Assembly: GCA_017640505.1 (NCBI GenBank)
Contig: JAEPQO010000005.1
Coordinates: 62,001-126,000, forward strand
Source of the DNA: Rhodospirillales bacterium
GTDB lineage: Bacteria > Pseudomonadota > Alphaproteobacteria > Rhodospirillales > Casp-alpha2
Direction of reading: 5' to 3'
DNA: 64,000 nt
This document shows positions 1-64,000 of the stretch, piece after piece. Numbering within the stretch: the stretch's first letter is position 1; each line of letters begins with the position of its first letter. The position numbers and the translations under genes were made by a program. Under the pieces are notes generated by a model. It made no database searches, was not told the origin of the DNA, and worked only from the letters and a program-made list of their open reading frames with translations.

Positions 1-62
1 AATCGGACTTCTCATAGGGTGTTCAATCTCGGAAAAGAAATCTTAGATTACTAATGACGAGG

Positions 63-84
63 AATAGAAGCGAGTGCTTCTATT
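63..84. terminator. Perfect 9-bp stem-loop, possible operon terminator
   Basis: AATAGAAGC (63-71), loop GAGT, GCTTCTATT (76-84) form a perfect hairpin. It lies about 135 bases downstream of the last gene of the minus-strand peptide-transport operon. There is no clear T-tract, so the terminator role is inferred from position only. Confidence 0.4.
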
Positions 85-111
85 GAACGCAATCAAAGTG
101 GTAGGGCGATT

Positions 112-207
112 GTCATTCCGGCGTAGGCCGGAATCCAGGGCGGCAGATAAATTTCGCTGATTTAAAACCACCTTCGTATTTCTGGTCCCCGGCCTTCGCC
201 GGGGTGA
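112..207. repeat. Inverted pair of REP-like palindromes
   Basis: Unit A (112-140) starts GTCATTCCGGCG and contains the palindrome CCGGCGTAGGCCGG. Unit B (182-207), read on the minus strand, starts GTCACCCCGGCGAAGGCCGG. The two are head to head and could fold into one long hairpin. Such elements are common between genes in alphaproteobacteria. The minus-strand reading frame across them looks like repeat-derived noise, not a gene. Confidence 0.6.
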
Positions 208-218
208 CGCGTTAGTCA

Positions 219-458
219 TTAGGTCCCCGGCCCCAGCATCTGCTTGAGGATTTGCATGACTTCGTCCTCGTTGCCGGTCTTCATGTCGTCCTCGGTTTCG
301 AACTTGTCGCCGAAGCACGCGTCGTGCTGACCGTAGCCGCGGTCGATGGGCGTGGTGCTCTGCGGGAAGGACGGTTTCTGCTCAGCGGCAAGGGACGCCG
401 CGGGCAGCGCGGAAAAAGCGGCAATCGTCAGGATGGTGGTCATCCGGGGCACGTCCAT
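219..458 (-). CDS. Small exported protein of unknown function
   Basis: A 79-residue protein with an N-terminal hydrophobic stretch (about residues 6-24, ending ASLAA) that looks like a signal peptide. The remaining ~55 residues are acidic and charged, with a single cysteine in DACFGD. The ATG at 458 has a strong Shine-Dalgarno (GAGGAGG) and overlaps the end of the upstream metallopeptidase gene by 19 bases, so it is probably translated as the last gene of the peptide-transport operon. I recognise no family. A periplasmic role linked to the importer is a guess from position. Confidence 0.6.
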   Translation of the reverse strand: MDVPRMTTILTIAAFSALPAASLAAEQKPSFPQSTTPIDRGYGQHDACFGDKFETEDDMKTGNEDEVMQILKQMLGPGT

Positions 459-1960
459 GTTGCCTCCTCATCGAGAGGATACACCGGACGGACGAGATCG
501 CGCCAATTGAAATTCCCCAGCACCGGCGAGGTCAGGCCCGGGCAGTCGATCTCGTAGACGTATTCGGGCGGAAAGAACTCGTCGAACCCGGCGCGGAAAT
601 GGCCGCGTGACTTGACGACGACCGTGCGCAAATCGGCGATATTCAGGCCGAACTGCTCGATCATCATCGGGTCGGCGCACTGCTTGCGGTTCGACGCCAC
701 GCCGATCAGCACGCCGCCGCATTTCAGCAGCGCGCACGGCCCGAGCTCGATGGCACGTCCTTTCAGAAGACCCCTGCGGCCGACGAACGAGCCTTCGGTC
801 AGCTTCTCGACCGTGACGTCGAGCGACAGCGCCTCGTCGAATTCGGTGCGCGGTTCGGCATTGAAGGTCACCGTGAGGTGCGCCCCCTCGCCGGCGTCGT
901 GCGCCTCGGCCGCCACGGCCGGATCGATCATCAGACCGATGAAGGCGCCGTCGACGCCGGCCTCGGTGAAGGCCTTGGTAACGAAGGTTGTGTTGCCCGA
1001 GCCGCCGCCGCCCGGGTTGTCGGCGACGTCGGCCATGATGCAGGCCGGCAGCGACGGGTCGCGGCCCAGCGCGGCGGCGCGATCGGTGGCCATGCTGAGC
1101 GGCGTCAGCGCCTTTTTGAAGCGTTCCCGGTCGGCCCAGGCGCGCGTCGCGATGTCTTCGGCCAGCTTCCGGGCGGGCTTCGGATCGTTCCTGGACGTGA
1201 CGATCACCGACATGCCGCACTTGGGGCTGTCGGAATAGATGAAGCCCGCGGTCACGGACACATTGAGGATATCGTCACTGAGCTTGCTCTGGCCGTAGTT
1301 GATCAGATCCGCATAGGGGCCCTCGGCGGTCAGCAGGGTCACCGTCGGCGCCGCGATCGGCACCTTGATGAAGTACTGGTGCGGCGTCATGCCGTTCCAC
1401 ATCTCGACCATGATGCGCGCGGCCTCGGCGGCGCGTTCACGCTGGTCGACGTGGGGGTTGGTCAGGTAGGCGACCAGTACGTCGGTTTCCGTCGCCATCG
1501 GCTCGGAGACGTTGGCGTGCAGGTCGAGCGTCGCAATCAGCGGCACATCACGACCGACCACGTCGCGCACCATTTCATACACCCGTGCGTCGGGATCGAA
1601 TTCCCCGGTTGCGCGCATGGCACCGTGGCTGACCACGTAAACCCCGTCGAGATCACCGGCGGCCCGCAGGTAGCCTTCCATCAGCTTGAGCGTTGCCATG
1701 AAGAAATCCTGGTCGATGGAGCCGCCCGGCTCCGCATCGGCGGCGACCACGGGCACCAGTTCCCAGTCCTGGCCGAGACGGTTCATTTCGGCATTGAAGC
1801 CGACGATCTCGGCCGGCAGCTTCGGCGCCGCCTTGGCAAGCTCATCGGTGATCTCGGCCCCCTGCAGATAACAGCGCTTGCGGTAATCGGCCTCGGTGGT
1901 GACGGGCGAGAAATTGTTGCTCTCGAGCATAAAGCCGAGCACGGCGACACGTTTGGTCAT
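440..1960 (-). CDS. M81 family metallopeptidase (MlrC-like)
   Basis: A 506-residue cytoplasmic protein resembling the M81/microcystinase C family, zinc-dependent hydrolases first described from microcystin peptide breakdown but common in bacteria that have never met microcystin. Seen: the opening AVLGFMLESNNFSP, SHGAM (about 110-114), the metal-site-like DLHAN, and the glycine-rich DNPGGGGSGNTT. The length fits the family (about 480-510). It follows the two permease genes of a Dpp-type importer by 72 bases, so it probably processes an imported peptide or peptide-like compound. The real substrate cannot be read from the sequence. Confidence 0.85.
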   Translation of the reverse strand: MTKRVAVLGFMLESNNFSPVTTEADYRKRCYLQGAEITDELAKAAPKLPAEIVGFNAEMNRLGQDWELVPVVAADAEPGGSIDQDFFMATLKLMEGYLRAAGDLDGVYVVSHGAMRATGEFDPDARVYEMVRDVVGRDVPLIATLDLHANVSEPMATETDVLVAYLTNPHVDQRERAAEAARIMVEMWNGMTPHQYFIKVPIAAPTVTLLTAEGPYADLINYGQSKLSDDILNVSVTAGFIYSDSPKCGMSVIVTSRNDPKPARKLAEDIATRAWADRERFKKALTPLSMATDRAAALGRDPSLPACIMADVADNPGGGGSGNTTFVTKAFTEAGVDGAFIGLMIDPAVAAEAHDAGEGAHLTVTFNAEPRTEFDEALSLDVTVEKLTEGSFVGRRGLLKGRAIELGPCALLKCGGVLIGVASNRKQCADPMMIEQFGLNIADLRTVVVKSRGHFRAGFDEFFPPEYVYEIDCPGLTSPVLGNFNWRDLVRPVYPLDEEATWTCPG

Positions 1961-2032
1961 TGTTTTTCTTCCTTCAAATGAAAAGGGGCACCCTGCGAAA
2001 CAAGGTGCCCCTGATCGATCGTCTCAATCCGG

Positions 2033-2935
2033 TCAGCGCGAGCGCAGTCTCGGATCCAGCGTATCGCGAACCGCATCGCCGAACAGGTTGAACCCGAACA
2101 CGGCGAGCGAGATGGCGACACCCGGCCAGATCGCGACCCACGGTGCGCTTTCCGCGTATTCCTCGGCACCACCCTGAAGCATCAGGCCCCAGGCCGGTGT
2201 CGGCTCCTGCACACCCATGCCGAGGTACGACAGCGACGCTTCGAGCAGGATCGCCTGACCGACGAACGCGGTGAACAGGATCAGGAACGGTGCCATCACG
2301 TTCGGCACCATGTGACGCAGGATGATCCGCATGTGACCGAAGCCGAGGGCACGTGCCGCGTCGACGTACGGAATTTCACGGATCGCCAGCGCATTGGAGC
2401 GCACCACCCGCGCACACTGCGGGATGAATGGAATGGTGATGGCGATAATTACGTTCTGCGTCCCGGTACCCAGCGTGGCAACGACGGCCAGGGCCAGGAT
2501 GATCAGCGGGAACGCCATGAAGACGTCCATCACGCGCTGGAAGATCAGGTCGAAGGCGCCGCCGAAGTAGGCGGATGCAACGCCCAGGACCAGGCCCACC
2601 ACGGCGCCGATGGTCGCCGCCGCGAAGCCGACGAACAGCGCCGTCCGCGCCCCGTACAGGATACGGGTAAAGATATCGCGGCCGAACTGGTCGGTACCGA
2701 GGATGTATTCCCCGCCCGGCGCCGTCAGCATGGCGGCGAAGTCGTTGTATTCCGGATGATACGGCGTCAGCCACGGCGCAAAGATCGCCGCAAAGATCAT
2801 CAGGATAACAACCGCGAGACCGGCGACACCGACAGGCTGCTTGCGGGCCATCTTCATGGCCGCTTGGTGCCAAGGGGTCTTGTCTTCAAGATCCTCGATC
2901 TGGGCTTCGAGAGCTGATTCACTAATTGTGGTCAT
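2033..2935 (-). CDS. Peptide ABC transporter permease, DppC type
   Basis: A 300-residue inner-membrane permease of the Dpp/Opp family. It has a cytoplasmic N-terminus of about 30 residues, a first membrane segment (VGVAGLAVVILMIFAAIFAPWL), the OppC-type N-terminal region, and the binding-protein-dependent transport motif near ARALGFGHMRIILRHMVPN, the EAA loop that docks to the ATPases. The end, GDAVRDTLDPRLRSR, is typical for DppC. The start is 12 bases after the DppB gene, so the pair is co-translated. It forms the channel with DppB. Confidence 0.9.
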   Translation of the reverse strand: MTTISESALEAQIEDLEDKTPWHQAAMKMARKQPVGVAGLAVVILMIFAAIFAPWLTPYHPEYNDFAAMLTAPGGEYILGTDQFGRDIFTRILYGARTALFVGFAAATIGAVVGLVLGVASAYFGGAFDLIFQRVMDVFMAFPLIILALAVVATLGTGTQNVIIAITIPFIPQCARVVRSNALAIREIPYVDAARALGFGHMRIILRHMVPNVMAPFLILFTAFVGQAILLEASLSYLGMGVQEPTPAWGLMLQGGAEEYAESAPWVAIWPGVAISLAVFGFNLFGDAVRDTLDPRLRSR

Positions 2936-2947
2936 GTTCTTTTACCC

Positions 2948-3919
2948 TTAGCTGTAGCGAATGCGCGGGTCGAGCCACGCGTAAGCCAAATCGATGAAGA
3001 AGTTGGTGACAACGAAGATCAGCACCACCAGCATCACCAGCGACTGCGTCATGGCGTAGTCGTGGTTGGTCACGCTTTCCACGAACAGCTTGCCGAGACC
3101 GTTCAGGTTGAAGACCTGCTCGGTGACGACGAGGCCGCCCATGAGGAACGCGAACTCGATACCGATGATGGTCACAACCGGCAGCATCGAGTTCTTGAGT
3201 GCATGACGATTGATGACGACCTTCTCGACCAGACCCTTGGCGCGGGCGGTACGGATGTAATCCTCGCGGAGCACCTCCAGCAGCGCCGATCGCGTCATAC
3301 GCGTCGCCACGGCGGAGTACCGGTAACCGGTTGCCACCGCAGGCCAGATCAGCTGTGAAATGTTGTGTACCGGATCGACCCATATGGCTTTGTATTCGAT
3401 CGGCGGCATCCATGGGACCCCGGTCATTTCCTGCGTGATGATCAGCAGGCCGAGAATAATCATGATGCCGAGCCAGAACGATGGAATCGCGATACCGGCG
3501 ATGGAGAAGGCGCGCACGCCGTAATCAAGCCAGGTATCCTGCTTGATGGCCGAAATGGCGCCCAGCGGAATGGCAATCACAGTCGCCACGAACGTCGCCA
3601 TGATGGCGACCTGCAGTGACAGCTGGAAGCGCAGACCGATCTCTTCGAGGATCGGCTTTCCGGTCCACATCGACTTGCCGAAGTCGAAGGTGAAGAAGCC
3701 GAACATGAAATCAGCGAACTGAACGAACATCGGCCGGTCGATGCCTAGATCTTTACGACAGATGTCGATTTGTTCCTGGTCGACGTACAGGCCCGTGCCG
3801 GCGAAACGCAGTTCACAGACATCACCCGGAATCAGCCGCATCAGGAAGAACACGAGAATTCCCGCACCGACCAGCGTCGGTATCATCAGGAGCACGCGTT
3901 TTAGAATATACTTAGACAT
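2948..3919 (-). CDS. Peptide ABC transporter permease, DppB type
   Basis: A 323-residue permease with about six membrane segments. It starts with the typical MSKYILKRVLLMIPTLVG and carries the DppB EAA motif at DYIRTARAKGLVEKVVINRHALKNS. It ends LAYAWLDPRIRYS, the usual C-terminus of this subfamily. It lies between the substrate-binding protein gene (100 bases upstream) and DppC. Together they form the heterodimeric transmembrane channel of the importer. Confidence 0.9.
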   Translation of the reverse strand: MSKYILKRVLLMIPTLVGAGILVFFLMRLIPGDVCELRFAGTGLYVDQEQIDICRKDLGIDRPMFVQFADFMFGFFTFDFGKSMWTGKPILEEIGLRFQLSLQVAIMATFVATVIAIPLGAISAIKQDTWLDYGVRAFSIAGIAIPSFWLGIMIILGLLIITQEMTGVPWMPPIEYKAIWVDPVHNISQLIWPAVATGYRYSAVATRMTRSALLEVLREDYIRTARAKGLVEKVVINRHALKNSMLPVVTIIGIEFAFLMGGLVVTEQVFNLNGLGKLFVESVTNHDYAMTQSLVMLVVLIFVVTNFFIDLAYAWLDPRIRYS

Positions 3920-4018
3920 GAGTGCCCAACCGTATTTCCCAAGTTTGAATTATTGTTGTTGATCGGTTACCCGCCCGCCGCTTGCGCGACGGGCGGGTCC
4001 GATGGTTCGCTTACGCGA

Positions 4019-5629
4019 TTACTTGTCCAGCCAGATGTGATCCAGGTGCTGAGCCAAGTAGTGCGACGGTGCGATCTTCCACCCCTTCACGTAGGAACGG
4101 TGCGGATTGATCTTGTACCACCACAGAGTGACCATGCTGCTGGCTTCGTCGCTGAGCGCGCGCGTTTCATAGTCGCGCACCAGCTTACGGAGCGTGGTAG
4201 CGTCACCCTCTTTTTCGATCTTCGCGTAGATCGCTTCCAGCTCCGGATCTTCGAAGGAGCCGTAGTTGTTGCCTGCCGAACCAAGGAACTTGGTCATGTC
4301 AGCAATCGGGTTGATCACGGACTGGCAGTTAAAGTCGATCGAGACGTCGAAGTCCTTTTTCTTACGAAGCGTGTCGTAGAACGGACCGGACGGCTGGACG
4401 CGCTGCTTGGTGTCGACACCAATCTTGCGCCACTGGTCGACGAGCCACGTGCCAACCACCTTGTAAGGCTGGTCGACGCCACGGTTCGAGAAGTCAACCG
4501 ACAGACCCGAGTGACCGGCATCGGCGAGGAGCTTTTTAGCTTCGGCGCGCGAGGCTTCGATGTCCTTCGAGTAGCCCTTCAGCTTGAGCAGTTCGGCTTC
4601 GTTCGCCGCAAGCGGGTGGTTCGGGAACATAACCCCACCAACCGTCTTGACGATGGCGATCTGCGACAGGTACTTGGACCCGCCCCAACGATCGATACCA
4701 AGCGTCAGAGCCTGACGGACCTGAGCATTGTCGAACGGCTTACGCTTCTGGTTCGGGGTCGCAAGCAGAACACAGTTCCAGTCGCTTTCCTGAACGGTGA
4801 TCTTGTCACCGAGCGCTTTGACAAGGTCGTCACGGGCTTTCGGCGGGAAACCGCGGAACTCGATCGCCGCACGGTCGCCACGGATGGCCTGAAGACGGAC
4901 AGCCATTTTCGGTGCCGCGATGGCCTTGAAGCCATCGAGGTACGGACGTCCTTCGAGGTGATAGTTTTCGTTACGCACACCTTCGACGAACGCACCCGGC
5001 TGGTGCTGCACGAACTTGAACGGGCCAGTGCCATTGACGTTCGCTTTGTGCCATTCCATGCCATGCGCATCCAGATCCTTCTTCGAATAGACGAAGTTGA
5101 ACGGGGTTGCGAGGGCCGGGATGAAAGCAGCCGTCGGGAACTTCAGTTTGAAGACGATCGTGTAATCGTCCGGCGTCGTGATGGATTCCACGGAACGGAA
5201 GAACGCCTTACGTGCGGAAGGAACACCTTCCGGCGGGAAAACGATCTTGTCCATGGTCGCCTTGACGTCGGCAGACGTCAGCGGCGTACCGTCGTGGAAC
5301 TGCACACCCTTGCGAATTTTGAAGGTGTACTTGGTACCGCCTTCGGTGGGTTCCGGAACCGCACCTTCGCAAAGGTCGCATTCGAAGTCGGTCGGATCCT
5401 GCGGGTTCGACGGATTCACGCGAATCAGCAGGCTGTAGAACGGCCGGATCGGGTGGATCATGCCGAAAGTCGTCTCCTGGTGACCGTCATAAGACGGAAT
5501 CTTGGAGCCGACCACGAAGTTCAGAACACCACCGGATTTGGGGGTCTGAGCCTTCGCTGCGCCCGCACCTGCGGCGAGGCCGAGGCCAACCGCAGCAGCG
5601 AGAGCAAGTCTCCCAGTTTGTTTGAGCAT
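4019..5629 (-). CDS. Peptide ABC transporter substrate-binding protein
   Basis: A periplasmic solute-binding protein of family 5 (DppA/OppA type), 536 residues from the chosen start. The ATG at 5629 is preceded by GGAG and gives a classical signal peptide, MLKQTGRLALAAAVGLGLAA, cleaved near AKAQ; an upstream in-frame start at 5680 would only add an untypical tail. The mature protein opens with SGGVLNFVVGSKIPSYDGH. FKIRKGVQFHDGTPLTSADV is the family signature region. It presents the peptide ligand to DppB/DppC. The gene order ATPase-ATPase-SBP-permease-permease is complete. Confidence 0.93.
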   Translation of the reverse strand: MLKQTGRLALAAAVGLGLAAGAGAAKAQTPKSGGVLNFVVGSKIPSYDGHQETTFGMIHPIRPFYSLLIRVNPSNPQDPTDFECDLCEGAVPEPTEGGTKYTFKIRKGVQFHDGTPLTSADVKATMDKIVFPPEGVPSARKAFFRSVESITTPDDYTIVFKLKFPTAAFIPALATPFNFVYSKKDLDAHGMEWHKANVNGTGPFKFVQHQPGAFVEGVRNENYHLEGRPYLDGFKAIAAPKMAVRLQAIRGDRAAIEFRGFPPKARDDLVKALGDKITVQESDWNCVLLATPNQKRKPFDNAQVRQALTLGIDRWGGSKYLSQIAIVKTVGGVMFPNHPLAANEAELLKLKGYSKDIEASRAEAKKLLADAGHSGLSVDFSNRGVDQPYKVVGTWLVDQWRKIGVDTKQRVQPSGPFYDTLRKKKDFDVSIDFNCQSVINPIADMTKFLGSAGNNYGSFEDPELEAIYAKIEKEGDATTLRKLVRDYETRALSDEASSMVTLWWYKINPHRSYVKGWKIAPSHYLAQHLDHIWLDK

Positions 5630-5705
5630 TAGATGTCTCCTTCCCTGAAATGAAGAATTGACGGGTTTACTCCTCGTCATGTGTCACGCCATGCCCTCGG
5701 CGTGG

Positions 5706-6737
5706 TCACACCTCTGTACAGGCCACCCAGTGGCCCGGTTTCACTTCCCGCAGCTGCGGGATATCTTTTTTGCAGCTATCAACCGCGGACGGGCAGCGTG
5801 GATGGAACACGCAGCCGGACGGCGGGTTGATGGGGCTCGGGATTTCTCCCTTGATGATTTCGTGCGCCCGCTCTTTTTCGATATCCGGATCCGGAATCGG
5901 CACCGCGTTCAGCAGCAATCGCGTATACGGATGCAGCGGGTTTTCGAACAGTTCGTCACCATCTGCCAGTTCAACCAGGTTACCGAGGTACATGACCGCG
6001 ACCCGGTGACAGATGTGCCGCACGACGGAAAGATCGTGCGAAATAAACAGATACGTCAGGTCGAACTCGTCGCGCAGGTCTTCGAGCAGGTTGATAACCT
6101 GGGCCTGGATCGACACGTCGAGCGCCGACACGGCCTCGTCACAGATGATGAACTCGGGGTCCATCGCCAGTGCACGGGCGATCCCGACGCGCTGACGCTG
6201 ACCACCCGACATTTCGTGCGGATAACGGTCGGCAAACGCGGACGCGAGACCACAGACGTTCAGCAGATAACGTGCCCGCTTCTGCCGCTCGGCCTCATCC
6301 GTGATGATGTTATGAACCTTCATCGGCTCGGTCAGGATTTCACCGACCTTCATGCGCGGGTTCAGCGAGCTGTACGGATCCTGGAAGATCACCTGGATCT
6401 TCTTGCGGACGTCGATCATCTGCTTGGAGTCGTACTTGGTGATGTCATCACCATAGAACATGATCTCGCCGGCGGTCGGCTTTTCAAGCTGCAGAATACA
6501 GCGACCGGTCGTCGTCTTGCCACAACCGGACTCGCCGACGACGCCGAGCGTCTCTCCACGGAAGACCTGGAAGCTGACACCATCGACGGCTTTCACGTGT
6601 GCGACGACTTTCGGAATGAAGACACCTTCCGTCACGGGGAAGTACATCTTCAGGTCTTTAACGTCGACCAGCACCTCCTCGAAACCTTCCGAGCTGCCCG
6701 GGCGGGTTTTCCGCTTCTCACTTACAACGTCGTTCAT
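5706..6737 (-). CDS. Peptide ABC transporter ATP-binding protein, DppF type
   Basis: A 343-residue ATPase. Walker A is GESGCGKTT, the signature is [10 protein letters not shown], Walker B is [12 protein letters not shown], and the H-loop is FISHD. The C-terminal region has the oligopeptide-transporter domain ([13 protein letters not shown], then [14 protein letters not shown] with cysteines that in homologues bind an Fe-S cluster). The start overlaps the stop of the partner ATPase by 4 bases. It is the second NBD of the importer. Confidence 0.93.
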
Positions 6738-7732
6738 CCCACGACTTCCTTCACTTCTTTATCGAGATTTTCTTTTTCAAAGCAGGCCGACGTGTGGCCG
6801 GGCGCAATCTCCTCAAGCGCCGGGAAGCTCTTGGCACAGTGGTCCTGCGCAAAACGGCAGCGCGGCCGGAACGAACATCCCTCGTCGAGCTTGGTGAGAT
6901 CGGGCGGCTGTCCGTCGACCGGATCCAGCTTGGCTTCGCGCTGACGGTCCATGCGCGGCACGGACTTGAGAAGTGCAAGCGTATATGGATGCCGCGGACG
7001 GTGATAGATGTCGCTGGCCACCCCGGACTCGATGATCCGACCGGCGTACATGACGTTCACCCGGTCGGCGTACCGCGCCACCACGCCCAGGTTATGGGTG
7101 ATGATGATCATCGCCACGCCCAGTTCGCGGGTCAGGTTCTTCATGAGCTCCAGGATCTGCGCCTGGATCGTCACGTCGAGTGCGGTCGTCGGCTCATCGG
7201 CGATGATCAGCTTCGGATCGCAGGCAAGCGCCATGGCGATCACGACGCGCTGACGCATGCCGCCCGACAGGTGGTGCGGATACTGCGCAAGCCGCCGCTC
7301 GGGTTCGGAGATCCCGACCATGCCGAGGAGCTTCTTGGCCTTTTCCATCGCAGCTTCTTCGGACATGCCGAGATGCGCGATCATCGGCTCCGTAAGTTGC
7401 ATGCCGATGGTCAGCACCGGGTTAAGCGACGTCATCGGTTCTTGGAAGATCATACCGATGTCGCGGCCACGAATGTTCCGCATTTCATCGTCGGTAAGAG
7501 CAAGAAGATCCTTGCCGTCGAAATTGATCGAACCGCCGACAATCTTGCCCGGCGGCCATGGGATCAACCGCATGATGCTCATTGCCGTAACGGATTTACC
7601 AGAACCCGACTCACCGACAACGGCGACGGTTTCACCTTCTTCGACGGTATACGAAACACCGTCGACAGCTTTCACAGTCCCAGCTGACGTAAAGAACTGG
7701 GTCTGGAGATCTTTGATTTCCAGAAGGGTCAC
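6734..7732 (-). CDS. Peptide ABC transporter ATP-binding protein, DppD type
   Basis: A 332-residue ATPase and first gene of the operon. Walker A GESGSGKS is at residues 40-47, the signature is LSGGMRQRV, Walker B is [12 protein letters not shown] and the H-loop is [14 protein letters not shown] and [14 protein letters not shown] form the C-terminal oligopeptide domain. The start is GTG with a strong ribosome-binding site (GGGAGG, 5 bases upstream). It pairs with the DppF-type ATPase, whose start overlaps its stop. Confidence 0.93.
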
Positions 7733-8057
7733 GTTTCCTCCCTAAAATTAGCCAGTGTTATTATTATTACGATCAAACGTAGATAAGCGCACGATAGGTG
7801 TCAATTCATAACGCAATCTCATTTTTTTATTGTTTTTGTCCCGAATTCTTAAATTAGACATTTGTCATGGACGCCCCCACCTATCTAATTAATCCGCCTC
7901 ACATTTTAAAGAAAAACGGCAAAAAAATTTCTCTTGTCCCGCTTCGAATTTTTCCGAGCACCTTGCCGTGGCCCGGTACGACTTGCATAGTTGCCGCTCT
8001 CAATACGCCGGTCACCGGCGAACATCACGAATCAATTACTTGGGGAGAAGTCATAAA
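7733..8057. other. Divergent intergenic region, AT-rich
   Basis: 325 bases between the peptide-importer operon (minus) and the carboxymuconolactone-decarboxylase-like gene (plus). It is markedly AT-rich against its surroundings and carries the promoter for the importer and an AGACATTTGTCA dyad (7856-7867). No gene is credible here. Confidence 0.6.
7776..7804 (-). promoter_or_regulatory. Candidate sigma-70 promoter of the peptide importer operon
   Basis: On the minus strand, TTGACA (7804-7799) is separated by exactly 17 bases from TACGTT (7781-7776), about 44 bases before the GTG start of the DppD-type gene. The -35 is perfect, the -10 matches 3 of 6. Confidence 0.5.
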
Positions 8058-8462
8058 ATGGCATCCGATCAATTCGAACGCGGCCTGAAATGCCGCAAGG
8101 AAGTTCTCGGCGAAGCGTATGTGGAAGCGTCGCTGGCCAAGGCCGACGATTTCAACCGCGACTTCCAGGAGATGGTGACCGAATACTGCTGGGGCGGCAC
8201 CTGGGGGCGCGGCGTCCTTTCGAAACGCGACCGTTCGATTCTGAACCTCGGCATGCTTGCCGGGCTCGGCAAAAGCCACGAATTCAAACTGCATTACAAG
8301 GGTGCCATCACGAACGGCCTTTCGCATGAAGACCTGCGCGAGATCCTGATTCAGATCGCGGTCTACTGTGGCATCCCCGCGGGGATCGAGGCGTTCCGCC
8401 TGGCGCGCGAAGTCTATGCCGACATGGGCGTCGATGTCTCCAACATGGATGGGGGTAAATAA
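8058..8462 (+). CDS. Carboxymuconolactone decarboxylase family protein
   Basis: A 134-residue all-helical protein of the AhpD/CMD superfamily. Seen: RGVLSKRDRSILNLGMLAGLG, then HKGxx-like HYKGAITNGLSHEDLREILIQIAVYCGIPAGIEAF, which matches the 4-carboxymuconolactone decarboxylase pattern; there is no CxxC, so it is not an AhpD peroxidase. The ATG at 8058 has GGGGAG 9 bases upstream; a longer frame from 7968 has no such site. It is 2 bases from the following dehydrogenase gene, so the two are co-transcribed. Role in a ring-cleavage or related decarboxylation route is inferred. Confidence 0.85.
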   Translation: MASDQFERGLKCRKEVLGEAYVEASLAKADDFNRDFQEMVTEYCWGGTWGRGVLSKRDRSILNLGMLAGLGKSHEFKLHYKGAITNGLSHEDLREILIQIAVYCGIPAGIEAFRLAREVYADMGVDVSNMDGGK

Positions 8463-8464
8463 TT

Positions 8465-9337
8465 ATGGCTGCACCCAAAACCATCGGTTTCGTCGGCCTC
8501 GGCCAAATGGGCGCGCCCATGGCCACCAATATCACCGCCAAGAGCGGCATCGAGGTCATTGTTTACGACAAGGCCGGCACCGCCGAGCGCGCACCCGAGG
8601 GTGCCAAGCTCGCGAACTCGCTGGACGATGTTCTCTCAAGCGCCGACACGGTGTTCCTCTCGGTTCCCGACGGCCCGGTCTCGATCGCGCTGGCGGGCGA
8701 GATCGCTGCATACGACGGCCGCAAGGCGAACGTGGTGATCGATCTCTCGACCATCGGTCCGGAAGCCGCGCGTGAAGCGGCGGCCATCCTGACCGGCGCC
8801 GGCGTGACCTATATCGATGCACCGGTGTCAGGTGGCCAGGCAGGCGCCGCGGCCGGCACCATCACCATCATGTGCGGCGGCCCGAAGGCGGTTCTCGACG
8901 ATCACATGGGCGTGTTCGAAAGCTTTACCGGCAACGTCGTCCACTGCGGCGAGACCGCCGGCCAGGGACAGGCCGTCAAGATCCTCAACAACTATCTGTC
9001 GGCGGTCGCCTTCGCGGCCTCGTCGGAAGCGATCACGTACGGCATGTCGCAGGGCGTCGAGATGAAGACGATCCTGGACGCGGTCAACGTATCGACCGGC
9101 CGCAACACGGCGACCATGGACAAGTTTCCGAAGCGCATTCTGACAGGGACCTACGACTGCGGATTCGCAACCAAGCTGCAGTCCAAGGACATGAACCTGT
9201 TCGTCAAGGAAGCCAAGGCCGCCGGCACGCCGCTGACCGTCGCTTCCGTCGTGGCGTCGGTCTGGAACGGCTGCGATGCCCTGAAACCGGGCAGCGATAT
9301 CTCGCGCATCTACGATTACATCCGCGAGAAGTGCTGA
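8465..9337 (+). CDS. NAD(P)-dependent 3-hydroxyisobutyrate dehydrogenase family oxidoreductase
   Basis: A 290-residue beta-hydroxyacid dehydrogenase. The Rossmann motif IGFVGLGQMGAPMA is at 7-20, the substrate motif DAPVSGGQAGAAAGT at about 118-132, and the catalytic lysine K172 lies in GQAVKILNN. The all-helical C-terminal domain follows. Family members oxidise 3-hydroxyisobutyrate, tartronate semialdehyde, 2-(hydroxymethyl)glutarate or similar 3-hydroxyacids. It follows the CMD-like gene by 2 bases and ends at a strong hairpin. Which acid it uses is not decidable here. Confidence 0.88.
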   Translation: MAAPKTIGFVGLGQMGAPMATNITAKSGIEVIVYDKAGTAERAPEGAKLANSLDDVLSSADTVFLSVPDGPVSIALAGEIAAYDGRKANVVIDLSTIGPEAAREAAAILTGAGVTYIDAPVSGGQAGAAAGTITIMCGGPKAVLDDHMGVFESFTGNVVHCGETAGQGQAVKILNNYLSAVAFAASSEAITYGMSQGVEMKTILDAVNVSTGRNTATMDKFPKRILTGTYDCGFATKLQSKDMNLFVKEAKAAGTPLTVASVVASVWNGCDALKPGSDISRIYDYIREKC

Positions 9338-9344
9338 AGCACAT

Positions 9345-9383
9345 GCTGAAAAGTCCCGCGCCTTGCGCGGTGTACTTTTCAGC
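9345..9383 (+). terminator. Hairpin terminator, copy 1 of a local palindrome family
   Basis: Arms GCTGAAAAGT (9345-9354) and ACTTTTCAGC (9374-9383) pair perfectly and continue inward with CCGCG/CGCGG. It starts 8 bases after the dehydrogenase stop. The right arm supplies TTTT, so a bidirectional terminator is likely. Confidence 0.6.
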
Positions 9384-9527
9384 GAATTGAAGTGAAGGTG
9401 AAATCCGGTCTGGGGGCGGCCCTGCGACCGGATTTCGCATTTCAGATATGGCCGTTCACGGCCATGTGGCATGATGACGAATTGATCCGCAAAGCCGCCT
9501 TAAGGATCGATTCGGCGATCGCTCAAT

Positions 9528-9570
9528 TGGAAAAAAGTACACTGAGGCGCAGCCGAGGGACTTTTTTCCA
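9528..9570 (-). terminator. Hairpin terminator, copy 2 of the palindrome family
   Basis: Arms TGGAAAAAAGT (9528-9538) and ACTTTTTTCCA (9560-9570) are perfect 11-mers. On the minus strand the element begins 8 bases after the FMN oxidase stop and ends in a six-T run, as expected for an intrinsic terminator. It shares AAAAGTCCC and GTGTACTTTT with the hairpin at 9345-9383, in opposite orientation. Confidence 0.65.
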
Positions 9571-9577
9571 GCAACGA

Positions 9578-10687
9578 TCAGTACCCTTCCTCCAGCAGCG
9601 GAAACGCCGACAGCTTGTGCGGCACGTTGACCGTGTCCGGTTCCAGGTAAAGATGCTCGGGCCCCAGCTGGTCGAAGCCGGTCAGACCGAGGTTGCCAAT
9701 CACGCTCCGTACTTCGTCCTCCAGCAGGTTCAGCATGTGCACCACGCCTTCGGGTCCGGCGGCGGCGAGTGCCAGCCCCTGCAGGCGGCCGATGCCGACT
9801 GCATCGGCGCCGAGCGCGATGGCCTTGACGATGTCTGTGCCGCGCATGATGCCGCCGTCCAGGATGATGCGCGCGCGGCCGTCGACGGCCTTGACCACCT
9901 CCGGCAGCACGGCGGCACCGCCGCGCCCGTGGTCGAGCTGACGGCCGCCGTGGTTCGAGACATAGATCGCATCGCAGCCTTCCTCGACGGCGATCTCGGC
10001 GTCCTCCGCCGTCGCGATCCCTTTCAGGATCAGCGGAATGTCGTACTTGTCGCGGATGCGCTTGAAGTCGTCCCAGTTGAACGACCGCTGGTATTCCTCG
10101 CCGACGGCCTGCGTCTGCCGGCTGACCGACAGGAAGCCCTTGGCCTTGTCGCGTTCGCGCCGTCCGTAATAGTCGAGGTCGATGGTGAAACAGAACGCCA
10201 TGTAACCGTTGTCGATGGCGCGGTCGATGTGGTCGTCGACCCAGTCGGCATCGCCCCGCACATAAAGCTGGAAGATGCGCCCGGCATCCGGCGCCGCTTC
10301 GGCAACGCCCTCGAGACCCGGCTTGCAGACCGAGCTCAGCATGTGCATCGCGCCGTATTCGCCGACCGCCTGCGAGACGCCTGCCCCGCCCGACGGGTGG
10401 AACTGCTGCAACGAACCGATCGGCGCCATGATCACCGGCAGCTGGAACTTGCGGCCGAGGAACGACACCGACGTATCCAGATCCCTGACGTCGCGCATGA
10501 CGCGCGGCCGGAACGCCAGGTGATCCAGCGACATGCGGTTGCGCTTCTGCGTGGTTTCGGTTTCCGCGCCGCCGACGAGGTAATCCCACGCCCCGTCGTC
10601 GAGCTTGGCGCGCGCTGCCGGCACGAATTTGTGAAGGACCGGATAAAGGCTTGCGACGTCGTCCGCCGTTTTCTGACCATCAGCCAT
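9578..10687 (-). CDS. FMN-dependent alpha-hydroxy acid oxidase/dehydrogenase
   Basis: A 369-residue TIM-barrel flavoenzyme of the lactate/glycolate oxidase family. Seen: MAPIGSLQQFHPSGG in the FMN phosphate region, K222 in LILKGI, the catalytic H246 with R249 in SNHGGRQLDHG, and DGGIMRGTD. It oxidises an (S)-2-hydroxyacid to the 2-oxoacid, reducing oxygen or a quinone. It is 40 bases downstream of the RraA-type aldolase gene, which suggests they act on the same small oxo/hydroxy acids. There is no N-terminal cytochrome domain or membrane anchor. Confidence 0.9.
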   Translation of the reverse strand: MADGQKTADDVASLYPVLHKFVPAARAKLDDGAWDYLVGGAETETTQKRNRMSLDHLAFRPRVMRDVRDLDTSVSFLGRKFQLPVIMAPIGSLQQFHPSGGAGVSQAVGEYGAMHMLSSVCKPGLEGVAEAAPDAGRIFQLYVRGDADWVDDHIDRAIDNGYMAFCFTIDLDYYGRRERDKAKGFLSVSRQTQAVGEEYQRSFNWDDFKRIRDKYDIPLILKGIATAEDAEIAVEEGCDAIYVSNHGGRQLDHGRGGAAVLPEVVKAVDGRARIILDGGIMRGTDIVKAIALGADAVGIGRLQGLALAAAGPEGVVHMLNLLEDEVRSVIGNLGLTGFDQLGPEHLYLEPDTVNVPHKLSAFPLLEEGY

Positions 10688-10727
10688 TTGTTGTTTCTTC
10701 CCTTTTATGTTTTTCGTTCGTTTGATC

Positions 10728-11216
10728 TTAGTGTTTCGGTTCTTTGCAGACGATCACCGCATCCAGGTCGGCATAGACGTAATCGCCCGGGTTGATGACG
10801 ACGCCGCCAAAGCGGAGCTCGACGTCGGCCAGGCCGATGCCGTCAGTGCGCGGGCGCATGGCCGTGCTCTTGAGCGCCTTGACGCCGAAGTCCAGTTCGG
10901 CGAACTCGTGGATGTCGCGGACGGCGGCGTTGAAGATCATCCCTTCCCAGCCCTGCTCGCAGGCCTCGGTCGCAATGTTGCCGCCGCAGAGCGCACGCCG
11001 CATCGAGCCGCGCCCGTCGATCACCAGCACCTTGCCCTTGCCGCCGCGGCGGATGACGTCAAGGATCCCCTTGTTGTCCTCGTAGGTCGAGAACGTCACC
11101 GCCTCGCCGTGGAAACACGAACGCTTGGCGAAGTCGTAAAACATCAGCTCGCAGACCTGCGCGCTCGGGTCGTCGTCGCAGATGTCGGCACAGCGGACGA
11201 TGTCTTGGTCGGTCAT
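10728..11216 (-). CDS. RraA family protein (possible 4-hydroxy-4-methyl-2-oxoglutarate aldolase)
   Basis: A 162-residue protein of the RraA/HMG aldolase fold. Seen: FHGEAVTFSTYEDN near the N-terminus, GKVLVIDGRGSMRRALCGGNIA, the GW-GMIFNAAVRD segment with the conserved Arg-Asp, and GVVINPGDYVYADLDAVIV at the end. The family contains RNase E inhibitors and class II pyruvate aldolases that split 4-hydroxy-4-methyl-2-oxoglutarate or oxaloacetate. The partner is an alpha-hydroxyacid oxidase and the region is catabolic, so an aldolase or decarboxylase role is favoured. Confidence 0.8.
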   Translation of the reverse strand: MTDQDIVRCADICDDDPSAQVCELMFYDFAKRSCFHGEAVTFSTYEDNKGILDVIRRGGKGKVLVIDGRGSMRRALCGGNIATEACEQGWEGMIFNAAVRDIHEFAELDFGVKALKSTAMRPRTDGIGLADVELRFGGVVINPGDYVYADLDAVIVCKEPKH

Positions 11217-11238
11217 TTATCGATTGCTCCCCAGTGAA

Positions 11239-11244
11239 ATTATA
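11239..11244 (-). promoter_or_regulatory. Candidate -10 element upstream of the RraA-like gene
   Basis: A perfect TATAAT on the minus strand, 23 bases before the RraA-like start, in the short divergent region with the ABM gene. The -35 is poor (GTCAAA at 17-base spacing). GGGGAG 10 bases before the ATG is the ribosome-binding site. Confidence 0.35.
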
Positions 11245-11353
11245 CGTGGATTGGTATTTTTTTTGACGGCGGACTCTACGAACTCTTGGGCGAAGGGTCC
11301 ATCGTCATTACATTAGAGGAAACCGATCAAGTTCAAGTCCAGAGGAGGCCCCC

Positions 11354-11647
11354 GTGAGCAAGTTCGCCATTTTCGTTACCGTCAAGATCAAGGAAGGCAA
11401 GGTCGACGAGTTCCTGTCCCATGCCCATGTCAACGCCACCGCCGCCGTGCGCGACGAGCCGAACTGCCACATGTTCCGCGTCATGCAAAACCAGGACGAC
11501 CCGAACACGATCCACTTCTTCGAGGTCTATACCGAGGCCGCCAGCCTGGATTATCACCGCGAGACGCCGCACTACAAAGCCTACGACAGCGCCGTCGGCG
11601 ACCTCATCGCGGACAAGTCCATCGTCAAGGTCGACCTTTTGCAGTAA
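11354..11647 (+). CDS. Putative quinol monooxygenase (ABM domain)
   Basis: A 97-residue single-domain ferredoxin-like dimer protein of the antibiotic biosynthesis monooxygenase family. It opens KFAIFVTVKIKEGKVDEFLSHA and has the typical HxFRVMQNQDDPNTIHFFEVYTEAASLDYHRETPHYKAY. YgiN-type members oxidise quinols without a cofactor. The GTG start is preceded by GAGGAGG. It is transcribed away from the RraA-like gene and meets the MFS genes convergently. Confidence 0.85.
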   Translation: MSKFAIFVTVKIKEGKVDEFLSHAHVNATAAVRDEPNCHMFRVMQNQDDPNTIHFFEVYTEAASLDYHRETPHYKAYDSAVGDLIADKSIVKVDLLQ

Positions 11648-11657
11648 TCCTGCCGCG

Positions 11658-12902
11658 TCACTTCTCCTCCCGGAACTGCCACGCCATGAACATGGCGCCG
11701 GCGAACATGACCGCGCCGATCACCGTCCACGCGTACCCATAGGCGTTGCCCGTCAGATCGAGGATGAGACCGAACAGCGGCGGGCCGACAACGCCGCCGA
11801 TGGACCACGCGACGGCGTTGTAGCCGATCCCCGAGCCGACCAGTTCCGACGGCACCGTTTCGGCCGTCATCGACAGCACCAGCGCGGCGTAAGACGCCAT
11901 GGCGAGGCCCATGACGGCGGCCATCACCATCAGCGACCAATTGGGCCACGCCGGGCCCATGGTCATCGTCGCGGCGCAGACGACGAGGCTCGACGACACG
12001 ACGGCGACGGTGATGCCCTTGCGCCGCCCCTTGAGGAACACGTCCGAGATATAGGGAAAGCCGACCCGGCCGATGGCGCTGGCACCCTGCGCGAAGGCGA
12101 CCCCCATGGCGGCGACCGGCTGCGACGCCTGCACCGCGTCCTTCAGAAACAGCGCCATGTAGGTGAACAGGCTCGACTGGCCGGTATTGTACATGATCGC
12201 GGAAATGCAGATCACGTTCATGTTGCGGTTGGTGACGACGGTCTTGAGGTCATTCAGCAGCCGCTGGATGCCCCCCTCCGCGGCGCGTGGCTTTCGGGTC
12301 AGCGGCAGCCACGCGAGCGCGGTGACGAACGTCATGCCGACGGCGATCCACAGCACCTGGCGCCAGTCCATGAAGGCGGCCAGCACGCCGCCGCCGGCAC
12401 CGATCACGCCGCCGAGCGGCACGCCCAGTTGCTTGAGGCCCATCGCCGTGCCGGTCCACGCCGGCGGGAACCAGCGCATCACCCCCTTGGCCGTCGCCGG
12501 GTTGACGAACGAATAGCCGAGCCCGGTCAGGAAAGATGCCGCCAGCGCCGGGCCAAACGAGCCCGCGAGCGCGAACCAAAGCGTGCCTGCCGACATCAAC
12601 AACATCGAGCCGAACAGCGTCCAGCCGACACCGAAGCGGTCGGTGATGGCGCCACTGGGCAACGCCGACAGCAGTTGTGCGCCGAACACCATCGACATGA
12701 ACAGCCCGAACTCGGCGGCGGTGACATTCAGGTCGACGCGGATCACCGGCCCCATCGCCATGATCGACAGGTAACACGACGTGCCCACCGTATGGACGAG
12801 ACCCAGCAGGAAAATCCTTGCCCGCCAGGGATTGAACCCGGTTGGTGGGCCGGCGGGATTGTCCCCTTGCGGCGAAGGCTGCGCAGGCGTGTCAGCGCTC
12901 AC
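11658..12902 (-). CDS. MFS transporter
   Basis: A 414-residue carrier with about 12 membrane helices. It contains MFS motif A-like SGAITDRFGVGWTLFGS between helices 2 and 3 and a matching second-half motif around SDVFLKGRRKGI. It overlaps the upstream MFS gene by 11 bases, so the two are co-translated. The two carriers are clearly related (SxNRWFP-like, TAMGLKQLGVPLGG in both), suggesting tandem duplication. A substrate is not evident; organic-acid uptake is the simplest reading beside acyl-CoA genes. Confidence 0.88.
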   Translation of the reverse strand: MSADTPAQPSPQGDNPAGPPTGFNPWRARIFLLGLVHTVGTSCYLSIMAMGPVIRVDLNVTAAEFGLFMSMVFGAQLLSALPSGAITDRFGVGWTLFGSMLLMSAGTLWFALAGSFGPALAASFLTGLGYSFVNPATAKGVMRWFPPAWTGTAMGLKQLGVPLGGVIGAGGGVLAAFMDWRQVLWIAVGMTFVTALAWLPLTRKPRAAEGGIQRLLNDLKTVVTNRNMNVICISAIMYNTGQSSLFTYMALFLKDAVQASQPVAAMGVAFAQGASAIGRVGFPYISDVFLKGRRKGITVAVVSSSLVVCAATMTMGPAWPNWSLMVMAAVMGLAMASYAALVLSMTAETVPSELVGSGIGYNAVAWSIGGVVGPPLFGLILDLTGNAYGYAWTVIGAVMFAGAMFMAWQFREEK

Positions 12903-14130
12903 CGCGTGCCCCTTCCTTGAAGACGAAAATCAGCAACACCAGCCCGACGGCGACGATCCCCGCCGTCACCAGCCATGCCGCGTCATAGCCGCCCCAGTTG
13001 TCGACGACCCAGCCGAAGACGATCGGTCCGGCCATGCCGCCCAGATGCACACCGACCATGTTGACGCCCATGGCCGAGCCGGCGAGGCGCGGTTCCACCG
13101 CCTCGACGGCGATGGCCTGCACGACCGGCGCGAACGACGCGATGGTGATGCCGAGCGCCATCGCCAGCCCCAGTCCGGCATAAAGGCCCGGCCCCGGCCC
13201 GACGAACGCCATCAGGACGAGGAACACCGCCGCCGCGCCGCAGATCCACGCCACCAGTTGCCCCCGGCGGCCGACGAAATACCGGTCGGACACCACGCCC
13301 CAGCCGATCCGGGCAAAGGCGCTCGACGTCTGCGCGAGACCGATGGCGAAGCCTGCCGTTTCCTGGCTCGTCTTGACGACCGTCGTCAGGAACAGGGTCA
13401 GGAAGCCGAAGAAATTGGTCTGCCCGACGTTCAGTAATCCGTTCAGGATAGCGTAGATGTTGAAGTTCCAGTCCTTCAGCACCTCGCCCAGATTGGCGAC
13501 GATGCTGCGCCGCTGATCCTTCGGCAACGGCACGTGATAACGCACCAGCACCAGGCAATAGATCCCGTTCAAGATCATCAGCGCGGCAACCCCCCACATG
13601 ATCGACTGCCAATGCACGTGTGCCGCCAGCGCGCCGTTGCCGGCCGCGATCACGCCGCCGATGGGCACGCCCACCTGCTTCAGGCCCATGGCCGTGCCGC
13701 GCCGTTCCTTGGGAAACCAGTCGAGCACACCGCGCGCCGTCGACGGGTTGGTCATGCAGTACGCGAAGCCCATGACGAACATCGCGCCCAGGCACTGGTA
13801 ATAACCGTCGGCAACCGCCAGCATCACGGCGGCGATCAACATCAGGATATGCGCGAACACCAGGGTGCGGCCGACGCCGAAGCGATCGGTGATCGCGCCG
13901 GCCGGCATCGACCCCGTGGCCTGCGCCGCGTAATAGGCGGATACGAACGCGCCGAACTCGGCGGCGCTCAGGTTCAGGTCGGCGGAAATGACCGGCGCCA
14001 TGGCCATCACGGAGACGACGTTCGTCGTGCCCACCACATGAGAGAAGATCAGCGCCGGCAACCGGCCGATCCAGGGATTGCCCCCGGCATCGAAACGGGC
14101 GCCGCCCGGACTGTCCGCTTCTCCGCTCAA
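12892..14130 (-). CDS. MFS transporter, paralogue of the adjacent carrier
   Basis: A 412-residue 12-helix carrier. PAGAITDRFGVGRTLVFAH is motif A, and GTAMGLKQVGVPIGGVIAAG is shared nearly word for word with the following carrier. It starts within the last 4 bases of the alkaline-phosphatase-superfamily gene and ends 11 bases inside the next MFS gene. This tight packing shows it belongs to the acyl-CoA operon that starts at 18.7 kb. Confidence 0.88.
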   Translation of the reverse strand: MSGEADSPGGARFDAGGNPWIGRLPALIFSHVVGTTNVVSVMAMAPVISADLNLSAAEFGAFVSAYYAAQATGSMPAGAITDRFGVGRTLVFAHILMLIAAVMLAVADGYYQCLGAMFVMGFAYCMTNPSTARGVLDWFPKERRGTAMGLKQVGVPIGGVIAAGNGALAAHVHWQSIMWGVAALMILNGIYCLVLVRYHVPLPKDQRRSIVANLGEVLKDWNFNIYAILNGLLNVGQTNFFGFLTLFLTTVVKTSQETAGFAIGLAQTSSAFARIGWGVVSDRYFVGRRGQLVAWICGAAAVFLVLMAFVGPGPGLYAGLGLAMALGITIASFAPVVQAIAVEAVEPRLAGSAMGVNMVGVHLGGMAGPIVFGWVVDNWGGYDAAWLVTAGIVAVGLVLLIFVFKEGARGER

Positions 14131-15377
14131 GACTGCAACGCCCGTCCGTCCATGCCGTCCGTACCAAGGCCGAGATGCCGCATGGCCGTCGGCGCAATGT
14201 CGACGGGCGAGGTCTTATCGCTGATCGCTGTACCGGCGGCAAACCCGCCCCCGGCCAGGATCAGGAACGGGCTCTGTTCGTACTTCCCGAGACCGCCGTG
14301 CTGTCCGCAGCCGACGTTGTTGGAAATCTTCAGATCGCCCTGGAAGGCATAACCGGTCCCCGGCAGCCCGCCCTCGCCCGCCGCCTCGCTGGCGGCGCCG
14401 ACAACGACGATATCGAGCCCGTCGTTCGGATCGAGACCCAGATTACGCATCTCGTCCCCCGTGACGACCGAGCCGATCCGCGCGTCCGCGCGCAGATGAT
14501 CGGCGATGGCATCGCGGCGATCCTTGGCGAGGTCACTCAAATAAATCGTCGCCGACATGCCCTGCGGCGCAATGGCGACGTCAGGCGATCCCGGGCCATC
14601 CTTGAGCCCGATGTCGATCAACATATCCTCGAGGTCGATCACCTCGGCCACGGTCTCGTGACCGTGATCGGACGCGACCATGAACAGCACCTCGCCGCTG
14701 TCGATATCGGACCGGATGTTGTCATAGACACGGCCCGCCTGCGCATCCGCCGCGCGCACCACGTCGATATGCGCGGGCGAGCCCAATGCGACGCCATGCT
14801 GCGTATGATCCGGTTCGCACATCCACATCAGGGACAGCGCCGGTTTACGGTCGTGCAGAATTTCGTCTATGAAGCGCTGCGTCAGCGCCGCATCCCCTGC
14901 CGCGTCGTGACCGGTGCCATGCGGCTCGAGCGTGACGCGGCCCGGTCCGAACGCGACGTCACGATGGATCATGTGGCCGTGCCCGTCGGGATCAAGGAAG
15001 ATCCCCGCCCCCGGCGACGCATTGGCATAGATGACCGCGCCGCCCGCATCCTTCACCCGTTCGGACATGGTTGGCACCTTGAGCGTCCGGCCCTTGGCAG
15101 CGTGCAGCTTGTCGCGGAAATCCGGCGGCCCGACGGAATAGACCTTAAGCCCCTCGCCGTGATCGAGCGCGATGGCGTTGCCCTGAAGGCCGTGCGTACC
15201 CGGCAGACATCCGGTAGCGATGCTTGCCGCCGTCGTCCGCGTGGTGGACGGGAAAACACCGCCGTGATTCTGGCAGTGCACGCCCGCTTCGGCGATCCGC
15301 ATCAGATTTGGCGTGTGTTCCGCGCCGACCATGTCGGCACGCAGCCCGTCGCAGATGACGATGACGACTCTTTTCAT
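14127..15377 (-). CDS. Alkaline phosphatase superfamily hydrolase (NPP-like)
   Basis: A 416-residue protein of the nucleotide pyrophosphatase/phosphodiesterase branch. Metal ligand D10 is in VICDGLRADM; the nucleophile region is FPSTTRTTAA (residues 42-50), followed by GCLPGTHGLQGN. Further metal ligands are in CEPDHTQHG and SDHGHE. No signal peptide is seen from the chosen start (ATG 15377, preceded by GGGAAG). An ATG at 15416 would add 13 basic residues. Homologues hydrolyse phosphodiesters or phosphonoacetate. It sits between acyl-CoA metabolism and carriers, so it may act on a phospho- or phosphonate substrate. Confidence 0.83.
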   Translation of the reverse strand: MKRVVIVICDGLRADMVGAEHTPNLMRIAEAGVHCQNHGGVFPSTTRTTAASIATGCLPGTHGLQGNAIALDHGEGLKVYSVGPPDFRDKLHAAKGRTLKVPTMSERVKDAGGAVIYANASPGAGIFLDPDGHGHMIHRDVAFGPGRVTLEPHGTGHDAAGDAALTQRFIDEILHDRKPALSLMWMCEPDHTQHGVALGSPAHIDVVRAADAQAGRVYDNIRSDIDSGEVLFMVASDHGHETVAEVIDLEDMLIDIGLKDGPGSPDVAIAPQGMSATIYLSDLAKDRRDAIADHLRADARIGSVVTGDEMRNLGLDPNDGLDIVVVGAASEAAGEGGLPGTGYAFQGDLKISNNVGCGQHGGLGKYEQSPFLILAGGGFAAGTAISDKTSPVDIAPTAMRHLGLGTDGMDGRALQS

Positions 15378-15459
15378 GTTCTTCCCGCTCTTATCCGCCC
15401 TCTTCCTTCGAGACACGCGCTGAGCTCGTTCCTCGGGATGAGGGCTTTCTTCTTATTTC

Positions 15460-15499
15460 CTCATCCTGAGAAGGCCGCAAGGCCGCCTCGACGGATGAG
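15460..15499. repeat. Nested palindromic element
   Basis: CTCATCC (15460-15466) pairs with GGATGAG (15493-15499), and GGCC-GCAA-GGCC forms an inner hairpin. It resembles the short CTCATCCTGAG-type palindromes scattered in alphaproteobacterial genomes. It lies just after the acyl-CoA synthetase stop on the minus strand and may stabilise mRNA or partly terminate. Confidence 0.45.
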
Positions 15500-15506
15500 C
15501 ATTGTT

Positions 15507-17564
15507 TTATTCCGCCGTAATGACCAGACCGTCGACGGCGAAGACGCCCTTGCCCTCGCCGCAAACGATCATGGGATTGATTTCAGCATCCAGCGGCGGT
15601 TTTTCAATTGTCGCAAGTGACGAGATTTTGACGATGGCATCGGCCAGCGCCGCCAGATCGCCCTTCGGCAGATTGCGATAGCCCCGAAGCGGCGCCAGCC
15701 CCTGCACTTCGTCGATCATGGCCAGCGCATCCGCTTGCGATACCGGTGCCATGCGGATGGCGCTGTCCCCATAGACTTCGGCGAGGATCCCGCCCGGCGA
15801 GAGCACGACGACCGGACCGACCTGCGGATCCAAGCGGAAGCCGACAAGCACTTCGCCGACGCCCTTCACCATCTCCTCGACCAGGAAGCGGTCGAGCGTG
15901 AGGTCCGGCATGTGCTTCGCGACATTGGCCCTGATCTCATCGATGGCGTCGGCCAGTTCGACGTCGGACCCCATGCCGAGTTTCACCGCGCCCGCCTCGG
16001 TCTTGTGCGGCAGATCGGCGGAGAGTGCCTTCACCGCCAGCGGATAGCTGAGCCCGTGCGCGTCGCCGGCACCGGATATCACCGCATGCGGCGCCACCGG
16101 CACGCCAAGGCTGGCGAAGACCGCCAGCGACTCCGCCTCGTCCTTCGGTATGACGGTCTTGCCGTCGGCGGACGCATTTGCCGGGATGGCGTCACCCGCA
16201 GGCGCCCGCCACTGAAAGAACGCGCGCATGGCATCAGCGCAGGCTTCCGGCGTTCGGAACGCGGCAATACCGGCGTCCGCCAGCAACCTGAGCGACGCAT
16301 CCGCCTGCGGCACCATGAAGGCACTGACGGGCTTGGACGCCTCGCCGCCAACCTCGACGATCGGGGCCACGGCAAGCTCGGGATGGAACTGTGCCGACGA
16401 GCCGACGACACAGACAACCGCATCGCAGGCGTCGCTTTCCAGCAGGGCTTCGAGCGCGGCGCCATAGACGCCTTCCCGCGTGCCCGCCATGGTCAGATCG
16501 ATCAGCGGCCCGCGCCCGATGGACAGGTTGAAATCCTTCAACCGCTCGTGCACCGCTTCGGGGGCGGGAATGACATCCAGCCCCGCCGCCCCCAGCCGGT
16601 CGACCACGGTGGACGCGCCGCCGCCGGTCGTGGTCATGACGCCGACCCGCTTGCCCTTGGGCGGCTTCTGTCCCATCAGCAGCGGCGGCATCTCGAACAG
16701 CGTTTCCAGCGTTTCGATCCGCACAATGCCGTTGGCGCGGAAGAACGCATCGACGGCCTTGTCCTCGCCGGCCAGCGCACCGGAATGCGACAGGGCCACG
16801 GCCTGGCCCGCCTTGGAGCGGCCGAGCTTGTACGCCATCACCGGTTTGCCGGCATCGAACGCGCGCCGTGCGGCCCGGGCCAGCACCGGTGCATCCCGAA
16901 GGGCTTCGAGGAACAGCAGGATCGCGTCCGTTTCCGGATCGTCGACCAGCACATCGACCAGCTCGCCGACGCCGACATCGGCCTCGTTGCCGACCGACAG
17001 CATCCGCGAATAGCCGATGCCCCGGGCGGCGCCGCGCGACAGCAGCGTGCCGAGGATGGTGCCGGACTGCGACACCAGCCCCATACGGCCCACCGGGACG
17101 TCGTCCATTTCCAGCACCGCATTGACCGACAGCGTCAGCCGGCTCGCCGGGCAGATCACGCCCATGCTGTTGGGGCCCAGAATGCGCACCCCCGCCGCGG
17201 CGGCGACGGCCAGCAGTTCGTCCTGTTTCGCTTGGCCCTCGGCGCCGGTCTCGGCGAAGCCGTCGGAATAGATCGTCGCCACTTTGACGCCGATCTCGCC
17301 GCATTGCCGGACCGCGTCGATGACGTAATCGGCGGGCACCATGATGAACGCCTGATCGCACGGACCATCGATGTCGGCGACGCTTTTGTAAGCGCGCAAA
17401 CCCTGCACCTCGTCGCGGGACGGGTTCACGGGATAGATCGCACCTTTATATCCGTGCGCGGCGAGGAACCGCTGCGGCCGGCCGGTATTCTTGGACGGGT
17501 CCGCAGATGCGCCCACCAACGCCACACCACGTGGCGTCAGCAGCGCCTGAACGAGATCGCTCAT
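15507..17564 (-). CDS. ADP-forming acetate--CoA ligase family protein (acyl-CoA synthetase)
   Basis: A 685-residue fused NDP-forming acyl-CoA synthetase. Domain order: CoA-binding Rossmann domain (ALLTPRGVALVGASADPSKNTGRP onward), succinyl-CoA ligase-like domain with SHSGALAGED near the middle, then an ATP-grasp domain (SYPLAVKALSADLPHKTEAGAV ... VGFRLDPQVGPVVVLSPGG). It makes acyl-CoA from acid, CoA and ATP, or the reverse. The start ATG shares bases with the acyl-CoA dehydrogenase stop (ATGA), so they are translationally coupled. A longer upstream frame exists but overlaps the dehydrogenase and is composition noise. Confidence 0.9.
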   Translation of the reverse strand: MSDLVQALLTPRGVALVGASADPSKNTGRPQRFLAAHGYKGAIYPVNPSRDEVQGLRAYKSVADIDGPCDQAFIMVPADYVIDAVRQCGEIGVKVATIYSDGFAETGAEGQAKQDELLAVAAAAGVRILGPNSMGVICPASRLTLSVNAVLEMDDVPVGRMGLVSQSGTILGTLLSRGAARGIGYSRMLSVGNEADVGVGELVDVLVDDPETDAILLFLEALRDAPVLARAARRAFDAGKPVMAYKLGRSKAGQAVALSHSGALAGEDKAVDAFFRANGIVRIETLETLFEMPPLLMGQKPPKGKRVGVMTTTGGGASTVVDRLGAAGLDVIPAPEAVHERLKDFNLSIGRGPLIDLTMAGTREGVYGAALEALLESDACDAVVCVVGSSAQFHPELAVAPIVEVGGEASKPVSAFMVPQADASLRLLADAGIAAFRTPEACADAMRAFFQWRAPAGDAIPANASADGKTVIPKDEAESLAVFASLGVPVAPHAVISGAGDAHGLSYPLAVKALSADLPHKTEAGAVKLGMGSDVELADAIDEIRANVAKHMPDLTLDRFLVEEMVKGVGEVLVGFRLDPQVGPVVVLSPGGILAEVYGDSAIRMAPVSQADALAMIDEVQGLAPLRGYRNLPKGDLAALADAIVKISSLATIEKPPLDAEINPMIVCGEGKGVFAVDGLVITAE

Positions 17565-18721
17565 GACGCTTTGGGCGGCCGTTGCGAGAAGCGGCGCTCG
17601 AAGATGCCCTCGGCGATGCGGTTCATCATCATTTCCGACGAGCCGCCGGCGATCATCCAGCCGCGCGTGCGGCGGAAGCAGTATTCGATCAGGCAGTCCT
17701 GCGAATACCCCGCCGCGCCCATGACCTGCATCGCCTCGCTGGACACCTCGTGTCCGGCGCGGTTGCACGCCAGCTTGGCGAGCGCGGTATCGTCGGCGGA
17801 CGGGAAACCGGCGTCGGCCTTGGTGGCGGCACGCATCAGCAGCAGCTGCGCGGATTCCAGTTTCAGCTTCATTTCCGCGAACTTCCACTGCAGCCCCTGG
17901 AATTCACAAAGGGGCCGGTTGAACTGCTTGCGTTCCATGGCGTGATTGCGCGCCATTTCATAGGCGTACCGGCCGAGTGCGACGGCGCGCGACGAATTGC
18001 CGAGGCGTTCGACGTTGAAGCCAGCAATCTGGCGTTTGAAACCGCCCTCGCGCAGCAGGATGTTTTCCGGCGGCACGTAGGCGTTTTCGAAATAGAGCTG
18101 ACACCATTCCTCGCCGCCCAGGTACATGATCGGCTGGCCGCGGCTGACGCCGTCGGTGTCGGGTTCGACCAGCACCGAGCCGATACCGTCGACACCGGGC
18201 CCATAGCGGCAATAGACCAGGAACAGGTCGGCTTCCGGGCTGTGCGTCGAAAACACCTTGGTACCGTTCAGATGCACGCCGCCTTCCGGCGTGTCGGTCG
18301 CCGCGGTCTTGAGGTCCGTCAGCGCCGAACCGGCTTCCGGTTCCGACATGGCGACCGAGATCACCTTGTCACCTGCCAGGATCGGCTTCAGGTAGCGTTC
18401 CTTCTGGTCGTCGGTGCCGTATTCCGCCAGCACGCGAATGGCGCCGAAGTTCCCCGCCTGCACCACGTCGGCGCTGCGCGGGCAATGCTTGGCCACAGTC
18501 TGGATGGCGATGACCGCATCGGTCAGCGTGCCGCTCTGGCCGCCGTCTTCTTCCTTCATGGTAATGCCCAAGAGGCCCTGCTCGGCCATCATCTTCGCGA
18601 CATCCTTGGGAAAGCCGCGTGCGTGGGCACGTTCGAGTGCACCTTCCGCAAGATACCGCTCGGCAAAACCGTCAACGGCATCCATGAACATTTGCTGTTC
18701 TTCTGTTAGTTCAAAGTCCAT
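17561..18721 (-). CDS. Acyl-CoA dehydrogenase
   Basis: A 386-residue FAD enzyme, first in a five-gene minus-strand operon. Seen: MDFELTEEQQMFMDAVDGFAERY, AMSEPEAGSALTDLKTAA (FAD/substrate signature), QVMGAAGYSQDCLIEYCFRRTRGWMIAGGSSEM near the end. The ATG at 18721 has a near-perfect ribosome-binding site (GGAGGAAGAA). The usual catalytic Glu is replaced or not obvious at the C-terminal GGSSEMMMNRIAEG, where short-chain enzymes carry GTxEI. It introduces a 2,3-double bond into an acyl-CoA that the coupled ligase may supply. Confidence 0.9.
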   Translation of the reverse strand: MDFELTEEQQMFMDAVDGFAERYLAEGALERAHARGFPKDVAKMMAEQGLLGITMKEEDGGQSGTLTDAVIAIQTVAKHCPRSADVVQAGNFGAIRVLAEYGTDDQKERYLKPILAGDKVISVAMSEPEAGSALTDLKTAATDTPEGGVHLNGTKVFSTHSPEADLFLVYCRYGPGVDGIGSVLVEPDTDGVSRGQPIMYLGGEEWCQLYFENAYVPPENILLREGGFKRQIAGFNVERLGNSSRAVALGRYAYEMARNHAMERKQFNRPLCEFQGLQWKFAEMKLKLESAQLLLMRAATKADAGFPSADDTALAKLACNRAGHEVSSEAMQVMGAAGYSQDCLIEYCFRRTRGWMIAGGSSEMMMNRIAEGIFERRFSQRPPKAS

Positions 18722-18829
18722 TTCTTCCTCCACTAAGTGCAGCGAGAGTACATCCGTGCCCACGAAATACAACGCGTCCGACGCACGCCTCCGGCTTGTC
18801 CGGTGTCGGCGAGGCGACTAAAGTGGCCT

Positions 18830-18841
18830 TGACATATGTCA
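18830..18841. promoter_or_regulatory. Perfect 12-bp palindrome in the acyl-CoA dehydrogenase/hemA divergent region
   Basis: TGACATATGTCA is an exact dyad roughly midway between the two divergent starts (18721 and 18909), with TTGACA overlapping its left arm. It looks like an operator for a dimeric regulator. The regulator is unknown. Confidence 0.4.
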
Positions 18842-18908
18842 TGGAACTGATTGCCCGGGTGATTATGATTTAGTTCGAAATTCACCCCAATAACCGGTGA
18901 GGAAAACA

Positions 18909-20126
18909 ATGCCGATGGATTACGAACAGCGCTTTCGCGCCGTGGTTGACGGTGTCCGTGACGAGGGCAACTACCGCGTGTTCGCGGATCTGAAGCGCGA
19001 GGCCGGTCGTTTTCCGCATGCCGTCAACTTCCGCGACGGCGAGGAACATCCGGTCGTGATTTGGTGTTCCAACGATTACCTCGGCATGGGCCAGAACCCC
19101 GCCGCCATCGACGCGGCCGCCGAGGCGGCGCGGACCTATGGGGTCGGCTCGGGCGGCACCCGGAACATTTCCGGCACCACGCACCTTTTGGTCGAGCTTG
19201 AGAAGGAACTCGCCGACCTGCACCGCAAGGAAGCGGCCCTGATGTTCACATCGGGTTTCGTATCGAACGACGCGACGATCTCGACCGTCGCCAAGATGCT
19301 GCCGGGCTGCATTATTTTCTCCGATTCCATGAACCACGCCTCGATGATCGACGGGGTGCGCCGCTCCGGCATGGAAAAGCACATCTTCCGCCACAACGAC
19401 CCGGATCACCTGGAAGAGCTTCTGGCCGCCGCCCCCGCCGACGCGCCTAAGCTGATCGTGTTCGAAAGCGTCTATTCCATGGACGGCGACGTCTCACCGA
19501 TCGGGAAGTTCTGCGACCTCGCCGAAAAGTACGGCGCGCTGACGTATCTCGACGAGGTACATGCGGTCGGCCTTTATGGCGAGACCGGTGGCGGCATCTC
19601 GGAGCGGGACGGCGTCGCACATCGGGTCGACATCATCGAAGGCACCCTCGCCAAGGCGTTCGGTGTCATGGGCGGTTACGTCACCGCATCGGCGTCGCTG
19701 ATCGACGCGATCCGGCTGACCGCCAGCGGCTTCATCTTCACGACCTCCGTCGCACCGCCGATTACGGCGGCGGCGATTGCCAACCTGAAGCACGTGCGCG
19801 CGCATAACGAGCTCCGCATCCGTCACCAGGAACGCGCGGCGACCCTGAAGAAAAGGCTCGCCGATGCCGGCCTGCCGGTGATGCCGTCGGAAACCCATAT
19901 CGTACCGGTATTCGTCGGCGATCCCGTGCGCTGCAAGGCTGCCACCGACATGCTGCTCGAACAGCACGGCATCTACATCCAGCCGATCAACTACCCGACG
20001 GTTCCCAAGGGCACCGAGCGGCTTCGCATCACGCCGACGCCGTTGCACACGGACGCGCTGATGGACGATCTGGTCCTGGCGCTCACATCTGTCTGGAAGC
20101 ATCTGGAACTGGAAATCGCCGCCTGA
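18909..20126 (+). CDS. hemA: 5-aminolevulinate synthase
   Basis: A 405-residue PLP enzyme that condenses glycine and succinyl-CoA to 5-aminolevulinate, the first step of haem and corrin synthesis in alphaproteobacteria. Seen: [23 protein letters not shown]-type N-terminus, [25 protein letters not shown]215 in YLDEVHAVG (pyridine nitrogen), and the PLP lysine K249 in [13 protein letters not shown]. Numbering and length match the Rhodobacter enzyme closely. The ATG at 18909 has GGTGAGGA upstream. It stands alone among catabolic genes, divergent from the acyl-CoA operon. Confidence 0.96.
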
Positions 20127-20155
20127 TTTCCGCAATCTGAAATCGGGAGGGCACC

Positions 20156-20962
20156 GTGTCGCAGATAGAAACCAATTCCTTCGAAATGCTCGAGGTCAGC
20201 AGGCTCGCCGATCACGTGATGGTCGTGACGCTGAACCGGCCCGAGGTCCGTAACGCGTTCAACACGCAACTGGGTGCGGAACTTCTCGACCTCTGGACAT
20301 CGCTTTACCGCGATCCGTCGCAATGCCGCGTCGTCGTCCTGACGGGGGCCGGCGACAAGGCGTTCTGCGCCGGTGCCGACCTCAAGGAACGGAACGGCAT
20401 GTCCGACGATGCGTGGCGCCAACAGCACGCGCTGTTCGAACAGATGATCCGCGCCATGATGGACTGCCCGGTGCCGATCATCGGCGCGATCAACGGCGCG
20501 GCCTATGCGGGCGGGCTGGAAATCGCGCTCAATGCGGATTTTCTTTATGCCGTGCCGTCGGCGCGCTTCGCCTTCACCGAGGTCACCATTGGCATCATGC
20601 CGGGCGCGTCCGGCACCCAGCACCTGCCGCGCGCCGTGGGCGTCCGCCGTGCCAAGGAAGTGATCCTCGCCGGCAAGCCGTTCGATGCAAATCAGGCCCT
20701 CGACTGGGGCCTGGTGAACCGCATCTGCACACCGGAAACGTTAATGGAAGACGCGCTGGAAACGGCCGCCGCCATCGCCGCCAACGCACCGATCGCGATC
20801 CGCCAGGCCAAGACGGCCGTCGGGGCCTCCCAGTCGACCGACATCAAGACCGGCTACGACGTCGAGATCGCGTGCTACCAGCGCGTCATCGACACCGAGG
20901 ACCGGCTCGAGGGCGTCGCCGCCTTCAACGAAAAACGCAAACCCGACTTCAAGGGCAAGTAA
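20156..20962 (+). CDS. Enoyl-CoA hydratase/isomerase (crotonase family)
   Basis: A 268-residue crotonase-fold protein. The oxyanion-hole segment GDKAFCAGADLKE is at 66-78. The two hydratase glutamates appear conserved at E122 (GGLEIAL) and E142 (FTEVTIGIMPGASGTQ). It hydrates a trans-2-enoyl-CoA. GTG start with GGGAGG 6 bases upstream, 29 bases after hemA. It may serve the beta-oxidation step after the divergent acyl-CoA dehydrogenase. Confidence 0.92.
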   Translation: MSQIETNSFEMLEVSRLADHVMVVTLNRPEVRNAFNTQLGAELLDLWTSLYRDPSQCRVVVLTGAGDKAFCAGADLKERNGMSDDAWRQQHALFEQMIRAMMDCPVPIIGAINGAAYAGGLEIALNADFLYAVPSARFAFTEVTIGIMPGASGTQHLPRAVGVRRAKEVILAGKPFDANQALDWGLVNRICTPETLMEDALETAAAIAANAPIAIRQAKTAVGASQSTDIKTGYDVEIACYQRVIDTEDRLEGVAAFNEKRKPDFKGK

Positions 20963-20978
20963 ACGGGGTAGGAAAAGT

Positions 20979-21299
20979 ATGATCGTTACGATCTTCGAAG
21001 TCTGGCCGGCCGAGGGACACACGGACGATTACTTCGACCTCGCCGCGTCGCTGAAATCGGAACTGGAAAAGGTCGACGGCTTCATCTCGGTGGAGCGGTT
21101 CGAGAGCGTCACCGAGCCCGGCAAGTTTCTCTCGCTCTCGTTCTGGCGCGACGAGGACGCCATGAACACCTGGTACGCGCATGCCGGCCACGGCGATGCA
21201 CAGGCCAAGGGCCGGGGCGGCATCTTCCGTGACTACCGCATTCGTGTCGCCAGCGTGATCCGCGACTACGATCTCGCCCAGGGGCGGCCCGAAGTCTAG
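20979..21299 (+). CDS. Antibiotic biosynthesis monooxygenase-like (ABM fold) protein
   Basis: A 106-residue dimeric alpha-beta barrel protein. It starts MIVTIFEVWPAEG and has the ABM core VDGFISVERFESVTEPGKFLSLSFWRDEDAMNTWYAHAGH. The family contains cofactor-free monooxygenases, haem-degrading enzymes and many of unknown role. It follows the crotonase by 16 bases and meets the histidine kinase gene convergently. A haem-related role next to hemA is possible but unsupported by motifs. Confidence 0.75.
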   Translation: MIVTIFEVWPAEGHTDDYFDLAASLKSELEKVDGFISVERFESVTEPGKFLSLSFWRDEDAMNTWYAHAGHGDAQAKGRGGIFRDYRIRVASVIRDYDLAQGRPEV

Positions 21300-21309
21300 A
21301 TCTCGCCGA

Positions 21310-22221
21310 CTAGATATCGTCTGGCACCTGCAGCCGAAAAACGGACCCCTTGTCCGGTTCCGAACTGAGCGTCACGTCACCCCCGTGCAGCCGCATGGCC
21401 TTCCTGGCGATCGGTAGCCCAATGCCACGGCCACCGATCCCCTCACGGACCGAGAGCCGGGCAAAGATGCCGAAGATGCTAGCCTGCTGGTCCGGCGCGA
21501 TGCCGACCCCATTGTCGGCAACCAGCAGCGACATCATGCCGTCGCCACGCTCGGCAGAGATCCGTACCTCGGGTTGCGTCTCCGGCGCCACATGCGTGAT
21601 CGCGTTCCGCACCACGTGCTCGAGCGCCTGTGTGAACACGTCGGCATCGACGAAAGCCTCGCCAAGCGGCACGTCGACGGTGATCTCCGCACCCGCCGCC
21701 GCCGTCTCGTCGGCAAGCGTTTCGAGAACCCCGGCGACGATATCGTCAAGGTTCGACCGCGCCGACACCAGCCCACCGCGGCCGAGCCGGGTGAATGCCA
21801 GCAGATCGTCGATCATGTGCGTCGCGATATTGGCTCCCTCGCTGATGTAGCCAAGGAACTCCCGGCCCTCATCATCGAGCGCATCGGCGTAGTCTTCGTC
21901 GAGTGCCTCGGCAAACACCTTCATCGCACGCAACGGTGCCTTGAGGTCATGCGACACCATGTAGGCGAACGCCTCCATGTCGGCCTCGCCGCCGGCACCG
22001 GGAAAGATCACGGCACGCGTGCCGTCGCCAAGGTCACTGACCCTTGCCGTCGAAATCACGGCGAACGCGGCGATCTGGCGGCCGACGGCGTCCCCGGGCG
22101 CACAGCCGAACAAACGGGCGCACGCCCGGTTAATCGCAACGATGCGGTCTTCACCGTCGATCAGACAGACACCGTCGTCGAGATCGTCCAGTATCGCAGC
22201 AATTGCGGATGGTGCGCTCAT
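21310..22221 (-). CDS. PAS domain sensor histidine kinase
   Basis: A 303-residue soluble kinase. Residues 6-60 form a short PAS-like domain (LDDGVCLIDGEDRIVAINRA). HisKA has the phospho-acceptor H91 in YMVSHDLKAPLRAM. The HATPase domain shows the N box NAITHV, G1 DNGVGIAP and G2 GRGIGLPIARK. No membrane segment, so it senses a cytoplasmic signal. It is 23 bases after the CBS gene in a three-gene signalling operon. No cognate response regulator with an output domain is in the window. Confidence 0.88.
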   Translation of the reverse strand: MSAPSAIAAILDDLDDGVCLIDGEDRIVAINRACARLFGCAPGDAVGRQIAAFAVISTARVSDLGDGTRAVIFPGAGGEADMEAFAYMVSHDLKAPLRAMKVFAEALDEDYADALDDEGREFLGYISEGANIATHMIDDLLAFTRLGRGGLVSARSNLDDIVAGVLETLADETAAAGAEITVDVPLGEAFVDADVFTQALEHVVRNAITHVAPETQPEVRISAERGDGMMSLLVADNGVGIAPDQQASIFGIFARLSVREGIGGRGIGLPIARKAMRLHGGDVTLSSEPDKGSVFRLQVPDDI

Positions 22222-22244
22222 CGTCCCGTCCTCCGGGTCAGCGA

Positions 22245-22694
22245 TTACATATCCGGGTTATACCGGTCATCGAACAAGTATGTCTGTGTCTTGGCGAGCA
22301 GGTCCCTGGATGCCCGCGTGATGACGGCATAGAGATCACGTATCGAGACGATGCCCAGCGGCATGCCGTCGTCATCGACCACCGGCAAGTGCCGAAACCC
22401 CTTGAGTTCCATCAGTTCCAGCGCGGAAAAGGCGGAATCGTCCGGTGAGATGGCCTCGAGTTCTTCGCTCATGATGTCGCCCGCCGTGGTCCGGTTCGGA
22501 TCGACACCCTGAACGGCGAAATAACGGGTGAAATCACGCTCCGTGATAATGCCGATCAGCTTGCCCGCATCGTCGACCACGAGAATTGAAGAGATATGCC
22601 GTTCGACCATCGCCGTCGCAACCTGGCGGGCATTGTCGCCCGGCCGTGCCACGAGCAGATTCTGATCGTTGACGACATCCGGAATAATTCTCAT
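22245..22694 (-). CDS. CBS domain pair protein
   Basis: A 149-residue protein made of two CBS motifs (VARPGDNARQVATAMVERHISSILVVD and EELEAISPDDSAFSALELMELKGFRHLPVVDDDGMPLGIVSIRDL). CBS pairs bind adenine nucleotides or S-adenosylmethionine and act as energy sensors. Its start overlaps the hybrid kinase stop by 4 bases, so it probably modulates the same signalling pathway. Confidence 0.9.
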   Translation of the reverse strand: MRIIPDVVNDQNLLVARPGDNARQVATAMVERHISSILVVDDAGKLIGIITERDFTRYFAVQGVDPNRTTAGDIMSEELEAISPDDSAFSALELMELKGFRHLPVVDDDGMPLGIVSIRDLYAVITRASRDLLAKTQTYLFDDRYNPDM

Positions 22695-25606
22695 GTCTTC
22701 ACCTTCTTTCCGCGTTCTATTTCCTCGGCCACGTCATCCAACTGGTCTAGGAAATCGGCGACACTGATGACACCCGCCTGATCTGCAGGCACTTCAGCCA
22801 GTTCGCTGTCCGTGGGCAGTGCGTACCCTATGCGTGCTTGCTCCGCCTCGTTCACCGGGACATGCACGTCTTCTCCCAGCACCTCGTTCATCGTATTCAC
22901 CAGGACCGACCGGTCGATCGGTTTCGTCACACACGCATTCATCCCGGCCTCGATATAGCCGCGGATATGTTCTTCCATGGCATCGGCCGTCAGCGCGATG
23001 ATTGGGATGTTCGCCCAACGATCATGACGCGACCGGATGGCGCGCGTCGCGTCCGGCCCGCTCATGTCGGGCATCCTGATATCCATCAGAATCAGATCGA
23101 ACTCTTCCTTGCCGACCCGTTCGACCGCCTGCATGCCGTCCTCGACGAGGACCGCGTCGTGGCCGAATTTTTGAAGCGTTGCCGCGATAATACGCTGATT
23201 GAGCTTGTTGTCCTCGGCCACCAGGATATGCAGGGGGCGCGTGGTCTTGAAGTGTTCGATCGCATGAAAGCGTGCTTCGCCGGCGACATCGCTCGTCGCT
23301 TTGCGGAACGGCAGCGTGAAGCAGAATTCGGAACCGACGCCTTCCTTGCTTTCGACCCAGATCCGCCCCCCCATCAACTCGACCAGCCGCTTGGAGATGG
23401 CAAGCCCGAGGCCGGTACCCTCGTAGTGTCGCGAGATCGACGCGTCCGCCTGCGAGAAATCGGAGAACAGCTTCTTCTGGTTCTCCGGCGATATGCCGAT
23501 CCCCGTGTCGATGACCCGGAATTCTATGAACGACTTGTCCTGCTCGTTCACCATGGTGGCGCGGACGCCGACACCGCCCTTGTGCGTGAACTTGACGGCA
23601 TTGCCGACGAGATTGATCAGGACCTGGCGGAAGCGCGTCGGGTCGCCGTTGATACCCGCTTCGATGTCGTCCGGGAAATCGATGTTCAGCCGCAGGTTCT
23701 TGACCCGGGCCCGTTCCCGGACGAGGTCGATGACCTCCTCCACGGCGTTCCTGATATTGAAATCCAGGTTCTCGATCTTGAGCCGTCCGGCATCCAGCTT
23801 GGAGAGATCGAGGATGTCGTTGATGATCGTCAACAGCGACTGCGTCGCGCCCTTGATCTTGATGACCTTGTCACGGTCCTCGGGTGCCAGCGGACTGTCC
23901 ATCAGCATATCCGCAAACCCCATCACACCGGTCATCGGGGTCCGGATCTCGTGGCTCATCGATGCGAGGAATTCGGATTTGGAACGTTCCGATGCCTCGG
24001 CGCGATCCTTCTCAATGGCATACCGCTCGGCGAGTTCAGCCATCTTCGCGGTGCTTTCCTCCAGTTCCTGGCGCGATGCCTCCAGTTGCCGCACGTTGCG
24101 TTGCAACCGCGCTTCGCTCTCGCGCATGCGGCGCTGCGCCGTCTCTTCCGCGGTAACGTCGCGACCGGACCCGCGGTAGCCGGCAAACTCGCCATTGCTG
24201 TCGTAAATCGGCTTGCCGCTGATGGAGCAGAACTCCATCTTGCCGCTGCCTTTCGGCAGGGCATATCGGAAATCGGTGAACGGGCGCCGGTTTTCAAGAT
24301 CGTCCAGGTGGGCCCGCCATTGATCGGTCATCTGCATATTCGAAAGACTGATCGCCTCGGGCCGCGTGCGGCCGAGATAAACACTTCGGGGAATCCCCAC
24401 CACTTCTTCGAAGCGCTCGGACACAGTCGTAAACCGCAGATCCTTGTCCATTTCCCAGAACCAGTCCGCCGAAACGTCGGCAAGGTCACGCAGCCGGTTC
24501 TCGCTGTCCTCGAGGGCCTGCGTCCGTTCAACGACCAGTGCGCCGACACGGGCGTCGTAATTCAGGCGCGAATACACGTAAACCAGCAGCGTGACGGTCA
24601 GGATCAGTCCGATCATCAGCACCGCCATGGACGAGATGAGCGGTCCCGAGCCCAGGCCCGCCGCATCGACAATGAAATGGATGCGCACCGGCAGCTGCGC
24701 CACCTGCATATCCCGGGAACTGACCATCGTGTTAAAGAATGCGTCGTTGTCGATGTTCTTGCTCAACCGGTCGAAGGCACGTGTGCGGTAAAGCGACGTT
24801 CTCGACCCGGCACCGTCCATTGCCGTTACCTCAATGCCGATCACTCCCTTGTCGATCATTTCCGCGAACGAGCTCGACGCGATCACGAACGCAACGGTCG
24901 TCTTCGGATCAAGCAGTGAAAAAAGGATCCCTTTGAGGTTTTGACGGCGTTGTTCGACCAGGAAATTGGTCCGTCCGGGTTCGTAAACGGGAATAACGGC
25001 CAGCACGAGATTCTTGGTGCCGCCCGTCGTCTCCGTCGACAGGGGGCCGCTGATCTGAATTTCGTTGAAGTCGATGCTCTGCTGCATCGCTTCGCTCACG
25101 GAAGAGAGTTCCATCAGGTCGACACCCCGGAGTGTCGGCACGGCATCCTCGGGCGCCATTATCGATACCGGATACCCTGTCGTCGCCGTCCTGCCCGCGA
25201 CGGCAAGATTTTCGATCTTGGGTGCCCACGCGTATCCGACGACGCCGACATCCTGATCATAGAGTTTCTGCGAATACTCGGCGAACTCGTCGGCGCTACC
25301 GTCGGCATGCACGTCGAGGAATGCACGAAAGCCCCTCAGCGTCGCCATCTGAACGTTGAATTCGGTCTCGATACGACCGGCCAGGTCAGCGGCGCGGCTC
25401 TGGATTTCCGCATGTTTCGTCTGGCGGACGGTTTCGAGAACGCTAAGCGACAGGATTGCCGTCAGCAGGAATCCCACCAACCCGATCACGCCCAGCATCA
25501 GCCAGCGGCGCGAATGGCCCTCGCCGATGTCGTCCACCTTCAGATGTTCGGTCTGGTCCGCTGGCATTGCCGGTTCCGGTTTAGATTTCCCGGCGCACCC
25601 AGACAC
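22691..25606 (-). CDS. CHASE-PAS hybrid sensor histidine kinase/response regulator
   Basis: A 971-residue membrane kinase. Layout: TM1 35-57, periplasmic CHASE domain about 80-270, TM2 322-347, PAS about 368-490, coiled coil 490-545, HisKA with H552 (MSHEIRTP), HATPase about 650-768 (N box NLVGNAVKF, DTGIGI, GTGLGLAIS), receiver 793-912 with D842 and K895. There is no HPt domain, so phosphate must leave to a separate phosphotransfer protein. CHASE domains sense small extracellular ligands. The start is uncertain: GTG 25606 (AGGA upstream) or ATG 25567. Confidence 0.92.
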   Translation of the reverse strand: MSGCAGKSKPEPAMPADQTEHLKVDDIGEGHSRRWLMLGVIGLVGFLLTAILSLSVLETVRQTKHAEIQSRAADLAGRIETEFNVQMATLRGFRAFLDVHADGSADEFAEYSQKLYDQDVGVVGYAWAPKIENLAVAGRTATTGYPVSIMAPEDAVPTLRGVDLMELSSVSEAMQQSIDFNEIQISGPLSTETTGGTKNLVLAVIPVYEPGRTNFLVEQRRQNLKGILFSLLDPKTTVAFVIASSSFAEMIDKGVIGIEVTAMDGAGSRTSLYRTRAFDRLSKNIDNDAFFNTMVSSRDMQVAQLPVRIHFIVDAAGLGSGPLISSMAVLMIGLILTVTLLVYVYSRLNYDARVGALVVERTQALEDSENRLRDLADVSADWFWEMDKDLRFTTVSERFEEVVGIPRSVYLGRTRPEAISLSNMQMTDQWRAHLDDLENRRPFTDFRYALPKGSGKMEFCSISGKPIYDSNGEFAGYRGSGRDVTAEETAQRRMRESEARLQRNVRQLEASRQELEESTAKMAELAERYAIEKDRAEASERSKSEFLASMSHEIRTPMTGVMGFADMLMDSPLAPEDRDKVIKIKGATQSLLTIINDILDLSKLDAGRLKIENLDFNIRNAVEEVIDLVRERARVKNLRLNIDFPDDIEAGINGDPTRFRQVLINLVGNAVKFTHKGGVGVRATMVNEQDKSFIEFRVIDTGIGISPENQKKLFSDFSQADASISRHYEGTGLGLAISKRLVELMGGRIWVESKEGVGSEFCFTLPFRKATSDVAGEARFHAIEHFKTTRPLHILVAEDNKLNQRIIAATLQKFGHDAVLVEDGMQAVERVGKEEFDLILMDIRMPDMSGPDATRAIRSRHDRWANIPIIALTADAMEEHIRGYIEAGMNACVTKPIDRSVLVNTMNEVLGEDVHVPVNEAEQARIGYALPTDSELAEVPADQAGVISVADFLDQLDDVAEEIERGKKVKT

Positions 25607-25671
25607 CGGTCCTGAAGGTCTTATTATGATGGTTTAACGGCCCCAACGCCAATTGCCGATAACCGATTGGG

Positions 25672-26832
25672 TCAGGCAATTGACCGAATTTGACCCGCAA
25701 AACGGGAAACGCCGAATGGTGCTATCGGCAGGTTTGTTTTGCCGTCGACGATCAGCTCGGCCATCAGGCGACCGACGACCGGGCCGAGCTGAAATCCATG
25801 CGCCGAAAAACCGAACGCGTGGAAGGCATTGTCGGCGGCATGGCTGGGGCCGATGACCGGAATACGGTCCGGCGTCACGCCCTCCAGACCGGCCCAACTC
25901 CGCGCCACGCGCACGTTTCTCACGAGCGGAAAGGCATCCGACACCGTCGCCGCGGATATCGCCATTTTCAGCGGGTCCGGTTCCGCCACACCGCTGTCGC
26001 GGTCGGCATAGCCGAGATGCGCACCGCCGATTAAAAGCGTGCCGGCGCTCGTTTGCTTGAATGACAATTTCCGAGATGCCAGGCCGCAGACGGGCGTCAG
26101 GAACGTCCGCACCCGTTCGGTCACCATCATCGTCAGCGCATGCGCTTCGAGCGGCACCGGATCGCCCATCATGCCGGCAATCACGTCACCCCATGCGCCG
26201 GCACAATTCAGGACCGCGTCGGCGGTCACGGCACCTTTGCCGGTCTCGACCCGCCACTGTCCCCCAAGCCGTCTCAGGCCCGTCACCCGTTCACCCAGCC
26301 GAAAGGCAACCCCGGTCGCCACCGCTTTTTCGAAAAACGCCCTTGTGGTCCGCATCGGATCGGCGGCGCCGTCACCCTCGCACCACAGGCCGCCGACCGC
26401 GCGCGGATGCACGTCCGGCACGATCTCGCGCAGTTTTTCCCGGCCTATGGTTCGTTCGTGGTCGTATCCAAGGTCACGGACCAGCCCGGCGCGCGCTTCC
26501 AGCTTTGCCATATCGTCTTCGGATTCAGCGATCTTGAGCTGGCCACAGGCATGGAAATCGCAGTCATCGTCGACCAGGGATGCGATGTTGTTCCACATCT
26601 CCAGCGAGGCTTCCGCCAACGGGATTTCCGCCGGGTCGCGGCCCAGCCGCCGGACCCCGCCGGCATTGACGCCCGATGCGAACCGCCCCGGATAATGAGG
26701 TTCGATCACCACGACCCGTTTGCCGCGCATCGCCAGATGCAGCGCGGCGGCGCAGCCGTGCAGTCCGCCGCCGATCACGCAGACGTCGGCGGACACGCCG
26801 TTCGTCCCCGTGAAGGCGGTGGGCGCCGTCAT
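25672..26832 (-). CDS. FAD-dependent oxidoreductase (DAO/glycine oxidase family)
   Basis: A 386-residue flavoprotein of the D-amino-acid oxidase fold. The N-terminal dinucleotide motif is VCVIGGGLHGCAAALHLAMRG, then EPHYPGRFASGVNAGGVRRLGR, a typical DAO segment. GLEGVTPDRIPVIGP and FSAHGFQLGPVVGRLMAELI close the FAD site. It oxidises an amino or hydroxy acid. It overlaps the class II aldolase gene by 4 bases, the third step of a putative C4-sugar-acid operon, where an NAD-dependent dehydrogenase is usual; it may replace that enzyme. Confidence 0.87.
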   Translation of the reverse strand: MTAPTAFTGTNGVSADVCVIGGGLHGCAAALHLAMRGKRVVVIEPHYPGRFASGVNAGGVRRLGRDPAEIPLAEASLEMWNNIASLVDDDCDFHACGQLKIAESEDDMAKLEARAGLVRDLGYDHERTIGREKLREIVPDVHPRAVGGLWCEGDGAADPMRTTRAFFEKAVATGVAFRLGERVTGLRRLGGQWRVETGKGAVTADAVLNCAGAWGDVIAGMMGDPVPLEAHALTMMVTERVRTFLTPVCGLASRKLSFKQTSAGTLLIGGAHLGYADRDSGVAEPDPLKMAISAATVSDAFPLVRNVRVARSWAGLEGVTPDRIPVIGPSHAADNAFHAFGFSAHGFQLGPVVGRLMAELIVDGKTNLPIAPFGVSRFAGQIRSIA

Positions 26833-27461
26833 GACGGAAATTTCTCGCGAAGCGCCGCCACCTGCTCGTCCGTCAGAAACCGGGTTTTGACGTCCTTCAG
26901 CATCAGGAACAGGCGCGCGGTTTCTTCCAGTTCTTCGGTCGCGTAAACCGCGTCGCGGAGCGATTTACCCGCAACGACGGGACCATGGTTGGCCAGCAAC
27001 ACCGCGTGATGATCAGACGCCATTTCCCTGACGGCACGGGCAAGGTCCAGGTCACCCGGTGCAAAATACGGCACCAGCGGCAGCGCGCCGATCTTCATCA
27101 CGTAATAGGCCGTGATCGGCGGCAGCACGTTTCTCGGATCGATATCCGCCATGCAACTGACGGCGACGGAATGGGTCGAATGCAGGTGCACCACGGCGCC
27201 GGCGGATGCACGTTCCTCGTACATCGCGAGATGCAGAAACGTCTCCTTCGTCGGCTTGTCGCCGGAAACGTGATTGCCGTCAGCATCCAGCTTGGCGATC
27301 CGCGCCGGGTCGATCTCGCCCATCGACGATCCGGTCGTCGTCATCAGCCATCCGTCGTCGAGCCGCACGCTGATGTTACCGGAACTGCCGAACGTCAGAC
27401 CACGGTCATAGATCGACTTGGCCAGCTTGGCGATCTCGTCGCGGGTTTGGTTTTCGTTCAT
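26829..27461 (-). CDS. otnC: Class II aldolase/adducin family, probable 3-oxo-tetronate 4-phosphate decarboxylase
   Basis: A 210-residue zinc enzyme of the L-fuculose-phosphate aldolase family. Seen: GLTFGSSGNISVRL, the metal histidines in VHLHSTHSVAVS, and a third histidine in LLANHGPVVAGKS. The overlap of 4 bases with the upstream four-carbon acid sugar kinase matches the OtnK-OtnC pairing, in which the kinase phosphorylates a 3-oxo-tetronate and this enzyme decarboxylates it to dihydroxyacetone phosphate. Assignment by context; the exact sugar acid is unknown. Confidence 0.82.
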   Translation of the reverse strand: MNENQTRDEIAKLAKSIYDRGLTFGSSGNISVRLDDGWLMTTTGSSMGEIDPARIAKLDADGNHVSGDKPTKETFLHLAMYEERASAGAVVHLHSTHSVAVSCMADIDPRNVLPPITAYYVMKIGALPLVPYFAPGDLDLARAVREMASDHHAVLLANHGPVVAGKSLRDAVYATEELEETARLFLMLKDVKTRFLTDEQVAALREKFPS

Positions 27462-28717
27462 GGCAGCATGCCGAGTGATTTTTCGAAAAAGTCTTCCGCC
27501 CCGAAGTTACCGGATTTGAGCGCCAGCGCCAAAGGCACGCCGCCGATGGCCTCGGTCCACGGCACGCCCGGGTCGATTTCCGGCCCGATGCGAAGGGCCC
27601 GGATATCGAGCGCCTTGACCACCGCGCCCGACGTCTCGCCGCCGGCGACGACGAGCCGGTTGACGCCCATGTCCAAGAGCCCGCGCGCCACCTGGCCCAT
27701 AACTTTCTCGACCATTTCGCCCGCTTCCTCGCGGCCGAACTCCGCCTGGATGGCGGCGACCTCGTCCGGATCCGCCGACGAAAAGATCAGCACGGGCGCG
27801 CGATCATCCTGCGCCGCCGCCCAGTCCAGAACCTCCGCCACGACCGGTTTCCCGGCGGCAATGTTCCACGGATCGATATTAAAGCTCGGCCAGCTGCGTC
27901 TGGTATGCGCAATCTGTTTCCGCGTCATCTTCGAACAGCTGCCGGCGATCACGGCGGACCGTCCGACGATCTGCGGCAGCGCCGGGGCGCTGCGCCGGGT
28001 GAGTGCGCCCAGCGCCCGGAAATTGTCCGGCAGGCCCATGGCGATGCCTGATCCGCCGGTAATGAGTTCCAGGTTCTTCGACGCGTGACCGATTTCGATC
28101 AGGTCTTCGTCGAACACGGCATCGACGATGGCGTGCCGGATCCCCTTCGCTTTCAATCCGTCAAACGCAGCGTGGATCGCGTCGGCGCCCTTGCGCACCG
28201 TCGCAAGCTCGACCAGCCCGACCGCGTTCGGCGTCTGCCGGTCCAGCACCCGGACAAGGTTGGGGTCCGTCATCGGATTGAGCGGATGGTTCTCCATCCC
28301 CGATTCCGACAGCAGCACGTCGCCGACGAACAGGTATCCCTTGTAGATCGAGCGGCCCGTCTCCGGGAACGCCGGACAGGCGATGGTGAAGTCCGCGCCC
28401 ATCGCGTCGAGCAGCGCATCGGCGACAGGGCCGATATTGCCCGCATCCGTGGAATCGAAGGTCGAGCAGTATTTGAACAGAATCTGCTGCGCACCCTGTG
28501 CACGCAGCCAGGCCAGCGCGGCGAGCGAGTCTTCGATGGCCTCGGCCGCCGGGTTGGTGCGTGACTTGAGCGCGACGACGACGGCGTCGGTTTCACCGAT
28601 GTCCATATCCGGTGCCGGCACGCCGATGATCTGGATCGTGTTCATCCCGCCCTTCACCAGCGTGTTGGCGAGGTCGGTGGCGCCGGTCGAGTCGTCGGCT
28701 ATGCATCCCAGCAGCAT
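27458..28717 (-). CDS. otnK: Four-carbon acid sugar kinase, probable 3-oxo-tetronate kinase
   Basis: A 419-residue kinase of the DUF1537 family. The N-terminal substrate domain opens MLLGCIADDSTGATDLANTLV and contains FKYCSTFDSTDAGNIGP. The C-terminal nucleotide domain has LVVAGGETSGAVV and GPEIDPGVPWTE. It phosphorylates threonate- or erythronate-derived 3-oxo acids with ATP. It is first in the operon, 37 bases from the LdtR-like gene, also minus strand. Confidence 0.9.
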   Translation of the reverse strand: MLLGCIADDSTGATDLANTLVKGGMNTIQIIGVPAPDMDIGETDAVVVALKSRTNPAAEAIEDSLAALAWLRAQGAQQILFKYCSTFDSTDAGNIGPVADALLDAMGADFTIACPAFPETGRSIYKGYLFVGDVLLSESGMENHPLNPMTDPNLVRVLDRQTPNAVGLVELATVRKGADAIHAAFDGLKAKGIRHAIVDAVFDEDLIEIGHASKNLELITGGSGIAMGLPDNFRALGALTRRSAPALPQIVGRSAVIAGSCSKMTRKQIAHTRRSWPSFNIDPWNIAAGKPVVAEVLDWAAAQDDRAPVLIFSSADPDEVAAIQAEFGREEAGEMVEKVMGQVARGLLDMGVNRLVVAGGETSGAVVKALDIRALRIGPEIDPGVPWTEAIGGVPLALALKSGNFGAEDFFEKSLGMLP

Positions 28718-28754
28718 GTGTTTGGTATCCCCGCGGCGGCCGGGTCAGCGGCCC

Positions 28755-29213
28755 TCAGTCGCCGTAGCGTATGAATTCGTCCCAGGTTCGCTCGAGCTTG
28801 CGCAGCATGTTCGCCGCATCGGCGACGGACTCGCCGTTGCCGATGGTCGTTTCGAAGCGGACGCCGTTCTTTTCTTCCATGGCACGGATGCCCTCGACGA
28901 CCTTCTTGCCTTTCTCCGTCAGCTTGACGGTGATCGAGCGTTTGTCGTGCAGCGCGCGTTCCTGATCGAGATAACCGTAGTCGGTCAGCTTCTTGATATT
29001 ATAGGACACGTTCGAGCCCTGGTAGTACCCGCGCTCGATCAGATCTCGGATAATGATCTCGCCGTCACCGATGTTCGTCAGCATCAATGCCTGCACGCCA
29101 TTGATGTCCCTCACGCCAATGCTTTTGAGTTCGATCCTGAGGACGTCGAGGAAACGCCTGTGCAGACGTTCGATCAACAGCGTCAATTCAATATAGTCTT
29201 GAGACACGAGCAC
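28755..29213 (-). CDS. MarR family winged-helix regulator, LdtR-like
   Basis: A 152-residue regulator. IERLHRRFLDVLRIELKSIGVRDINGVQALMLTNIGDGEI and the recognition helix GYYQGSNVSYNIKKLTDYGYLDQERALHDKRSITVKLT strongly recall LdtR, a cell-envelope-related MarR protein of alphaproteobacteria. It may control the kinase operon downstream or genes elsewhere, such as L,D-transpeptidases. tadD starts divergently 40 bases away, so binding here could affect it too. Confidence 0.85.
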   Translation of the reverse strand: MLVSQDYIELTLLIERLHRRFLDVLRIELKSIGVRDINGVQALMLTNIGDGEIIIRDLIERGYYQGSNVSYNIKKLTDYGYLDQERALHDKRSITVKLTEKGKKVVEGIRAMEEKNGVRFETTIGNGESVADAANMLRKLERTWDEFIRYGD

Positions 29214-29252
29214 CCTTTCCTGCCGTCCGTGATCCTTGTAGCTTGAGGATAT

Positions 29253-30017
29253 ATGAGCACAAGTCGAACGATCCAGTTTTCATTTGCCCCGATCATAGCG
29301 GCCATTTCCCGTTCGTCGAGGGTTGCGATGCTTGCCTGCGCGACTTTGTCGGTAATCTCGATTTCCGGTTGTGGCGGCGAGGTGCCGACACAGGCCGAAA
29401 TTAAGCAGGACAACATCGACAGCCGCGCCGCACAGCTCGTCCGTGTCGGCGATACCACGCGCGAGGCCGGCGACTATGCGAACGCGATGCAACTCTATCA
29501 GCGGGCCGCGGGCATGCGCCCGGACTGGGCACCACCGCTGCTGCGATTCGGCGAGACCGCGATTTCCGCCGGGTTGTACGCCGATGCCCTCGGCGCCTAT
29601 GAGCGCGTCGCGAAAATCGACCCGACCAGCAACCGGGGCTACAACGGCGCCGGCATCGCGCTCGATCTTCTGGGACGGCATGAAGAAGCCCAGAATTATT
29701 ACATCACCGGGATCGAGCGTGCGCCCGACAACGTGCCGCTAAAGAACAATCTCGGGCTTTCGCTAGCCCTGACCGGCGAGTACGGCGATGCGATCGGCAT
29801 GCTGGAAGGCATTGCGGGTTCGCCCAATGCCAATGCGCGGACTCGCCAGAACCTGTCGCTCGTTTACGGGCTTGCCGGGGATGACGAAAATGCGAAGCGG
29901 ATCGGGATGATGGATCTCGGTGAAGCGGAGGTTGCCAACAACCTCGCGTTTTATGCGCGGCTCCGGGAAATGACACCGGAAGACAGAGCCAAGGCCGTGT
30001 TCGGCGTTCTGCAATAG
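29253..30017 (+). CDS. tadD: Tetratricopeptide lipoprotein, pilus assembly protein TadD
   Basis: A 254-residue protein with a signal sequence and lipobox ISGC (about residue 42), then TPR repeats (YANAMQLYQRAAGMRPDW, YADALGAYERVAKIDPTS, EEAQNYYITGIERAPDN). TadD is the outer-membrane pilotin-like partner of the Tad secretin. GAGGATAT precedes the ATG. It is convergent with the tadC end, so it has its own promoter, opposite the LdtR-like regulator. Confidence 0.85.
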   Translation: MSTSRTIQFSFAPIIAAISRSSRVAMLACATLSVISISGCGGEVPTQAEIKQDNIDSRAAQLVRVGDTTREAGDYANAMQLYQRAAGMRPDWAPPLLRFGETAISAGLYADALGAYERVAKIDPTSNRGYNGAGIALDLLGRHEEAQNYYITGIERAPDNVPLKNNLGLSLALTGEYGDAIGMLEGIAGSPNANARTRQNLSLVYGLAGDDENAKRIGMMDLGEAEVANNLAFYARLREMTPEDRAKAVFGVLQ

Positions 30018-30038
30018 CCCGCCTTACGCCGCTTTCCG

Positions 30039-31019
30039 TTACATATTGATCAGGTTGTCGATGGTCGACAGCACCGCCGGCCCCAGCAACACCACGAACA
30101 GCGACGGCAGGATGAAGATGATCAGCGGCACCGTCAGCGTGGCCGGCAGCTTGGCGGCTTTTTCCTCGGCCTTCATCATGCGTTCGCCGCGGAACTCGGC
30201 AGCGAGGACGCGCAATGACTGCGCCAGCGGGGTCCCGTATTTTTCCGTCTGCGTCAGCGTGTTGACGACGCCCCGGATCGGCGCGATGTCGGTGCGCTTG
30301 TTAAGATTGTTCAGCGCCTGGGCGCGGTCCGGCAGGTAACTCAGTTCGATCGCCGTCAGCTGGAACTCGTCGGCGATTTCCGGTGTCGCGCGGCCCATTT
30401 CCTCGGACACGCGCTTCAACGCCGCATCCAGCGACAACCCTGCCTCGGCGCAGATCACCAGCAGGTCGAGCGCATCCGGCAGTCCCTTGATCAGTGCCTG
30501 CTTTCGCTTGGTCTGCGCATTCTTGATCAGAATTTCCGGCAGGTAGGCGCCGAACACGGTGATGCCCAGTGCCAGCAGCGCGCGGACCTCGAACTCCAGG
30601 TCGACCATCGGTACCACGAACAGGAAGAACGCGCCGAAACCGCCGAACACGAACGGCAATACCGTCTTGGCAAACAGATACAGCACCACGTTGTCGCGCG
30701 TCCGCCAGCCGGCGCGGGCCAGCGAAAGCTGCACCTTGTCGGCGTGCTTGGAACGGAGCAGGTTCAGTTTCTCGACGATGCCCCGGACCGCACCGCCGTT
30801 TTCCAGCAGCGCCCGCGCGCGGTTGCGGCGCGGCTCGACCAGGCCGGCCTGCAGGTTCTCGCGGTGCTTCATCAGCGACTTGGCGCGGGATGCCATCGGG
30901 TCGCGCACCACGAACGAAGACCAGACGGCATAGACTACGAACAGGGTTGCCATACCCGACAGCAGCGCCGCCACCGCTTCGCCGCCAAGACCCGGCACGA
31001 GATTGGCAAGAAAGTTCAT
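30039..31019 (-). CDS. tadC: Tad pilus inner-membrane platform protein TadC
   Basis: A 326-residue GspF-fold membrane protein. Its N-terminal membrane segment is about 15-35; further helices lie at VLPFVFGGFGAFFLFV and near the C-terminus (LTVPLIIFILPSLFVVLLGPA). The T2SF motif is LPDALDLLVICAEAGLSLDAALKRVSEEMG. It works with TadB and the CpaF ATPase in pilin extrusion. It overlaps tadB by 4 bases and ends the operon. Confidence 0.92.
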   Translation of the reverse strand: MNFLANLVPGLGGEAVAALLSGMATLFVVYAVWSSFVVRDPMASRAKSLMKHRENLQAGLVEPRRNRARALLENGGAVRGIVEKLNLLRSKHADKVQLSLARAGWRTRDNVVLYLFAKTVLPFVFGGFGAFFLFVVPMVDLEFEVRALLALGITVFGAYLPEILIKNAQTKRKQALIKGLPDALDLLVICAEAGLSLDAALKRVSEEMGRATPEIADEFQLTAIELSYLPDRAQALNNLNKRTDIAPIRGVVNTLTQTEKYGTPLAQSLRVLAAEFRGERMMKAEEKAAKLPATLTVPLIIFILPSLFVVLLGPAVLSTIDNLINM

Positions 31020-31993
31020 ATCTCGAACCTCACCATTTTACGCATCACCAGAATACCGCCGGTCATCAGCGTCAGTGCGGCGCCCAGCATGACGCGGCCG
31101 CGCATGTCGGTGAACAGGGCCGACTCGTATTCCGGGCTCAGGAAGTAGATGATGCCGAACATCAGGAACGGCAGGCTGCCGAGGATCATCGCGCTCGCCT
31201 TCGCCTCCGACGACATCGCCTTGATCTTGAGCTTCATCTGTTTACGCGAACGCAGGATGTCGGACAGGTTCGCCAGCGTCTCGGCAAGGTTGCCGCCCGT
31301 TTCCTTCTGCACCGAAAGGCTGATGACGAAGAACTTGAACTCCGGCGTATCGAGCCGCCGGGCGGCGTCCCAGAGTGCATCTTCGAGCGTCTGACCCAAC
31401 CGGATCGCATCGGCGATACGGCGGAACTCGGAACCGACGGGCTCGCTCATTTCACGGCCGCAGGCGGAGATGGTTTCCGTCACCGGCAGGCCGGACCGCA
31501 GGCCGCGCACCATCAGGTCGATGGCGTCCGGGAACTGGATCGTGAACTTGTTCATGCGCCGCGCGATCAGCACGCCGACCACGAAGTGCGGCACGCCGAT
31601 GCCGAGCGACACCGCGACCGCAGCATTGAAGAACCATGGCATGCCCATCACAACCGCCGGCACCGTGGCACCAATGATGGCGACAGCAAACGACAGCACA
31701 AAATATCGGCCAAGCGACAGATTGTGCCCGGTCCGCTGCAACCGGTTGCGGATCGCATCCGGGCGCGGCAGCAGCTTGGTGGCAATGCCTTCCAGCAGCG
31801 GCGACGAGGTTTCCATCTTGCGCTTGAGCTGGCGGGCGCGGCGTTCGCTCGACGTCATCGGGCGCGCCCGCTCGCCGATCTTTTCGACCCGGGCACGCAG
31901 ACGGCGCTGTTTACCCAGCACCGTCATCAGCAGCCAGCCGATGATCAACAGAACCGTGAGACTTCCGCCGAAAATGACAGCCAGCTCGATCAT
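31016..31993 (-). CDS. tadB: Tad pilus inner-membrane platform protein TadB
   Basis: A 325-residue GspF-fold protein with an N-terminal membrane segment (LAVIFGGSLTVLLIIGWLLM), central pair of helices, and C-terminal helices. FPDAIDLMVRGLRSGLPVTETISACGREM is the T2SF domain. It lies 6 bases downstream of cpaF. It and TadC form the platform on which the ATPase acts. Confidence 0.92.
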   Translation of the reverse strand: MIELAVIFGGSLTVLLIIGWLLMTVLGKQRRLRARVEKIGERARPMTSSERRARQLKRKMETSSPLLEGIATKLLPRPDAIRNRLQRTGHNLSLGRYFVLSFAVAIIGATVPAVVMGMPWFFNAAVAVSLGIGVPHFVVGVLIARRMNKFTIQFPDAIDLMVRGLRSGLPVTETISACGREMSEPVGSEFRRIADAIRLGQTLEDALWDAARRLDTPEFKFFVISLSVQKETGGNLAETLANLSDILRSRKQMKLKIKAMSSEAKASAMILGSLPFLMFGIIYFLSPEYESALFTDMRGRVMLGAALTLMTGGILVMRKMVRFEI

Positions 31994-31999
31994 TGATCT

Positions 32000-33646
32000 T
32001 TACCCCATGGCCTCCATCAGCGCCTTATCGAGACCGAAGTACTTGGCCCGGTCGGAGAACGCCGGCCGCAGCCCCGAAGACTTGAAGCTGCCATAAAGGT
32101 TGCCCTCGGCGTCCTCGCCCTCGAACTGGAAGGTAAACAGGTCCTGCGTGGTGACGACCTCGCCTTCCATGCCGACAACCTCGGTGATGTAGGTGATGCG
32201 GCGCTTGCCGTCGCGCATGCGCGACACCTGGACGATCATGTCGACGGCGCCGGCGATCTGCGCACGGACGGCTTCGTTCGGTAGCTTGACGCCGGCCATG
32301 GCGACCATGTTTTCGAGGCGGGTCAGGGCTTCGCGCGGCCGGTTGGCGTGAATGGTGCCGAGCGACCCGTCGTGCCCGGTGTTCATCGCCTGCAGCATGT
32401 CGAGTGCTTCACCAGCGCGGATTTCGCCGAGGATGATCCGGTCCGGGCGCATCCGGAGCGCGTTCTTGACCAGTTCGCGCTGCGTGATTTCACCCTCGCC
32501 TTCCAGGTTCGGCGGGCGGGTCTCGAGACGGACCACGTGCGGCTGCTGCAACTGCAGTTCCGCCGCATCCTCGATGGTGACGATACGCTCGCCGCCGTCG
32601 ATCATGCGCGACAGCGCGTTCAAGAGCGTCGTCTTACCGGAACCGGTACCGCCCGACACCAGGATGTTGAGGCGCGAACGGGACGCGATCTTGAGCACCG
32701 TCGCCATCTCCGGCGACAGGTTGTCCTGACGCTGCATGACGTCCAGCGTGATCTTTTTCTTGGCGAACTTACGGATCGAGATGGACGGCCCGTCAATGGC
32801 AAGCGGCGGAATGATGATGTTGACGCGGGAACCGTCGGGAAGACGTGCATCGCAGAGGGGGGATGACTCGTCGACCCGGCGGCCCACGCCCGACACGATC
32901 CGGGATGCAATCTGCATGACATGGCGATTGTCGCGGAACTTGACGTCGGAAAGCACCAGTTTGCCGCCACGCTCGACGTAGACCATGTCGGGACCGTTGA
33001 CCATGATGTCGGTCACGGCCTCGTCGGCCAGCAACACCTCCAGCGGGCCGAAACCCAGCATATCGTTGAGCAGCATGGTGACGATTTCGCGCTGCTCCAG
33101 CAGGTTCAACTGGATCTTATGTTCGACCAGGATTTCCGAAACGATGTCGCCGACTTCCTGCGCCAGTTGCGCACGCGGCATGTCGCCGGCTTCGGCAACG
33201 TCGATGCGGTCCATCAGGATCGGCTGTACGATCGCCTTGGTGCGGACGATGAGGCTTTCCTCGGCGGGCGCACCGGACTCCTGCGGCCGTCCCTCCAGCA
33301 TCCGGTTGACCACCGTCGTAACAATGTCGCGATGTTCGCGCGGGCTCAAACCGCCCGCAACGAGATCGCCGTTCACGTAATCGGCGACCTTCTCGGCCAG
33401 TTCGCGGCGGGAAAGGGCATGCACATCGACACCGGCAAGCCCGTCTTCGGCGCGTTCCAGCGTTTCCATCGAGGTCTGCTCGATGACTTCCGGCCGGTAG
33501 ACCTCGTCGACCTTGAGGGGGACGACGGGTTCCGGTGCCGACGCGGGCTCCGCCGCCGTCGCCAGCTCGGCATCGTCTTCCACCACGGCGGGTTTCCGGT
33601 GTGCATCCAGCGCAACAATGTCCGATGTCTGACGCTTGCCGAACAT
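32000..33646 (-). CDS. cpaF: Tad/Cpa secretion ATPase CpaF (TadA)
   Basis: A 548-residue hexameric ATPase of the VirB11/GspE family. A long variable N-terminus (about 1-170) precedes the N-domain; Walker A SGGTGSGKTT is near 331-340, and the Asp and His boxes lie around EDAAELQLQQPHVVRLE and NTGHDGSLGTIHA. It powers pilin assembly. The ATG at 33646 follows the CpaE stop by 1 base and has GAGGA inside the CpaE end, so the start is firm. Confidence 0.94.
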   Translation of the reverse strand: MFGKRQTSDIVALDAHRKPAVVEDDAELATAAEPASAPEPVVPLKVDEVYRPEVIEQTSMETLERAEDGLAGVDVHALSRRELAEKVADYVNGDLVAGGLSPREHRDIVTTVVNRMLEGRPQESGAPAEESLIVRTKAIVQPILMDRIDVAEAGDMPRAQLAQEVGDIVSEILVEHKIQLNLLEQREIVTMLLNDMLGFGPLEVLLADEAVTDIMVNGPDMVYVERGGKLVLSDVKFRDNRHVMQIASRIVSGVGRRVDESSPLCDARLPDGSRVNIIIPPLAIDGPSISIRKFAKKKITLDVMQRQDNLSPEMATVLKIASRSRLNILVSGGTGSGKTTLLNALSRMIDGGERIVTIEDAAELQLQQPHVVRLETRPPNLEGEGEITQRELVKNALRMRPDRIILGEIRAGEALDMLQAMNTGHDGSLGTIHANRPREALTRLENMVAMAGVKLPNEAVRAQIAGAVDMIVQVSRMRDGKRRITYITEVVGMEGEVVTTQDLFTFQFEGEDAEGNLYGSFKSSGLRPAFSDRAKYFGLDKALMEAMG

Positions 33647-33647
33647 A

Positions 33648-34913
33648 TCAGTCCTCACCTTCCGGGGCCGATTTCTTTGCCTTAGACTTGAGCAGGCTCA
33701 TCAGTCCCTTCTTCGGCGCCTCCGCCTCGGCACCGGCGATCATCGCGGCAACGTCCGTCAGGGCGCGGCCGAACTTGGAGCGCGCCGCCGTGCTCAATAC
33801 GCACTTGCCGGCGGCCTCGGCACTGATGGCCGTTTTCGGATCGAACGGCAGAATATGTGCAATCTTCTGGCCGGAGCCTTCCTCGAATGTCTTCACGGCC
33901 AGTTCCTCCTTGCCGCCGATACCCTGGCGGTTAAGGACGACGGAAATCTTCGCGGACGGGTTCTGCTTGGCAACATGGCCGGCGAGCCGTGCCGTGTCGC
34001 GCATCGCGCCCAGCCCGGGTTCGGCGACCAGCACAATCCGGTCGAAAACACCGAGGATTTCCGGCTGCGCCACGGCGAGCGCGCGCGGCAGGTCAACAAC
34101 CACGATCTCGGAATCCTCGCGCACGAAATCCAGAAGACCCGTGAACGCCTGGCTGGACGCCAGATCGCCCTGCCCCGGGTCCGTCTCGGACGCCATCACG
34201 CGAAGATGCTCACCGACAGGCACGGACGCACGCTTGATGAACAGTTCGTCCATGCGGCCCGGTTCCTTCATCGCGTCCGACAACCCGCCACCGGGATCCA
34301 CGTCCAGGATCATTGCCTGCGTGCCAAAGGTCAGGTCCATATCGATCAGCGTGACATGCCGGGTGAGTGCATCGGCGACATGCCATGCGGCATTGGCGGC
34401 AATGGTCGACGCGCCGACCCCGCCCCGGACGCCGATCACGGCCGTGACCTCGGCGCTGCGCACCTGAAGCGGATCGGCCGTGCGTTCGACCGGTTCTTTT
34501 TTCTGCGGCCGCGCGCGGTCGATGCTGGCGAGGAGATCTTCCGTGCTGAACGGCTTGACGAGATAATCGGAAACGCCGGCGGAAATGATGTCGCGATAGA
34601 CGCGAAGATCGTTGACGGTGCCGAGCAGGATCACCTGCGCCCCCGCATCGCAGACCTGCGACAGTTGTTCGGCGGCGGCCATGATATCCTTGGCGTCGCC
34701 CAGGTCGACGATCAGCAGCGGCGGTGTGCGGATGGCGGCAAGGCCGTTCATGGCGTCGGTCAGGTCGCTGACGATGACGTTGTCGCCGGAAAGATCGCGC
34801 GCCTCGACCGCCGCACGGACGATGTCCGCTGTCTCGTCGTCGGCGGCGAAGCCGAGAAACGGACGGCTGACTTCGCTGACGGCAGGTTCGTTTTCTTTCC
34901 TCAGAGCGATCAC
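33648..34913 (-). CDS. cpaE: Pilus localisation ATPase-like protein CpaE (TadZ)
   Basis: A 421-residue protein. Residues about 20-140 form an atypical receiver domain; then a MinD/ParA-like domain with GVRGGVGASTIAANAAW, where the usual Walker A lysine position carries Ala-Ser, as is normal for CpaE proteins. It localises the Tad machine at the cell pole in Caulobacter. It overlaps cpaD by 4 bases. Confidence 0.92.
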   Translation of the reverse strand: MIALRKENEPAVSEVSRPFLGFAADDETADIVRAAVEARDLSGDNVIVSDLTDAMNGLAAIRTPPLLIVDLGDAKDIMAAAEQLSQVCDAGAQVILLGTVNDLRVYRDIISAGVSDYLVKPFSTEDLLASIDRARPQKKEPVERTADPLQVRSAEVTAVIGVRGGVGASTIAANAAWHVADALTRHVTLIDMDLTFGTQAMILDVDPGGGLSDAMKEPGRMDELFIKRASVPVGEHLRVMASETDPGQGDLASSQAFTGLLDFVREDSEIVVVDLPRALAVAQPEILGVFDRIVLVAEPGLGAMRDTARLAGHVAKQNPSAKISVVLNRQGIGGKEELAVKTFEEGSGQKIAHILPFDPKTAISAEAAGKCVLSTAARSKFGRALTDVAAMIAGAEAEAPKKGLMSLLKSKAKKSAPEGED

Positions 34914-35638
34914 TTTCCTTCTCCACTACCGGACGAGCCATCGACACCATGGCTTTCCGCGGTGTTGGTATCGCCGAGCGGCAGCGCCCGCTGTTCGCCC
35001 GCGCGGTACCGCTGCGTACCCAGCACCAGGGCTTCCGCATCGCCCGGCGTGCCGCCACGGCCGTTCACCAGATCCTGCGGTTCGGCAACCATCAGGCCGA
35101 GGTTGGTCGAATTCGGGCAGCCCCAGTTGGGGTGCGGCCGGTTATCGAATGTGCGCCCGGCGTAAGACGTGAAGTCCGGGCAGCCCGGCAACGTGACGAG
35201 ATAGCGGCGAACCGTCAGGTTGACCTCGTTTTCGGCGATGCCCGCCACATTCGCGCGCGCCTTGACCCGCATCGGATCGAGGCCGGCATCGGCCATCACC
35301 GCGGCAATGGTCGTGCGGCGGTCATAGGCGAGATCCGTGGTTTCGTGCAGCAGGCCGAAGTCGACGATGATTTCATCGGATTGCGCGGTTGCCCGGCGTT
35401 GCAGGAAGCTGACCGCGGCGCGCCGTTCGGCTGCGCCCAATGTCGCCGAGCCTGTCGGGAACTGAAGTGCGAACGCGATCTCGCTGGGGGCGACCTGCAG
35501 GTTCTTTTCCTGACGCGGTTTCATCTCGACCTGCATGTTAAGCGGATCGTACCAGGGCCGGTCCGCGTACTTGGTCTGGCAGGCCGATACCATGACTACC
35601 GCGCCCAACAGCGCACATTTTAAGATCATGGTTCTCAT
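34910..35638 (-). CDS. cpaD: Pilus lipoprotein CpaD
   Basis: A 242-residue lipoprotein. The signal peptide MRTMILKCALLGAVVMVSAC has a clear lipobox VSAC. The body carries the CpaD pattern: ALQFPTGSATLGAAERRAAVSF, VTLPGCPDFTSYAGRTFDN, HPNWGCPNSTNLGLMVAEPQDL. It assists the secretin at the outer membrane. Overlaps of 4 bases on both sides. Confidence 0.92.
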   Translation of the reverse strand: MRTMILKCALLGAVVMVSACQTKYADRPWYDPLNMQVEMKPRQEKNLQVAPSEIAFALQFPTGSATLGAAERRAAVSFLQRRATAQSDEIIVDFGLLHETTDLAYDRRTTIAAVMADAGLDPMRVKARANVAGIAENEVNLTVRRYLVTLPGCPDFTSYAGRTFDNRPHPNWGCPNSTNLGLMVAEPQDLVNGRGGTPGDAEALVLGTQRYRAGEQRALPLGDTNTAESHGVDGSSGSGEGK

Positions 35639-37062
35639 TGCCCGTCTCCTTGCGTGGTCGTACCGGGATCACGCTCCAGCAGAAACCCCACCGGCCCGAT
35701 CAGGCTTTCGCCCTCACGGCTGATTGTCACCGGCTGCGGCGCCGACGGCTTCTGGCGATGCGTGCCGCCGTTGACGATGCGCTCGAAGTCGTGCGGGGAT
35801 TCGAGCCCGTCCGTCGGTGCCGCAAGCCGGTTGGGAGAGACCGGACGCACGACATAAGGCGTGACGATGATGACCAGCTCGCTTTCTTCGCGCTGGAAAC
35901 GGTCCGACTTGAAAAGCCCGCCGAGCACCGGCACATCGCCAAGGCCGGGGAACTTCGAAATGTCGTGCGTCACGTTATTCTGGATCAGACCGGCGATGGC
36001 GAACGACTGCCCGGAGCCGAGCTCGACGGTCGTGTCGGCGCGCCGTGTCGTCAGAGACGGAATCTGGAAGTTGTTGAGAGTCACCGCGTTGGTCGTCGAG
36101 AGCTGGCTGACCTCGGGCCGGACGTGCAGGTTGACGCGGTCACGGCCGATCAACGTCGGCGTGAAGCTCAGCGACACGCCGAACTTCTTGAATTCGATCG
36201 TCACGCGGCCGTCGGAGTCCGGGACCAGGATCGGGAATTCCCCGCCCGCAAGGAAGCTCGCCGCCTCGCCCGAGAGCGCGGTCAGGTTCGGTTCCGCGAG
36301 CACCGAGATCAAGCCTTCTTCTTCAAGCGCGTCGATCACCGCATTCAGGTCGAACCCGCCGATACTTAGACCGGACGCCGATAGCGTGTGCTGCGTCACC
36401 GACGAATTGAACGGGTTGGACGTCGCGATCCCGAAGGCGATCCCGGCGGCGGACCCCGCGATCGACCAGTTGAAACCGAGCTGCTTGTCGATATCGCGGG
36501 ACACTTCGGCGACACGGACGCGCAGGTTGATCTGCGTCGGCGCGTTGACGCCGAGACGGAGAAGCACCTTTTCCGGGCCACCGACGGCACCGGCGGCGAC
36601 GCGGCGAATGTTTTCAGCCGTCGACACGCTGTCGACCATCCCGTCGACGACGACGGTATCGCCGACGCTGTTCAGGACCACGTCGGCATTCGGATGCAGC
36701 GTGCGGATCGACTGGTTGATCTTGTCGAGGTTATGGCTGACGTGCAGGTCGATGCTGGCCAGCACCTGTTCGCGGCGGTCGACGGCGAACAGCGTCGTTT
36801 CGCCGGCCGCCTTGCCGAGCACGTACACCAGCGTCGGGCTCTTGATCTGCACGTCGGCGATTTCAGGGTTGGCGACGAACACGGTCTGTGCGGCTGCGCG
36901 CAGCTTGATCAGCTTACCCTTGTTCAGTTCGATCGGCATCTCGTGATGACCGCGGGAGACGACCTCTAGGGCCTGCGCCCGGACCTCGCCGCCCATCGCC
37001 AGCGCCACGGCGAATACCGCGATCGAGGCCAGGTTGCGAATGAAGTGACGGCGGGGGGTCAT
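35635..37062 (-). CDS. cpaC: Tad secretin CpaC (RcpA)
   Basis: A 475-residue outer-membrane channel. The ATG at 37062 has GAGGAG upstream and gives a signal peptide ending EVRAQ. The N-terminal domain (LNKGKLIKLRAAAQTVFVANPEIADVQ) and BON-like region come first; then the secretin core with VLAEPNLTALSGEAASFLAGGEFPI and LNNFQIPSLTTRRADTTVELGSGQSFAIAGL. It forms the exit pore for the Flp pilus. Confidence 0.94.
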   Translation of the reverse strand: MTPRRHFIRNLASIAVFAVALAMGGEVRAQALEVVSRGHHEMPIELNKGKLIKLRAAAQTVFVANPEIADVQIKSPTLVYVLGKAAGETTLFAVDRREQVLASIDLHVSHNLDKINQSIRTLHPNADVVLNSVGDTVVVDGMVDSVSTAENIRRVAAGAVGGPEKVLLRLGVNAPTQINLRVRVAEVSRDIDKQLGFNWSIAGSAAGIAFGIATSNPFNSSVTQHTLSASGLSIGGFDLNAVIDALEEEGLISVLAEPNLTALSGEAASFLAGGEFPILVPDSDGRVTIEFKKFGVSLSFTPTLIGRDRVNLHVRPEVSQLSTTNAVTLNNFQIPSLTTRRADTTVELGSGQSFAIAGLIQNNVTHDISKFPGLGDVPVLGGLFKSDRFQREESELVIIVTPYVVRPVSPNRLAAPTDGLESPHDFERIVNGGTHRQKPSAPQPVTISREGESLIGPVGFLLERDPGTTTQGDGQ

Positions 37063-37073
37063 GAGTCTTCTCC

Positions 37074-38018
37074 TCAGAAAGTCTGCACGGCGGCGTCGCT
37101 GCCGCGCACCACGTTCACTTCGCGGGAATTGGAGCTTTTCGGGAACAACCGCGGATCGCCCCACATGTGATAGACGTCAGCGTCGAGCGTGTAGCTGCGG
37201 CCTTCGTTGCGCACCAGTTTCGGATCGAACGGCTTTTCGCCGCCGATCAGACGTTCGCGGTGTGCCTCTTCGGTTTCGGCCGGGCTCAGGCTGTTCAGGC
37301 TCATCGACAGACGGCCCATCTCGAGCGCGATGGTAATGCGTTCGGCTTCCTTCGGCGTGACCTCGACGGTCGCCGTCTTGGCGACGGCGGCGGCGCCGTC
37401 TTCCTTGTCGACGTGCTGATCGATGGCGAGAACACGGATCCGGCTGAGGACCGTCTGCGAGAAGAAACGCTGCTGCTTGGCGTTATCGCGCTCGTCGCGC
37501 AGCTTCATGGTCATCAGAATGTCGACCCAGTCGCCCGGGAACACGAACCCGGCGATCCCGGTGGTCGCGTCGACGGGCACGGAAACGGCGCGGTAACCCG
37601 GTTCCAGAACGGCGGCGAGGAAGCCCCGCTCGCCGGGATGCACGACGCGCACACTGGTCAGCGGTTCGCCGGCCTTGAGCGCGACCCGCGCCACGGCGCC
37701 GTCGAGCTTCTTGACCGGGTCGACGTAATCCTCGTCGCGGTCTTCCGGCGCGATCTTGACGATATGGCTGTCGTGCACGCCGTCTTCGGGCCAGGCCTGC
37801 CAGGTCACCAGTTCCGGCTTGATGAAGGCACCGGCCGGCACGTCGGTCTTGGAGACCAGCACCTCGGCGGCGGCCTGCTTGACGATCTGGATCTCGGTCT
37901 TCTGGTTGGCGGCGATCTGCGCGCGTTCGTTCTCGAGCCAGGATTTGACGTAGAGCGCGGTCCCGGTGGCAAAAACCAGGGCCAGAACCAGAAGCAGAAT
38001 GTTTCTCAGCGATAACAT
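37074..38018 (-). CDS. cpaB: Pilus assembly protein CpaB (RcpC)
   Basis: A 314-residue periplasmic protein with an N-terminal membrane anchor (about 5-23) and an SAF domain (SKTDVPAGAFIKPELVTWQAWPED; LKAGEPLTSVRVVHPGERGFLAAVLEPGYRAVSVPVD). It ends beside cpaC with an 11-base gap. It is thought to link the secretin with peptidoglycan or the platform. Confidence 0.92.
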   Translation of the reverse strand: MLSLRNILLLVLALVFATGTALYVKSWLENERAQIAANQKTEIQIVKQAAAEVLVSKTDVPAGAFIKPELVTWQAWPEDGVHDSHIVKIAPEDRDEDYVDPVKKLDGAVARVALKAGEPLTSVRVVHPGERGFLAAVLEPGYRAVSVPVDATTGIAGFVFPGDWVDILMTMKLRDERDNAKQQRFFSQTVLSRIRVLAIDQHVDKEDGAAAVAKTATVEVTPKEAERITIALEMGRLSMSLNSLSPAETEEAHRERLIGGEKPFDPKLVRNEGRSYTLDADVYHMWGDPRLFPKSSNSREVNVVRGSDAAVQTF

Positions 38019-38028
38019 GGGGTCCTCC

Positions 38029-38529
38029 TTACGCGCTCAACCGGATCAGTACGGCGACACCGCCGGCGGCGATCGCGAGACCGTAGGGCAGTTGCTCGGT
38101 CAGGATCGTGTCACGGGTGCGCGTATCGCCAACGGCGTCGAACGCACAGGCCAGCGTCATGCGGAACCGCGACATATAGACAATGGCCATCACCCCGCCC
38201 GCGAGCGCGGTGACCATCAGGAAATCGACGGCAAGCGCCGGGCCGGCCCAGAGTGCCAGCACGCTGAGCAGCTTGACGTCGCCGCCACCGAAGCGGCCGA
38301 GGAAATGAATGAGGAAGGCGCCGGCAAAGACGGCCGCCGCCACCAGAATGGACATGTCGATGCTGATGGCCGCCGGGCTCAGCCACAGATGCAGCGGATA
38401 GAGCGCCAGCAAAAGCAGGGAACATTCGTTGGGGATACGGAATTCGCGAACGTCGTAGCGGGCGGCTGCCAGGACCGCGATCGCCGCGGCGATCAGGACG
38501 CAATCGTGTTGTGAAAGTAAATTGGTCAT
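38029..38529 (-). CDS. cpaA: Prepilin peptidase CpaA (TadV)
   Basis: A 166-residue membrane aspartyl protease of family A24. First catalytic Asp in ARYDVREFRIPNE; second in the GxGD-type motif FGGGDVKLLSVLALWAGP. About five to six helices. The family is short in Tad systems because the methylase domain is absent. It removes the leader from Flp and the TadE-like pseudopilins. 10 bases upstream of cpaB. Confidence 0.92.
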   Translation of the reverse strand: MTNLLSQHDCVLIAAAIAVLAAARYDVREFRIPNECSLLLLALYPLHLWLSPAAISIDMSILVAAAVFAGAFLIHFLGRFGGGDVKLLSVLALWAGPALAVDFLMVTALAGGVMAIVYMSRFRMTLACAFDAVGDTRTRDTILTEQLPYGLAIAAGGVAVLIRLSA

Positions 38530-38730
38530 TGTCCCGACACCTCCTCCGTTCCGAGGACAAAACCCTCCAATTCCTTGAGCACTAGATCGTGTTTTTAGAG
38601 CCCCTCTTGTTTTCGGGTCATGCTTTCCAGGTTCCCCGACGATGCGGGAGGCTAACTGATCAACCGAGGTGGTGTCGTCCAGAACGGAGGCAGACCGTCG
38701 ACCAAACAGCAGCGCCGGGGAACCCGGAAA

Positions 38731-38753
38731 GCGGCCGGAGTAACTCCGGCCGC
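38731..38753 (-). terminator. GC-rich hairpin after the pilin gene, likely attenuator
   Basis: GCGGCCGGA and TCCGGCCGC pair perfectly around a GTAAC loop, 14 bases after the flp stop. Only a short T run follows on the minus strand. It may reduce read-through so that pilin is made in excess over the machine genes and may protect the flp mRNA 3' end. Confidence 0.6.
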
Positions 38754-38766
38754 CCGAGGGCTGGGA

Positions 38767-38958
38767 TCAGCCGCCGCCGGCGCCGGACGACGCCTGGTTC
38801 AGTTCGTTCGAGACGCTCGTGAACATGGTGTCGAGGGACGTACCCATGGCTTTCAGAGCGATAATGGCTGCGACCGAAACGAGCGCGGCGATGAGGCCGT
38901 ATTCGATGGCCGTCGCACCGCTTTCGTCTTTGATGAATTTACGAATGGTGGCTTTCAT
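38767..38958 (-). CDS. flp: Flp-type major pilin
   Basis: A 63-residue type IVb prepilin. The short leader MKATIRKFIKDESG is cut before ATAIEYGLIAALVSVAAIIAL, the Flp signature with the conserved Glu-Tyr. The tail is glycine-rich. GGAGG lies 5 bases before the ATG. It is first in the cpa operon, separated by 237 bases and a hairpin from cpaA, with a CtrA-like box upstream. Confidence 0.95.
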   Translation of the reverse strand: MKATIRKFIKDESGATAIEYGLIAALVSVAAIIALKAMGTSLDTMFTSVSNELNQASSGAGGG

Positions 38959-39036
38959 AATGGCCTCCTGTCCTGTTTCCCGTGACCCGCACCATGCGGA
39001 TCGAAATCGGAATATGCACCTCAGTGCTGGGGACCA

Positions 39037-39051
39037 TTAACATCGATTTAA
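39037..39051. promoter_or_regulatory. CtrA-like box upstream of flp
   Basis: TTAACATCGATTTAA matches TTAA-N7-TTAA exactly, 79 bases before the flp start. In Caulobacter CtrA directly activates pilA, so this site fits the known logic. Binding here is inferred. Confidence 0.6.
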
Positions 39052-39121
39052 TACTTCGGGTCAAAAGTAATATTAGAGATTAATTTAGGCTATTCTTCCG
39101 ATTAATGTTTAAATACTTTTT

Positions 39122-39141
39122 GATAAAATTTTATCTATTTT
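39122..39141 (+). promoter_or_regulatory. Shared tad-locus AT-rich motif, site 1
   Basis: GATAAAATTTTAT followed after two bases by ATTTT, 88 bases before the plus-strand TadE-like start and 164 from flp. It contains the perfect palindrome ATAAAATTTTAT (39123-39134). It agrees at 18 of 20 positions with 48442-48461. Confidence 0.5.
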
Positions 39142-39229
39142 GCCTGCACTGTATCGATATTCGTTAGTGTCGCGAGCCACGTCCTGACGTCGTATTCTCC
39201 ACTTACTGCGCGTATCAGTGGAGACCGCC

Positions 39230-39820
39230 ATGTGGCCCGGCAGTTCACTTAATATAAAGTCATTCTCGCGTGACGAGCGCGGCGGCGCCCTGCTCGAGTT
39301 CGGGCTGGGCGCTCCGATCCTGGCGACGGTGGTGATCGCGTCGATGGAATTCGGCGCGGTCATGCTGACCAACACACTCATGGAAAGTTCGCTTCGCGAG
39401 GCCGCGCGCTTCGGCATTACCGGGCAGCAGCTCACCGGCATAACCCGTTTGGAGCGCATTATCGAAATCATCGACGAGCGCACCCTCGGTCTCGTCGACA
39501 TGAACGAGGCCGATGTGAACATTCTCGTTTACCCGAGCTTTTCGGATGTCGGCCGCGGCGAGGATTATGTCGACGGCAACGCCAACGGCCAGTACGACGC
39601 AGGCGAGACGTTCACCGACGAAAATGCCAACGGCCAGTGGGACGCGGATGTCGGCGCGGCCGGATCCGGCGCCTCGGGCGACATCGTCGCCTACCGGCTC
39701 AGCTACGACTGGCAGACGATGACACCGTTCGCCAGCCACTTCATCGGCAACGACGGCGTGCTCAAGCTGAAAGCCAGCATCGTCGTCCGCAACGAACCCT
39801 GGGACGGGCTGAACAACTGA
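39230..39820 (+). CDS. tadE: TadE-like minor pilin with EF-hand-like loops
   Basis: A 196-residue pseudopilin. RDERGGALLEFGLGAPILATVVIASMEFGAVML is the TadE processing site and membrane helix (about 15-47). Residues 115-126 (DGNANGQYDAGE) and 130-141 (DENANGQWDADV) look like calcium-binding loops with D-x-N-x-N-G-x-x-D spacing. ATG 39230 has GTGGAG 6 bases upstream. Its stop overlaps the next start by 1 base. It is divergent from flp. Confidence 0.85.
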   Translation: MWPGSSLNIKSFSRDERGGALLEFGLGAPILATVVIASMEFGAVMLTNTLMESSLREAARFGITGQQLTGITRLERIIEIIDERTLGLVDMNEADVNILVYPSFSDVGRGEDYVDGNANGQYDAGETFTDENANGQWDADVGAAGSGASGDIVAYRLSYDWQTMTPFASHFIGNDGVLKLKASIVVRNEPWDGLNN

Positions 39821-40395
39821 TGACAGGCAAACTCAGAAAACTCCTTGAACGCTTCCGCCGCGACGACCGCGGCATCACGGCGGTCGAGATCGCCATCGCC
39901 GTGCCGGTCACGCTGGCGCTGACGCTGAATGGGATCGAGCTGACCCGCTACGTTCTGCTGCATCAGAAAACCGAGCGCGCGACCATGACGGTCGCCGACC
40001 TGGTGTCGCAGGGCGAAGTGCTGACCATCGCCGATATCAACAACATCTTCACCGCGGGCGCGCTGATCACGGAGCCGTTCGATTTCGGCGCCAACGGGGC
40101 CATGATCATCTCCAGCATCGTCGGCCAGGCCTCCAACCCGGTCGTCGAATGGCAGCGCGTCTATGGCCAGAACCCGCAGTCGAGCGGCGTTGGCGGCCAG
40201 GGCGGCGCGGCGACGCTGCCGGCCGGCTTCACGGTCGCCGAGAGCGAAAGCGTGATCATGGCCGAGATCCAGTACGATTATCAGCCGATGTTCCCGGGTA
40301 ATCCGATCCTCGGCGGCATGATCGGCAACGGCACCGTCTACAACTACGCCATCTTCCGCCCCCGCTACACCGTCAAGGTGCGGCTGGGGAGCTGA
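39820..40395 (+). CDS. TadE-like minor pilin
   Basis: A 191-residue pseudopilin. RRDDRGITAVEIAIAVPVTLALTLNGIELTRYVLLHQKTERATMTVADLVSQGE gives the TadE-type N-terminal helix (about 17-45) with the conserved Glu after the processing Gly. The rest is extracytoplasmic. The ATG shares its A with the TGA of the previous gene (TGATG), so both are translated together. A longer frame from 39637 is a shadow over the upstream gene. Confidence 0.85.
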   Translation: MTGKLRKLLERFRRDDRGITAVEIAIAVPVTLALTLNGIELTRYVLLHQKTERATMTVADLVSQGEVLTIADINNIFTAGALITEPFDFGANGAMIISSIVGQASNPVVEWQRVYGQNPQSSGVGGQGGAATLPAGFTVAESESVIMAEIQYDYQPMFPGNPILGGMIGNGTVYNYAIFRPRYTVKVRLGS

Positions 40396-40551
40396 ACCTC
40401 ATAGAACGCCAGCATCCCGGACCGGGTTCCGGTTTCAATCCTGATTCCATCAACCTATGAAACCATGGGCGTCGCCAATGCAGTGATGTATTGGCGTAAC
40501 TCTAGGAGAAGACCGTATTTCCGCCCCAAAATGATCTCGCATGAATGCCCC

Positions 40552-40582
40552 TTGACCCTCTAGTTACTGGAAGGTGCAGGTT
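40552..40582 (+). promoter_or_regulatory. CueR/MerR-type copper promoter
   Basis: TTGACC (40552-40557) and CAGGTT (40577-40582) are spaced by 19 bases, the stretched spacing typical of MerR-family promoters. The spacer holds the dyad CTCTAGTTACTGGAAGG (40558-40574), close to known CueR operators. The ATPase start follows 31 bases downstream. Confidence 0.65.
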
Positions 40583-40613
40583 GAATCATCGGTCTAACTC
40601 GGAGGTTCATTTC

Positions 40614-43088
40614 ATGAGCGGTCACGCATCGCATCAGCACCATGACGCGCATTTGGTCGTCCGGGACCCAGTGTGCGGCATGGACGTTGACCCGTCGGCG
40701 GATAAACCATCGGCGGAATACGACGGACACGAATACCATTTCTGTTCTCAGGGGTGCTTTAACAAGTTCCAGGCCGCACCGGCGGATTTCGTCAGCGCCG
40801 AAGACCCGGTCTGCGGCATGTCCGTCGACCGCGCGGCGGCGAAGCACCTGCATCGCCACGAAGGCACGCTGCACTATTTCTGTTCGGCCAAGTGCAAGGA
40901 CAAGTTCGTGGCCGCACCGGACGACTATCTTGGTGAGCGCCCCGAGCCCGAACCGATGCCGGAAGGCACGATCTATACCTGCCCCATGCACCCGGAGATT
41001 GAACAGGTCGGCCCGGGTACCTGCCCGAAATGCGGCATGGCGCTGGAGCCCAAGGGCGTGCCGGCCGCCGACGAAGGGCCGAACCCGGAACTGGTGGATT
41101 TCAAGCGGCGCTTTGCCGTCGGCGCAGTCCTGACCCTGCCGCTCCTCGTGCTCGCGATGGGGCCGATGCTCGGTCTTCCCGCACGTGAATGGCTCGGCGA
41201 GCGGACGGCGCTCTGGACCGAACTCATCCTTGGCACGCCGGTCATCCTTTGGTCCGGCTGGCCGTTCCTCGTGCGCGGCTGGCAGTCGTTCCGCACCTGG
41301 AACCTCAATATGTTCTCGCTCATCGGCATGGGCGTCGCGGCGGCGTTCCTGTTCAGTGTCGCCGCGGTCATCGTGCCCGATATCTTCCCCGACGGCTTCC
41401 GCGACGCGGACGGTCACGTCGGCGTCTACTTCGAGGCCGGTGCGGTTATTGTGGTGCTCGTCCTCCTGGGTCAGATCCTTGAACTCGGTGCGCGTGAACG
41501 CACCGGCGCCGCGATCCGGGCGCTCCTGGACATGGCTGCCAAGACGGCACGCGTCATCCGACCGGACGGCACCGAGGAAGAAATCCCCATCGAAGACGTC
41601 CAGGTCGGCGACAAACTCAGGGTCAGGCCGGGCGAGAAAATCGCCGTCGACGGCGAGGTGGTCGAGGGCCGCTCGTCGGTCGACGAGTCGATGATCTCCG
41701 GCGAACCGGTGCCCGTCGAAAAGGTGCCGGGCGATCCGGTGACAGGCGCCACCATCAACGGCACCGGCAGCCTGATCATGGAAGCCAAGCGTGTCGGCAG
41801 CGATACCATGCTGTCGCAGATCGTCGAGATGGTGGCGAACGCGCAGCGTTCCCGCGCGCCGATCCAGAAGCTCGCCGACAGTGTCGCCGGCCTGTTCGTG
41901 CCGGCGGTCATCGGCGTTGCGGTCCTTGCCTTTATCGCGTGGTCGATATGGGGGCCGTCGCCGGTGTTCTCGTACGCGCTCGTCGCAGCGATCGCGGTGC
42001 TGATCATCGCGTGTCCGTGTGCGCTCGGCCTGGCGACGCCGGTCTCTATCATGACGGCGACCGGGCGCGGCGCGCAGGCTGGCGTGCTGATCAAGAACGC
42101 CGAGGCGCTGGAGCGGTTCGCCAAGGTCGATACGCTGATCGTCGACAAGACCGGCACGCTGACCGAGGGCAAACCCAAGCTTGTCGCCGTCGAAGCCGAG
42201 GACGGCCATGACGAGGGCGACGTGCTCAGGCTCGCCGCCAGCCTGGAAAGGGGCTCCGAACATCCGCTCGCCGAGGCCATCGTCGCGGGTGCCCGGGACC
42301 GGGGCGTCGAACTTGCCGACGCATCGGATTTTGACGCGGTGACCGGCAAGGGCGTAAAGGGCACGGTCGACGGCAAGCGGGTCGCGCTCGGCAACGCCAA
42401 GCTGATCGACGACCTGGGGCTGGATCCCGGTGTCCTCACCGACACCGCGAACGCGCGGCGCGATCAGGGCGAAACGGTCATGTTCGTTGTCGTCGAGGAC
42501 CGGATTGCCGGCCTCGTCGCCGTCGCCGACCCGGTCAAGGAAACGACGCCGGCGGCGCTTAAGCAACTGCATGAACTCGGTTTCAGGATCGTCATGGCGA
42601 CCGGCGACAACGAGCGTACCGCCAGGGCCGTTGCCGAGCGGCTCGGCATCGACGAGATCAGGGCCGATGTGCTGCCCGCCGACAAGGCACGGATCATCAA
42701 GGAACTGCAAGACGAAGGCCGCAAGGTCGCGATGGCGGGTGACGGCGTCAACGACGCGCCGGCACTGGCGCAGGCCGACGTCGGCATCGCCATGGGTACC
42801 GGCGCGGACGTGGCCATCGAAAGCGCAGGGTTCACGCTGGTGAAGGGTGACCTGAACGGCATTGTTCGGGCGCGCCGGCTGGCCACGGCGACCATGCGCA
42901 ACATCAAGCAGAACCTGTTCTTCGCACTCGTCTATAACGCCGCCGGTGTGCCGGTAGCGGCGGGCGTCCTGTACCCGTTCCTGGGCCTTCTCATTTCGCC
43001 GATGTTCGCGGCGGCGGCGATGAGCCTGTCGTCGGTTTCCGTCATCGGCAATGCGCTGCGCCTGAGGACGGTACGCATCGACAGGTAG
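40614..43088 (+). CDS. Copper-translocating P-type ATPase with two YHS domains
   Basis: An 824-residue P1B ATPase. Two N-terminal YHS metal-binding domains (about 15-60 and 63-108; DPVCGM in each), then a heavy-metal-binding domain [24 protein letters not shown] (123-146). The usual HMA ferredoxin-like domain is absent. The membrane metal motif CPC is at 467-469, the phosphorylated D511 is in [12 protein letters not shown], and the hinge is [10 protein letters not shown]. It exports Cu(I). ATG 40614 lies after the promoter and has GGAGG; the in-frame 40545 start precedes the promoter. It interrupts the tad locus. Confidence 0.94.
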
Positions 43089-43206
43089 GGAGGGACGGCG
43101 CAACGGTCAAAATAGCCGCGTGCGCCGTTATGGAGGTGACCCGAAATGGAAGTGAATACGCACCCCGTGCCAAAGGACGGCGAAATCGGTTCGCTTTCTG
43201 CCCTCT

Positions 43207-44028
43207 TTATTTGAAGGCTTCCTTTGCCGCCGTCAGAACGATCTGACGGGCCTCTGCGGCGAGCTTCGCGCTCGGATAGATGGTCACATTCTGATTTCCG
43301 AAACGCACGTTGCCGCCCTTGTTGTCGTCGAATGCGTGCGTCCCGCCCGGCATCACGTGGACACGGATGTCCTTGTCGAAACGCTTGCCTAGTTCCCCCA
43401 GGCTTTCGCACTGGTGATACGGTGAGAGGTTATCCTCGTCGCCGACGATGATCAGGACGGGGGCGTCCGTCGTCCCCTTGTCCACGCCGATGATGCAGTT
43501 GCCGTAGAGATTCACGTTCAGAACGGGTTTCTGGCCCCCGAATTCCGACGCGTTAAGTTGCAACGTCGACATCACGATCGAGCCGCCGCGGGAAAACCCG
43601 ATGGTGCCGACTTTCGAGGCGTCGATCCGCGGATGCGTCTTGAGGAACTTGATGGCCCCTGTCAAATCGTGCGGATTCTTCGGCCCCCCCGGCCCGCCCC
43701 GGGACATGCCGCGGGTCGAATAGTAATCGACTTTGAACGAGGCAATGCCGTTCGCATTGAAGAACTTGGCCCACGTGCCGTCCCGATAGCCCTGTCCGGC
43801 GCTCCCATGCATGATGACCATCACCGGGACCTTACCCTGGGTATTCTCCGGGAAGTCCAATGTGCCGATCAGATCGATGTTCTGGCCCTTCCAGTAGCTT
43901 TTCGGCGACGCAAACTGGAACGTGCCGGCATCGGCGGTCGTGAGAGAGAGTTTCTTCTCGGCAACGCAGGCGCTCAGAACGGCGGTCATCGAGAGGACGA
44001 GGAGTAGCTTGAACGGAGATCTGTACAT
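43207..44028 (-). CDS. Lipoprotein alpha/beta hydrolase (dienelactone hydrolase type)
   Basis: A 273-residue protein with signal peptide and lipobox LSAC (about residues 17-20). The hydrolase core shows VPVMVIMHGSAGQGYRDG (oxyanion region), nucleophile motif GFSRGGS (Ser), the acid near VGDEDNLSPYHQC, and the catalytic His in PGGTHAFDDN. It cleaves an ester or lactone at the membrane. A longer start at 44040 adds 4 residues. Convergent with the copper ATPase; the substrate is unknown. Confidence 0.85.
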   Translation of the reverse strand: MYRSPFKLLLVLSMTAVLSACVAEKKLSLTTADAGTFQFASPKSYWKGQNIDLIGTLDFPENTQGKVPVMVIMHGSAGQGYRDGTWAKFFNANGIASFKVDYYSTRGMSRGGPGGPKNPHDLTGAIKFLKTHPRIDASKVGTIGFSRGGSIVMSTLQLNASEFGGQKPVLNVNLYGNCIIGVDKGTTDAPVLIIVGDEDNLSPYHQCESLGELGKRFDKDIRVHVMPGGTHAFDDNKGGNVRFGNQNVTIYPSAKLAAEARQIVLTAAKEAFK

Positions 44029-44040
44029 GTTAGCTGGCAA

Positions 44041-44338
44041 CCCTGTCAGTCTGTTGGATCAAAATATTGTCCCTTCAAGATTTAGAATTAATGGATGTGT
44101 TGTCCATTGAAACCGGCCCAGGAGAAGGCAAGGAATCGGTCAAATATCAGAAAATCGAGACCAGAGAAGGGTGAGTTCGACTAATGGTTCCAACCCTCGT
44201 TTTGGTGCAACCCGGTCCTTGGCGGCGTGATCGGTAACAGCAACATAATGCACAAAAATAGGTCCCGGCTCACCGCCCCCTGAGCGTTCGGGGCCGCGGC
44301 CGGGAAAGTTTGGTGGCTGGAGAGGAAGAGACGCTTCC
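44041..44338. other. Intergenic region without recognised gene
   Basis: 298 bases between a TadG gene and the hydrolase gene. A minus-strand frame ends here but it is mainly a shadow of the TadG end. There is a GC-rich palindrome (GGCCGCGGCC near 44291-44300) that may help terminate the minus-strand TadG mRNA. No tRNA fold is seen. Confidence 0.45.
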
Positions 44339-45793
44339 CTACCGCGACAGCCTAAGCTCTGAGAGGTCGTTGGCGATTTCGCGGAACACGGCCCGGAGCG
44401 CCGCGTCGTCGGGGGCATAGTGGTAGAACGGTGAGGTAGGCCCGCTGGCGACGTCCTGCAGGAGCGACTGCAGGCCCGTGCCGCTGTTGGCGAACTGGAT
44501 GACATAAAGCACCACGCCCGCGCTCTTGATGTTGTCCGCGAGTTCGCGGAGCCGGTCGTCCATGCCGTTGCCGCCGGCGCTCGAGCCGAGGCCGAACACC
44601 TGCTTGTACCCGTCGCCGACACCGCCGTGGTTTTCACCATCGGTGAGCAGCACGATAGCCCGCTGCAAATCGTAGTCCGGGTCCGCCACCGCCTCGGTGA
44701 ACGGCGCGTCGGGCATCAAGACACGCCACGCCCAGCCGAGCCCTTGCGGGATGTTCGTCGTGCCCTGCGGATACTCGAGATCGGCGACCGCATCGGCGAT
44801 GGTCTGTTTCTGGTTCTGCAGCGGCGTGATCCCGTGCTCGAGACAGGGCGTGCATTCGCTCCAGCCGTTGGGCGACATCGCACACGTGCCGCCGGAGACG
44901 GGCTCCCCCTCGGTCCCGACCGGTTCCCAGGCCGGCCAGTCCGCACCCGTCATGTCCTGCGGCCCAAGCAGGACGTCGGCGTCATCGTCGGTGAACGCGT
45001 TGTCGATGTAGCGGTTATAGACGCAGCCCGCCCAGTCGGCGGGCGGCGCCGACAACAGCGGTACCGGCGAGTTGTTGACCTGAAAGACGTTGCTCTTTCC
45101 CGCCCCCGAAATCGGATGCGAGAACCCGGCGACCGGGACGCTGGTCGTCAGCGAGGAATCGAACGTTGTCCCGTCGAGCGTCACGTTCACCTTCGAATTC
45201 CAAGGCACGAGCCCGATGTTGAGCAGATCGTTCGTCCCGTTGTTGCCGTAAAGGATATCGACCAGATCCGTCGCCGCGTCGCGCGCCGCGGCGATGCGCG
45301 TCGTCGAGCCGCTGCTGGAGCCCATCGACCCCGACATGTCGATGGCGATAACGACGTCGAGCGCCTGCATCTGGCGGGTGATTTCCGTTTCGGCGCTGAC
45401 GTTCAACTGATCGAAGCCGAGCACCTTCATCAGCGTCGTCGGTATGGTCGCCGACGCGGTCAGGGTCAGCCGCTCGTCCAGTTCGTCGACGCTGATATGT
45501 GGCCCGGATATCGTGGCGTTCATGTAGCCGGCGGGATAGTTCGCGTTGAAGAACATGTTGATGTCCGCGTCCCGCCCCGGCGAGAAGAACTTGCGCCCGC
45601 CGGCCAGCGCCGCTGCATCGAGCGCCGACGACATCCGCGATTTCACCAGGTAGGCCCGCGCCGCATCCGTGCCCATGCCGACAAACGCAACCATGGGTAC
45701 CGCCGCAAGCGCGATCAGCACCATCGCGGCACCGGACTCCTGACGGGCAAAGCCCTTGATTCGTCTGCTTAGGAAATGAAACCACCCAACCAT
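44339..45793 (-). CDS. tadG: TadG-like pilus protein with von Willebrand A domain
   Basis: A 484-residue secreted or membrane-anchored protein. The N-terminal Tad helix (QESGAAMVLIALAAVPMVAFVGMGTDAARAYLVKSRM, about 20-50) is followed by a VWA domain with a MIDAS motif DMSGSMGSS near residue 150. An insertion holds several cysteines (CVYN, CAMSPNGWSECTPC). Functions in surface adhesion and pilus assembly are proposed for such proteins. It has its own upstream region, with a motif shared by other tad promoters. Confidence 0.9.
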   Translation of the reverse strand: MVGWFHFLSRRIKGFARQESGAAMVLIALAAVPMVAFVGMGTDAARAYLVKSRMSSALDAAALAGGRKFFSPGRDADINMFFNANYPAGYMNATISGPHISVDELDERLTLTASATIPTTLMKVLGFDQLNVSAETEITRQMQALDVVIAIDMSGSMGSSSGSTTRIAAARDAATDLVDILYGNNGTNDLLNIGLVPWNSKVNVTLDGTTFDSSLTTSVPVAGFSHPISGAGKSNVFQVNNSPVPLLSAPPADWAGCVYNRYIDNAFTDDDADVLLGPQDMTGADWPAWEPVGTEGEPVSGGTCAMSPNGWSECTPCLEHGITPLQNQKQTIADAVADLEYPQGTTNIPQGLGWAWRVLMPDAPFTEAVADPDYDLQRAIVLLTDGENHGGVGDGYKQVFGLGSSAGGNGMDDRLRELADNIKSAGVVLYVIQFANSGTGLQSLLQDVASGPTSPFYHYAPDDAALRAVFREIANDLSELRLSR

Positions 45794-45879
45794 GGCTTTC
45801 GTCCTCTCCGAGGAGACGACGAAAAGTTGTTATGATTCGGAATTTCAATCAAATGTAATATTTACAGGGTTTTTCTCGT

Positions 45880-45896
45880 TAAATTACATAAAATTT
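45880..45896 (-). promoter_or_regulatory. Shared tad-locus AT-rich motif, site 3
   Basis: On the minus strand, AAATTTTATGTAATTTA agrees at 15 of 17 positions with AAATTTTATGCATTTTA at site 2 (48446-48462). It lies 87 bases before the TadG (VWA) start and points towards it, like site 1 towards tadE and site 2 towards the RTX gene. Confidence 0.45.
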
Positions 45897-45973
45897 GAAG
45901 AAAAACCGGTTGCAGCTAAGTCGTTGCAATACCTAAAGATAGTAATGATGGTGAATTGCCCCGAAGGGAAATG

Positions 45974-46516
45974 TCAGAACGCGCCCAGACCGGTCGAAAC
46001 CTGGTTGGTGACGAAAGGCTTGTAGGTGATCTCGTCCGGTACGCCCGGAATGGCGCTCAGCAGAAGATACTTCCGGGTCAGGTTTTCGAGCCTGACGGTG
46101 ACGACCGGCATCGCGCCGCCCGGTGTCGTCGGATCGCCGAGGCCGGCATCCTCGTATACGACGCGCAGGTTGCTCGCCTGCATCGGCGGAAAGACCTGCT
46201 GCATCTCGGCGACGATGGCGGAGAACCTGTCCGGCGTCTTGGCTGCTTTGCCGGAACAGCTGACGCCACTGCCGGTGCCGACGCACTCGATCTTCGAGCC
46301 CGCCGTGAAGTCCGCCTTGTCGAATACCGGTCCGATGGCGGCCGCCAGGCGTGCCCCGGCACGGGTCGCCTCGGAGGCGCGATGATAATCAAACGCGGCC
46401 AGCGTAAAATCGAGCCCGGCGAAACTGATCGCCAGCAGGATCGGCATGATGAAGGCGAAGGCGATCAGGGCTTCGCCTTTCTCGTTCTTCCGGAACAGTG
46501 CAAGCAATCGCATCAT
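45974..46516 (-). CDS. TadE-like minor pilin
   Basis: A 180-residue pseudopilin. FRKNEKGEALIAFAFIMPILLAISFAGLDFTLAAFDYHRASEATRAGARLAA is the TadE-type helix and processing region (about 10-40). Two cysteines in IECVGTGSGVSC could form a disulphide. It follows the next TadE-like gene by 3 bases and ends about 180 bases before the VWA TadG start. Confidence 0.85.
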   Translation of the reverse strand: MMRLLALFRKNEKGEALIAFAFIMPILLAISFAGLDFTLAAFDYHRASEATRAGARLAAAIGPVFDKADFTAGSKIECVGTGSGVSCSGKAAKTPDRFSAIVAEMQQVFPPMQASNLRVVYEDAGLGDPTTPGGAMPVVTVRLENLTRKYLLLSAIPGVPDEITYKPFVTNQVSTGLGAF

Positions 46517-46519
46517 CCG

Positions 46520-47002
46520 TCAGTCCCCCACGTACGCCTGCTCGTGCGACACCGTGATGATGTGCGAGCCGAAACCGGTAAATTGAAACAGGTTGGGAAA
46601 AAGCGGGTCGAACGGCACCTGGGCCGTCACGCGGATGATCGGCAGATCCTGCGTACCGACCGTAAACGTGCCGACAGTGGCGACGTCAATGCTGGCACCC
46701 GATTTGCCGAAGCCGGAGACCAGCAGATCGCCCGAGCCGTCGACGGAGCCCGTGCGCACAAGGTTCACCGCACGCTGCTGGTCGATAACGGAAAGCGGCG
46801 TATCGGCGCGCGCCGCGAACAATGCCCCGGCCCTGACGCCCTTCTGAACGGCGATCGCCTGCCAGTAGGCGCGGCCGACCTCCGTCATGCCGCTGACCAG
46901 CAGGATCAGGAACGGCAGCATGATCGCGAACTCGACGACGATGGCGCCGCGTTCGTCGTTGCCGAAAGGCCTGATCTTATTCAACAAGCGCCACATTTGC
47001 AT
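46520..47002 (-). CDS. TadE-like minor pilin
   Basis: A 160-residue pseudopilin. NDERGAIVVEFAIMLPFLILLVSGMTEVGRAYWQ is the classical TadE processing and helix region with Glu at the +5-like position. The body is extracytoplasmic. It starts 26 bases inside the end of the upstream TadG-like gene, so the two are translationally coupled. A second ATG at 46996 is equally possible. Confidence 0.87.
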   Translation of the reverse strand: MQMWRLLNKIRPFGNDERGAIVVEFAIMLPFLILLVSGMTEVGRAYWQAIAVQKGVRAGALFAARADTPLSVIDQQRAVNLVRTGSVDGSGDLLVSGFGKSGASIDVATVGTFTVGTQDLPIIRVTAQVPFDPLFPNLFQFTGFGSHIITVSHEQAYVGD

Positions 47003-48329
47003 GGAAGTCCGGGTCGTTGTTGGGGCTCAAGGGGCGGATGATCTCGCCGAAAATGCCGCCCGCCGGTTCATCCGGCGTGGCTTCGGTCACGAACATTTCG
47101 ACGTAGTTGCCGTTGGTCGGATACGTGTGCGAGCCCTGCACGTTGTCGGATACACACTGCAGGACCGCGACCTCGACGATGCGGCGTGCATAGCCGTTCG
47201 ACGCCACCGTCGACGACGGCACGCCGTCAACATCCGGGTTGTCCGGGTCGCTCAGGTCCTCGGGGATGTTCTCGCCCGGCGGCGTCACCAGCGTATATCC
47301 CGCCGGCACACCGCTATCCAGCGGGTACGCCGTTTCCCTGCCGTTGCGCGCGAACTCGAGGCCTAGCTCGTATAGATACACCTGGTATCGGGTCGCCCCG
47401 GTCAGCTCCGTCGGCAGGGACACCCCGTGCCGCGCGTTCCAGTACCCATCGGCGTCCCACGTGCCGCTGCCCATCGTCGTGCTGGTGCTGGCGACGATCT
47501 CGGCATCACGCGGGTAGTTGATGACATTAGGTGCCGGGTACGGGTCGCCCTGGGTATCGAAGCGCGCGTTGATGCCGGCCTGAATCTTGTTGGTCTTCAC
47601 CCCGGTCGCGGTCGACACATCCAGCGTATAACAATCCTGTGGCTGCACCGAGGCCAGCGCGTTCTCGATATCGGACGCGCCCTTGGAGCCGTCGGGCAAT
47701 GCCAGCAGGCCGTAGTTGCCCGGTCCCCAGGCACTGCCGCCGAGCGGCGGCTTGAGCACGACCTGGCGGCCCACGTTGGCCGGGTTTTCCAGGTCGAACG
47801 TGGGATCTGCCTCTTCCGGGTCGCACATCATCAGCGGCGGTGCGTGACAGATGAACGGATTGGAGCGTGCCACGGCGCGCGACGGGATCTGCGTCGACTG
47901 GTCGCCCAGGGTGTTGTTCATGAACCGGCGCAGGATAAAGTCGATCTTCTTCGGCGTCATCGTGACTTCGACATACTTGCTGTCTTCATCGCCGGTCGCC
48001 GCCGTCAGCGGATTGATCTCGCTATAAAAGTTCACGCTCTGGACCGTCAGCGACGCCGGATCGGACGTCATCAGCGAGTTTGCCTGGGTAGCATTAAAGG
48101 CAACCGCCGTCGCCCTTGCCTGCGCGCCGATACGGCCGTCGAGCTGTGCGGCTCCGGCCATGGCGCCGGCATCGGCCCGGTTCTGCAGCTGATTGCGCAG
48201 CACGGCGGCGCGGCCGATATCGACCGCGAGCGCCCCGCTGCCCAGCGCGGCGACGATAAACATCGCAGAATAGACGGCGACCCCACCCCGTTCGTTGTCG
48301 AAAAACTTGCGAATAGACCGAATATGCAT
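46977..48329 (-). CDS. TadG-like protein (Tad domain, no VWA)
   Basis: A 450-residue protein. The N-terminal Tad_N helix is NERGGVAVYSAMFIVAALGSGALAVDIGRAAVLRNQLQNRADAGAMAGAAQLDG (about 12-65). The rest is an extracytoplasmic beta-rich region with a few cysteines and no MIDAS motif. ATG 48329 is chosen because homologues start MxxxxRKFFxNERG; the in-frame start at 48380 would add 17 residues. It leads the three-gene group with two TadE-like genes. Confidence 0.85.
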   Translation of the reverse strand: MHIRSIRKFFDNERGGVAVYSAMFIVAALGSGALAVDIGRAAVLRNQLQNRADAGAMAGAAQLDGRIGAQARATAVAFNATQANSLMTSDPASLTVQSVNFYSEINPLTAATGDEDSKYVEVTMTPKKIDFILRRFMNNTLGDQSTQIPSRAVARSNPFICHAPPLMMCDPEEADPTFDLENPANVGRQVVLKPPLGGSAWGPGNYGLLALPDGSKGASDIENALASVQPQDCYTLDVSTATGVKTNKIQAGINARFDTQGDPYPAPNVINYPRDAEIVASTSTTMGSGTWDADGYWNARHGVSLPTELTGATRYQVYLYELGLEFARNGRETAYPLDSGVPAGYTLVTPPGENIPEDLSDPDNPDVDGVPSSTVASNGYARRIVEVAVLQCVSDNVQGSHTYPTNGNYVEMFVTEATPDEPAGGIFGEIIRPLSPNNDPDFHANVALVE

Positions 48330-48441
48330 GTCAGGCGTCCCATGTGCCCTGATTTCGTTACATGCCCGATATATTCGCATTTGATCAAGTATTCAAAATA
48401 ATCATTTCCTCGAATATTTCTCTATTATTACAAACGAATTA

Positions 48442-48461
48442 GATAAAATTTTATGCATTTT
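48442..48461 (+). promoter_or_regulatory. Shared tad-locus AT-rich motif, site 2
   Basis: GATAAAATTTTAT then GC then ATTTT, between the TadG-like gene (minus, 48329) and the RTX gene (plus, 48574). The perfect palindrome ATAAAATTTTAT spans 48443-48454. It agrees at 18 of 20 positions with site 1 at 39122-39141. The surrounding 200 bases are strongly AT-rich. Confidence 0.5.
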
Positions 48462-48573
48462 ATTTCGTATTTGCGGACACTTACATCTGAAATAAAAATT
48501 TAGGTGTTCCATTAAACTCACGCGATTATTCCAGCGTCGTCCAGAGCCGTGATTAACGTCGGAGTTCCGCGCC

Positions 48574-50538
48574 ATGGCCCTGCTGGGAAATATCATCGAC
48601 GAGGATCCCCTCGCCCTCGACGCTGTTCTTGAACCGGAAACGGAAACCGTTTCCGCGCCGGACGGCAGCACGCCACCCGGCACCTCGATTGGTGGCGACG
48701 CCCCTGCGCCGTCCCCGGAACCGGAAACGGACGCGGAAGCGGCAACATTGAGTGGAAGCGGCGACGTTACGGAAACTGCCGCCACCGAGGAGGAAAGCGG
48801 CGCCGAGGGATCCACGACACATTCTCTCTTGGAAGCGTCCCTTGTATCCGACGAAACCGGCGACGCCTCATTCGGTGCGCCGGTATTTTCTGATCCGCTG
48901 GCGACCGATAACGATACGACAGGTACGGATATCACGGACACGGATTCAGATGACGGCGATGACGCGCGCGACGACGAAATCGCGCTGATCGAGCAGCGGC
49001 TCGCCGAAGAATCAGCCACCACGGGTGCCGACGGCGGCGATGTCGCCGACGTATCCGAACCGGCCCCGGACCCCGTCGTCGAAGACCCCGTTGCGCCGAC
49101 CGAGCCTGCCGATGCGGACCTGAACCTGGTCGGCACGTCGGGCGCGGATACGCTGGAAGGCGGCAGCGGCAACGACACCATCGACGGCGGCTTCGGCAAT
49201 GACATTATCCTGGGCGGTGCCGGTGATGATCGCCTGCTGGGCAACACCGGCGACGACCGCATGGAAGGCGGCGACGGCAACGACTATGCCTTCGGCGCCG
49301 CCGGCGCCGACACGATCTACGGCGGTGACGGTAACGACGAACTGCGCGGCGGCTTCCACAATGACTATATCAGCGGCGATGCCGGGGACGATTACCTGAA
49401 CGGCTGGACCGGCAACGACACGCTCGCCGGCGGCGACGGCAACGATACGATGGACGGGGGCGACGATAACGACTTTTACGTCATCGACGGCAGCGCGCCG
49501 GGTGACACCGACATCATCACCGATTCCAGCGGTGACGACGTCTTGCTGTTCGACGGCCTCAACCCTTTTGAATCCGTCAGCTCCGTCGTGCAGAGCGGCA
49601 ACGACCTGATATTCAGCTACACCGGCGGCGGCAGCCTGACGGTCAAGGACTTCTATACCACCGGCGAGATCGAGGTGCTACGCTACGACGGCACGGACTA
49701 CGCCACCAACGCCGACGCATCGACGGCGATTTCGTTCGACGACTTCATCAACGGTACCGACGACCAGATTCTGACCGGTACGTCCGGCGTCGACATCCTG
49801 ACCGGCGGTATCGGCAACGATCAGATTTCAGGACTGGCCGCCAACGATGTGCTGTCGGGCGGAGCCGGCGACGACGAAATCATCGGCGGCGACGGGGTCG
49901 ACACGCTATCCGGCGGCGACGGCAACGATACGCTCTACGGGGCCGGCGGCGGCGCGCTCGACTTCTACAGCGGCGACACGCTCTATGGCGATGCCGGGAT
50001 GGACACGCTCTACGGCGGCGGCGGCAACGACATTCTATACGGTGGCGCCGACGACGACCGCATCCTGGGCGAGTCGGGCGACGACACCGGCTTTGGGGAC
50101 GGCGGCAACGACTACCTGTTCGGCGACCTCGGCAACGACACGCTTTCCGGCGGCGACGGCAACGACGAGGTCCGCGGCGGCTTCAACAACGACGTGCTGT
50201 CCGGTGACGCCGGCGACGACTTCGTTCACGGCTATCACGGCAACGACACGCTCGACGGCGGCACCGGCACCGACCGCATGGAAGGCGGCGACGGCAACGA
50301 CGTCTTCATCATGAAGCGCGGTTACGGCACCGACACCATCAGCGATTTCACCGCGTTCGGCGCAGGGGCGCTCTACGCCGACACCATCGATCTCAGCGAT
50401 TTCGGCATCGCCAGCTTCGACGACCTCGTCATGTCGGAAATCGACGGCAACACCACCATCGACCTCGGCAGCGGCGACAGCCTGACCCTCGAAGGGGTCG
50501 GCACATCGGAACTCGCCGCCGACGACTTCACATTCTGA
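48574..50538 (+). CDS. RTX calcium-binding repeat protein, type I secretion substrate
   Basis: A 654-residue acidic protein without signal peptide. Residues 1-180 are low-complexity and rich in Glu, Asp, Ser and Thr. RTX nonapeptide repeats (GGxGxDxLx) fill about 187-300 and 395-577, with a spacer carrying a SLTVKDFY haemolysin-type calcium-binding segment. The C-terminus, LAADDFTF, resembles a type I secretion signal. The ABC and adaptor genes follow immediately (16 bases). Function on the surface (adhesin, biofilm or S-layer-like) is inferred; no enzymatic domain is seen. Confidence 0.92.
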   Translation: MALLGNIIDEDPLALDAVLEPETETVSAPDGSTPPGTSIGGDAPAPSPEPETDAEAATLSGSGDVTETAATEEESGAEGSTTHSLLEASLVSDETGDASFGAPVFSDPLATDNDTTGTDITDTDSDDGDDARDDEIALIEQRLAEESATTGADGGDVADVSEPAPDPVVEDPVAPTEPADADLNLVGTSGADTLEGGSGNDTIDGGFGNDIILGGAGDDRLLGNTGDDRMEGGDGNDYAFGAAGADTIYGGDGNDELRGGFHNDYISGDAGDDYLNGWTGNDTLAGGDGNDTMDGGDDNDFYVIDGSAPGDTDIITDSSGDDVLLFDGLNPFESVSSVVQSGNDLIFSYTGGGSLTVKDFYTTGEIEVLRYDGTDYATNADASTAISFDDFINGTDDQILTGTSGVDILTGGIGNDQISGLAANDVLSGGAGDDEIIGGDGVDTLSGGDGNDTLYGAGGGALDFYSGDTLYGDAGMDTLYGGGGNDILYGGADDDRILGESGDDTGFGDGGNDYLFGDLGNDTLSGGDGNDEVRGGFNNDVLSGDAGDDFVHGYHGNDTLDGGTGTDRMEGGDGNDVFIMKRGYGTDTISDFTAFGAGALYADTIDLSDFGIASFDDLVMSEIDGNTTIDLGSGDSLTLEGVGTSELAADDFTF

Positions 50539-50554
50539 TCAAGGACCATAGAAA

Positions 50555-52294
50555 ATGAGCACCATCCGAAAGAAGATACGGAAAACGTCCTGGCCCGGCC
50601 TGATCAATGCCCTGAGCGCGACACGCGGCCAGCTGAGCCATCTACTTTGCTTCAGCTTCGCAATCAATCTGCTGGTGCTTTCGGTGCCGGTGTTCATGAT
50701 CCAGGTCTTCGATCGGGTCCTGGCAAGCCACAGCTTCGAAACCCTGACCGCGCTGGCAATCGGTGCCGTTGCCGCGCTGCTGGTGATGTCGGCGCTCGAT
50801 CTCGTGCGCGGCCGCATCCTTGCGCGCGCGGCACTGAAGCTGGAAGACAGCGTCGGCGAGGACCTGCTGACCAAGAACCGCCAGGCGCGGCTCGGCGACG
50901 TCTCGCGTCTTCGGCAGTTCATCGCCGGTCCGGTTATGGTGACATTGCTGGATGCACCGTGGATTCCGGTGTTCCTGTTCGTCGTGTTCCTGCTGCACCC
51001 GATGCTGGGCTGGATCGCCACCGGCGGCGCGGCGATGCTGGGACTGCTGGCGCTGGCCGGTGAACGCTGGATCCGTAGCCTCGTGATCGAAACCCGTGAA
51101 GCCGAGCGCGAGGCGGCGAAGATCGCCGGCACCCTCGCCCACGACGACGGCTCCGCGGCGGTCTTCGGCCTCGACACCCACCTCGGTGCCCGCTGGAAGA
51201 AAGAACAGTCGAAGACGGCACGCCAGCGCCTGCGCCTGGCCGACCGCACGTATACCATCGGCGTGACGGCGCGCTTCATCCGTCTCGCCATGCAGATCAC
51301 CCTAATGGCCGCCGCCGCGGCGCTGGTCATTTCCTCGCAGATCACGCCGGGCGCGATGGTTGCCGCCAGCGTCATCGCGGCGCGCGCCCTCGGCCCGTTC
51401 GAACGTGCGCAGGACGCGTGGCGGACCATCGTCGAAGTGCGCGCCACACTCGCGCGCCTGCTCAAGACCGAGGTCAGCGCGCCGGAGACCGTCAACGGTT
51501 TCCCGCCTGCGGAGGTCCCCAATCTCGACGTCCGGAACGTCACCATGGTCACCGAGGACGCCCGCGAGACGATCTTCTCGAACGTGTCGTTCAAGGCCAA
51601 GGGTGGCGAGATGATCGGAATCACCGGTCCCAGCGGCAGCGGCAAGACGCTGCTGGCGCGGCTGCTTGTCGGCCTCGACACCCCCGTGCACGGCCGCGTC
51701 GACCTGGATCACAACGATATCCGCAACGTCACGCTGGATCGCGCGCGCAACGACATCGCGTATCTGTCGCAGACCCCGGCGCTACTCCCCGGCACCATCG
51801 CCGACAATATCTCGCGGTTTTCCGATCCTGGCGCCCCCGAGATCTACAACGCGGCACGCTTCGTCGGCGCCGAGGAAGCGATCCTGGACCTGCCGTACGG
51901 GTACATGACCGAGGTCGGACCGGGCACGCCGCCGCTGCCGCAGGGTCTCGCACAGAAAATCCTGATGGCGCGGACCATCTTCGCCGACCCGCGCCTGATC
52001 GTGCTCGACGAGCCCTATACCTTCCTCGACAACGCGGGCATTGAACGCCTGATCAGCACGCTCACGCACTACCGCGACAGTGGCTCGATCATCGTCGCCA
52101 TTTCGCAGCGCCCGAGCGTCCTCGCCCAGTGCGACCGCGTCGTCGTGTTCGAGAACAAGACCGCGCGTGTCGTCGACCGTCTGCACAAGCAGCCGCTGCG
52201 CCTGATGGACGGCAAGGAAGAGACGGTAACGACGGCCCGCGCGCCGCGTAAACGCAAGGCCGCCAATAGCGGCGTCACCACTGCTGCGGAGTAA
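50555..52294 (+). CDS. Type I secretion ABC transporter with degenerate signature motif
   Basis: A 579-residue half transporter of the PrtD/LapB-like group, without a C39 peptidase domain. TM helices are in 30-300. Walker A GPSGSGKT is at 358-365, the Q-loop Q406 in LSQTP, and Walker B with D485 and E486 in LIVLDEP. The signature reads LPQGL (461-465) where LSGGQ is expected, and the H-loop histidine is Gln518 (AISQRPS). It should export the upstream RTX protein with the downstream HlyD-type adaptor. Its ATP cycle may be unusual. Confidence 0.9.
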   Translation: MSTIRKKIRKTSWPGLINALSATRGQLSHLLCFSFAINLLVLSVPVFMIQVFDRVLASHSFETLTALAIGAVAALLVMSALDLVRGRILARAALKLEDSVGEDLLTKNRQARLGDVSRLRQFIAGPVMVTLLDAPWIPVFLFVVFLLHPMLGWIATGGAAMLGLLALAGERWIRSLVIETREAEREAAKIAGTLAHDDGSAAVFGLDTHLGARWKKEQSKTARQRLRLADRTYTIGVTARFIRLAMQITLMAAAAALVISSQITPGAMVAASVIAARALGPFERAQDAWRTIVEVRATLARLLKTEVSAPETVNGFPPAEVPNLDVRNVTMVTEDARETIFSNVSFKAKGGEMIGITGPSGSGKTLLARLLVGLDTPVHGRVDLDHNDIRNVTLDRARNDIAYLSQTPALLPGTIADNISRFSDPGAPEIYNAARFVGAEEAILDLPYGYMTEVGPGTPPLPQGLAQKILMARTIFADPRLIVLDEPYTFLDNAGIERLISTLTHYRDSGSIIVAISQRPSVLAQCDRVVVFENKTARVVDRLHKQPLRLMDGKEETVTTARAPRKRKAANSGVTTAAE

Positions 52295-52299
52295 TCGCC

Positions 52300-53760
52300 A
52301 TGATGACACCCGAAGAACTGAAGGCCGCCCTCGAGAAACTTCGCGCCCAGCTTGGCCAGAAGACCACGTGGCGCCAGGAATGCACCAATCGCGACCTCGT
52401 CGCACGCGAGACCGTTGACGAGGATGACGTGGAACCGGAAATCGAGGTGGAAATCGCGGCGGCGGAAACGGCGCAATCGCCCTTCGCGACACGCCGCTGG
52501 CAGTTCGCCGGCTGGGCGATCATCGTCGTCTTCGTGTTCGGCGGCCTCGCCTGGGCGGAACTGACCCGCATCGACGCCGCCGCTGTTGCCGTCGGCACGG
52601 TCGGTGTGGAGAGCAACCGCAAGACGGTCGCGCACCTTGAAGGCGGGATCGTTAAAGCCATTCTGGTCACCGAGGGCGAACGCGTCCGCCAGGGCCAGCC
52701 GCTGGTGCGCATGGACAACACCCGTGCGCGGGCAACGCTGGATCTGCTGCAGGGCCGGATGAACGCGCTCATGGCCAAGAAGGCACGCCTTGATGCCGAG
52801 CGGCGCAATCTGCAGTCGATCGAGTTTCCGCCGCGCCTGCTCGACCTCGCAGTCGACGAGAAGATGATGGATATCATGGACGGCGAAATGCAGGTGCTGG
52901 AAACGCGGCGCCGCAACCTCGACCGCCAGGACAGCATCCTGCGCGAACGGATCGCCAAGCAGCGCGCCGAGATCCGCGGCCTGCAGGCGAAGCGCGATGC
53001 GTCCCGCAAACGATTTGCGATCCTGAAGGACGAACATGAAATGATGAACGGCCTGCTCAAGGATGGGCTGGTCGCCCGGAACCGCGTCCTGTCGGTGGAG
53101 CGCGCCAAGGTCGACGCCGAGGGCGATGTTCATGATCTGACCGCCAAGATCGCCAAGGCGGGCGACGAAATCGCCAAGCTGGAAATGGAACGCGCGCTGA
53201 CGACCGAGCGTCATCAGACCGAGGTCGCCGCCGAGCATCAGGAAACACAGGAACGCATAGCCGAGGTGGAAGAGAAAGTCCGTGCCGCGAAGGATATTCT
53301 GACGCGTACGGACGTCATCGCGCCGGCGGATGGGGTCGTGGTCGCACTGCGCCATCACACGCCGGGCGGTGTCATTCAGGCAGGCGAGCCCGTCCTTGAA
53401 CTGGTGCCGGACGACGACCGCTATGTCATCAACCTGCGCATCGACCCGAACGACATCGACGTCGTCTATCCGGGACAGCAGGCGCGGGTCCGCCTTTCGG
53501 CGTTCAACGCGCGGGCAACGCCGATGCTCGACGGCAAGGTCGTTCAGGTTTCGCCGGACCGCCTCGTCGACCCGGCCACGGGTGCGGGGTACTTCTCCGG
53601 CCGCGTCATCCCGGACGAGGCAGCGTACCACGCCGACCAGCCGATGCTATCACCGGGGATGCAGGCGGAAGTGTTCCTGGTGACGGAACGGCGTTCGGTG
53701 CTCGATTACCTGCTGGACCCGATCGTCCGCGCCGCATCGCGTGCCGGCCGGGAAACGTAA
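52300..53760 (+). CDS. HlyD family type I secretion periplasmic adaptor
   Basis: A 486-residue membrane fusion protein. One N-terminal membrane helix (about 65-85), then RTIAHLEGGIVKAILVTEGERVRQGQ-type lipoyl half-motif (around 108-130), a long coiled coil (about 150-320), and the second lipoyl half APADGVVVALRHHTPGGVIQAGEP followed by a beta-barrel. The start is 6 bases after the ABC gene (a second ATG follows at once). It bridges the ABC exporter to a TolC-type channel, which is not in the window. Confidence 0.93.
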   Translation: MMTPEELKAALEKLRAQLGQKTTWRQECTNRDLVARETVDEDDVEPEIEVEIAAAETAQSPFATRRWQFAGWAIIVVFVFGGLAWAELTRIDAAAVAVGTVGVESNRKTVAHLEGGIVKAILVTEGERVRQGQPLVRMDNTRARATLDLLQGRMNALMAKKARLDAERRNLQSIEFPPRLLDLAVDEKMMDIMDGEMQVLETRRRNLDRQDSILRERIAKQRAEIRGLQAKRDASRKRFAILKDEHEMMNGLLKDGLVARNRVLSVERAKVDAEGDVHDLTAKIAKAGDEIAKLEMERALTTERHQTEVAAEHQETQERIAEVEEKVRAAKDILTRTDVIAPADGVVVALRHHTPGGVIQAGEPVLELVPDDDRYVINLRIDPNDIDVVYPGQQARVRLSAFNARATPMLDGKVVQVSPDRLVDPATGAGYFSGRVIPDEAAYHADQPMLSPGMQAEVFLVTERRSVLDYLLDPIVRAASRAGRET

Positions 53761-53783
53761 GCGAACCGCCGCCCTTAACGTCG

Positions 53784-53862
53784 CCCTGAACTTGATTCAG
53801 GGCCCATACGATTTCTTTGAATTCGCTTTCCGTACCGTCATGGGTCCCAAATCAAGTTTGGG
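53784..53862. repeat. Inverted pair of REP-like palindromes
   Basis: Unit A (53784-53807, CCCTGAACTTGATTCAGGG then CCCAT) and unit B (53840-53862, read in reverse as CCCAAACTTGATTTGGGACCCAT) face each other. Each is itself palindromic. They lie between convergent genes, where such elements are typically found, and may act as bidirectional terminators. Confidence 0.6.
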
Positions 53863-53876
53863 ATGACGACGATGGA

Positions 53877-54371
53877 TCAGGACCCGAGCGGTTCCGGCGG
53901 CATGGACGGGAACATCGGCGGCGTGGGTTGCGTTGGCTGAGCGCCTTCCTCGTCAGGCGCATCACCTTCCACGGCGATCTCTTCGGGCGCATCCGGCTGG
54001 GCTTCATCTTCCTCGCCGAGCGGTTCGAGATCGTTCCGCGTCCACCAGTACCAGAAGCCCTGCGAGCGCAGCCATTTTTCAAGGCGGTCGAGGTTTGACC
54101 ATTCGCGTCCCGCGCCGCGCGCCGAATAGATGCGCGCCAGCTGCCCGTCGACGTAAACAAGCACGCCCCAGGTGTGCGGGTTCTTGGCCTGATCGCCAAA
54201 GCCGCCGCCGGCCTGTTCGCGCCAGACCCGGTATACGACCGCATATTCGCCAAGACGCCCCACGGCCCGCAGGTACGGCAGGTCCGCCTGCGTGATGGTC
54301 ATGGTGACACCCAGCGCCAGATCCTGCTGGGCGGCGTCCTGAGGGACCGGGGCTCCGACATCTTGCGGCAT
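53877..54371 (-). CDS. Hypothetical protein
   Basis: A 164-residue protein of unknown function. The middle is well folded in appearance: AVVYRVWREQAGGGFGDQAKNPHTWGVLVYVDGQLARIYSARGAGREWSNLDRLEKWLRSQGFWYWWTRNDLEP, rich in Trp and Arg. The last 45 residues are acidic and Pro-rich. The ATG at 54371 has AAGGTG upstream and the 54395 ATG lacks any ribosome-binding site, so the shorter form is favoured. No family is recognised; the WWTRND pattern may be useful for a homology search. Confidence 0.55.
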   Translation of the reverse strand: MPQDVGAPVPQDAAQQDLALGVTMTITQADLPYLRAVGRLGEYAVVYRVWREQAGGGFGDQAKNPHTWGVLVYVDGQLARIYSARGAGREWSNLDRLEKWLRSQGFWYWWTRNDLEPLGEEDEAQPDAPEEIAVEGDAPDEEGAQPTQPTPPMFPSMPPEPLGS

Positions 54372-54387
54372 GATGATACCGACACCT

Positions 54388-54436
54388 TGTATCATGTTGT
54401 TGACAAATGCACTCGTTTAACGTACATCATGATACA
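54388..54436 (+). promoter_or_regulatory. Inverted repeat around a candidate promoter
   Basis: TGTATCATG (54388-54396) and CATGATACA (54428-54436) flank a perfect TTGACA (54400-54405). This could be the promoter of the VOC gene with a looping repressor site. The -10 is weak (TACATC at 17-base spacing). Confidence 0.4.
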
Positions 54437-54537
54437 TGTTGTAGGCCGAGTCGGCTAGCCCTTTGTTCGCCGGGTCACAGCAAACGCTTTCCGGGGGCCT
54501 GCCTCCCCCAATCGAAACGAGATTCAGGAGTTCTGAT

Positions 54538-55092
54538 ATGGCTAAAAAAGTTGCGCCGGTGCCGAAAGGCTATCGCACCGTTACCCCGTCCCTCGTCGTT
54601 CGTGGCGCCGACGCCGCGCTCGGCTTCTATGCAGACGTGTTCGGCGCCGAAGTGCTTTCGCGCACCTACGCCGAAGACGAAGTCACCGTGCTGCACGCGG
54701 AAATGAAGATCGGTAACTCGATCGTCGTCGTTTCCGACGAGCTGCCGGCCTTCGGCATCTGGTCGCCGCTCGCCTATGGCGGGTCCGCCGTTGCCCAGCA
54801 TCTTTATGTCGCCAACGTCGACGAGATCTGGGAACACGCCGTCGACGCCGGCTGCACCGTTCTGGTGCCGCTTGCCGACACGCTGTACGGCGAACGCTTT
54901 GCCAAGGTCGTCGACCCGTTCGGTCACGTCTGGTCGATGTCGAAGCGCATCCCGGCCCCGAAAGCCGAGGACATCAAGGCCAAGACGCAGGCCGAGGGTT
55001 TCTCGATCTACGAGCCGGTCGGCAACCGCGAAGAGCAGCCGTACCCGACCGCCGACGGCACCCAGACCGAGAGTGAAACCGCCGCGGCCTGA
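54538..55092 (+). CDS. VOC family (glyoxalase/bleomycin resistance) protein
   Basis: A 184-residue protein. VPKGYRTVTPSLVVRGADAALGFYADVFGAEVLSR is the first beta-alpha-beta-beta-beta module; DPFGHVWSMSKR with the typical metal Glu/His near the end is the second, as in PhnB-like proteins. ATG 54538 has AGGAG. It ends at a strong terminator, so it is a separate transcription unit from gabT although adjacent. Confidence 0.85.
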   Translation: MAKKVAPVPKGYRTVTPSLVVRGADAALGFYADVFGAEVLSRTYAEDEVTVLHAEMKIGNSIVVVSDELPAFGIWSPLAYGGSAVAQHLYVANVDEIWEHAVDAGCTVLVPLADTLYGERFAKVVDPFGHVWSMSKRIPAPKAEDIKAKTQAEGFSIYEPVGNREEQPYPTADGTQTESETAAA

Positions 55093-55107
55093 CGCTGAGT
55101 TCGGAAG

Positions 55108-55130
55108 GGGCGGCCGATGGCCGCCCTTTT
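55108..55130 (+). terminator. Rho-independent terminator after the VOC gene
   Basis: GGGCGGCC, loop GAT, GGCCGCCC, then TTTT. A textbook hairpin 15 bases after the VOC stop and before gabT, so gabT needs its own promoter in the 40-base gap or tolerates read-through. Confidence 0.8.
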
Positions 55131-55170
55131 CATCTCCATCGTTGATGAATTCATACAGGGACTAACGGAA

Positions 55171-56475
55171 ATGACTGATAATAAATCGCTCAATGAACGC
55201 CGCCTTGCCGCCACGCCCCGGGGCGTCGGTGTTGCCACCGGCATTTACGCGGACCGCGCCGAAAACGCGGAACTGTGGGACGTCGAAGGCAACCGCTACG
55301 TTGACTTCGCGGGCGGGATCGCCGTGCTCAACACCGGTCACCGCAACCCGACCGTAATGGCCGCCGTGCAACAGCAGCTCGAGCGTTTCACCCACACCGC
55401 CTATCAGGTCGTGCCGTACGAGCCCTATGTCGAGCTTGCGGAAAAGCTGAACGAACTTGCGCCCGGCGATACGCCGAAGAAGACGCTGTTCGTTACCACC
55501 GGCGCCGAAGCCGTCGAAAACGCCATTAAGATCGCACGTGCGCACACTGGCCGTCCGGGCGTGATCGCATTCGCCGGCGGCTTCCACGGCCGCACCATGA
55601 TGACCATGGGTCTGACCGGCAAGGTCGATCCTTACAAGCGTGGTTTCGGTCCGATGCCGGCCGGCATCCATCACCTGCCGTTCCCGATGCCGATGCACGG
55701 CGTCTCGGTCCAGGACTCGATCAATGCCCTGCACCGTCTGTTCAAGGCCGATCTCGAGCCGGAACAGGTCGCAGCCATCATCATCGAGCCGGTCCAGGGC
55801 GAAGGCGGCTTCTACATTGCGCCGGTCGAACTGATCGCCGAACTGCGCCGCGTCTGCGACCAGTACGGCATCTGCCTGATCGCCGATGAAGTGCAGACCG
55901 GCTTTGCCCGCACGGGCCGTCTCTTTGCCTCCGAGCACTGGGGTATCGAGCCGGACATGATTACCACCGCCAAGTCGCTCGCGGGCGGTTTCCCGCTGGC
56001 CGGCGTTGTCGGCAAGGCCGAGATCATGGACGCTCCCCTGCCGGGCGGTCTCGGCGGCACCTACGGCGGCAGCCCGATCGGCTGCGCCGCCGCGCTGGGT
56101 GTACTGAAGGTAATCGAGGAAGAACAGCTTCTGGGCCGCGCCAACATCATCGGCCAGCGCATCCTTGAGCGCGTCGAGCGCATCAAGGCACGCACCGACG
56201 TTCACCCGATCGGTAACGTCCGCGGGCTCGGCGCCATGGTCGCCTTCGAACTGGTGACGGAACACGGCGGCAACACGCCGGACGCCGACGCCACCAAGGC
56301 CCTTTGTGCCAAGGCGCTTGAAAACGGCCTGATCCTGCTGTCGTGCGGCGTTTACGCCAACACGGTCCGGATCCTGGTACCGTTGACGGCAACCGACGCC
56401 ATCATCGACGAGGGTCTCGATATCATCGAGCGCTCCCTCGCCGAAATCGGCGCCACCGCGGTCGCGGCGGAATAA
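55171..56475 (+). CDS. gabT: 4-aminobutyrate aminotransferase-like class III transaminase
   Basis: A 434-residue PLP enzyme. D239 (LIADEVQTG) and the PLP lysine K268 (TTAKSLAGGFPLAG) fall at the same numbers as in E. coli GabT. FVTTGAEAVENAIKIARAHTGR and FHGRTMM are also conserved. It moves the amino group of 4-aminobutyrate or another omega-amine to 2-oxoglutarate. The ATG 55171 has GGGA upstream; a start at 55117 would precede the terminator hairpin region. It fits a route that takes diamines to succinate semialdehyde. Confidence 0.88.
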   Translation: MTDNKSLNERRLAATPRGVGVATGIYADRAENAELWDVEGNRYVDFAGGIAVLNTGHRNPTVMAAVQQQLERFTHTAYQVVPYEPYVELAEKLNELAPGDTPKKTLFVTTGAEAVENAIKIARAHTGRPGVIAFAGGFHGRTMMTMGLTGKVDPYKRGFGPMPAGIHHLPFPMPMHGVSVQDSINALHRLFKADLEPEQVAAIIIEPVQGEGGFYIAPVELIAELRRVCDQYGICLIADEVQTGFARTGRLFASEHWGIEPDMITTAKSLAGGFPLAGVVGKAEIMDAPLPGGLGGTYGGSPIGCAAALGVLKVIEEEQLLGRANIIGQRILERVERIKARTDVHPIGNVRGLGAMVAFELVTEHGGNTPDADATKALCAKALENGLILLSCGVYANTVRILVPLTATDAIIDEGLDIIERSLAEIGATAVAAE

Positions 56476-56481
56476 GGCTTC

Positions 56482-56511
56482 GCCCGGGAATGCCACCGTG
56501 TGTTCCCGGGC
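56482..56511 (+). terminator. Hairpin after gabT, no T-tract
   Basis: GCCCGGGAA and TTCCCGGGC pair perfectly around a 12-base loop. Without a following T run it is more likely an mRNA-stabilising or processing element than a full stop. Confidence 0.5.
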
Positions 56512-56586
56512 AGACCTTGACCAGAAACCGCTAGCGCGCCACGATTGATATTCATTCGCGATACGAACAAAGAGGTTGATACTTAG

Positions 56587-57543
56587 ATGACCCCCTTCGC
56601 GATTGCCGGTGTGCAGATGCACGTATCGGCCAGCCATGAAAACGTGACCGCGATGTCACATCGCATCGATCACGTCATGGCACGCTTTCCCTGGGTTCAG
56701 ATGATCGTGTTCAGCGAGCTGGCACCGTACGGCCCGCTGACAGGCAATCATCCCGAAAGCATCGAAGGGGCGCTCGACGTGTTCCGCGAAGCCGCCATCC
56801 GTCACAATGTCTGGCTGCTGCCGGGCTCCATGTTCGAACGTACGGAAGTGGGCCTGCACAACGCGGCTTACGTCATCAATCCGCAGGGCGAGACCGTCGC
56901 CCGCTATGCCAAGATGTTTCCGTTCCAGCCCTACGAGGCAGGCGTCGAGGGCGGCACCGAGTTCTGCGTGTTCGACGTGCCGGACGTGGGCCGCTTCGGG
57001 GTTTCGATCTGCTACGATATCTGGTTCCCGGAAACGACCCGCACGCTGGTGTCGATGGGCGCCGAGGTCCTGCTGCACCCGGTACTGACCGGCACCATCG
57101 ACCGCGACATCGAACTTTCCATCGCGCGTTCGACCGCGGCGATGTTCCAGACCTATGTGTTCGACATCAATGGCCTCGGCCCGGGCGGCACCGGCCGTTC
57201 GTGCGTCGTCGACCCGTCGGGCACCATCATCTATCAGGCCGCCGGCCAGGAAGAAGTGATCCCCGTCGAGGTCGATTTCGACATGGTGCGCCGCCAGCGC
57301 GCCGTGGGCCTCAGGGGTCTCGGTCAGACATTGAAGAGTTTCCGTGACCGCAACGTCTATTTCGGCGTTTACGACCCGATGAGCGCGGACACGTCCTATC
57401 TATACAGTCTCGGTAACCTGGAAATGCCGCATCAAGGTTCCGCCGAAGGCCTGAACGCCCCCCGCCCGGCCGACATCACCGGCCATCGGGGACACAGCAA
57501 TATTACGGTGCTCGACACCCATAAAAGCGTGAAAGACGCATAA
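56587..57543 (+). CDS. Nitrilase superfamily amidohydrolase (carbon-nitrogen hydrolase)
   Basis: A 318-residue enzyme of the nitrilase fold. The triad is visible: E44 in FSELAPYGP, K109 in YAKMFPFQPYE and C142 in VSICYDIWFPE. The spacing fits the family, which includes aliphatic amidases, N-carbamoylputrescine amidase and formamidase. The ribosome-binding site is AGAGG, 10 bases upstream. It is 29 bases before the decarboxylase gene, so it probably hydrolyses an amide or ureido form of that pathway. Confidence 0.88.
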   Translation: MTPFAIAGVQMHVSASHENVTAMSHRIDHVMARFPWVQMIVFSELAPYGPLTGNHPESIEGALDVFREAAIRHNVWLLPGSMFERTEVGLHNAAYVINPQGETVARYAKMFPFQPYEAGVEGGTEFCVFDVPDVGRFGVSICYDIWFPETTRTLVSMGAEVLLHPVLTGTIDRDIELSIARSTAAMFQTYVFDINGLGPGGTGRSCVVDPSGTIIYQAAGQEEVIPVEVDFDMVRRQRAVGLRGLGQTLKSFRDRNVYFGVYDPMSADTSYLYSLGNLEMPHQGSAEGLNAPRPADITGHRGHSNITVLDTHKSVKDA

Positions 57544-57544
57544 A

Positions 57545-57598
57545 ATGACTAAGTACAGGGAGCTTAAACACTATGCCGGACGAGGGAGCGAAGACTAA
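57545..57598 (+). CDS. Possible 17-residue leader peptide overlapping the decarboxylase start
   Basis: The frame begins ATG ACT AAG, 1 base after the amidohydrolase stop, and reads MTKYRELKHYAGRGSED. It overlaps the decarboxylase start (57573) in another frame. It is rich in Lys, Arg and Tyr. Its own ribosome-binding site is weak, so it may be chance. Confidence 0.2.
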   Translation: MTKYRELKHYAGRGSED

Positions 57599-60314
57599 GG
57601 GCGTATCTTTAGGTCGCTACTACAACGCAACTCAGTTACGCGTCGATACCTGGAACAAGCTGAAAAACATCGTCCTTCGCCTGGCCGAGGGACGAGAGCG
57701 TCCCGACGACTATGCACAGGCGCGCGCGCTGCTGGATGAACTGGCACCGTTCGAGACCTACTGGGCGTTCCCCGGACATCACGACTTCAGGCAGCTCTAT
57801 CACCTTCTGGATAACCGTGACGCACGCACGCTGAGCCGCGCCGTGTCGCGCATCGTCGGCGCATTGATGAGCAGCAGTTATCGCCGCAAACACGTAAACC
57901 TCGGCCTGCATGGCGAAGAGGACTACATTGACGACGAGGACGTCGAGACGCCCGAGGAACGCGTCCGCCGCCGCCCCTACTTCGAGGTGCTTTTCGTCGA
58001 CGACCTGTCGCACGTGCAACAGAACCAGCAGGAAGAAGGCCTGCACGCGATGCGGCGCGAGGAAGATCCGTTCACCTACGAGCCGGTCTTCGTGCCGAGC
58101 TTCGAGGACGCGATCATCGCCGCGCTTTTCAATCACAACATTCAGGCCGTGGTCATCCGCTTCGGTTTTCAGTTCAAGTCGCACAACGACCTGCCGGTGC
58201 TGTCGCGCTACCTGAAGATGGCGCATATCGACAATTCGGACGAACTTGAGCCGCAGGACTACGGCATCGTGCTGGCCGACGTCATCGCCCGCATTCGCCC
58301 CGAACTCGACCTCTATCTGGTCACCGACCAGAGCGTCGAGGACGTCGCCGGCCGTGTCGGCGATGCCTGCCGCCGCATATTTTACAATCAGGAAGACTTC
58401 CTGGAACTGCACATGAACATCCTGCGCGGCGTCGACAGCCGTTACAATGCACCGTTCTTCACCGCGCTCAGAAACTACGCCAAGCAGCCGACCGGCGTGT
58501 TCCATGCCCTGCCCATCTCGCGCGGCAAATCGATCTCCAAGTCCAACTGGATCCGCGACATGGGCGAGTTCTATGGCATGAACATCTTTCTCGCCGAAAC
58601 ATCCGCTACATCCGGCGGGCTGGACTCGTTGCTGGAACCGCACGGCCCAATCAAGAAAGCGCACGAACTTGCGTCACGCGCGTTTGGCTCGCGCAAGACG
58701 TTCTTTGCGACCAACGGCACGTCGACCTGCAACAAGATCGTCGTGCAGGCCATCGTCCGGCCCGGCGACATCGTGCTGGTCGACCGTGACTGCCACAAGT
58801 CGCACCATTACGGCATGGTGCTGGGCGGCGCGCACGTGGTGTATCTCGACAGCTATCCGCTCAGCGAATACTCGATGTACGGCGCCGTGCCGCTGCGCGA
58901 GATCAAGAAGGAACTGCTGGAACTGAAGGCGGCGGGCAAACTCGACAAGGTCCGCATGCTTCTGCTGACCAACTGTACCTTCGACGGTCTCGTCTACAAC
59001 GTCGAGCGTGTCATGGAGGAATGCCTCGCGATCAAGCCGGACCTCGTGTTCCTCTGGGACGAGGCCTGGTTCGGCTTCGCCCGGTTCGGCCCGACGTACC
59101 GTCAGCGCACCGGCATGTACCAGGCCGGGAACCTGCGCGAAAAGTTCAAGGATCCGGACTACCGCGAAGAATACGAAGCCCACAAGGCCGAACGCGAAGC
59201 CGCCGGCGACGATATCGAGAAGCTGCTCGACATGCGCCTGCTGCCGGACCCGGACGTGGCGCGCGTCCGAGTCTATTCCACGCAGTCGACGCACAAGACC
59301 CTGACCGCGCTGCGTCAGGGCTCGATGATCCACGTGCACGACCAGGATTTCTCGTCGAAGGTCGAAGAACCCTTCCACGAAGCGTTCATGACGCACACCT
59401 CGACCTCGCCCAACTACCAGATACTGGCGTCGCTCGACGTCGGCCGGCGCCAGGTTGAGCTGGAAGGCTTCGAGATGGTGCAGAAACAGGTCGAGATGGC
59501 CATGGTGTTGCGCCAGAAGGTCCGCACACACCCGCTGCTGTCGAAGTACTTCAAGGTGCTGACCGTCGGCGACATGATCCCGCCCGAATACCGCCAGTCG
59601 GGGATCGAAAGCTATTACGATCCCGACAAGGGCTGGAACGACATCTGGGAAGCATGGGCCGGCGACGAGTTCTCGCTCGACGCGACGCGCATCACACTTC
59701 TGGTCGGCGGCACCGGCATGGACGGCGACACGTTCAAGAACGCCGAGCTGATGGACAAGTACGGCATCCAGATCAACAAGACGTCGCGCAACACGGTCCT
59801 GTTCATGACCAACATCGGCACGACGCGGAGTTCGATCGCGTACCTGATCGAAGTCCTGGTCAAAATCGCCAACGACATGGACGAAAAGCTGGAGGACATG
59901 AACGCGCCGGAACGCAAGGCACACGAGAAGAAGGTCGACGCGCTGCTGAACGAGCTGCCGCCGCTGCCCGATTTCTCGCGATTCCACGACGCCTTTCGCC
60001 CTGACCCGAAGGGTCACACCCGCGAAGGCGTCATGCGCGATGCGTACTTCCTTTCCTACGACGAGGACTCCTGCGAGTACCTGACGCTCGAAGGCGGGAT
60101 CGAGGAAGCGATGAATGCCGGGCGCGAGGTCGTGTCCGCGACGTTCATCATCCCCTACCCGCCCGGCTTCCCGATCCTGGTGCCGGGACAGGTGGTCTCG
60201 AAGGAGATCATCGGTTTCTTCAAGGCCCTCGACGTGAAGGAAATCCACGGCTACCGCCCGGATCTGGGCCTACGCGTATTCACGGAGGACGCGCTTAAGG
60301 CGCGCCTCAAGTAA
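57573..60314 (+). CDS. Orn/Lys/Arg-type PLP decarboxylase, oversized
   Basis: A 913-residue fold-I decarboxylase. Residues 1-330 hold a long N-terminal region that includes a wing-like domain; the catalytic core shows FFATNGTSTCNKIVVQAIVRPGDIVLVDRDCHKS (377-409), D496 in LWDEAWFGFARFGP, and the PLP lysine K575 in STQSTHKTLTALRQGSM. The C-terminal domain includes IPYPPGFPILVPGQ. Typical members are about 710-760 residues; the extra length is in the N-terminal part and a charged insert at about 520-555. It should release a diamine such as putrescine, cadaverine or agmatine. CAGGGAG lies 10 bases before the ATG. Confidence 0.9.
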   Translation: MPDEGAKTKGVSLGRYYNATQLRVDTWNKLKNIVLRLAEGRERPDDYAQARALLDELAPFETYWAFPGHHDFRQLYHLLDNRDARTLSRAVSRIVGALMSSSYRRKHVNLGLHGEEDYIDDEDVETPEERVRRRPYFEVLFVDDLSHVQQNQQEEGLHAMRREEDPFTYEPVFVPSFEDAIIAALFNHNIQAVVIRFGFQFKSHNDLPVLSRYLKMAHIDNSDELEPQDYGIVLADVIARIRPELDLYLVTDQSVEDVAGRVGDACRRIFYNQEDFLELHMNILRGVDSRYNAPFFTALRNYAKQPTGVFHALPISRGKSISKSNWIRDMGEFYGMNIFLAETSATSGGLDSLLEPHGPIKKAHELASRAFGSRKTFFATNGTSTCNKIVVQAIVRPGDIVLVDRDCHKSHHYGMVLGGAHVVYLDSYPLSEYSMYGAVPLREIKKELLELKAAGKLDKVRMLLLTNCTFDGLVYNVERVMEECLAIKPDLVFLWDEAWFGFARFGPTYRQRTGMYQAGNLREKFKDPDYREEYEAHKAEREAAGDDIEKLLDMRLLPDPDVARVRVYSTQSTHKTLTALRQGSMIHVHDQDFSSKVEEPFHEAFMTHTSTSPNYQILASLDVGRRQVELEGFEMVQKQVEMAMVLRQKVRTHPLLSKYFKVLTVGDMIPPEYRQSGIESYYDPDKGWNDIWEAWAGDEFSLDATRITLLVGGTGMDGDTFKNAELMDKYGIQINKTSRNTVLFMTNIGTTRSSIAYLIEVLVKIANDMDEKLEDMNAPERKAHEKKVDALLNELPPLPDFSRFHDAFRPDPKGHTREGVMRDAYFLSYDEDSCEYLTLEGGIEEAMNAGREVVSATFIIPYPPGFPILVPGQVVSKEIIGFFKALDVKEIHGYRPDLGLRVFTEDALKARLK

Positions 60315-60373
60315 AACCATCGGCGGCGGCAACGACCGGCGCCTGAAGACTGCAAACAGGGAGACTGAGAACC

Positions 60374-61942
60374 ATGGCAAGAGCCACCACGAAGAAAGCC
60401 GCGCCGAAAAAGAAAGCCGCCAAGAAGGCTGCGCCCAAGAAAAAGGCCGTCGCGAAGAAAACCGCCGCCAAGAAACCGGCCGCGCGCAAACCGCGCCAGA
60501 AGAAGCTGAAAAACATTTCCGAGATCCGGCGCTACTTCCACCGCAATGAAGACCCGATCTTCTTCATCAGCGCGACCAATTTCAACCTGCTCGGCATCGA
60601 CGAGTGGTGCCGCAACTTCAAATACATCTGCTATATCGACTGCTACGACGGCCGCCATCCGAACGTGTTTGTGCCGTCGGAAGCACCACATCCCGAGTTC
60701 GAAAGCATCGAGGACATCAATGCCTACCTTCTCGAACACAAGGAAGTCATCGATTACGTGAAGTCCAAAGGCGGCAAGCCCAAGGCGGTGTTCCTGATGT
60801 TCGACGAACGCGTCGAGAAGGTCTGCAAGGAACTGGGTCTCGAGGTCTGGTTCCCGAAGGCGGCACTGCGCGAGAAGATCGATCACAAGATCGAAACCGT
60901 GCGCATCGGCAACAAGGCCGGCGTCCCCAGCGTGCCGAATACGCTCGGCGTCATTGACAGCTGGGAAGACCTGCAGAAGCTGGCCAAGCCGCTCGGCAAG
61001 GATCTTGTGCTGCAGTCCGCCTTTGGCGACAGCGGTCACACCACGTTCTTCATCAAGAACGAAAAGGATTTCCGCCGTTACGAACATGACATCGTCGGCC
61101 AGGGCGAAATCAAGGTCATGAAGCGGATCAATTGCCGTGGCTCGGCGATCGAGGCCTGCGCCACATCCAAGGGCACCATCGTCGGTCCGCTGATGACGGA
61201 ACTTGTCGGCTTCAATGAACTGACGCCCTATCGCGGCGGCTGGTGCGGCAACGAAATCTTCCCCGAAGCGTTCGATCCGAAGATCCGCAAGAAGGCCCGC
61301 GAGTACACCTTCCAGTTCGGCAATCAGCTGGTCAAGGAAGGCTACCGCGGCTACTTCGAGCTCGACTTCCTGATCGACCAGAACGACGGCAATATCTATC
61401 TGGGCGAGTGCAATCCGCGCGTCACGGGCGCCAGCTCGATGACCAACCACGCGGCCTTCGCACACGCCGATGCGCCGTTGTTCCTGTTCCACCTGCTCGA
61501 ATTCTCGGGCGTCCCGTTCGATATCGACGTCAACGAGCTGAACAACCGCTGGGCCGATGCCGACAACATCGACAGCTGGTGTCAGATGGTCATCAAGCAC
61601 ACCGAGGATAACGTCGACATCATCACGGAAGCCCCGGAATCGGGTATCTGGAGCCTGCACAAGGACGGCAGCGTCAGCTATAACCGCTTCGACTATCACC
61701 GCCGCGCGGTGGAAAGCGAGGCCGAGGCGTTCTTCCTGCGCATTTCCGACAAGGGCGATTACCGTTACGAGGGCGCCGATCTCGGCATTCTCATCACGCG
61801 CGGCCGCGCCATGGACAGCAAGTTCCGGCTCACCAAGCGTGCCAAGCAGTGGATCGAGGGCATCAAGTCGCAATACAAGGCGAAGCCGCTGCCCAAGGCA
61901 CAACCCGTGGAAATGGCCGATCCGGCGTTCAAGATTCTTTGA
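60374..61942 (+). CDS. ATP-grasp ligase with histone H1-like N-terminal tail
   Basis: A 522-residue protein. Residues 1-47 are a Lys/Ala/Pro-rich tail (repeated AAPKKKA, KKPAARK) like a histone H1 terminal domain. The body (about 48-500) is an ATP-grasp enzyme: GVPSVPNTLG, LVLQSAFGDSGHTT as the ATP-loop, and Mg ligands E329 and E345 with N347 in GYFELDFLIDQNDGNIYLGECNPRVTG. Such enzymes join a carboxylate to an amine or thiol with ATP. It is 59 bases after the decarboxylase gene, so the acceptor may be the diamine. Often labelled biotin carboxylase, but no biotin domains are here. Confidence 0.85.
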   Translation: MARATTKKAAPKKKAAKKAAPKKKAVAKKTAAKKPAARKPRQKKLKNISEIRRYFHRNEDPIFFISATNFNLLGIDEWCRNFKYICYIDCYDGRHPNVFVPSEAPHPEFESIEDINAYLLEHKEVIDYVKSKGGKPKAVFLMFDERVEKVCKELGLEVWFPKAALREKIDHKIETVRIGNKAGVPSVPNTLGVIDSWEDLQKLAKPLGKDLVLQSAFGDSGHTTFFIKNEKDFRRYEHDIVGQGEIKVMKRINCRGSAIEACATSKGTIVGPLMTELVGFNELTPYRGGWCGNEIFPEAFDPKIRKKAREYTFQFGNQLVKEGYRGYFELDFLIDQNDGNIYLGECNPRVTGASSMTNHAAFAHADAPLFLFHLLEFSGVPFDIDVNELNNRWADADNIDSWCQMVIKHTEDNVDIITEAPESGIWSLHKDGSVSYNRFDYHRRAVESEAEAFFLRISDKGDYRYEGADLGILITRGRAMDSKFRLTKRAKQWIEGIKSQYKAKPLPKAQPVEMADPAFKIL

Positions 61943-61973
61943 CGCTAGACCGGTTTAAGCGTAACCAGAGCGC

Positions 61974-62963
61974 ATGGATCTTGTATTCGAAGCGGTAAGC
62001 GAAAAGACACCGGGCCCGAGGTGGCAGTCCCTGTTCGAGACCCTCTGGCCCGCTTACCAGCGCTGGTTTCTTTCCGACGGCATCGAGGCCCGCCAGACCT
62101 ATCTGGCGGGCTACCGGGCCTTCAAGCAGCACATGCCGGAAATGCTGCCGACGTACGAAAAGCTTTGCGAGCGCGCGGGCGGCGACGACCTGTCGGCCCG
62201 ATTCCTGAGCTTTTACTGCCCGCCCGCCTACCTTTCCGGCTGTTCGCAGGCGGTCTGGCCCGGCCATGAGCCGATGCTGGTCCGCAACTACGATTACGCC
62301 CCCGCGCTCTGCGACGGGCTGATCCTGCATTCCCGCTGGCACGACCGCTGGGTGATGGGCATGTCGGACGGCCTGTTCGGCCTCGTCGACGGTCTCAACG
62401 ACCGGGGCCTGGCGGTGTCGCTCACGTTTGGCGGGCGCACCGTCGTCGGCGACGGCTTCGGCGTGCCTATCATCCTCCGTTACATCATGGAGTTCTGCGA
62501 CACCGTGCAGGACGCCGTCGAGGCGTTGACGTCGATCCCGTGCCACATGACCTACAACGTCACCGTGGTCGACAAGCGGGGCAAGCACGCGACGGTCTAT
62601 CTGGCGCCGGACCGCGAAGCCATCGTCACCGACCAGCGTGTCGCCACCAACCACCAGGAACGTGTCGAATGGCACCGGCACGCCCGCGCCACCGCGACGG
62701 TGGAACGCGAACGCTTCCTGCTGCAACGCCTGACGTTGCACGACGAACCGGCCGACCGTTTCATCGGCGCGTTCCAGAAGCCGCCGCTCTATTCGACGGC
62801 GTTCGGGCGCGGCTTCGGCACGGTCTACACCGCCATCTACTGGCCCAGGAAAGGCCTCGCCGAATACCGCTGGCCCGGGGTGCACTGGACGCAGCGCCTG
62901 AAGTCGCCGGTCGAAGGACAGCGCCATATCCGCTTCCCGATGTCGGACGAAGTTCTCGCCTGA
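61974..62963 (+). CDS. C45 family Ntn autoproteolytic acyltransferase/hydrolase
   Basis: A 329-residue protein of the isopenicillin-N acyltransferase-like Ntn group. The likely nucleophile C90 follows Gly in AYLSGCSQAVW; LVRNYDYAP, GLNDRGLAVSLTFGG and NVTVVDKRGKHATVYLAPDR are family segments, as is ATNHQE. Self-cleavage between G89 and C90 would create the active enzyme. It forms or breaks amide bonds by acyl transfer. It is 31 bases after the ATP-grasp gene, so it may act on its product. Confidence 0.85.
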   Translation: MDLVFEAVSEKTPGPRWQSLFETLWPAYQRWFLSDGIEARQTYLAGYRAFKQHMPEMLPTYEKLCERAGGDDLSARFLSFYCPPAYLSGCSQAVWPGHEPMLVRNYDYAPALCDGLILHSRWHDRWVMGMSDGLFGLVDGLNDRGLAVSLTFGGRTVVGDGFGVPIILRYIMEFCDTVQDAVEALTSIPCHMTYNVTVVDKRGKHATVYLAPDREAIVTDQRVATNHQERVEWHRHARATATVERERFLLQRLTLHDEPADRFIGAFQKPPLYSTAFGRGFGTVYTAIYWPRKGLAEYRWPGVHWTQRLKSPVEGQRHIRFPMSDEVLA

Positions 62964-63043
62964 TTTCAAAAAAGTTTAATGATTTTCACGGCCTCGCATG
63001 TTGGTATGAGTGACACGACCCGATTGCCGAAACAGGGACGCCC

Positions 63044-63697
63044 GTGAAAAAAGTTTACAGACGCATCTTCAATGGATTTAGCGCACCGGTCGTACCGCTC
63101 GACTGCGGCGAAAAATGCCGCCATCTGAACGACGGCGTTCCCGTCTGCTGCGATATCGGCCACGCCGTGCCTATCATGGACAAGTCGGAATACAAGCTGC
63201 TGCGTTCCCGCTCGGATCTCTGGAGCAAGTACAAGCCGGAGGATGACCACGGTGAAGAGCTGGTGAATTCCCTGCACGACGACTGCGTCGCGTGCGAATG
63301 CAAGGGCGCCAAGTTCTGCGAACGGGACAACCGCTCGCTCAGCTGCCGCGCGTTTCCGTTCTTTCCCTACATCGATAAGTCGGGCGAGATGCTCGGTCTC
63401 GCGACCTACTGGACGTTCGAGGACCGCTGCTGGGTGATCAGCAACATGAGAAAGGTCACGCGCGAATTCATCGAAGAGTTCTTCGACAGCTACGAGCACC
63501 TGTTCAAGAAGAAACCCGACGAGTTCGACGTCTTCAAGGATTACTCGGCAACCATGCGGCGCGTGTTTTCACGCAAGAAACGCGCGATCTACATCATCGA
63601 CCGTGACAAGAAATTCCACGCCATCCTGCCGAAGGGCGCCGGCATGCACCGCGTCAAGAAACGCGAGTTGCCGGCGTTCGAACCCTTCGCGGATTAA
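63044..63697 (+). CDS. YkgJ-like cysteine cluster protein
   Basis: A 217-residue protein with nine cysteines in its first 101 residues: C21, C25, C35, C36, C81, C84, C86, C92 and C101, with CEREN-like CERDNRSLSCRAFPF. The pattern suggests a Zn or Fe-S site as in YkgJ/UPF0153 proteins. The C-terminus is basic and has no cysteine. GTG start with AGGGA upstream. It overlaps the convergent aminotransferase end by 4 bases. Function unknown; it may be a maturation or redox partner for the cluster. Confidence 0.8.
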   Translation: MKKVYRRIFNGFSAPVVPLDCGEKCRHLNDGVPVCCDIGHAVPIMDKSEYKLLRSRSDLWSKYKPEDDHGEELVNSLHDDCVACECKGAKFCERDNRSLSCRAFPFFPYIDKSGEMLGLATYWTFEDRCWVISNMRKVTREFIEEFFDSYEHLFKKKPDEFDVFKDYSATMRRVFSRKKRAIYIIDRDKKFHAILPKGAGMHRVKKRELPAFEPFAD

Positions 63698-64000
63698 GCC
63701 TTCACCTCAGCATAGACACTGTCGAGCGCCTTCTTGACCGCGGCGACGATCTCGTCGACCTCGCCTTCGGTGATGCAGAACGGCGGTGCGAAACCGAGGA
63801 TGTCGCCGTGCGGCATGGCGCGCGCGATAACGCCGTTTTCCAGCGCTGCCGCAGACATCTTGGCGCCGACCTTGAGGCCCGGATCGAAGAACGTCTTCGT
63901 TGCCTTGTCCTGCACGAACTCGACGGCGGCCAAAAGCCCCTCGCCCCGCACTTCGCCGACCATCGGATGATCGGCAAACGCATCGCGCAGGCTTTTCTGG
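63694..64000 (-). CDS. Class III aminotransferase, C-terminal part (cut by window end)
   Basis: Only the last 101 or so codons are in the window; the frame runs off at 64000 as SLRDAFADHPMVGEVRGEGLLAAVEFV. The end AMPHGDILGFAPPFCITEGEVDEIVAAVKKALDSV is typical of omega-amino acid:pyruvate/polyamine transaminases. The PLP lysine lies outside. It would use an omega-amine and complements the decarboxylase cluster on the other strand. Confidence 0.85.
   Translation of the reverse strand, partial: QKSLRDAFADHPMVGEVRGEGLLAAVEFVQDKATKTFFDPGLKVGAKMSAAALENGVIARAMPHGDILGFAPPFCITEGEVDEIVAAVKKALDSVYAEVKA

What the first reader, a model, noticed from the sequence alone, without database searches (positions are those of the whole stretch)
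54538..64000. Uncharacterised diamine/amide cluster: decarboxylase, ATP-grasp ligase, Ntn acyltransferase, amidase and transaminases
Seen: on one strand, a GabT-like transaminase, a nitrilase-fold amidase (E44-K109-C142), an oversized Orn/Lys/Arg decarboxylase (K575), an ATP-grasp enzyme, a C45 Ntn protein (C90) and a 9-cysteine protein; a second class III transaminase is convergent. Known: each family acts on amines or amides. Inference: the set may make a diamine, ligate it to a carboxylate, transacylate or hydrolyse the amide and oxidise the amine. This combination matches no named pathway I know, such as Puu, AguB or spermidine routes.
Basis: partly seen in the sequence, partly recalled or inferred. 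Interest (0 to 1): 0.75.

Follow-up and report, generated by a model that had tools for sequence, protein, structure and literature searches.

The report
Conserved four-enzyme amide operon feeding GABA
Four enzyme genes that keep close company in many marine bacteria appear to build and cut an amide around the amino acids glutamate and GABA, and the decarboxylase among them, whose family is named for lysine, ornithine and arginine, lacks the residue thought to hold those substrates, so it probably works on something else.

Summary
The main guess, one functional unit, holds beyond close relatives: nitrilase-fold amidase (CNH), OKR-fold decarboxylase (DC), ATP-grasp ligase and C45 Ntn protein lie on one strand within about 9 kb in 58 of 59 related loci with full flanks. 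They also occur together in beta- and gammaproteobacteria. GabT is near in 25 of 59 and a TAXI-TRAP transporter in 29 of 59; each 0 of 20 in control stretches. The 'diamine' part is not favoured, though not excluded: the residue aligned with LdcI Glu526 is Asn in 97 of 97 DC homologs and in the solved orphan Rv2531c, and a sister DC clade is paired with aspartate-alanine antiporters. With a GABA transaminase over its cut-off this points to glutamate or a gamma-glutamyl amide giving GABA or a GABA amide. The ATP-grasp enzyme would make, and the C45 and nitrilase enzymes cut, an amide whose partner I could not identify. Shown: anatomy, conservation, catalytic residues, predicted folds of two members. 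Inferred: every substrate. Agmatinase-type genes beside some copies are evidence the other way. My ten paper searches found no description of the set.

The parts
54538..55092 (+). glyoxalase-fold protein (184 aa); loosely associated
   Evidence: Pfam PF00903; relatives at 35% or more in 6 of 80 related loci
55117..56475 (+). GabT, 4-aminobutyrate:2-oxoglutarate transaminase (an internal Met at 55171 is a possible start)
   Evidence: TIGR00700 591 bits over cut-off 506.65; a 50% or closer relative in 25 of 59 full-flank loci, 0 of 20 controls
56587..57543 (+). CNH, nitrilase-fold amidase, E44-K109-E117-C142
   Evidence: Pfam PF00795; the four residues invariant in 91 of 91 homologs; in 58 of 59 loci
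57573..60314 (+). DC, OKR-fold PLP decarboxylase of the Rv2531c type, Lys575; Asn735 where LdcI has Glu526, Arg581, Gln873
   Evidence: PF01276; 875 bits to PDB 9n0n/9n0o; residues in 97, 97 and 96 of 97 homologs
60374..61942 (+). ATP-grasp ligase (PRK06524 family, called biotin carboxylase in records); residues 1-43 a Lys/Ala/Pro tail
   Evidence: NF005096 767 bits over cut-off 684; model pLDDT 82.6; biotin carboxylase/PurK/PylC fold
61974..62963 (+). C45 Ntn autoproteolytic acyltransferase/hydrolase, nucleophile Cys90
63044..63697 (+). Cys-rich protein (10 Cys), probably not part of the conserved system
   Evidence: no family match; relative in 1 of 80 loci
63694..64000 (-). class III aminotransferase (PRK07482 family), cut by the window end, complete in L003:15694-17085
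   Evidence: NF005684 808 bits over cut-off 687; 60% relative in the same operon as the module in L138 and 59% in L139

Best explanation
CNH, DC, ATP-grasp and C45 form one small pathway that makes and breaks an amide and delivers GABA to GabT. Most likely steps, all substrates inferred: DC removes the alpha-carboxylate of glutamate, or of glutamate tied through its gamma-carboxyl in an amide, giving GABA or a GABA amide. The ATP-grasp enzyme spends ATP to join the glutamate or GABA carboxylate to an amine X. The C45 enzyme, after cutting itself to expose Cys90, and the nitrilase-fold enzyme hydrolyse the amide, releasing X and GABA. GabT then turns GABA into succinate semialdehyde, which an SSADH oxidises. 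This works like the ligate-process-hydrolyse logic of the E. coli Puu pathway, but with non-homologous enzymes at the ligase and hydrolase steps. Shown: gene order and its conservation, invariant catalytic residues, predicted folds of the ligase and the C45 protein, curated-family status of GabT. Inferred: the substrates, the identity of X, the order of the steps.
For: Four genes together in 58 of 59 full-flank loci, order CNH-DC-ATP-grasp-C45 in 56. Catalytic residues: CNH 91 of 91, C45 Cys90 99 of 99, ATP-grasp D331/E345/N347/R349 102 of 102, DC Lys575 97 of 97. DC: Asn735 where the three canonical enzymes shown have Glu, Arg581 where they have Ser, Gln873 where they have Glu, kept in 97, 97 and 96 of 97 homologs; Glu526 is a postulated substrate-binding residue of lysine decarboxylase (PMC5607190, passages). 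Four of four fetched loci of the sister DC clade have an annotated aspartate-alanine antiporter directly downstream, one of them scanned and over its equivalog cut-off. GABA hub: TIGR00700 over cut-off in the window and in four of four other GabTs scanned; SSADH over cut-off in three of three scanned, two of them (L100, L111) beside GabT. Shinella-type clusters have no DC in the stretch but carry genes annotated for arginine breakdown (AruI-type 737 bits against 500), a route that by established knowledge ends in GABA. C45 fold closest to isopenicillin N acyltransferase, which removes a delta-aminoadipyl group, one carbon longer than gamma-glutamyl (recalled).
Against: No substrate was tested. 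The antiporter clade is separated from the module clade by a long branch (1.53 changes per column), so its substrate need not be shared. GabT is near in only 25 of 59 loci. Ureohydrolases over the agmatinase equivalog cut-off (212 and 194 bits against 174.3) lie near the module in L036 and L145, and the XRE-cupin regulator resembles PuuR though below its cut-off (136 against 211); both favour agmatine or putrescine. Absence of canonical glutamate decarboxylase from the genome says little, as only 1 of 96 class genomes has it over cut-off. Making and hydrolysing an amide in one operon is futile unless X or an intermediate step gives it a purpose that I cannot name.
Confidence: 0.4

Rival explanations
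1. One reading: DC makes a diamine or agmatine from Orn, Lys or Arg; the ATP-grasp enzyme gamma-glutamylates it; a transaminase and an aldehyde dehydrogenase oxidise the free end; C45 removes glutamate; GabT takes the GABA.
For: PF01276 membership; XRE-cupin regulator with PuuR as its best NCBIfam hit in L035, relatives in 19 of 59 loci; agmatinase-family genes near the module in L036, L145 and L146; DC, aldehyde dehydrogenase and class III transaminase in a row in L138 and L139.
Against: Glu to Asn at the position aligned with LdcI Glu526 in 97 of 97 homologs, with two further changes from acidic or neutral to neutral or basic; antiporter pairing of the sister clade; no oxidase or dehydrogenase in the four-gene core; the transaminase passes 50% in 1 of 80 loci.
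Confidence: 0.2
2. Aspartate to beta-alanine: DC is an aspartate 1-decarboxylase; the ATP-grasp enzyme makes a beta-alanyl amide (as carnosine synthase does) and C45 cleaves it (as the insect enzyme Tan does).
For: The antiporter family is named for aspartate, and aspartate 4-decarboxylase is annotated in L157 and L160; the module or its sister DC lies in or beside ectoine breakdown genes, whose product is aspartate, in L138, L139 and L159. Carnosine synthase and Tan are recalled.
Against: GabT is over a GABA-specific cut-off and SSADH is found with it; in L157 and L160 aspartate already has its own decarboxylase; the OKR pocket normally takes longer side chains (recalled).
Confidence: 0.12
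3. Neutral-side-chain amino acid: DC decarboxylates citrulline to N-carbamoylputrescine, or glutamine to 4-aminobutanamide, and the adjacent nitrilase-fold enzyme hydrolyses the product.
For: Best NCBIfam match of CNH is N-carbamoylputrescine amidase; CNH lies directly before DC in 56 of 59 loci; Asn735 could bind an amide or ureido group (inference).
Against: That match is only 67 bits against a cut-off of 410; it gives no role to the ATP-grasp/C45 pair; the antiporter pairing suits an acidic substrate better.
Confidence: 0.13
4. The module serves a step of arginine or ectoine breakdown and the GabT link is incidental.
For: Arginine-type clusters in L036, L122 and L123; the complete module inside doeA-doeB-Lrp ... 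aldehyde dehydrogenase-aminotransferase in L138 and L139.
Against: doeA and doeB relatives appear in 0 of 80 genome-contig loci and the AruI type in 0 of 80; ectoine context found only in two related gammaproteobacteria.
Confidence: 0.1

Closest known systems
Rv2531c-type OKR-fold decarboxylase (PDB 9n0n, 9n0o, 9n0p)
   Same: full-length relative of DC, 875 bits over residues 14-909, with the same Asn, Arg and Gln replacements
   Different: activity unknown in print (PMC12910592, passage); I did not look at its genome neighbourhood
E. coli Puu pathway (gamma-glutamyl-putrescine route)
   Same: logic of ATP-driven ligation, processing, amide hydrolysis and GABA transaminase; PuuR-like regulator near some copies
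   Different: ligase is ATP-grasp, not of the glutamine synthetase type, and hydrolase is C45, not PuuD type (Puu details recalled); no diamine oxidase in the core
Butirosin BtrJ/BtrK side-chain logic (recalled)
   Same: ATP-grasp ligation of the glutamate gamma-carboxyl followed by PLP decarboxylation to a GABA amide
   Different: no carrier protein found in the module; different PLP family; catabolic rather than antibiotic setting
Isopenicillin N acyltransferase (2x1c) for the C45 member
   Different: 13% identity; substrate unknown
Decarboxylase/antiporter acid-resistance pairs (GadB/GadC type)
   Same: the sister DC clade is followed by an AspT antiporter in four of four fetched loci, with an HdeA/HdeB chaperone gene in one
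   Different: OKR-fold enzyme and AspT-family antiporter; this clade lacks the ATP-grasp/C45 partners in the stretches fetched

Membership tests
Orn/Lys/Arg decarboxylase (substrate class) | PF01276 domain and PLP lysine | tested here: met
   255 bits over cut-off 27; Lys575 in 97 of 97 homologs
Orn/Lys/Arg decarboxylase (substrate class) | acidic residue at the LdcI Glu526 position for the distal amine | tested here: not met
   Asn735, Asn in 97 of 97 homologs; Glu in the three canonical enzymes aligned. The residue's role is postulated (PMC5607190)
Orn/Lys/Arg decarboxylase (substrate class) | activity on Orn, Lys or Arg | not testable with these tools
   needs an enzyme assay
4-aminobutyrate:2-oxoglutarate transaminase (GabT) | TIGR00700 equivalog cut-off | tested here: met
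   591.3 against 506.65
PRK06524 'biotin carboxylase' family | NF005096 cut-off | tested here: met
   767 against 684
biotin-dependent carboxylase (as a function) | biotin carboxyl carrier and carboxyltransferase partners | tested here: inconclusive
   none recognised among the conserved neighbours tallied; no search of the whole genome for partners was made
C45 autoproteolytic acyltransferase/hydrolase | NF040521 cut-off and invariant nucleophile Cys | tested here: met
   172 against 85; Cys90 in 99 of 99
N-carbamoylputrescine amidase (AguB) | TIGR03381 cut-off | tested here: not met
   67.3 against 410.25
Puu pathway | PuuR regulator, NF007408 cut-off | tested here: not met
   135.6 against 211 for the L035 regulator; no such gene in the window stretch
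Puu pathway | gamma-glutamyl-putrescine as intermediate | not testable with these tools
   needs metabolite or enzyme assay
canonical glutamate decarboxylase | PF00282 / TIGR01788 | tested here: not met
   DC matches neither model within the limits used, and the genome has no PF00282 match
Ectoine breakdown (doe/eut) | DoeA and DoeB with the module | tested here: not met
   met in L138 and L139 only; 0 of 80 related loci at 40%; the window genome has a DoeA-like gene on another contig below cut-off, 491 against 613

The most novel reading that the evidence does not exclude
A GABA-forming route in ordinary metabolism in which glutamate is first tied through its gamma-carboxyl to a carrier amine by an ATP-grasp ligase, decarboxylated while tied by an OKR-fold enzyme that has switched from basic to gamma-glutamyl substrates, and freed as GABA by a C45 or nitrilase-fold amidase. 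In some clover, alfalfa and pea-type symbionts the same decarboxylase-ligase-C45 genes have moved beside nitrogen-fixation genes and, in 3 of 10 loci scanned, under a NifA/sigma-54-type promoter, so that the tied GABA compound would be made in nodules.
Probability: 0.15. Interest if true: 0.85.

Novelty: new variant of a known kind. Interest (0 to 1): 0.6.

Why it matters
The module is spread through marine Rhodobacterales and other proteobacteria, so it would be a common but undescribed step in the turnover of glutamate, GABA or a related amide. It also gives a structurally solved orphan enzyme family (Rv2531c type) its first specific substrate hypotheses, and it warns that the automatic labels 'Orn/Lys/Arg decarboxylase' and 'biotin carboxylase' are probably wrong about function here. 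The rhizobial copies beside nif and fix genes make a nodule role testable.

Tried and rejected
Canonical glutamate decarboxylase missing and replaced by DC: 0 of 20 genomes holding the ATP-grasp gene have TIGR01788 over cut-off, but only 1 of 96 class genomes has it, so the test says nothing.

Ectoine breakdown as the general role: striking in L138 and L139 but absent from the other loci.

NifA/sigma-54 control as a general rhizobial feature: a UAS plus -24/-12 pair upstream of DC in L037, L038 and L039 (chance 0 to 0.003 per kilobase in shuffles), none in L040, L161, L190, L191, L192, L193 and L194. In L192, L193 and L194 a pair faces the divergent glutamate-type dehydrogenase instead; in L191 a pair lies at the like place with no such gene annotated. 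L190 lies next to nifHD and the scan found no pair even for nifH, so it misses real sites. Six comparison loci (L035, L036, L123, L157, L160, L161) gave none.

Fold of the ATP-grasp model: biotin carboxylases, PurK and PylC are tied within about one Z unit, so the fold does not choose between carboxylation and amide ligation. Sequence profile hits are led by pyruvate and biotin carboxylases (best 2e-7).

Literature: ten searches gave no paper on the gene set. PMC12910592 and PMC5607190 were seen as passages only; all other papers as search listings. The cryo-EM paper on Rv2531c is not held and was not read.
Full report
1. Observation. They stand 24-111 bases apart, which fits one transcript. 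Curated models name GabT (TIGR00700, 591 bits against 506.65), the ATP-grasp protein (NF005096/PRK06524, 767 against 684) and the C45 protein (NF040521, 172 against 85); CN_hydrolase and OKR_DC_1 are clear Pfam matches. The Cys-rich protein has 10 cysteines and no family match. The convergent transaminase is complete beyond the window end and belongs to the PRK07482 subfamily, 808 bits against 687.

2. Conservation. They are mostly Rhodobacterales, with Kordiimonas, Oceanibacterium, Minwuia, Hyphomicrobiales MAGs and some records named as gammaproteobacteria. 59 of the 80 have full flanks. In 58 of these 59, CNH, DC, ATP-grasp and C45 are on one strand with midpoints within 9 kb, in that order in 56; the exception, L099, lacks CNH. 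GabT (50% or more) is present in 25 of 59, TAXI and TRAP proteins in 29 of 59 each, a universal stress protein in 21, an XRE-cupin regulator in 19, an FMN glutamate-synthase-like protein in 11. All were 0 of 20 in arbitrary 20-kb stretches of four of the genomes; these controls are not matched to the 59 genomes, and the 80 loci were chosen for closeness to the query. Further off, the four genes are together in Cupriavidus oxalaticus (L121) and in genomes of other classes in the phylum sample, some in another order (L138, L139, L140, L141); L142 has three of them without CNH. The family is not universal: 8 of 385 class genomes over the NF005096 cut-off, 11 of 398 phylum genomes at E 1e-40 or better. 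The Cys-rich protein and the convergent transaminase pass my thresholds in 1 of 80 loci each.

4. The decarboxylase is the key. It is a full-length relative of Rv2531c (PDB 9n0n/9n0o, 875 bits). PMC12910592 (passages) calls Rv2531c a probable decarboxylase distantly similar to arginine decarboxylases and says that the cryo-EM study did not clarify its activity. In the alignments to an arginine decarboxylase and two lysine decarboxylases (6q6i, 6y3x, 5fkz), the Glu of their V-E-K motif, which counts to Glu526 in 5fkz, is Asn735 here; Ser six residues after the PLP lysine is Arg581; the Glu of P-G-E is Gln873. Over 97 homologs these are 97, 97 and 96 of 97, and Rv2531c has the same three. PMC5607190 (passages) reports Glu526 as a postulated substrate-binding residue of lysine decarboxylase. 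I infer that the distal group of the natural substrate is not a free amine or guanidinium.

5. The sister clade. Plasmid records hold about 50%-identical DCs without the ATP-grasp partner in the stretch. In four of four loci fetched from that clade (L157-L160) an annotated aspartate-alanine antiporter follows DC; the one scanned is over the TIGR03802 cut-off (562 against 547). Two of the loci also carry an aspartate 4-decarboxylase and one an HdeA/HdeB chaperone gene. This looks like a decarboxylase/antiporter acid-resistance pair with an acidic substrate. The clade is well supported but on a long stem (1.53), so carrying its substrate over to the module is an inference.

6. GABA as hub. GabT is over a GABA-specific equivalog cut-off in the window and in four of four other loci scanned; SSADH is over cut-off in three of three scanned, directly beside GabT in L100 and L111. 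The window genome has an SSADH over cut-off on another contig and no PF00282 decarboxylase. Clusters of the Shinella type (L036, L122, L123) have CNH, ATP-grasp and C45 but no DC in the stretch; they carry genes annotated as 5-guanidino-2-oxopentanoate decarboxylase, agmatinase-family hydrolase, aldehyde dehydrogenase, D-amino acid dehydrogenase and racemase, by established knowledge a route from arginine toward GABA. Roseateles XES5 carries a DC elsewhere on the same plasmid.

7. Evidence the other way. The ureohydrolases in L036 and L145 pass the agmatinase equivalog cut-off (212 and 194 against 174.3), and the XRE-cupin regulator's best NCBIfam match is PuuR, below cut-off. In L138 and L139 the module sits between doeA-doeB-Lrp and an aldehyde dehydrogenase plus class III transaminase, which suggests ectoine, 2,4-diaminobutyrate or aspartate. 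The amine partner of the amide is unknown, and a dipeptide-type ABC importer beside the module in Roseobacter ponti, Cupriavidus necator and several rhizobia only hints that the amide is peptide-like.

8. Rhizobial copies. DC, ATP-grasp and C45 genes lie on rhizobial plasmids near nif or fix genes in L037, L038 and L190. Some copies are broken or partial: in L037 C45 is cut short near insertion sequences. A NifA-type UAS and a sigma-54-type promoter at fitting spacing stand upstream of DC in 3 of 10 loci scanned; the pair in L037 is identical to one before a tlpA-like, fixABCX and nifA gene run.

9. Verdict. A real, conserved, undescribed four-enzyme module built from known families. My best reading is amide make-and-break around glutamate and GABA (0.40); the diamine reading stays possible (0.20). 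What would settle it is one enzyme assay on DC and one on the ATP-grasp protein.

Noticed in passing
window 60374-60502: The ATP-grasp protein starts with a 43-residue Lys/Ala/Pro tail like that of histone H1 (model pLDDT about 30-40); similar basic tails stand before the domain in L041, L145 and L146.
   Followed up: partly
window 48574-53760: Upstream on the same strand lie a protein with glycine/aspartate-rich RTX-like repeats, an ABC exporter-like protein and a membrane-fusion-like protein, which looks like a type I secretion set (read from the translations).
   Followed up: no
L157, L158, L159, L160: OKR-fold decarboxylase followed by an aspartate-alanine antiporter, with an HdeA/HdeB gene in L160: a possible acid-resistance pair of a new composition.
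   Followed up: partly
L037, L038, L039 upstream of the decarboxylase: NifA UAS plus sigma-54-type promoter pairs; absent from seven other rhizobial loci scanned.
   Followed up: partly
L038:13496-14644: A second, N-terminally shortened ATP-grasp-like gene (45% identical to the window's) directly after the first one.
   Followed up: no
L074: The record is titled Oceanobacillus (a Gram-positive genus) but its module is 73% identical in the ATP-grasp protein to the alphaproteobacterial one; probably a mislabelled or mixed assembly.
   Followed up: no
L138 5133-18861: The whole module lies inside an ectoine breakdown cluster (doeA and doeB over their cut-offs) in two related gammaproteobacteria.
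   Followed up: partly
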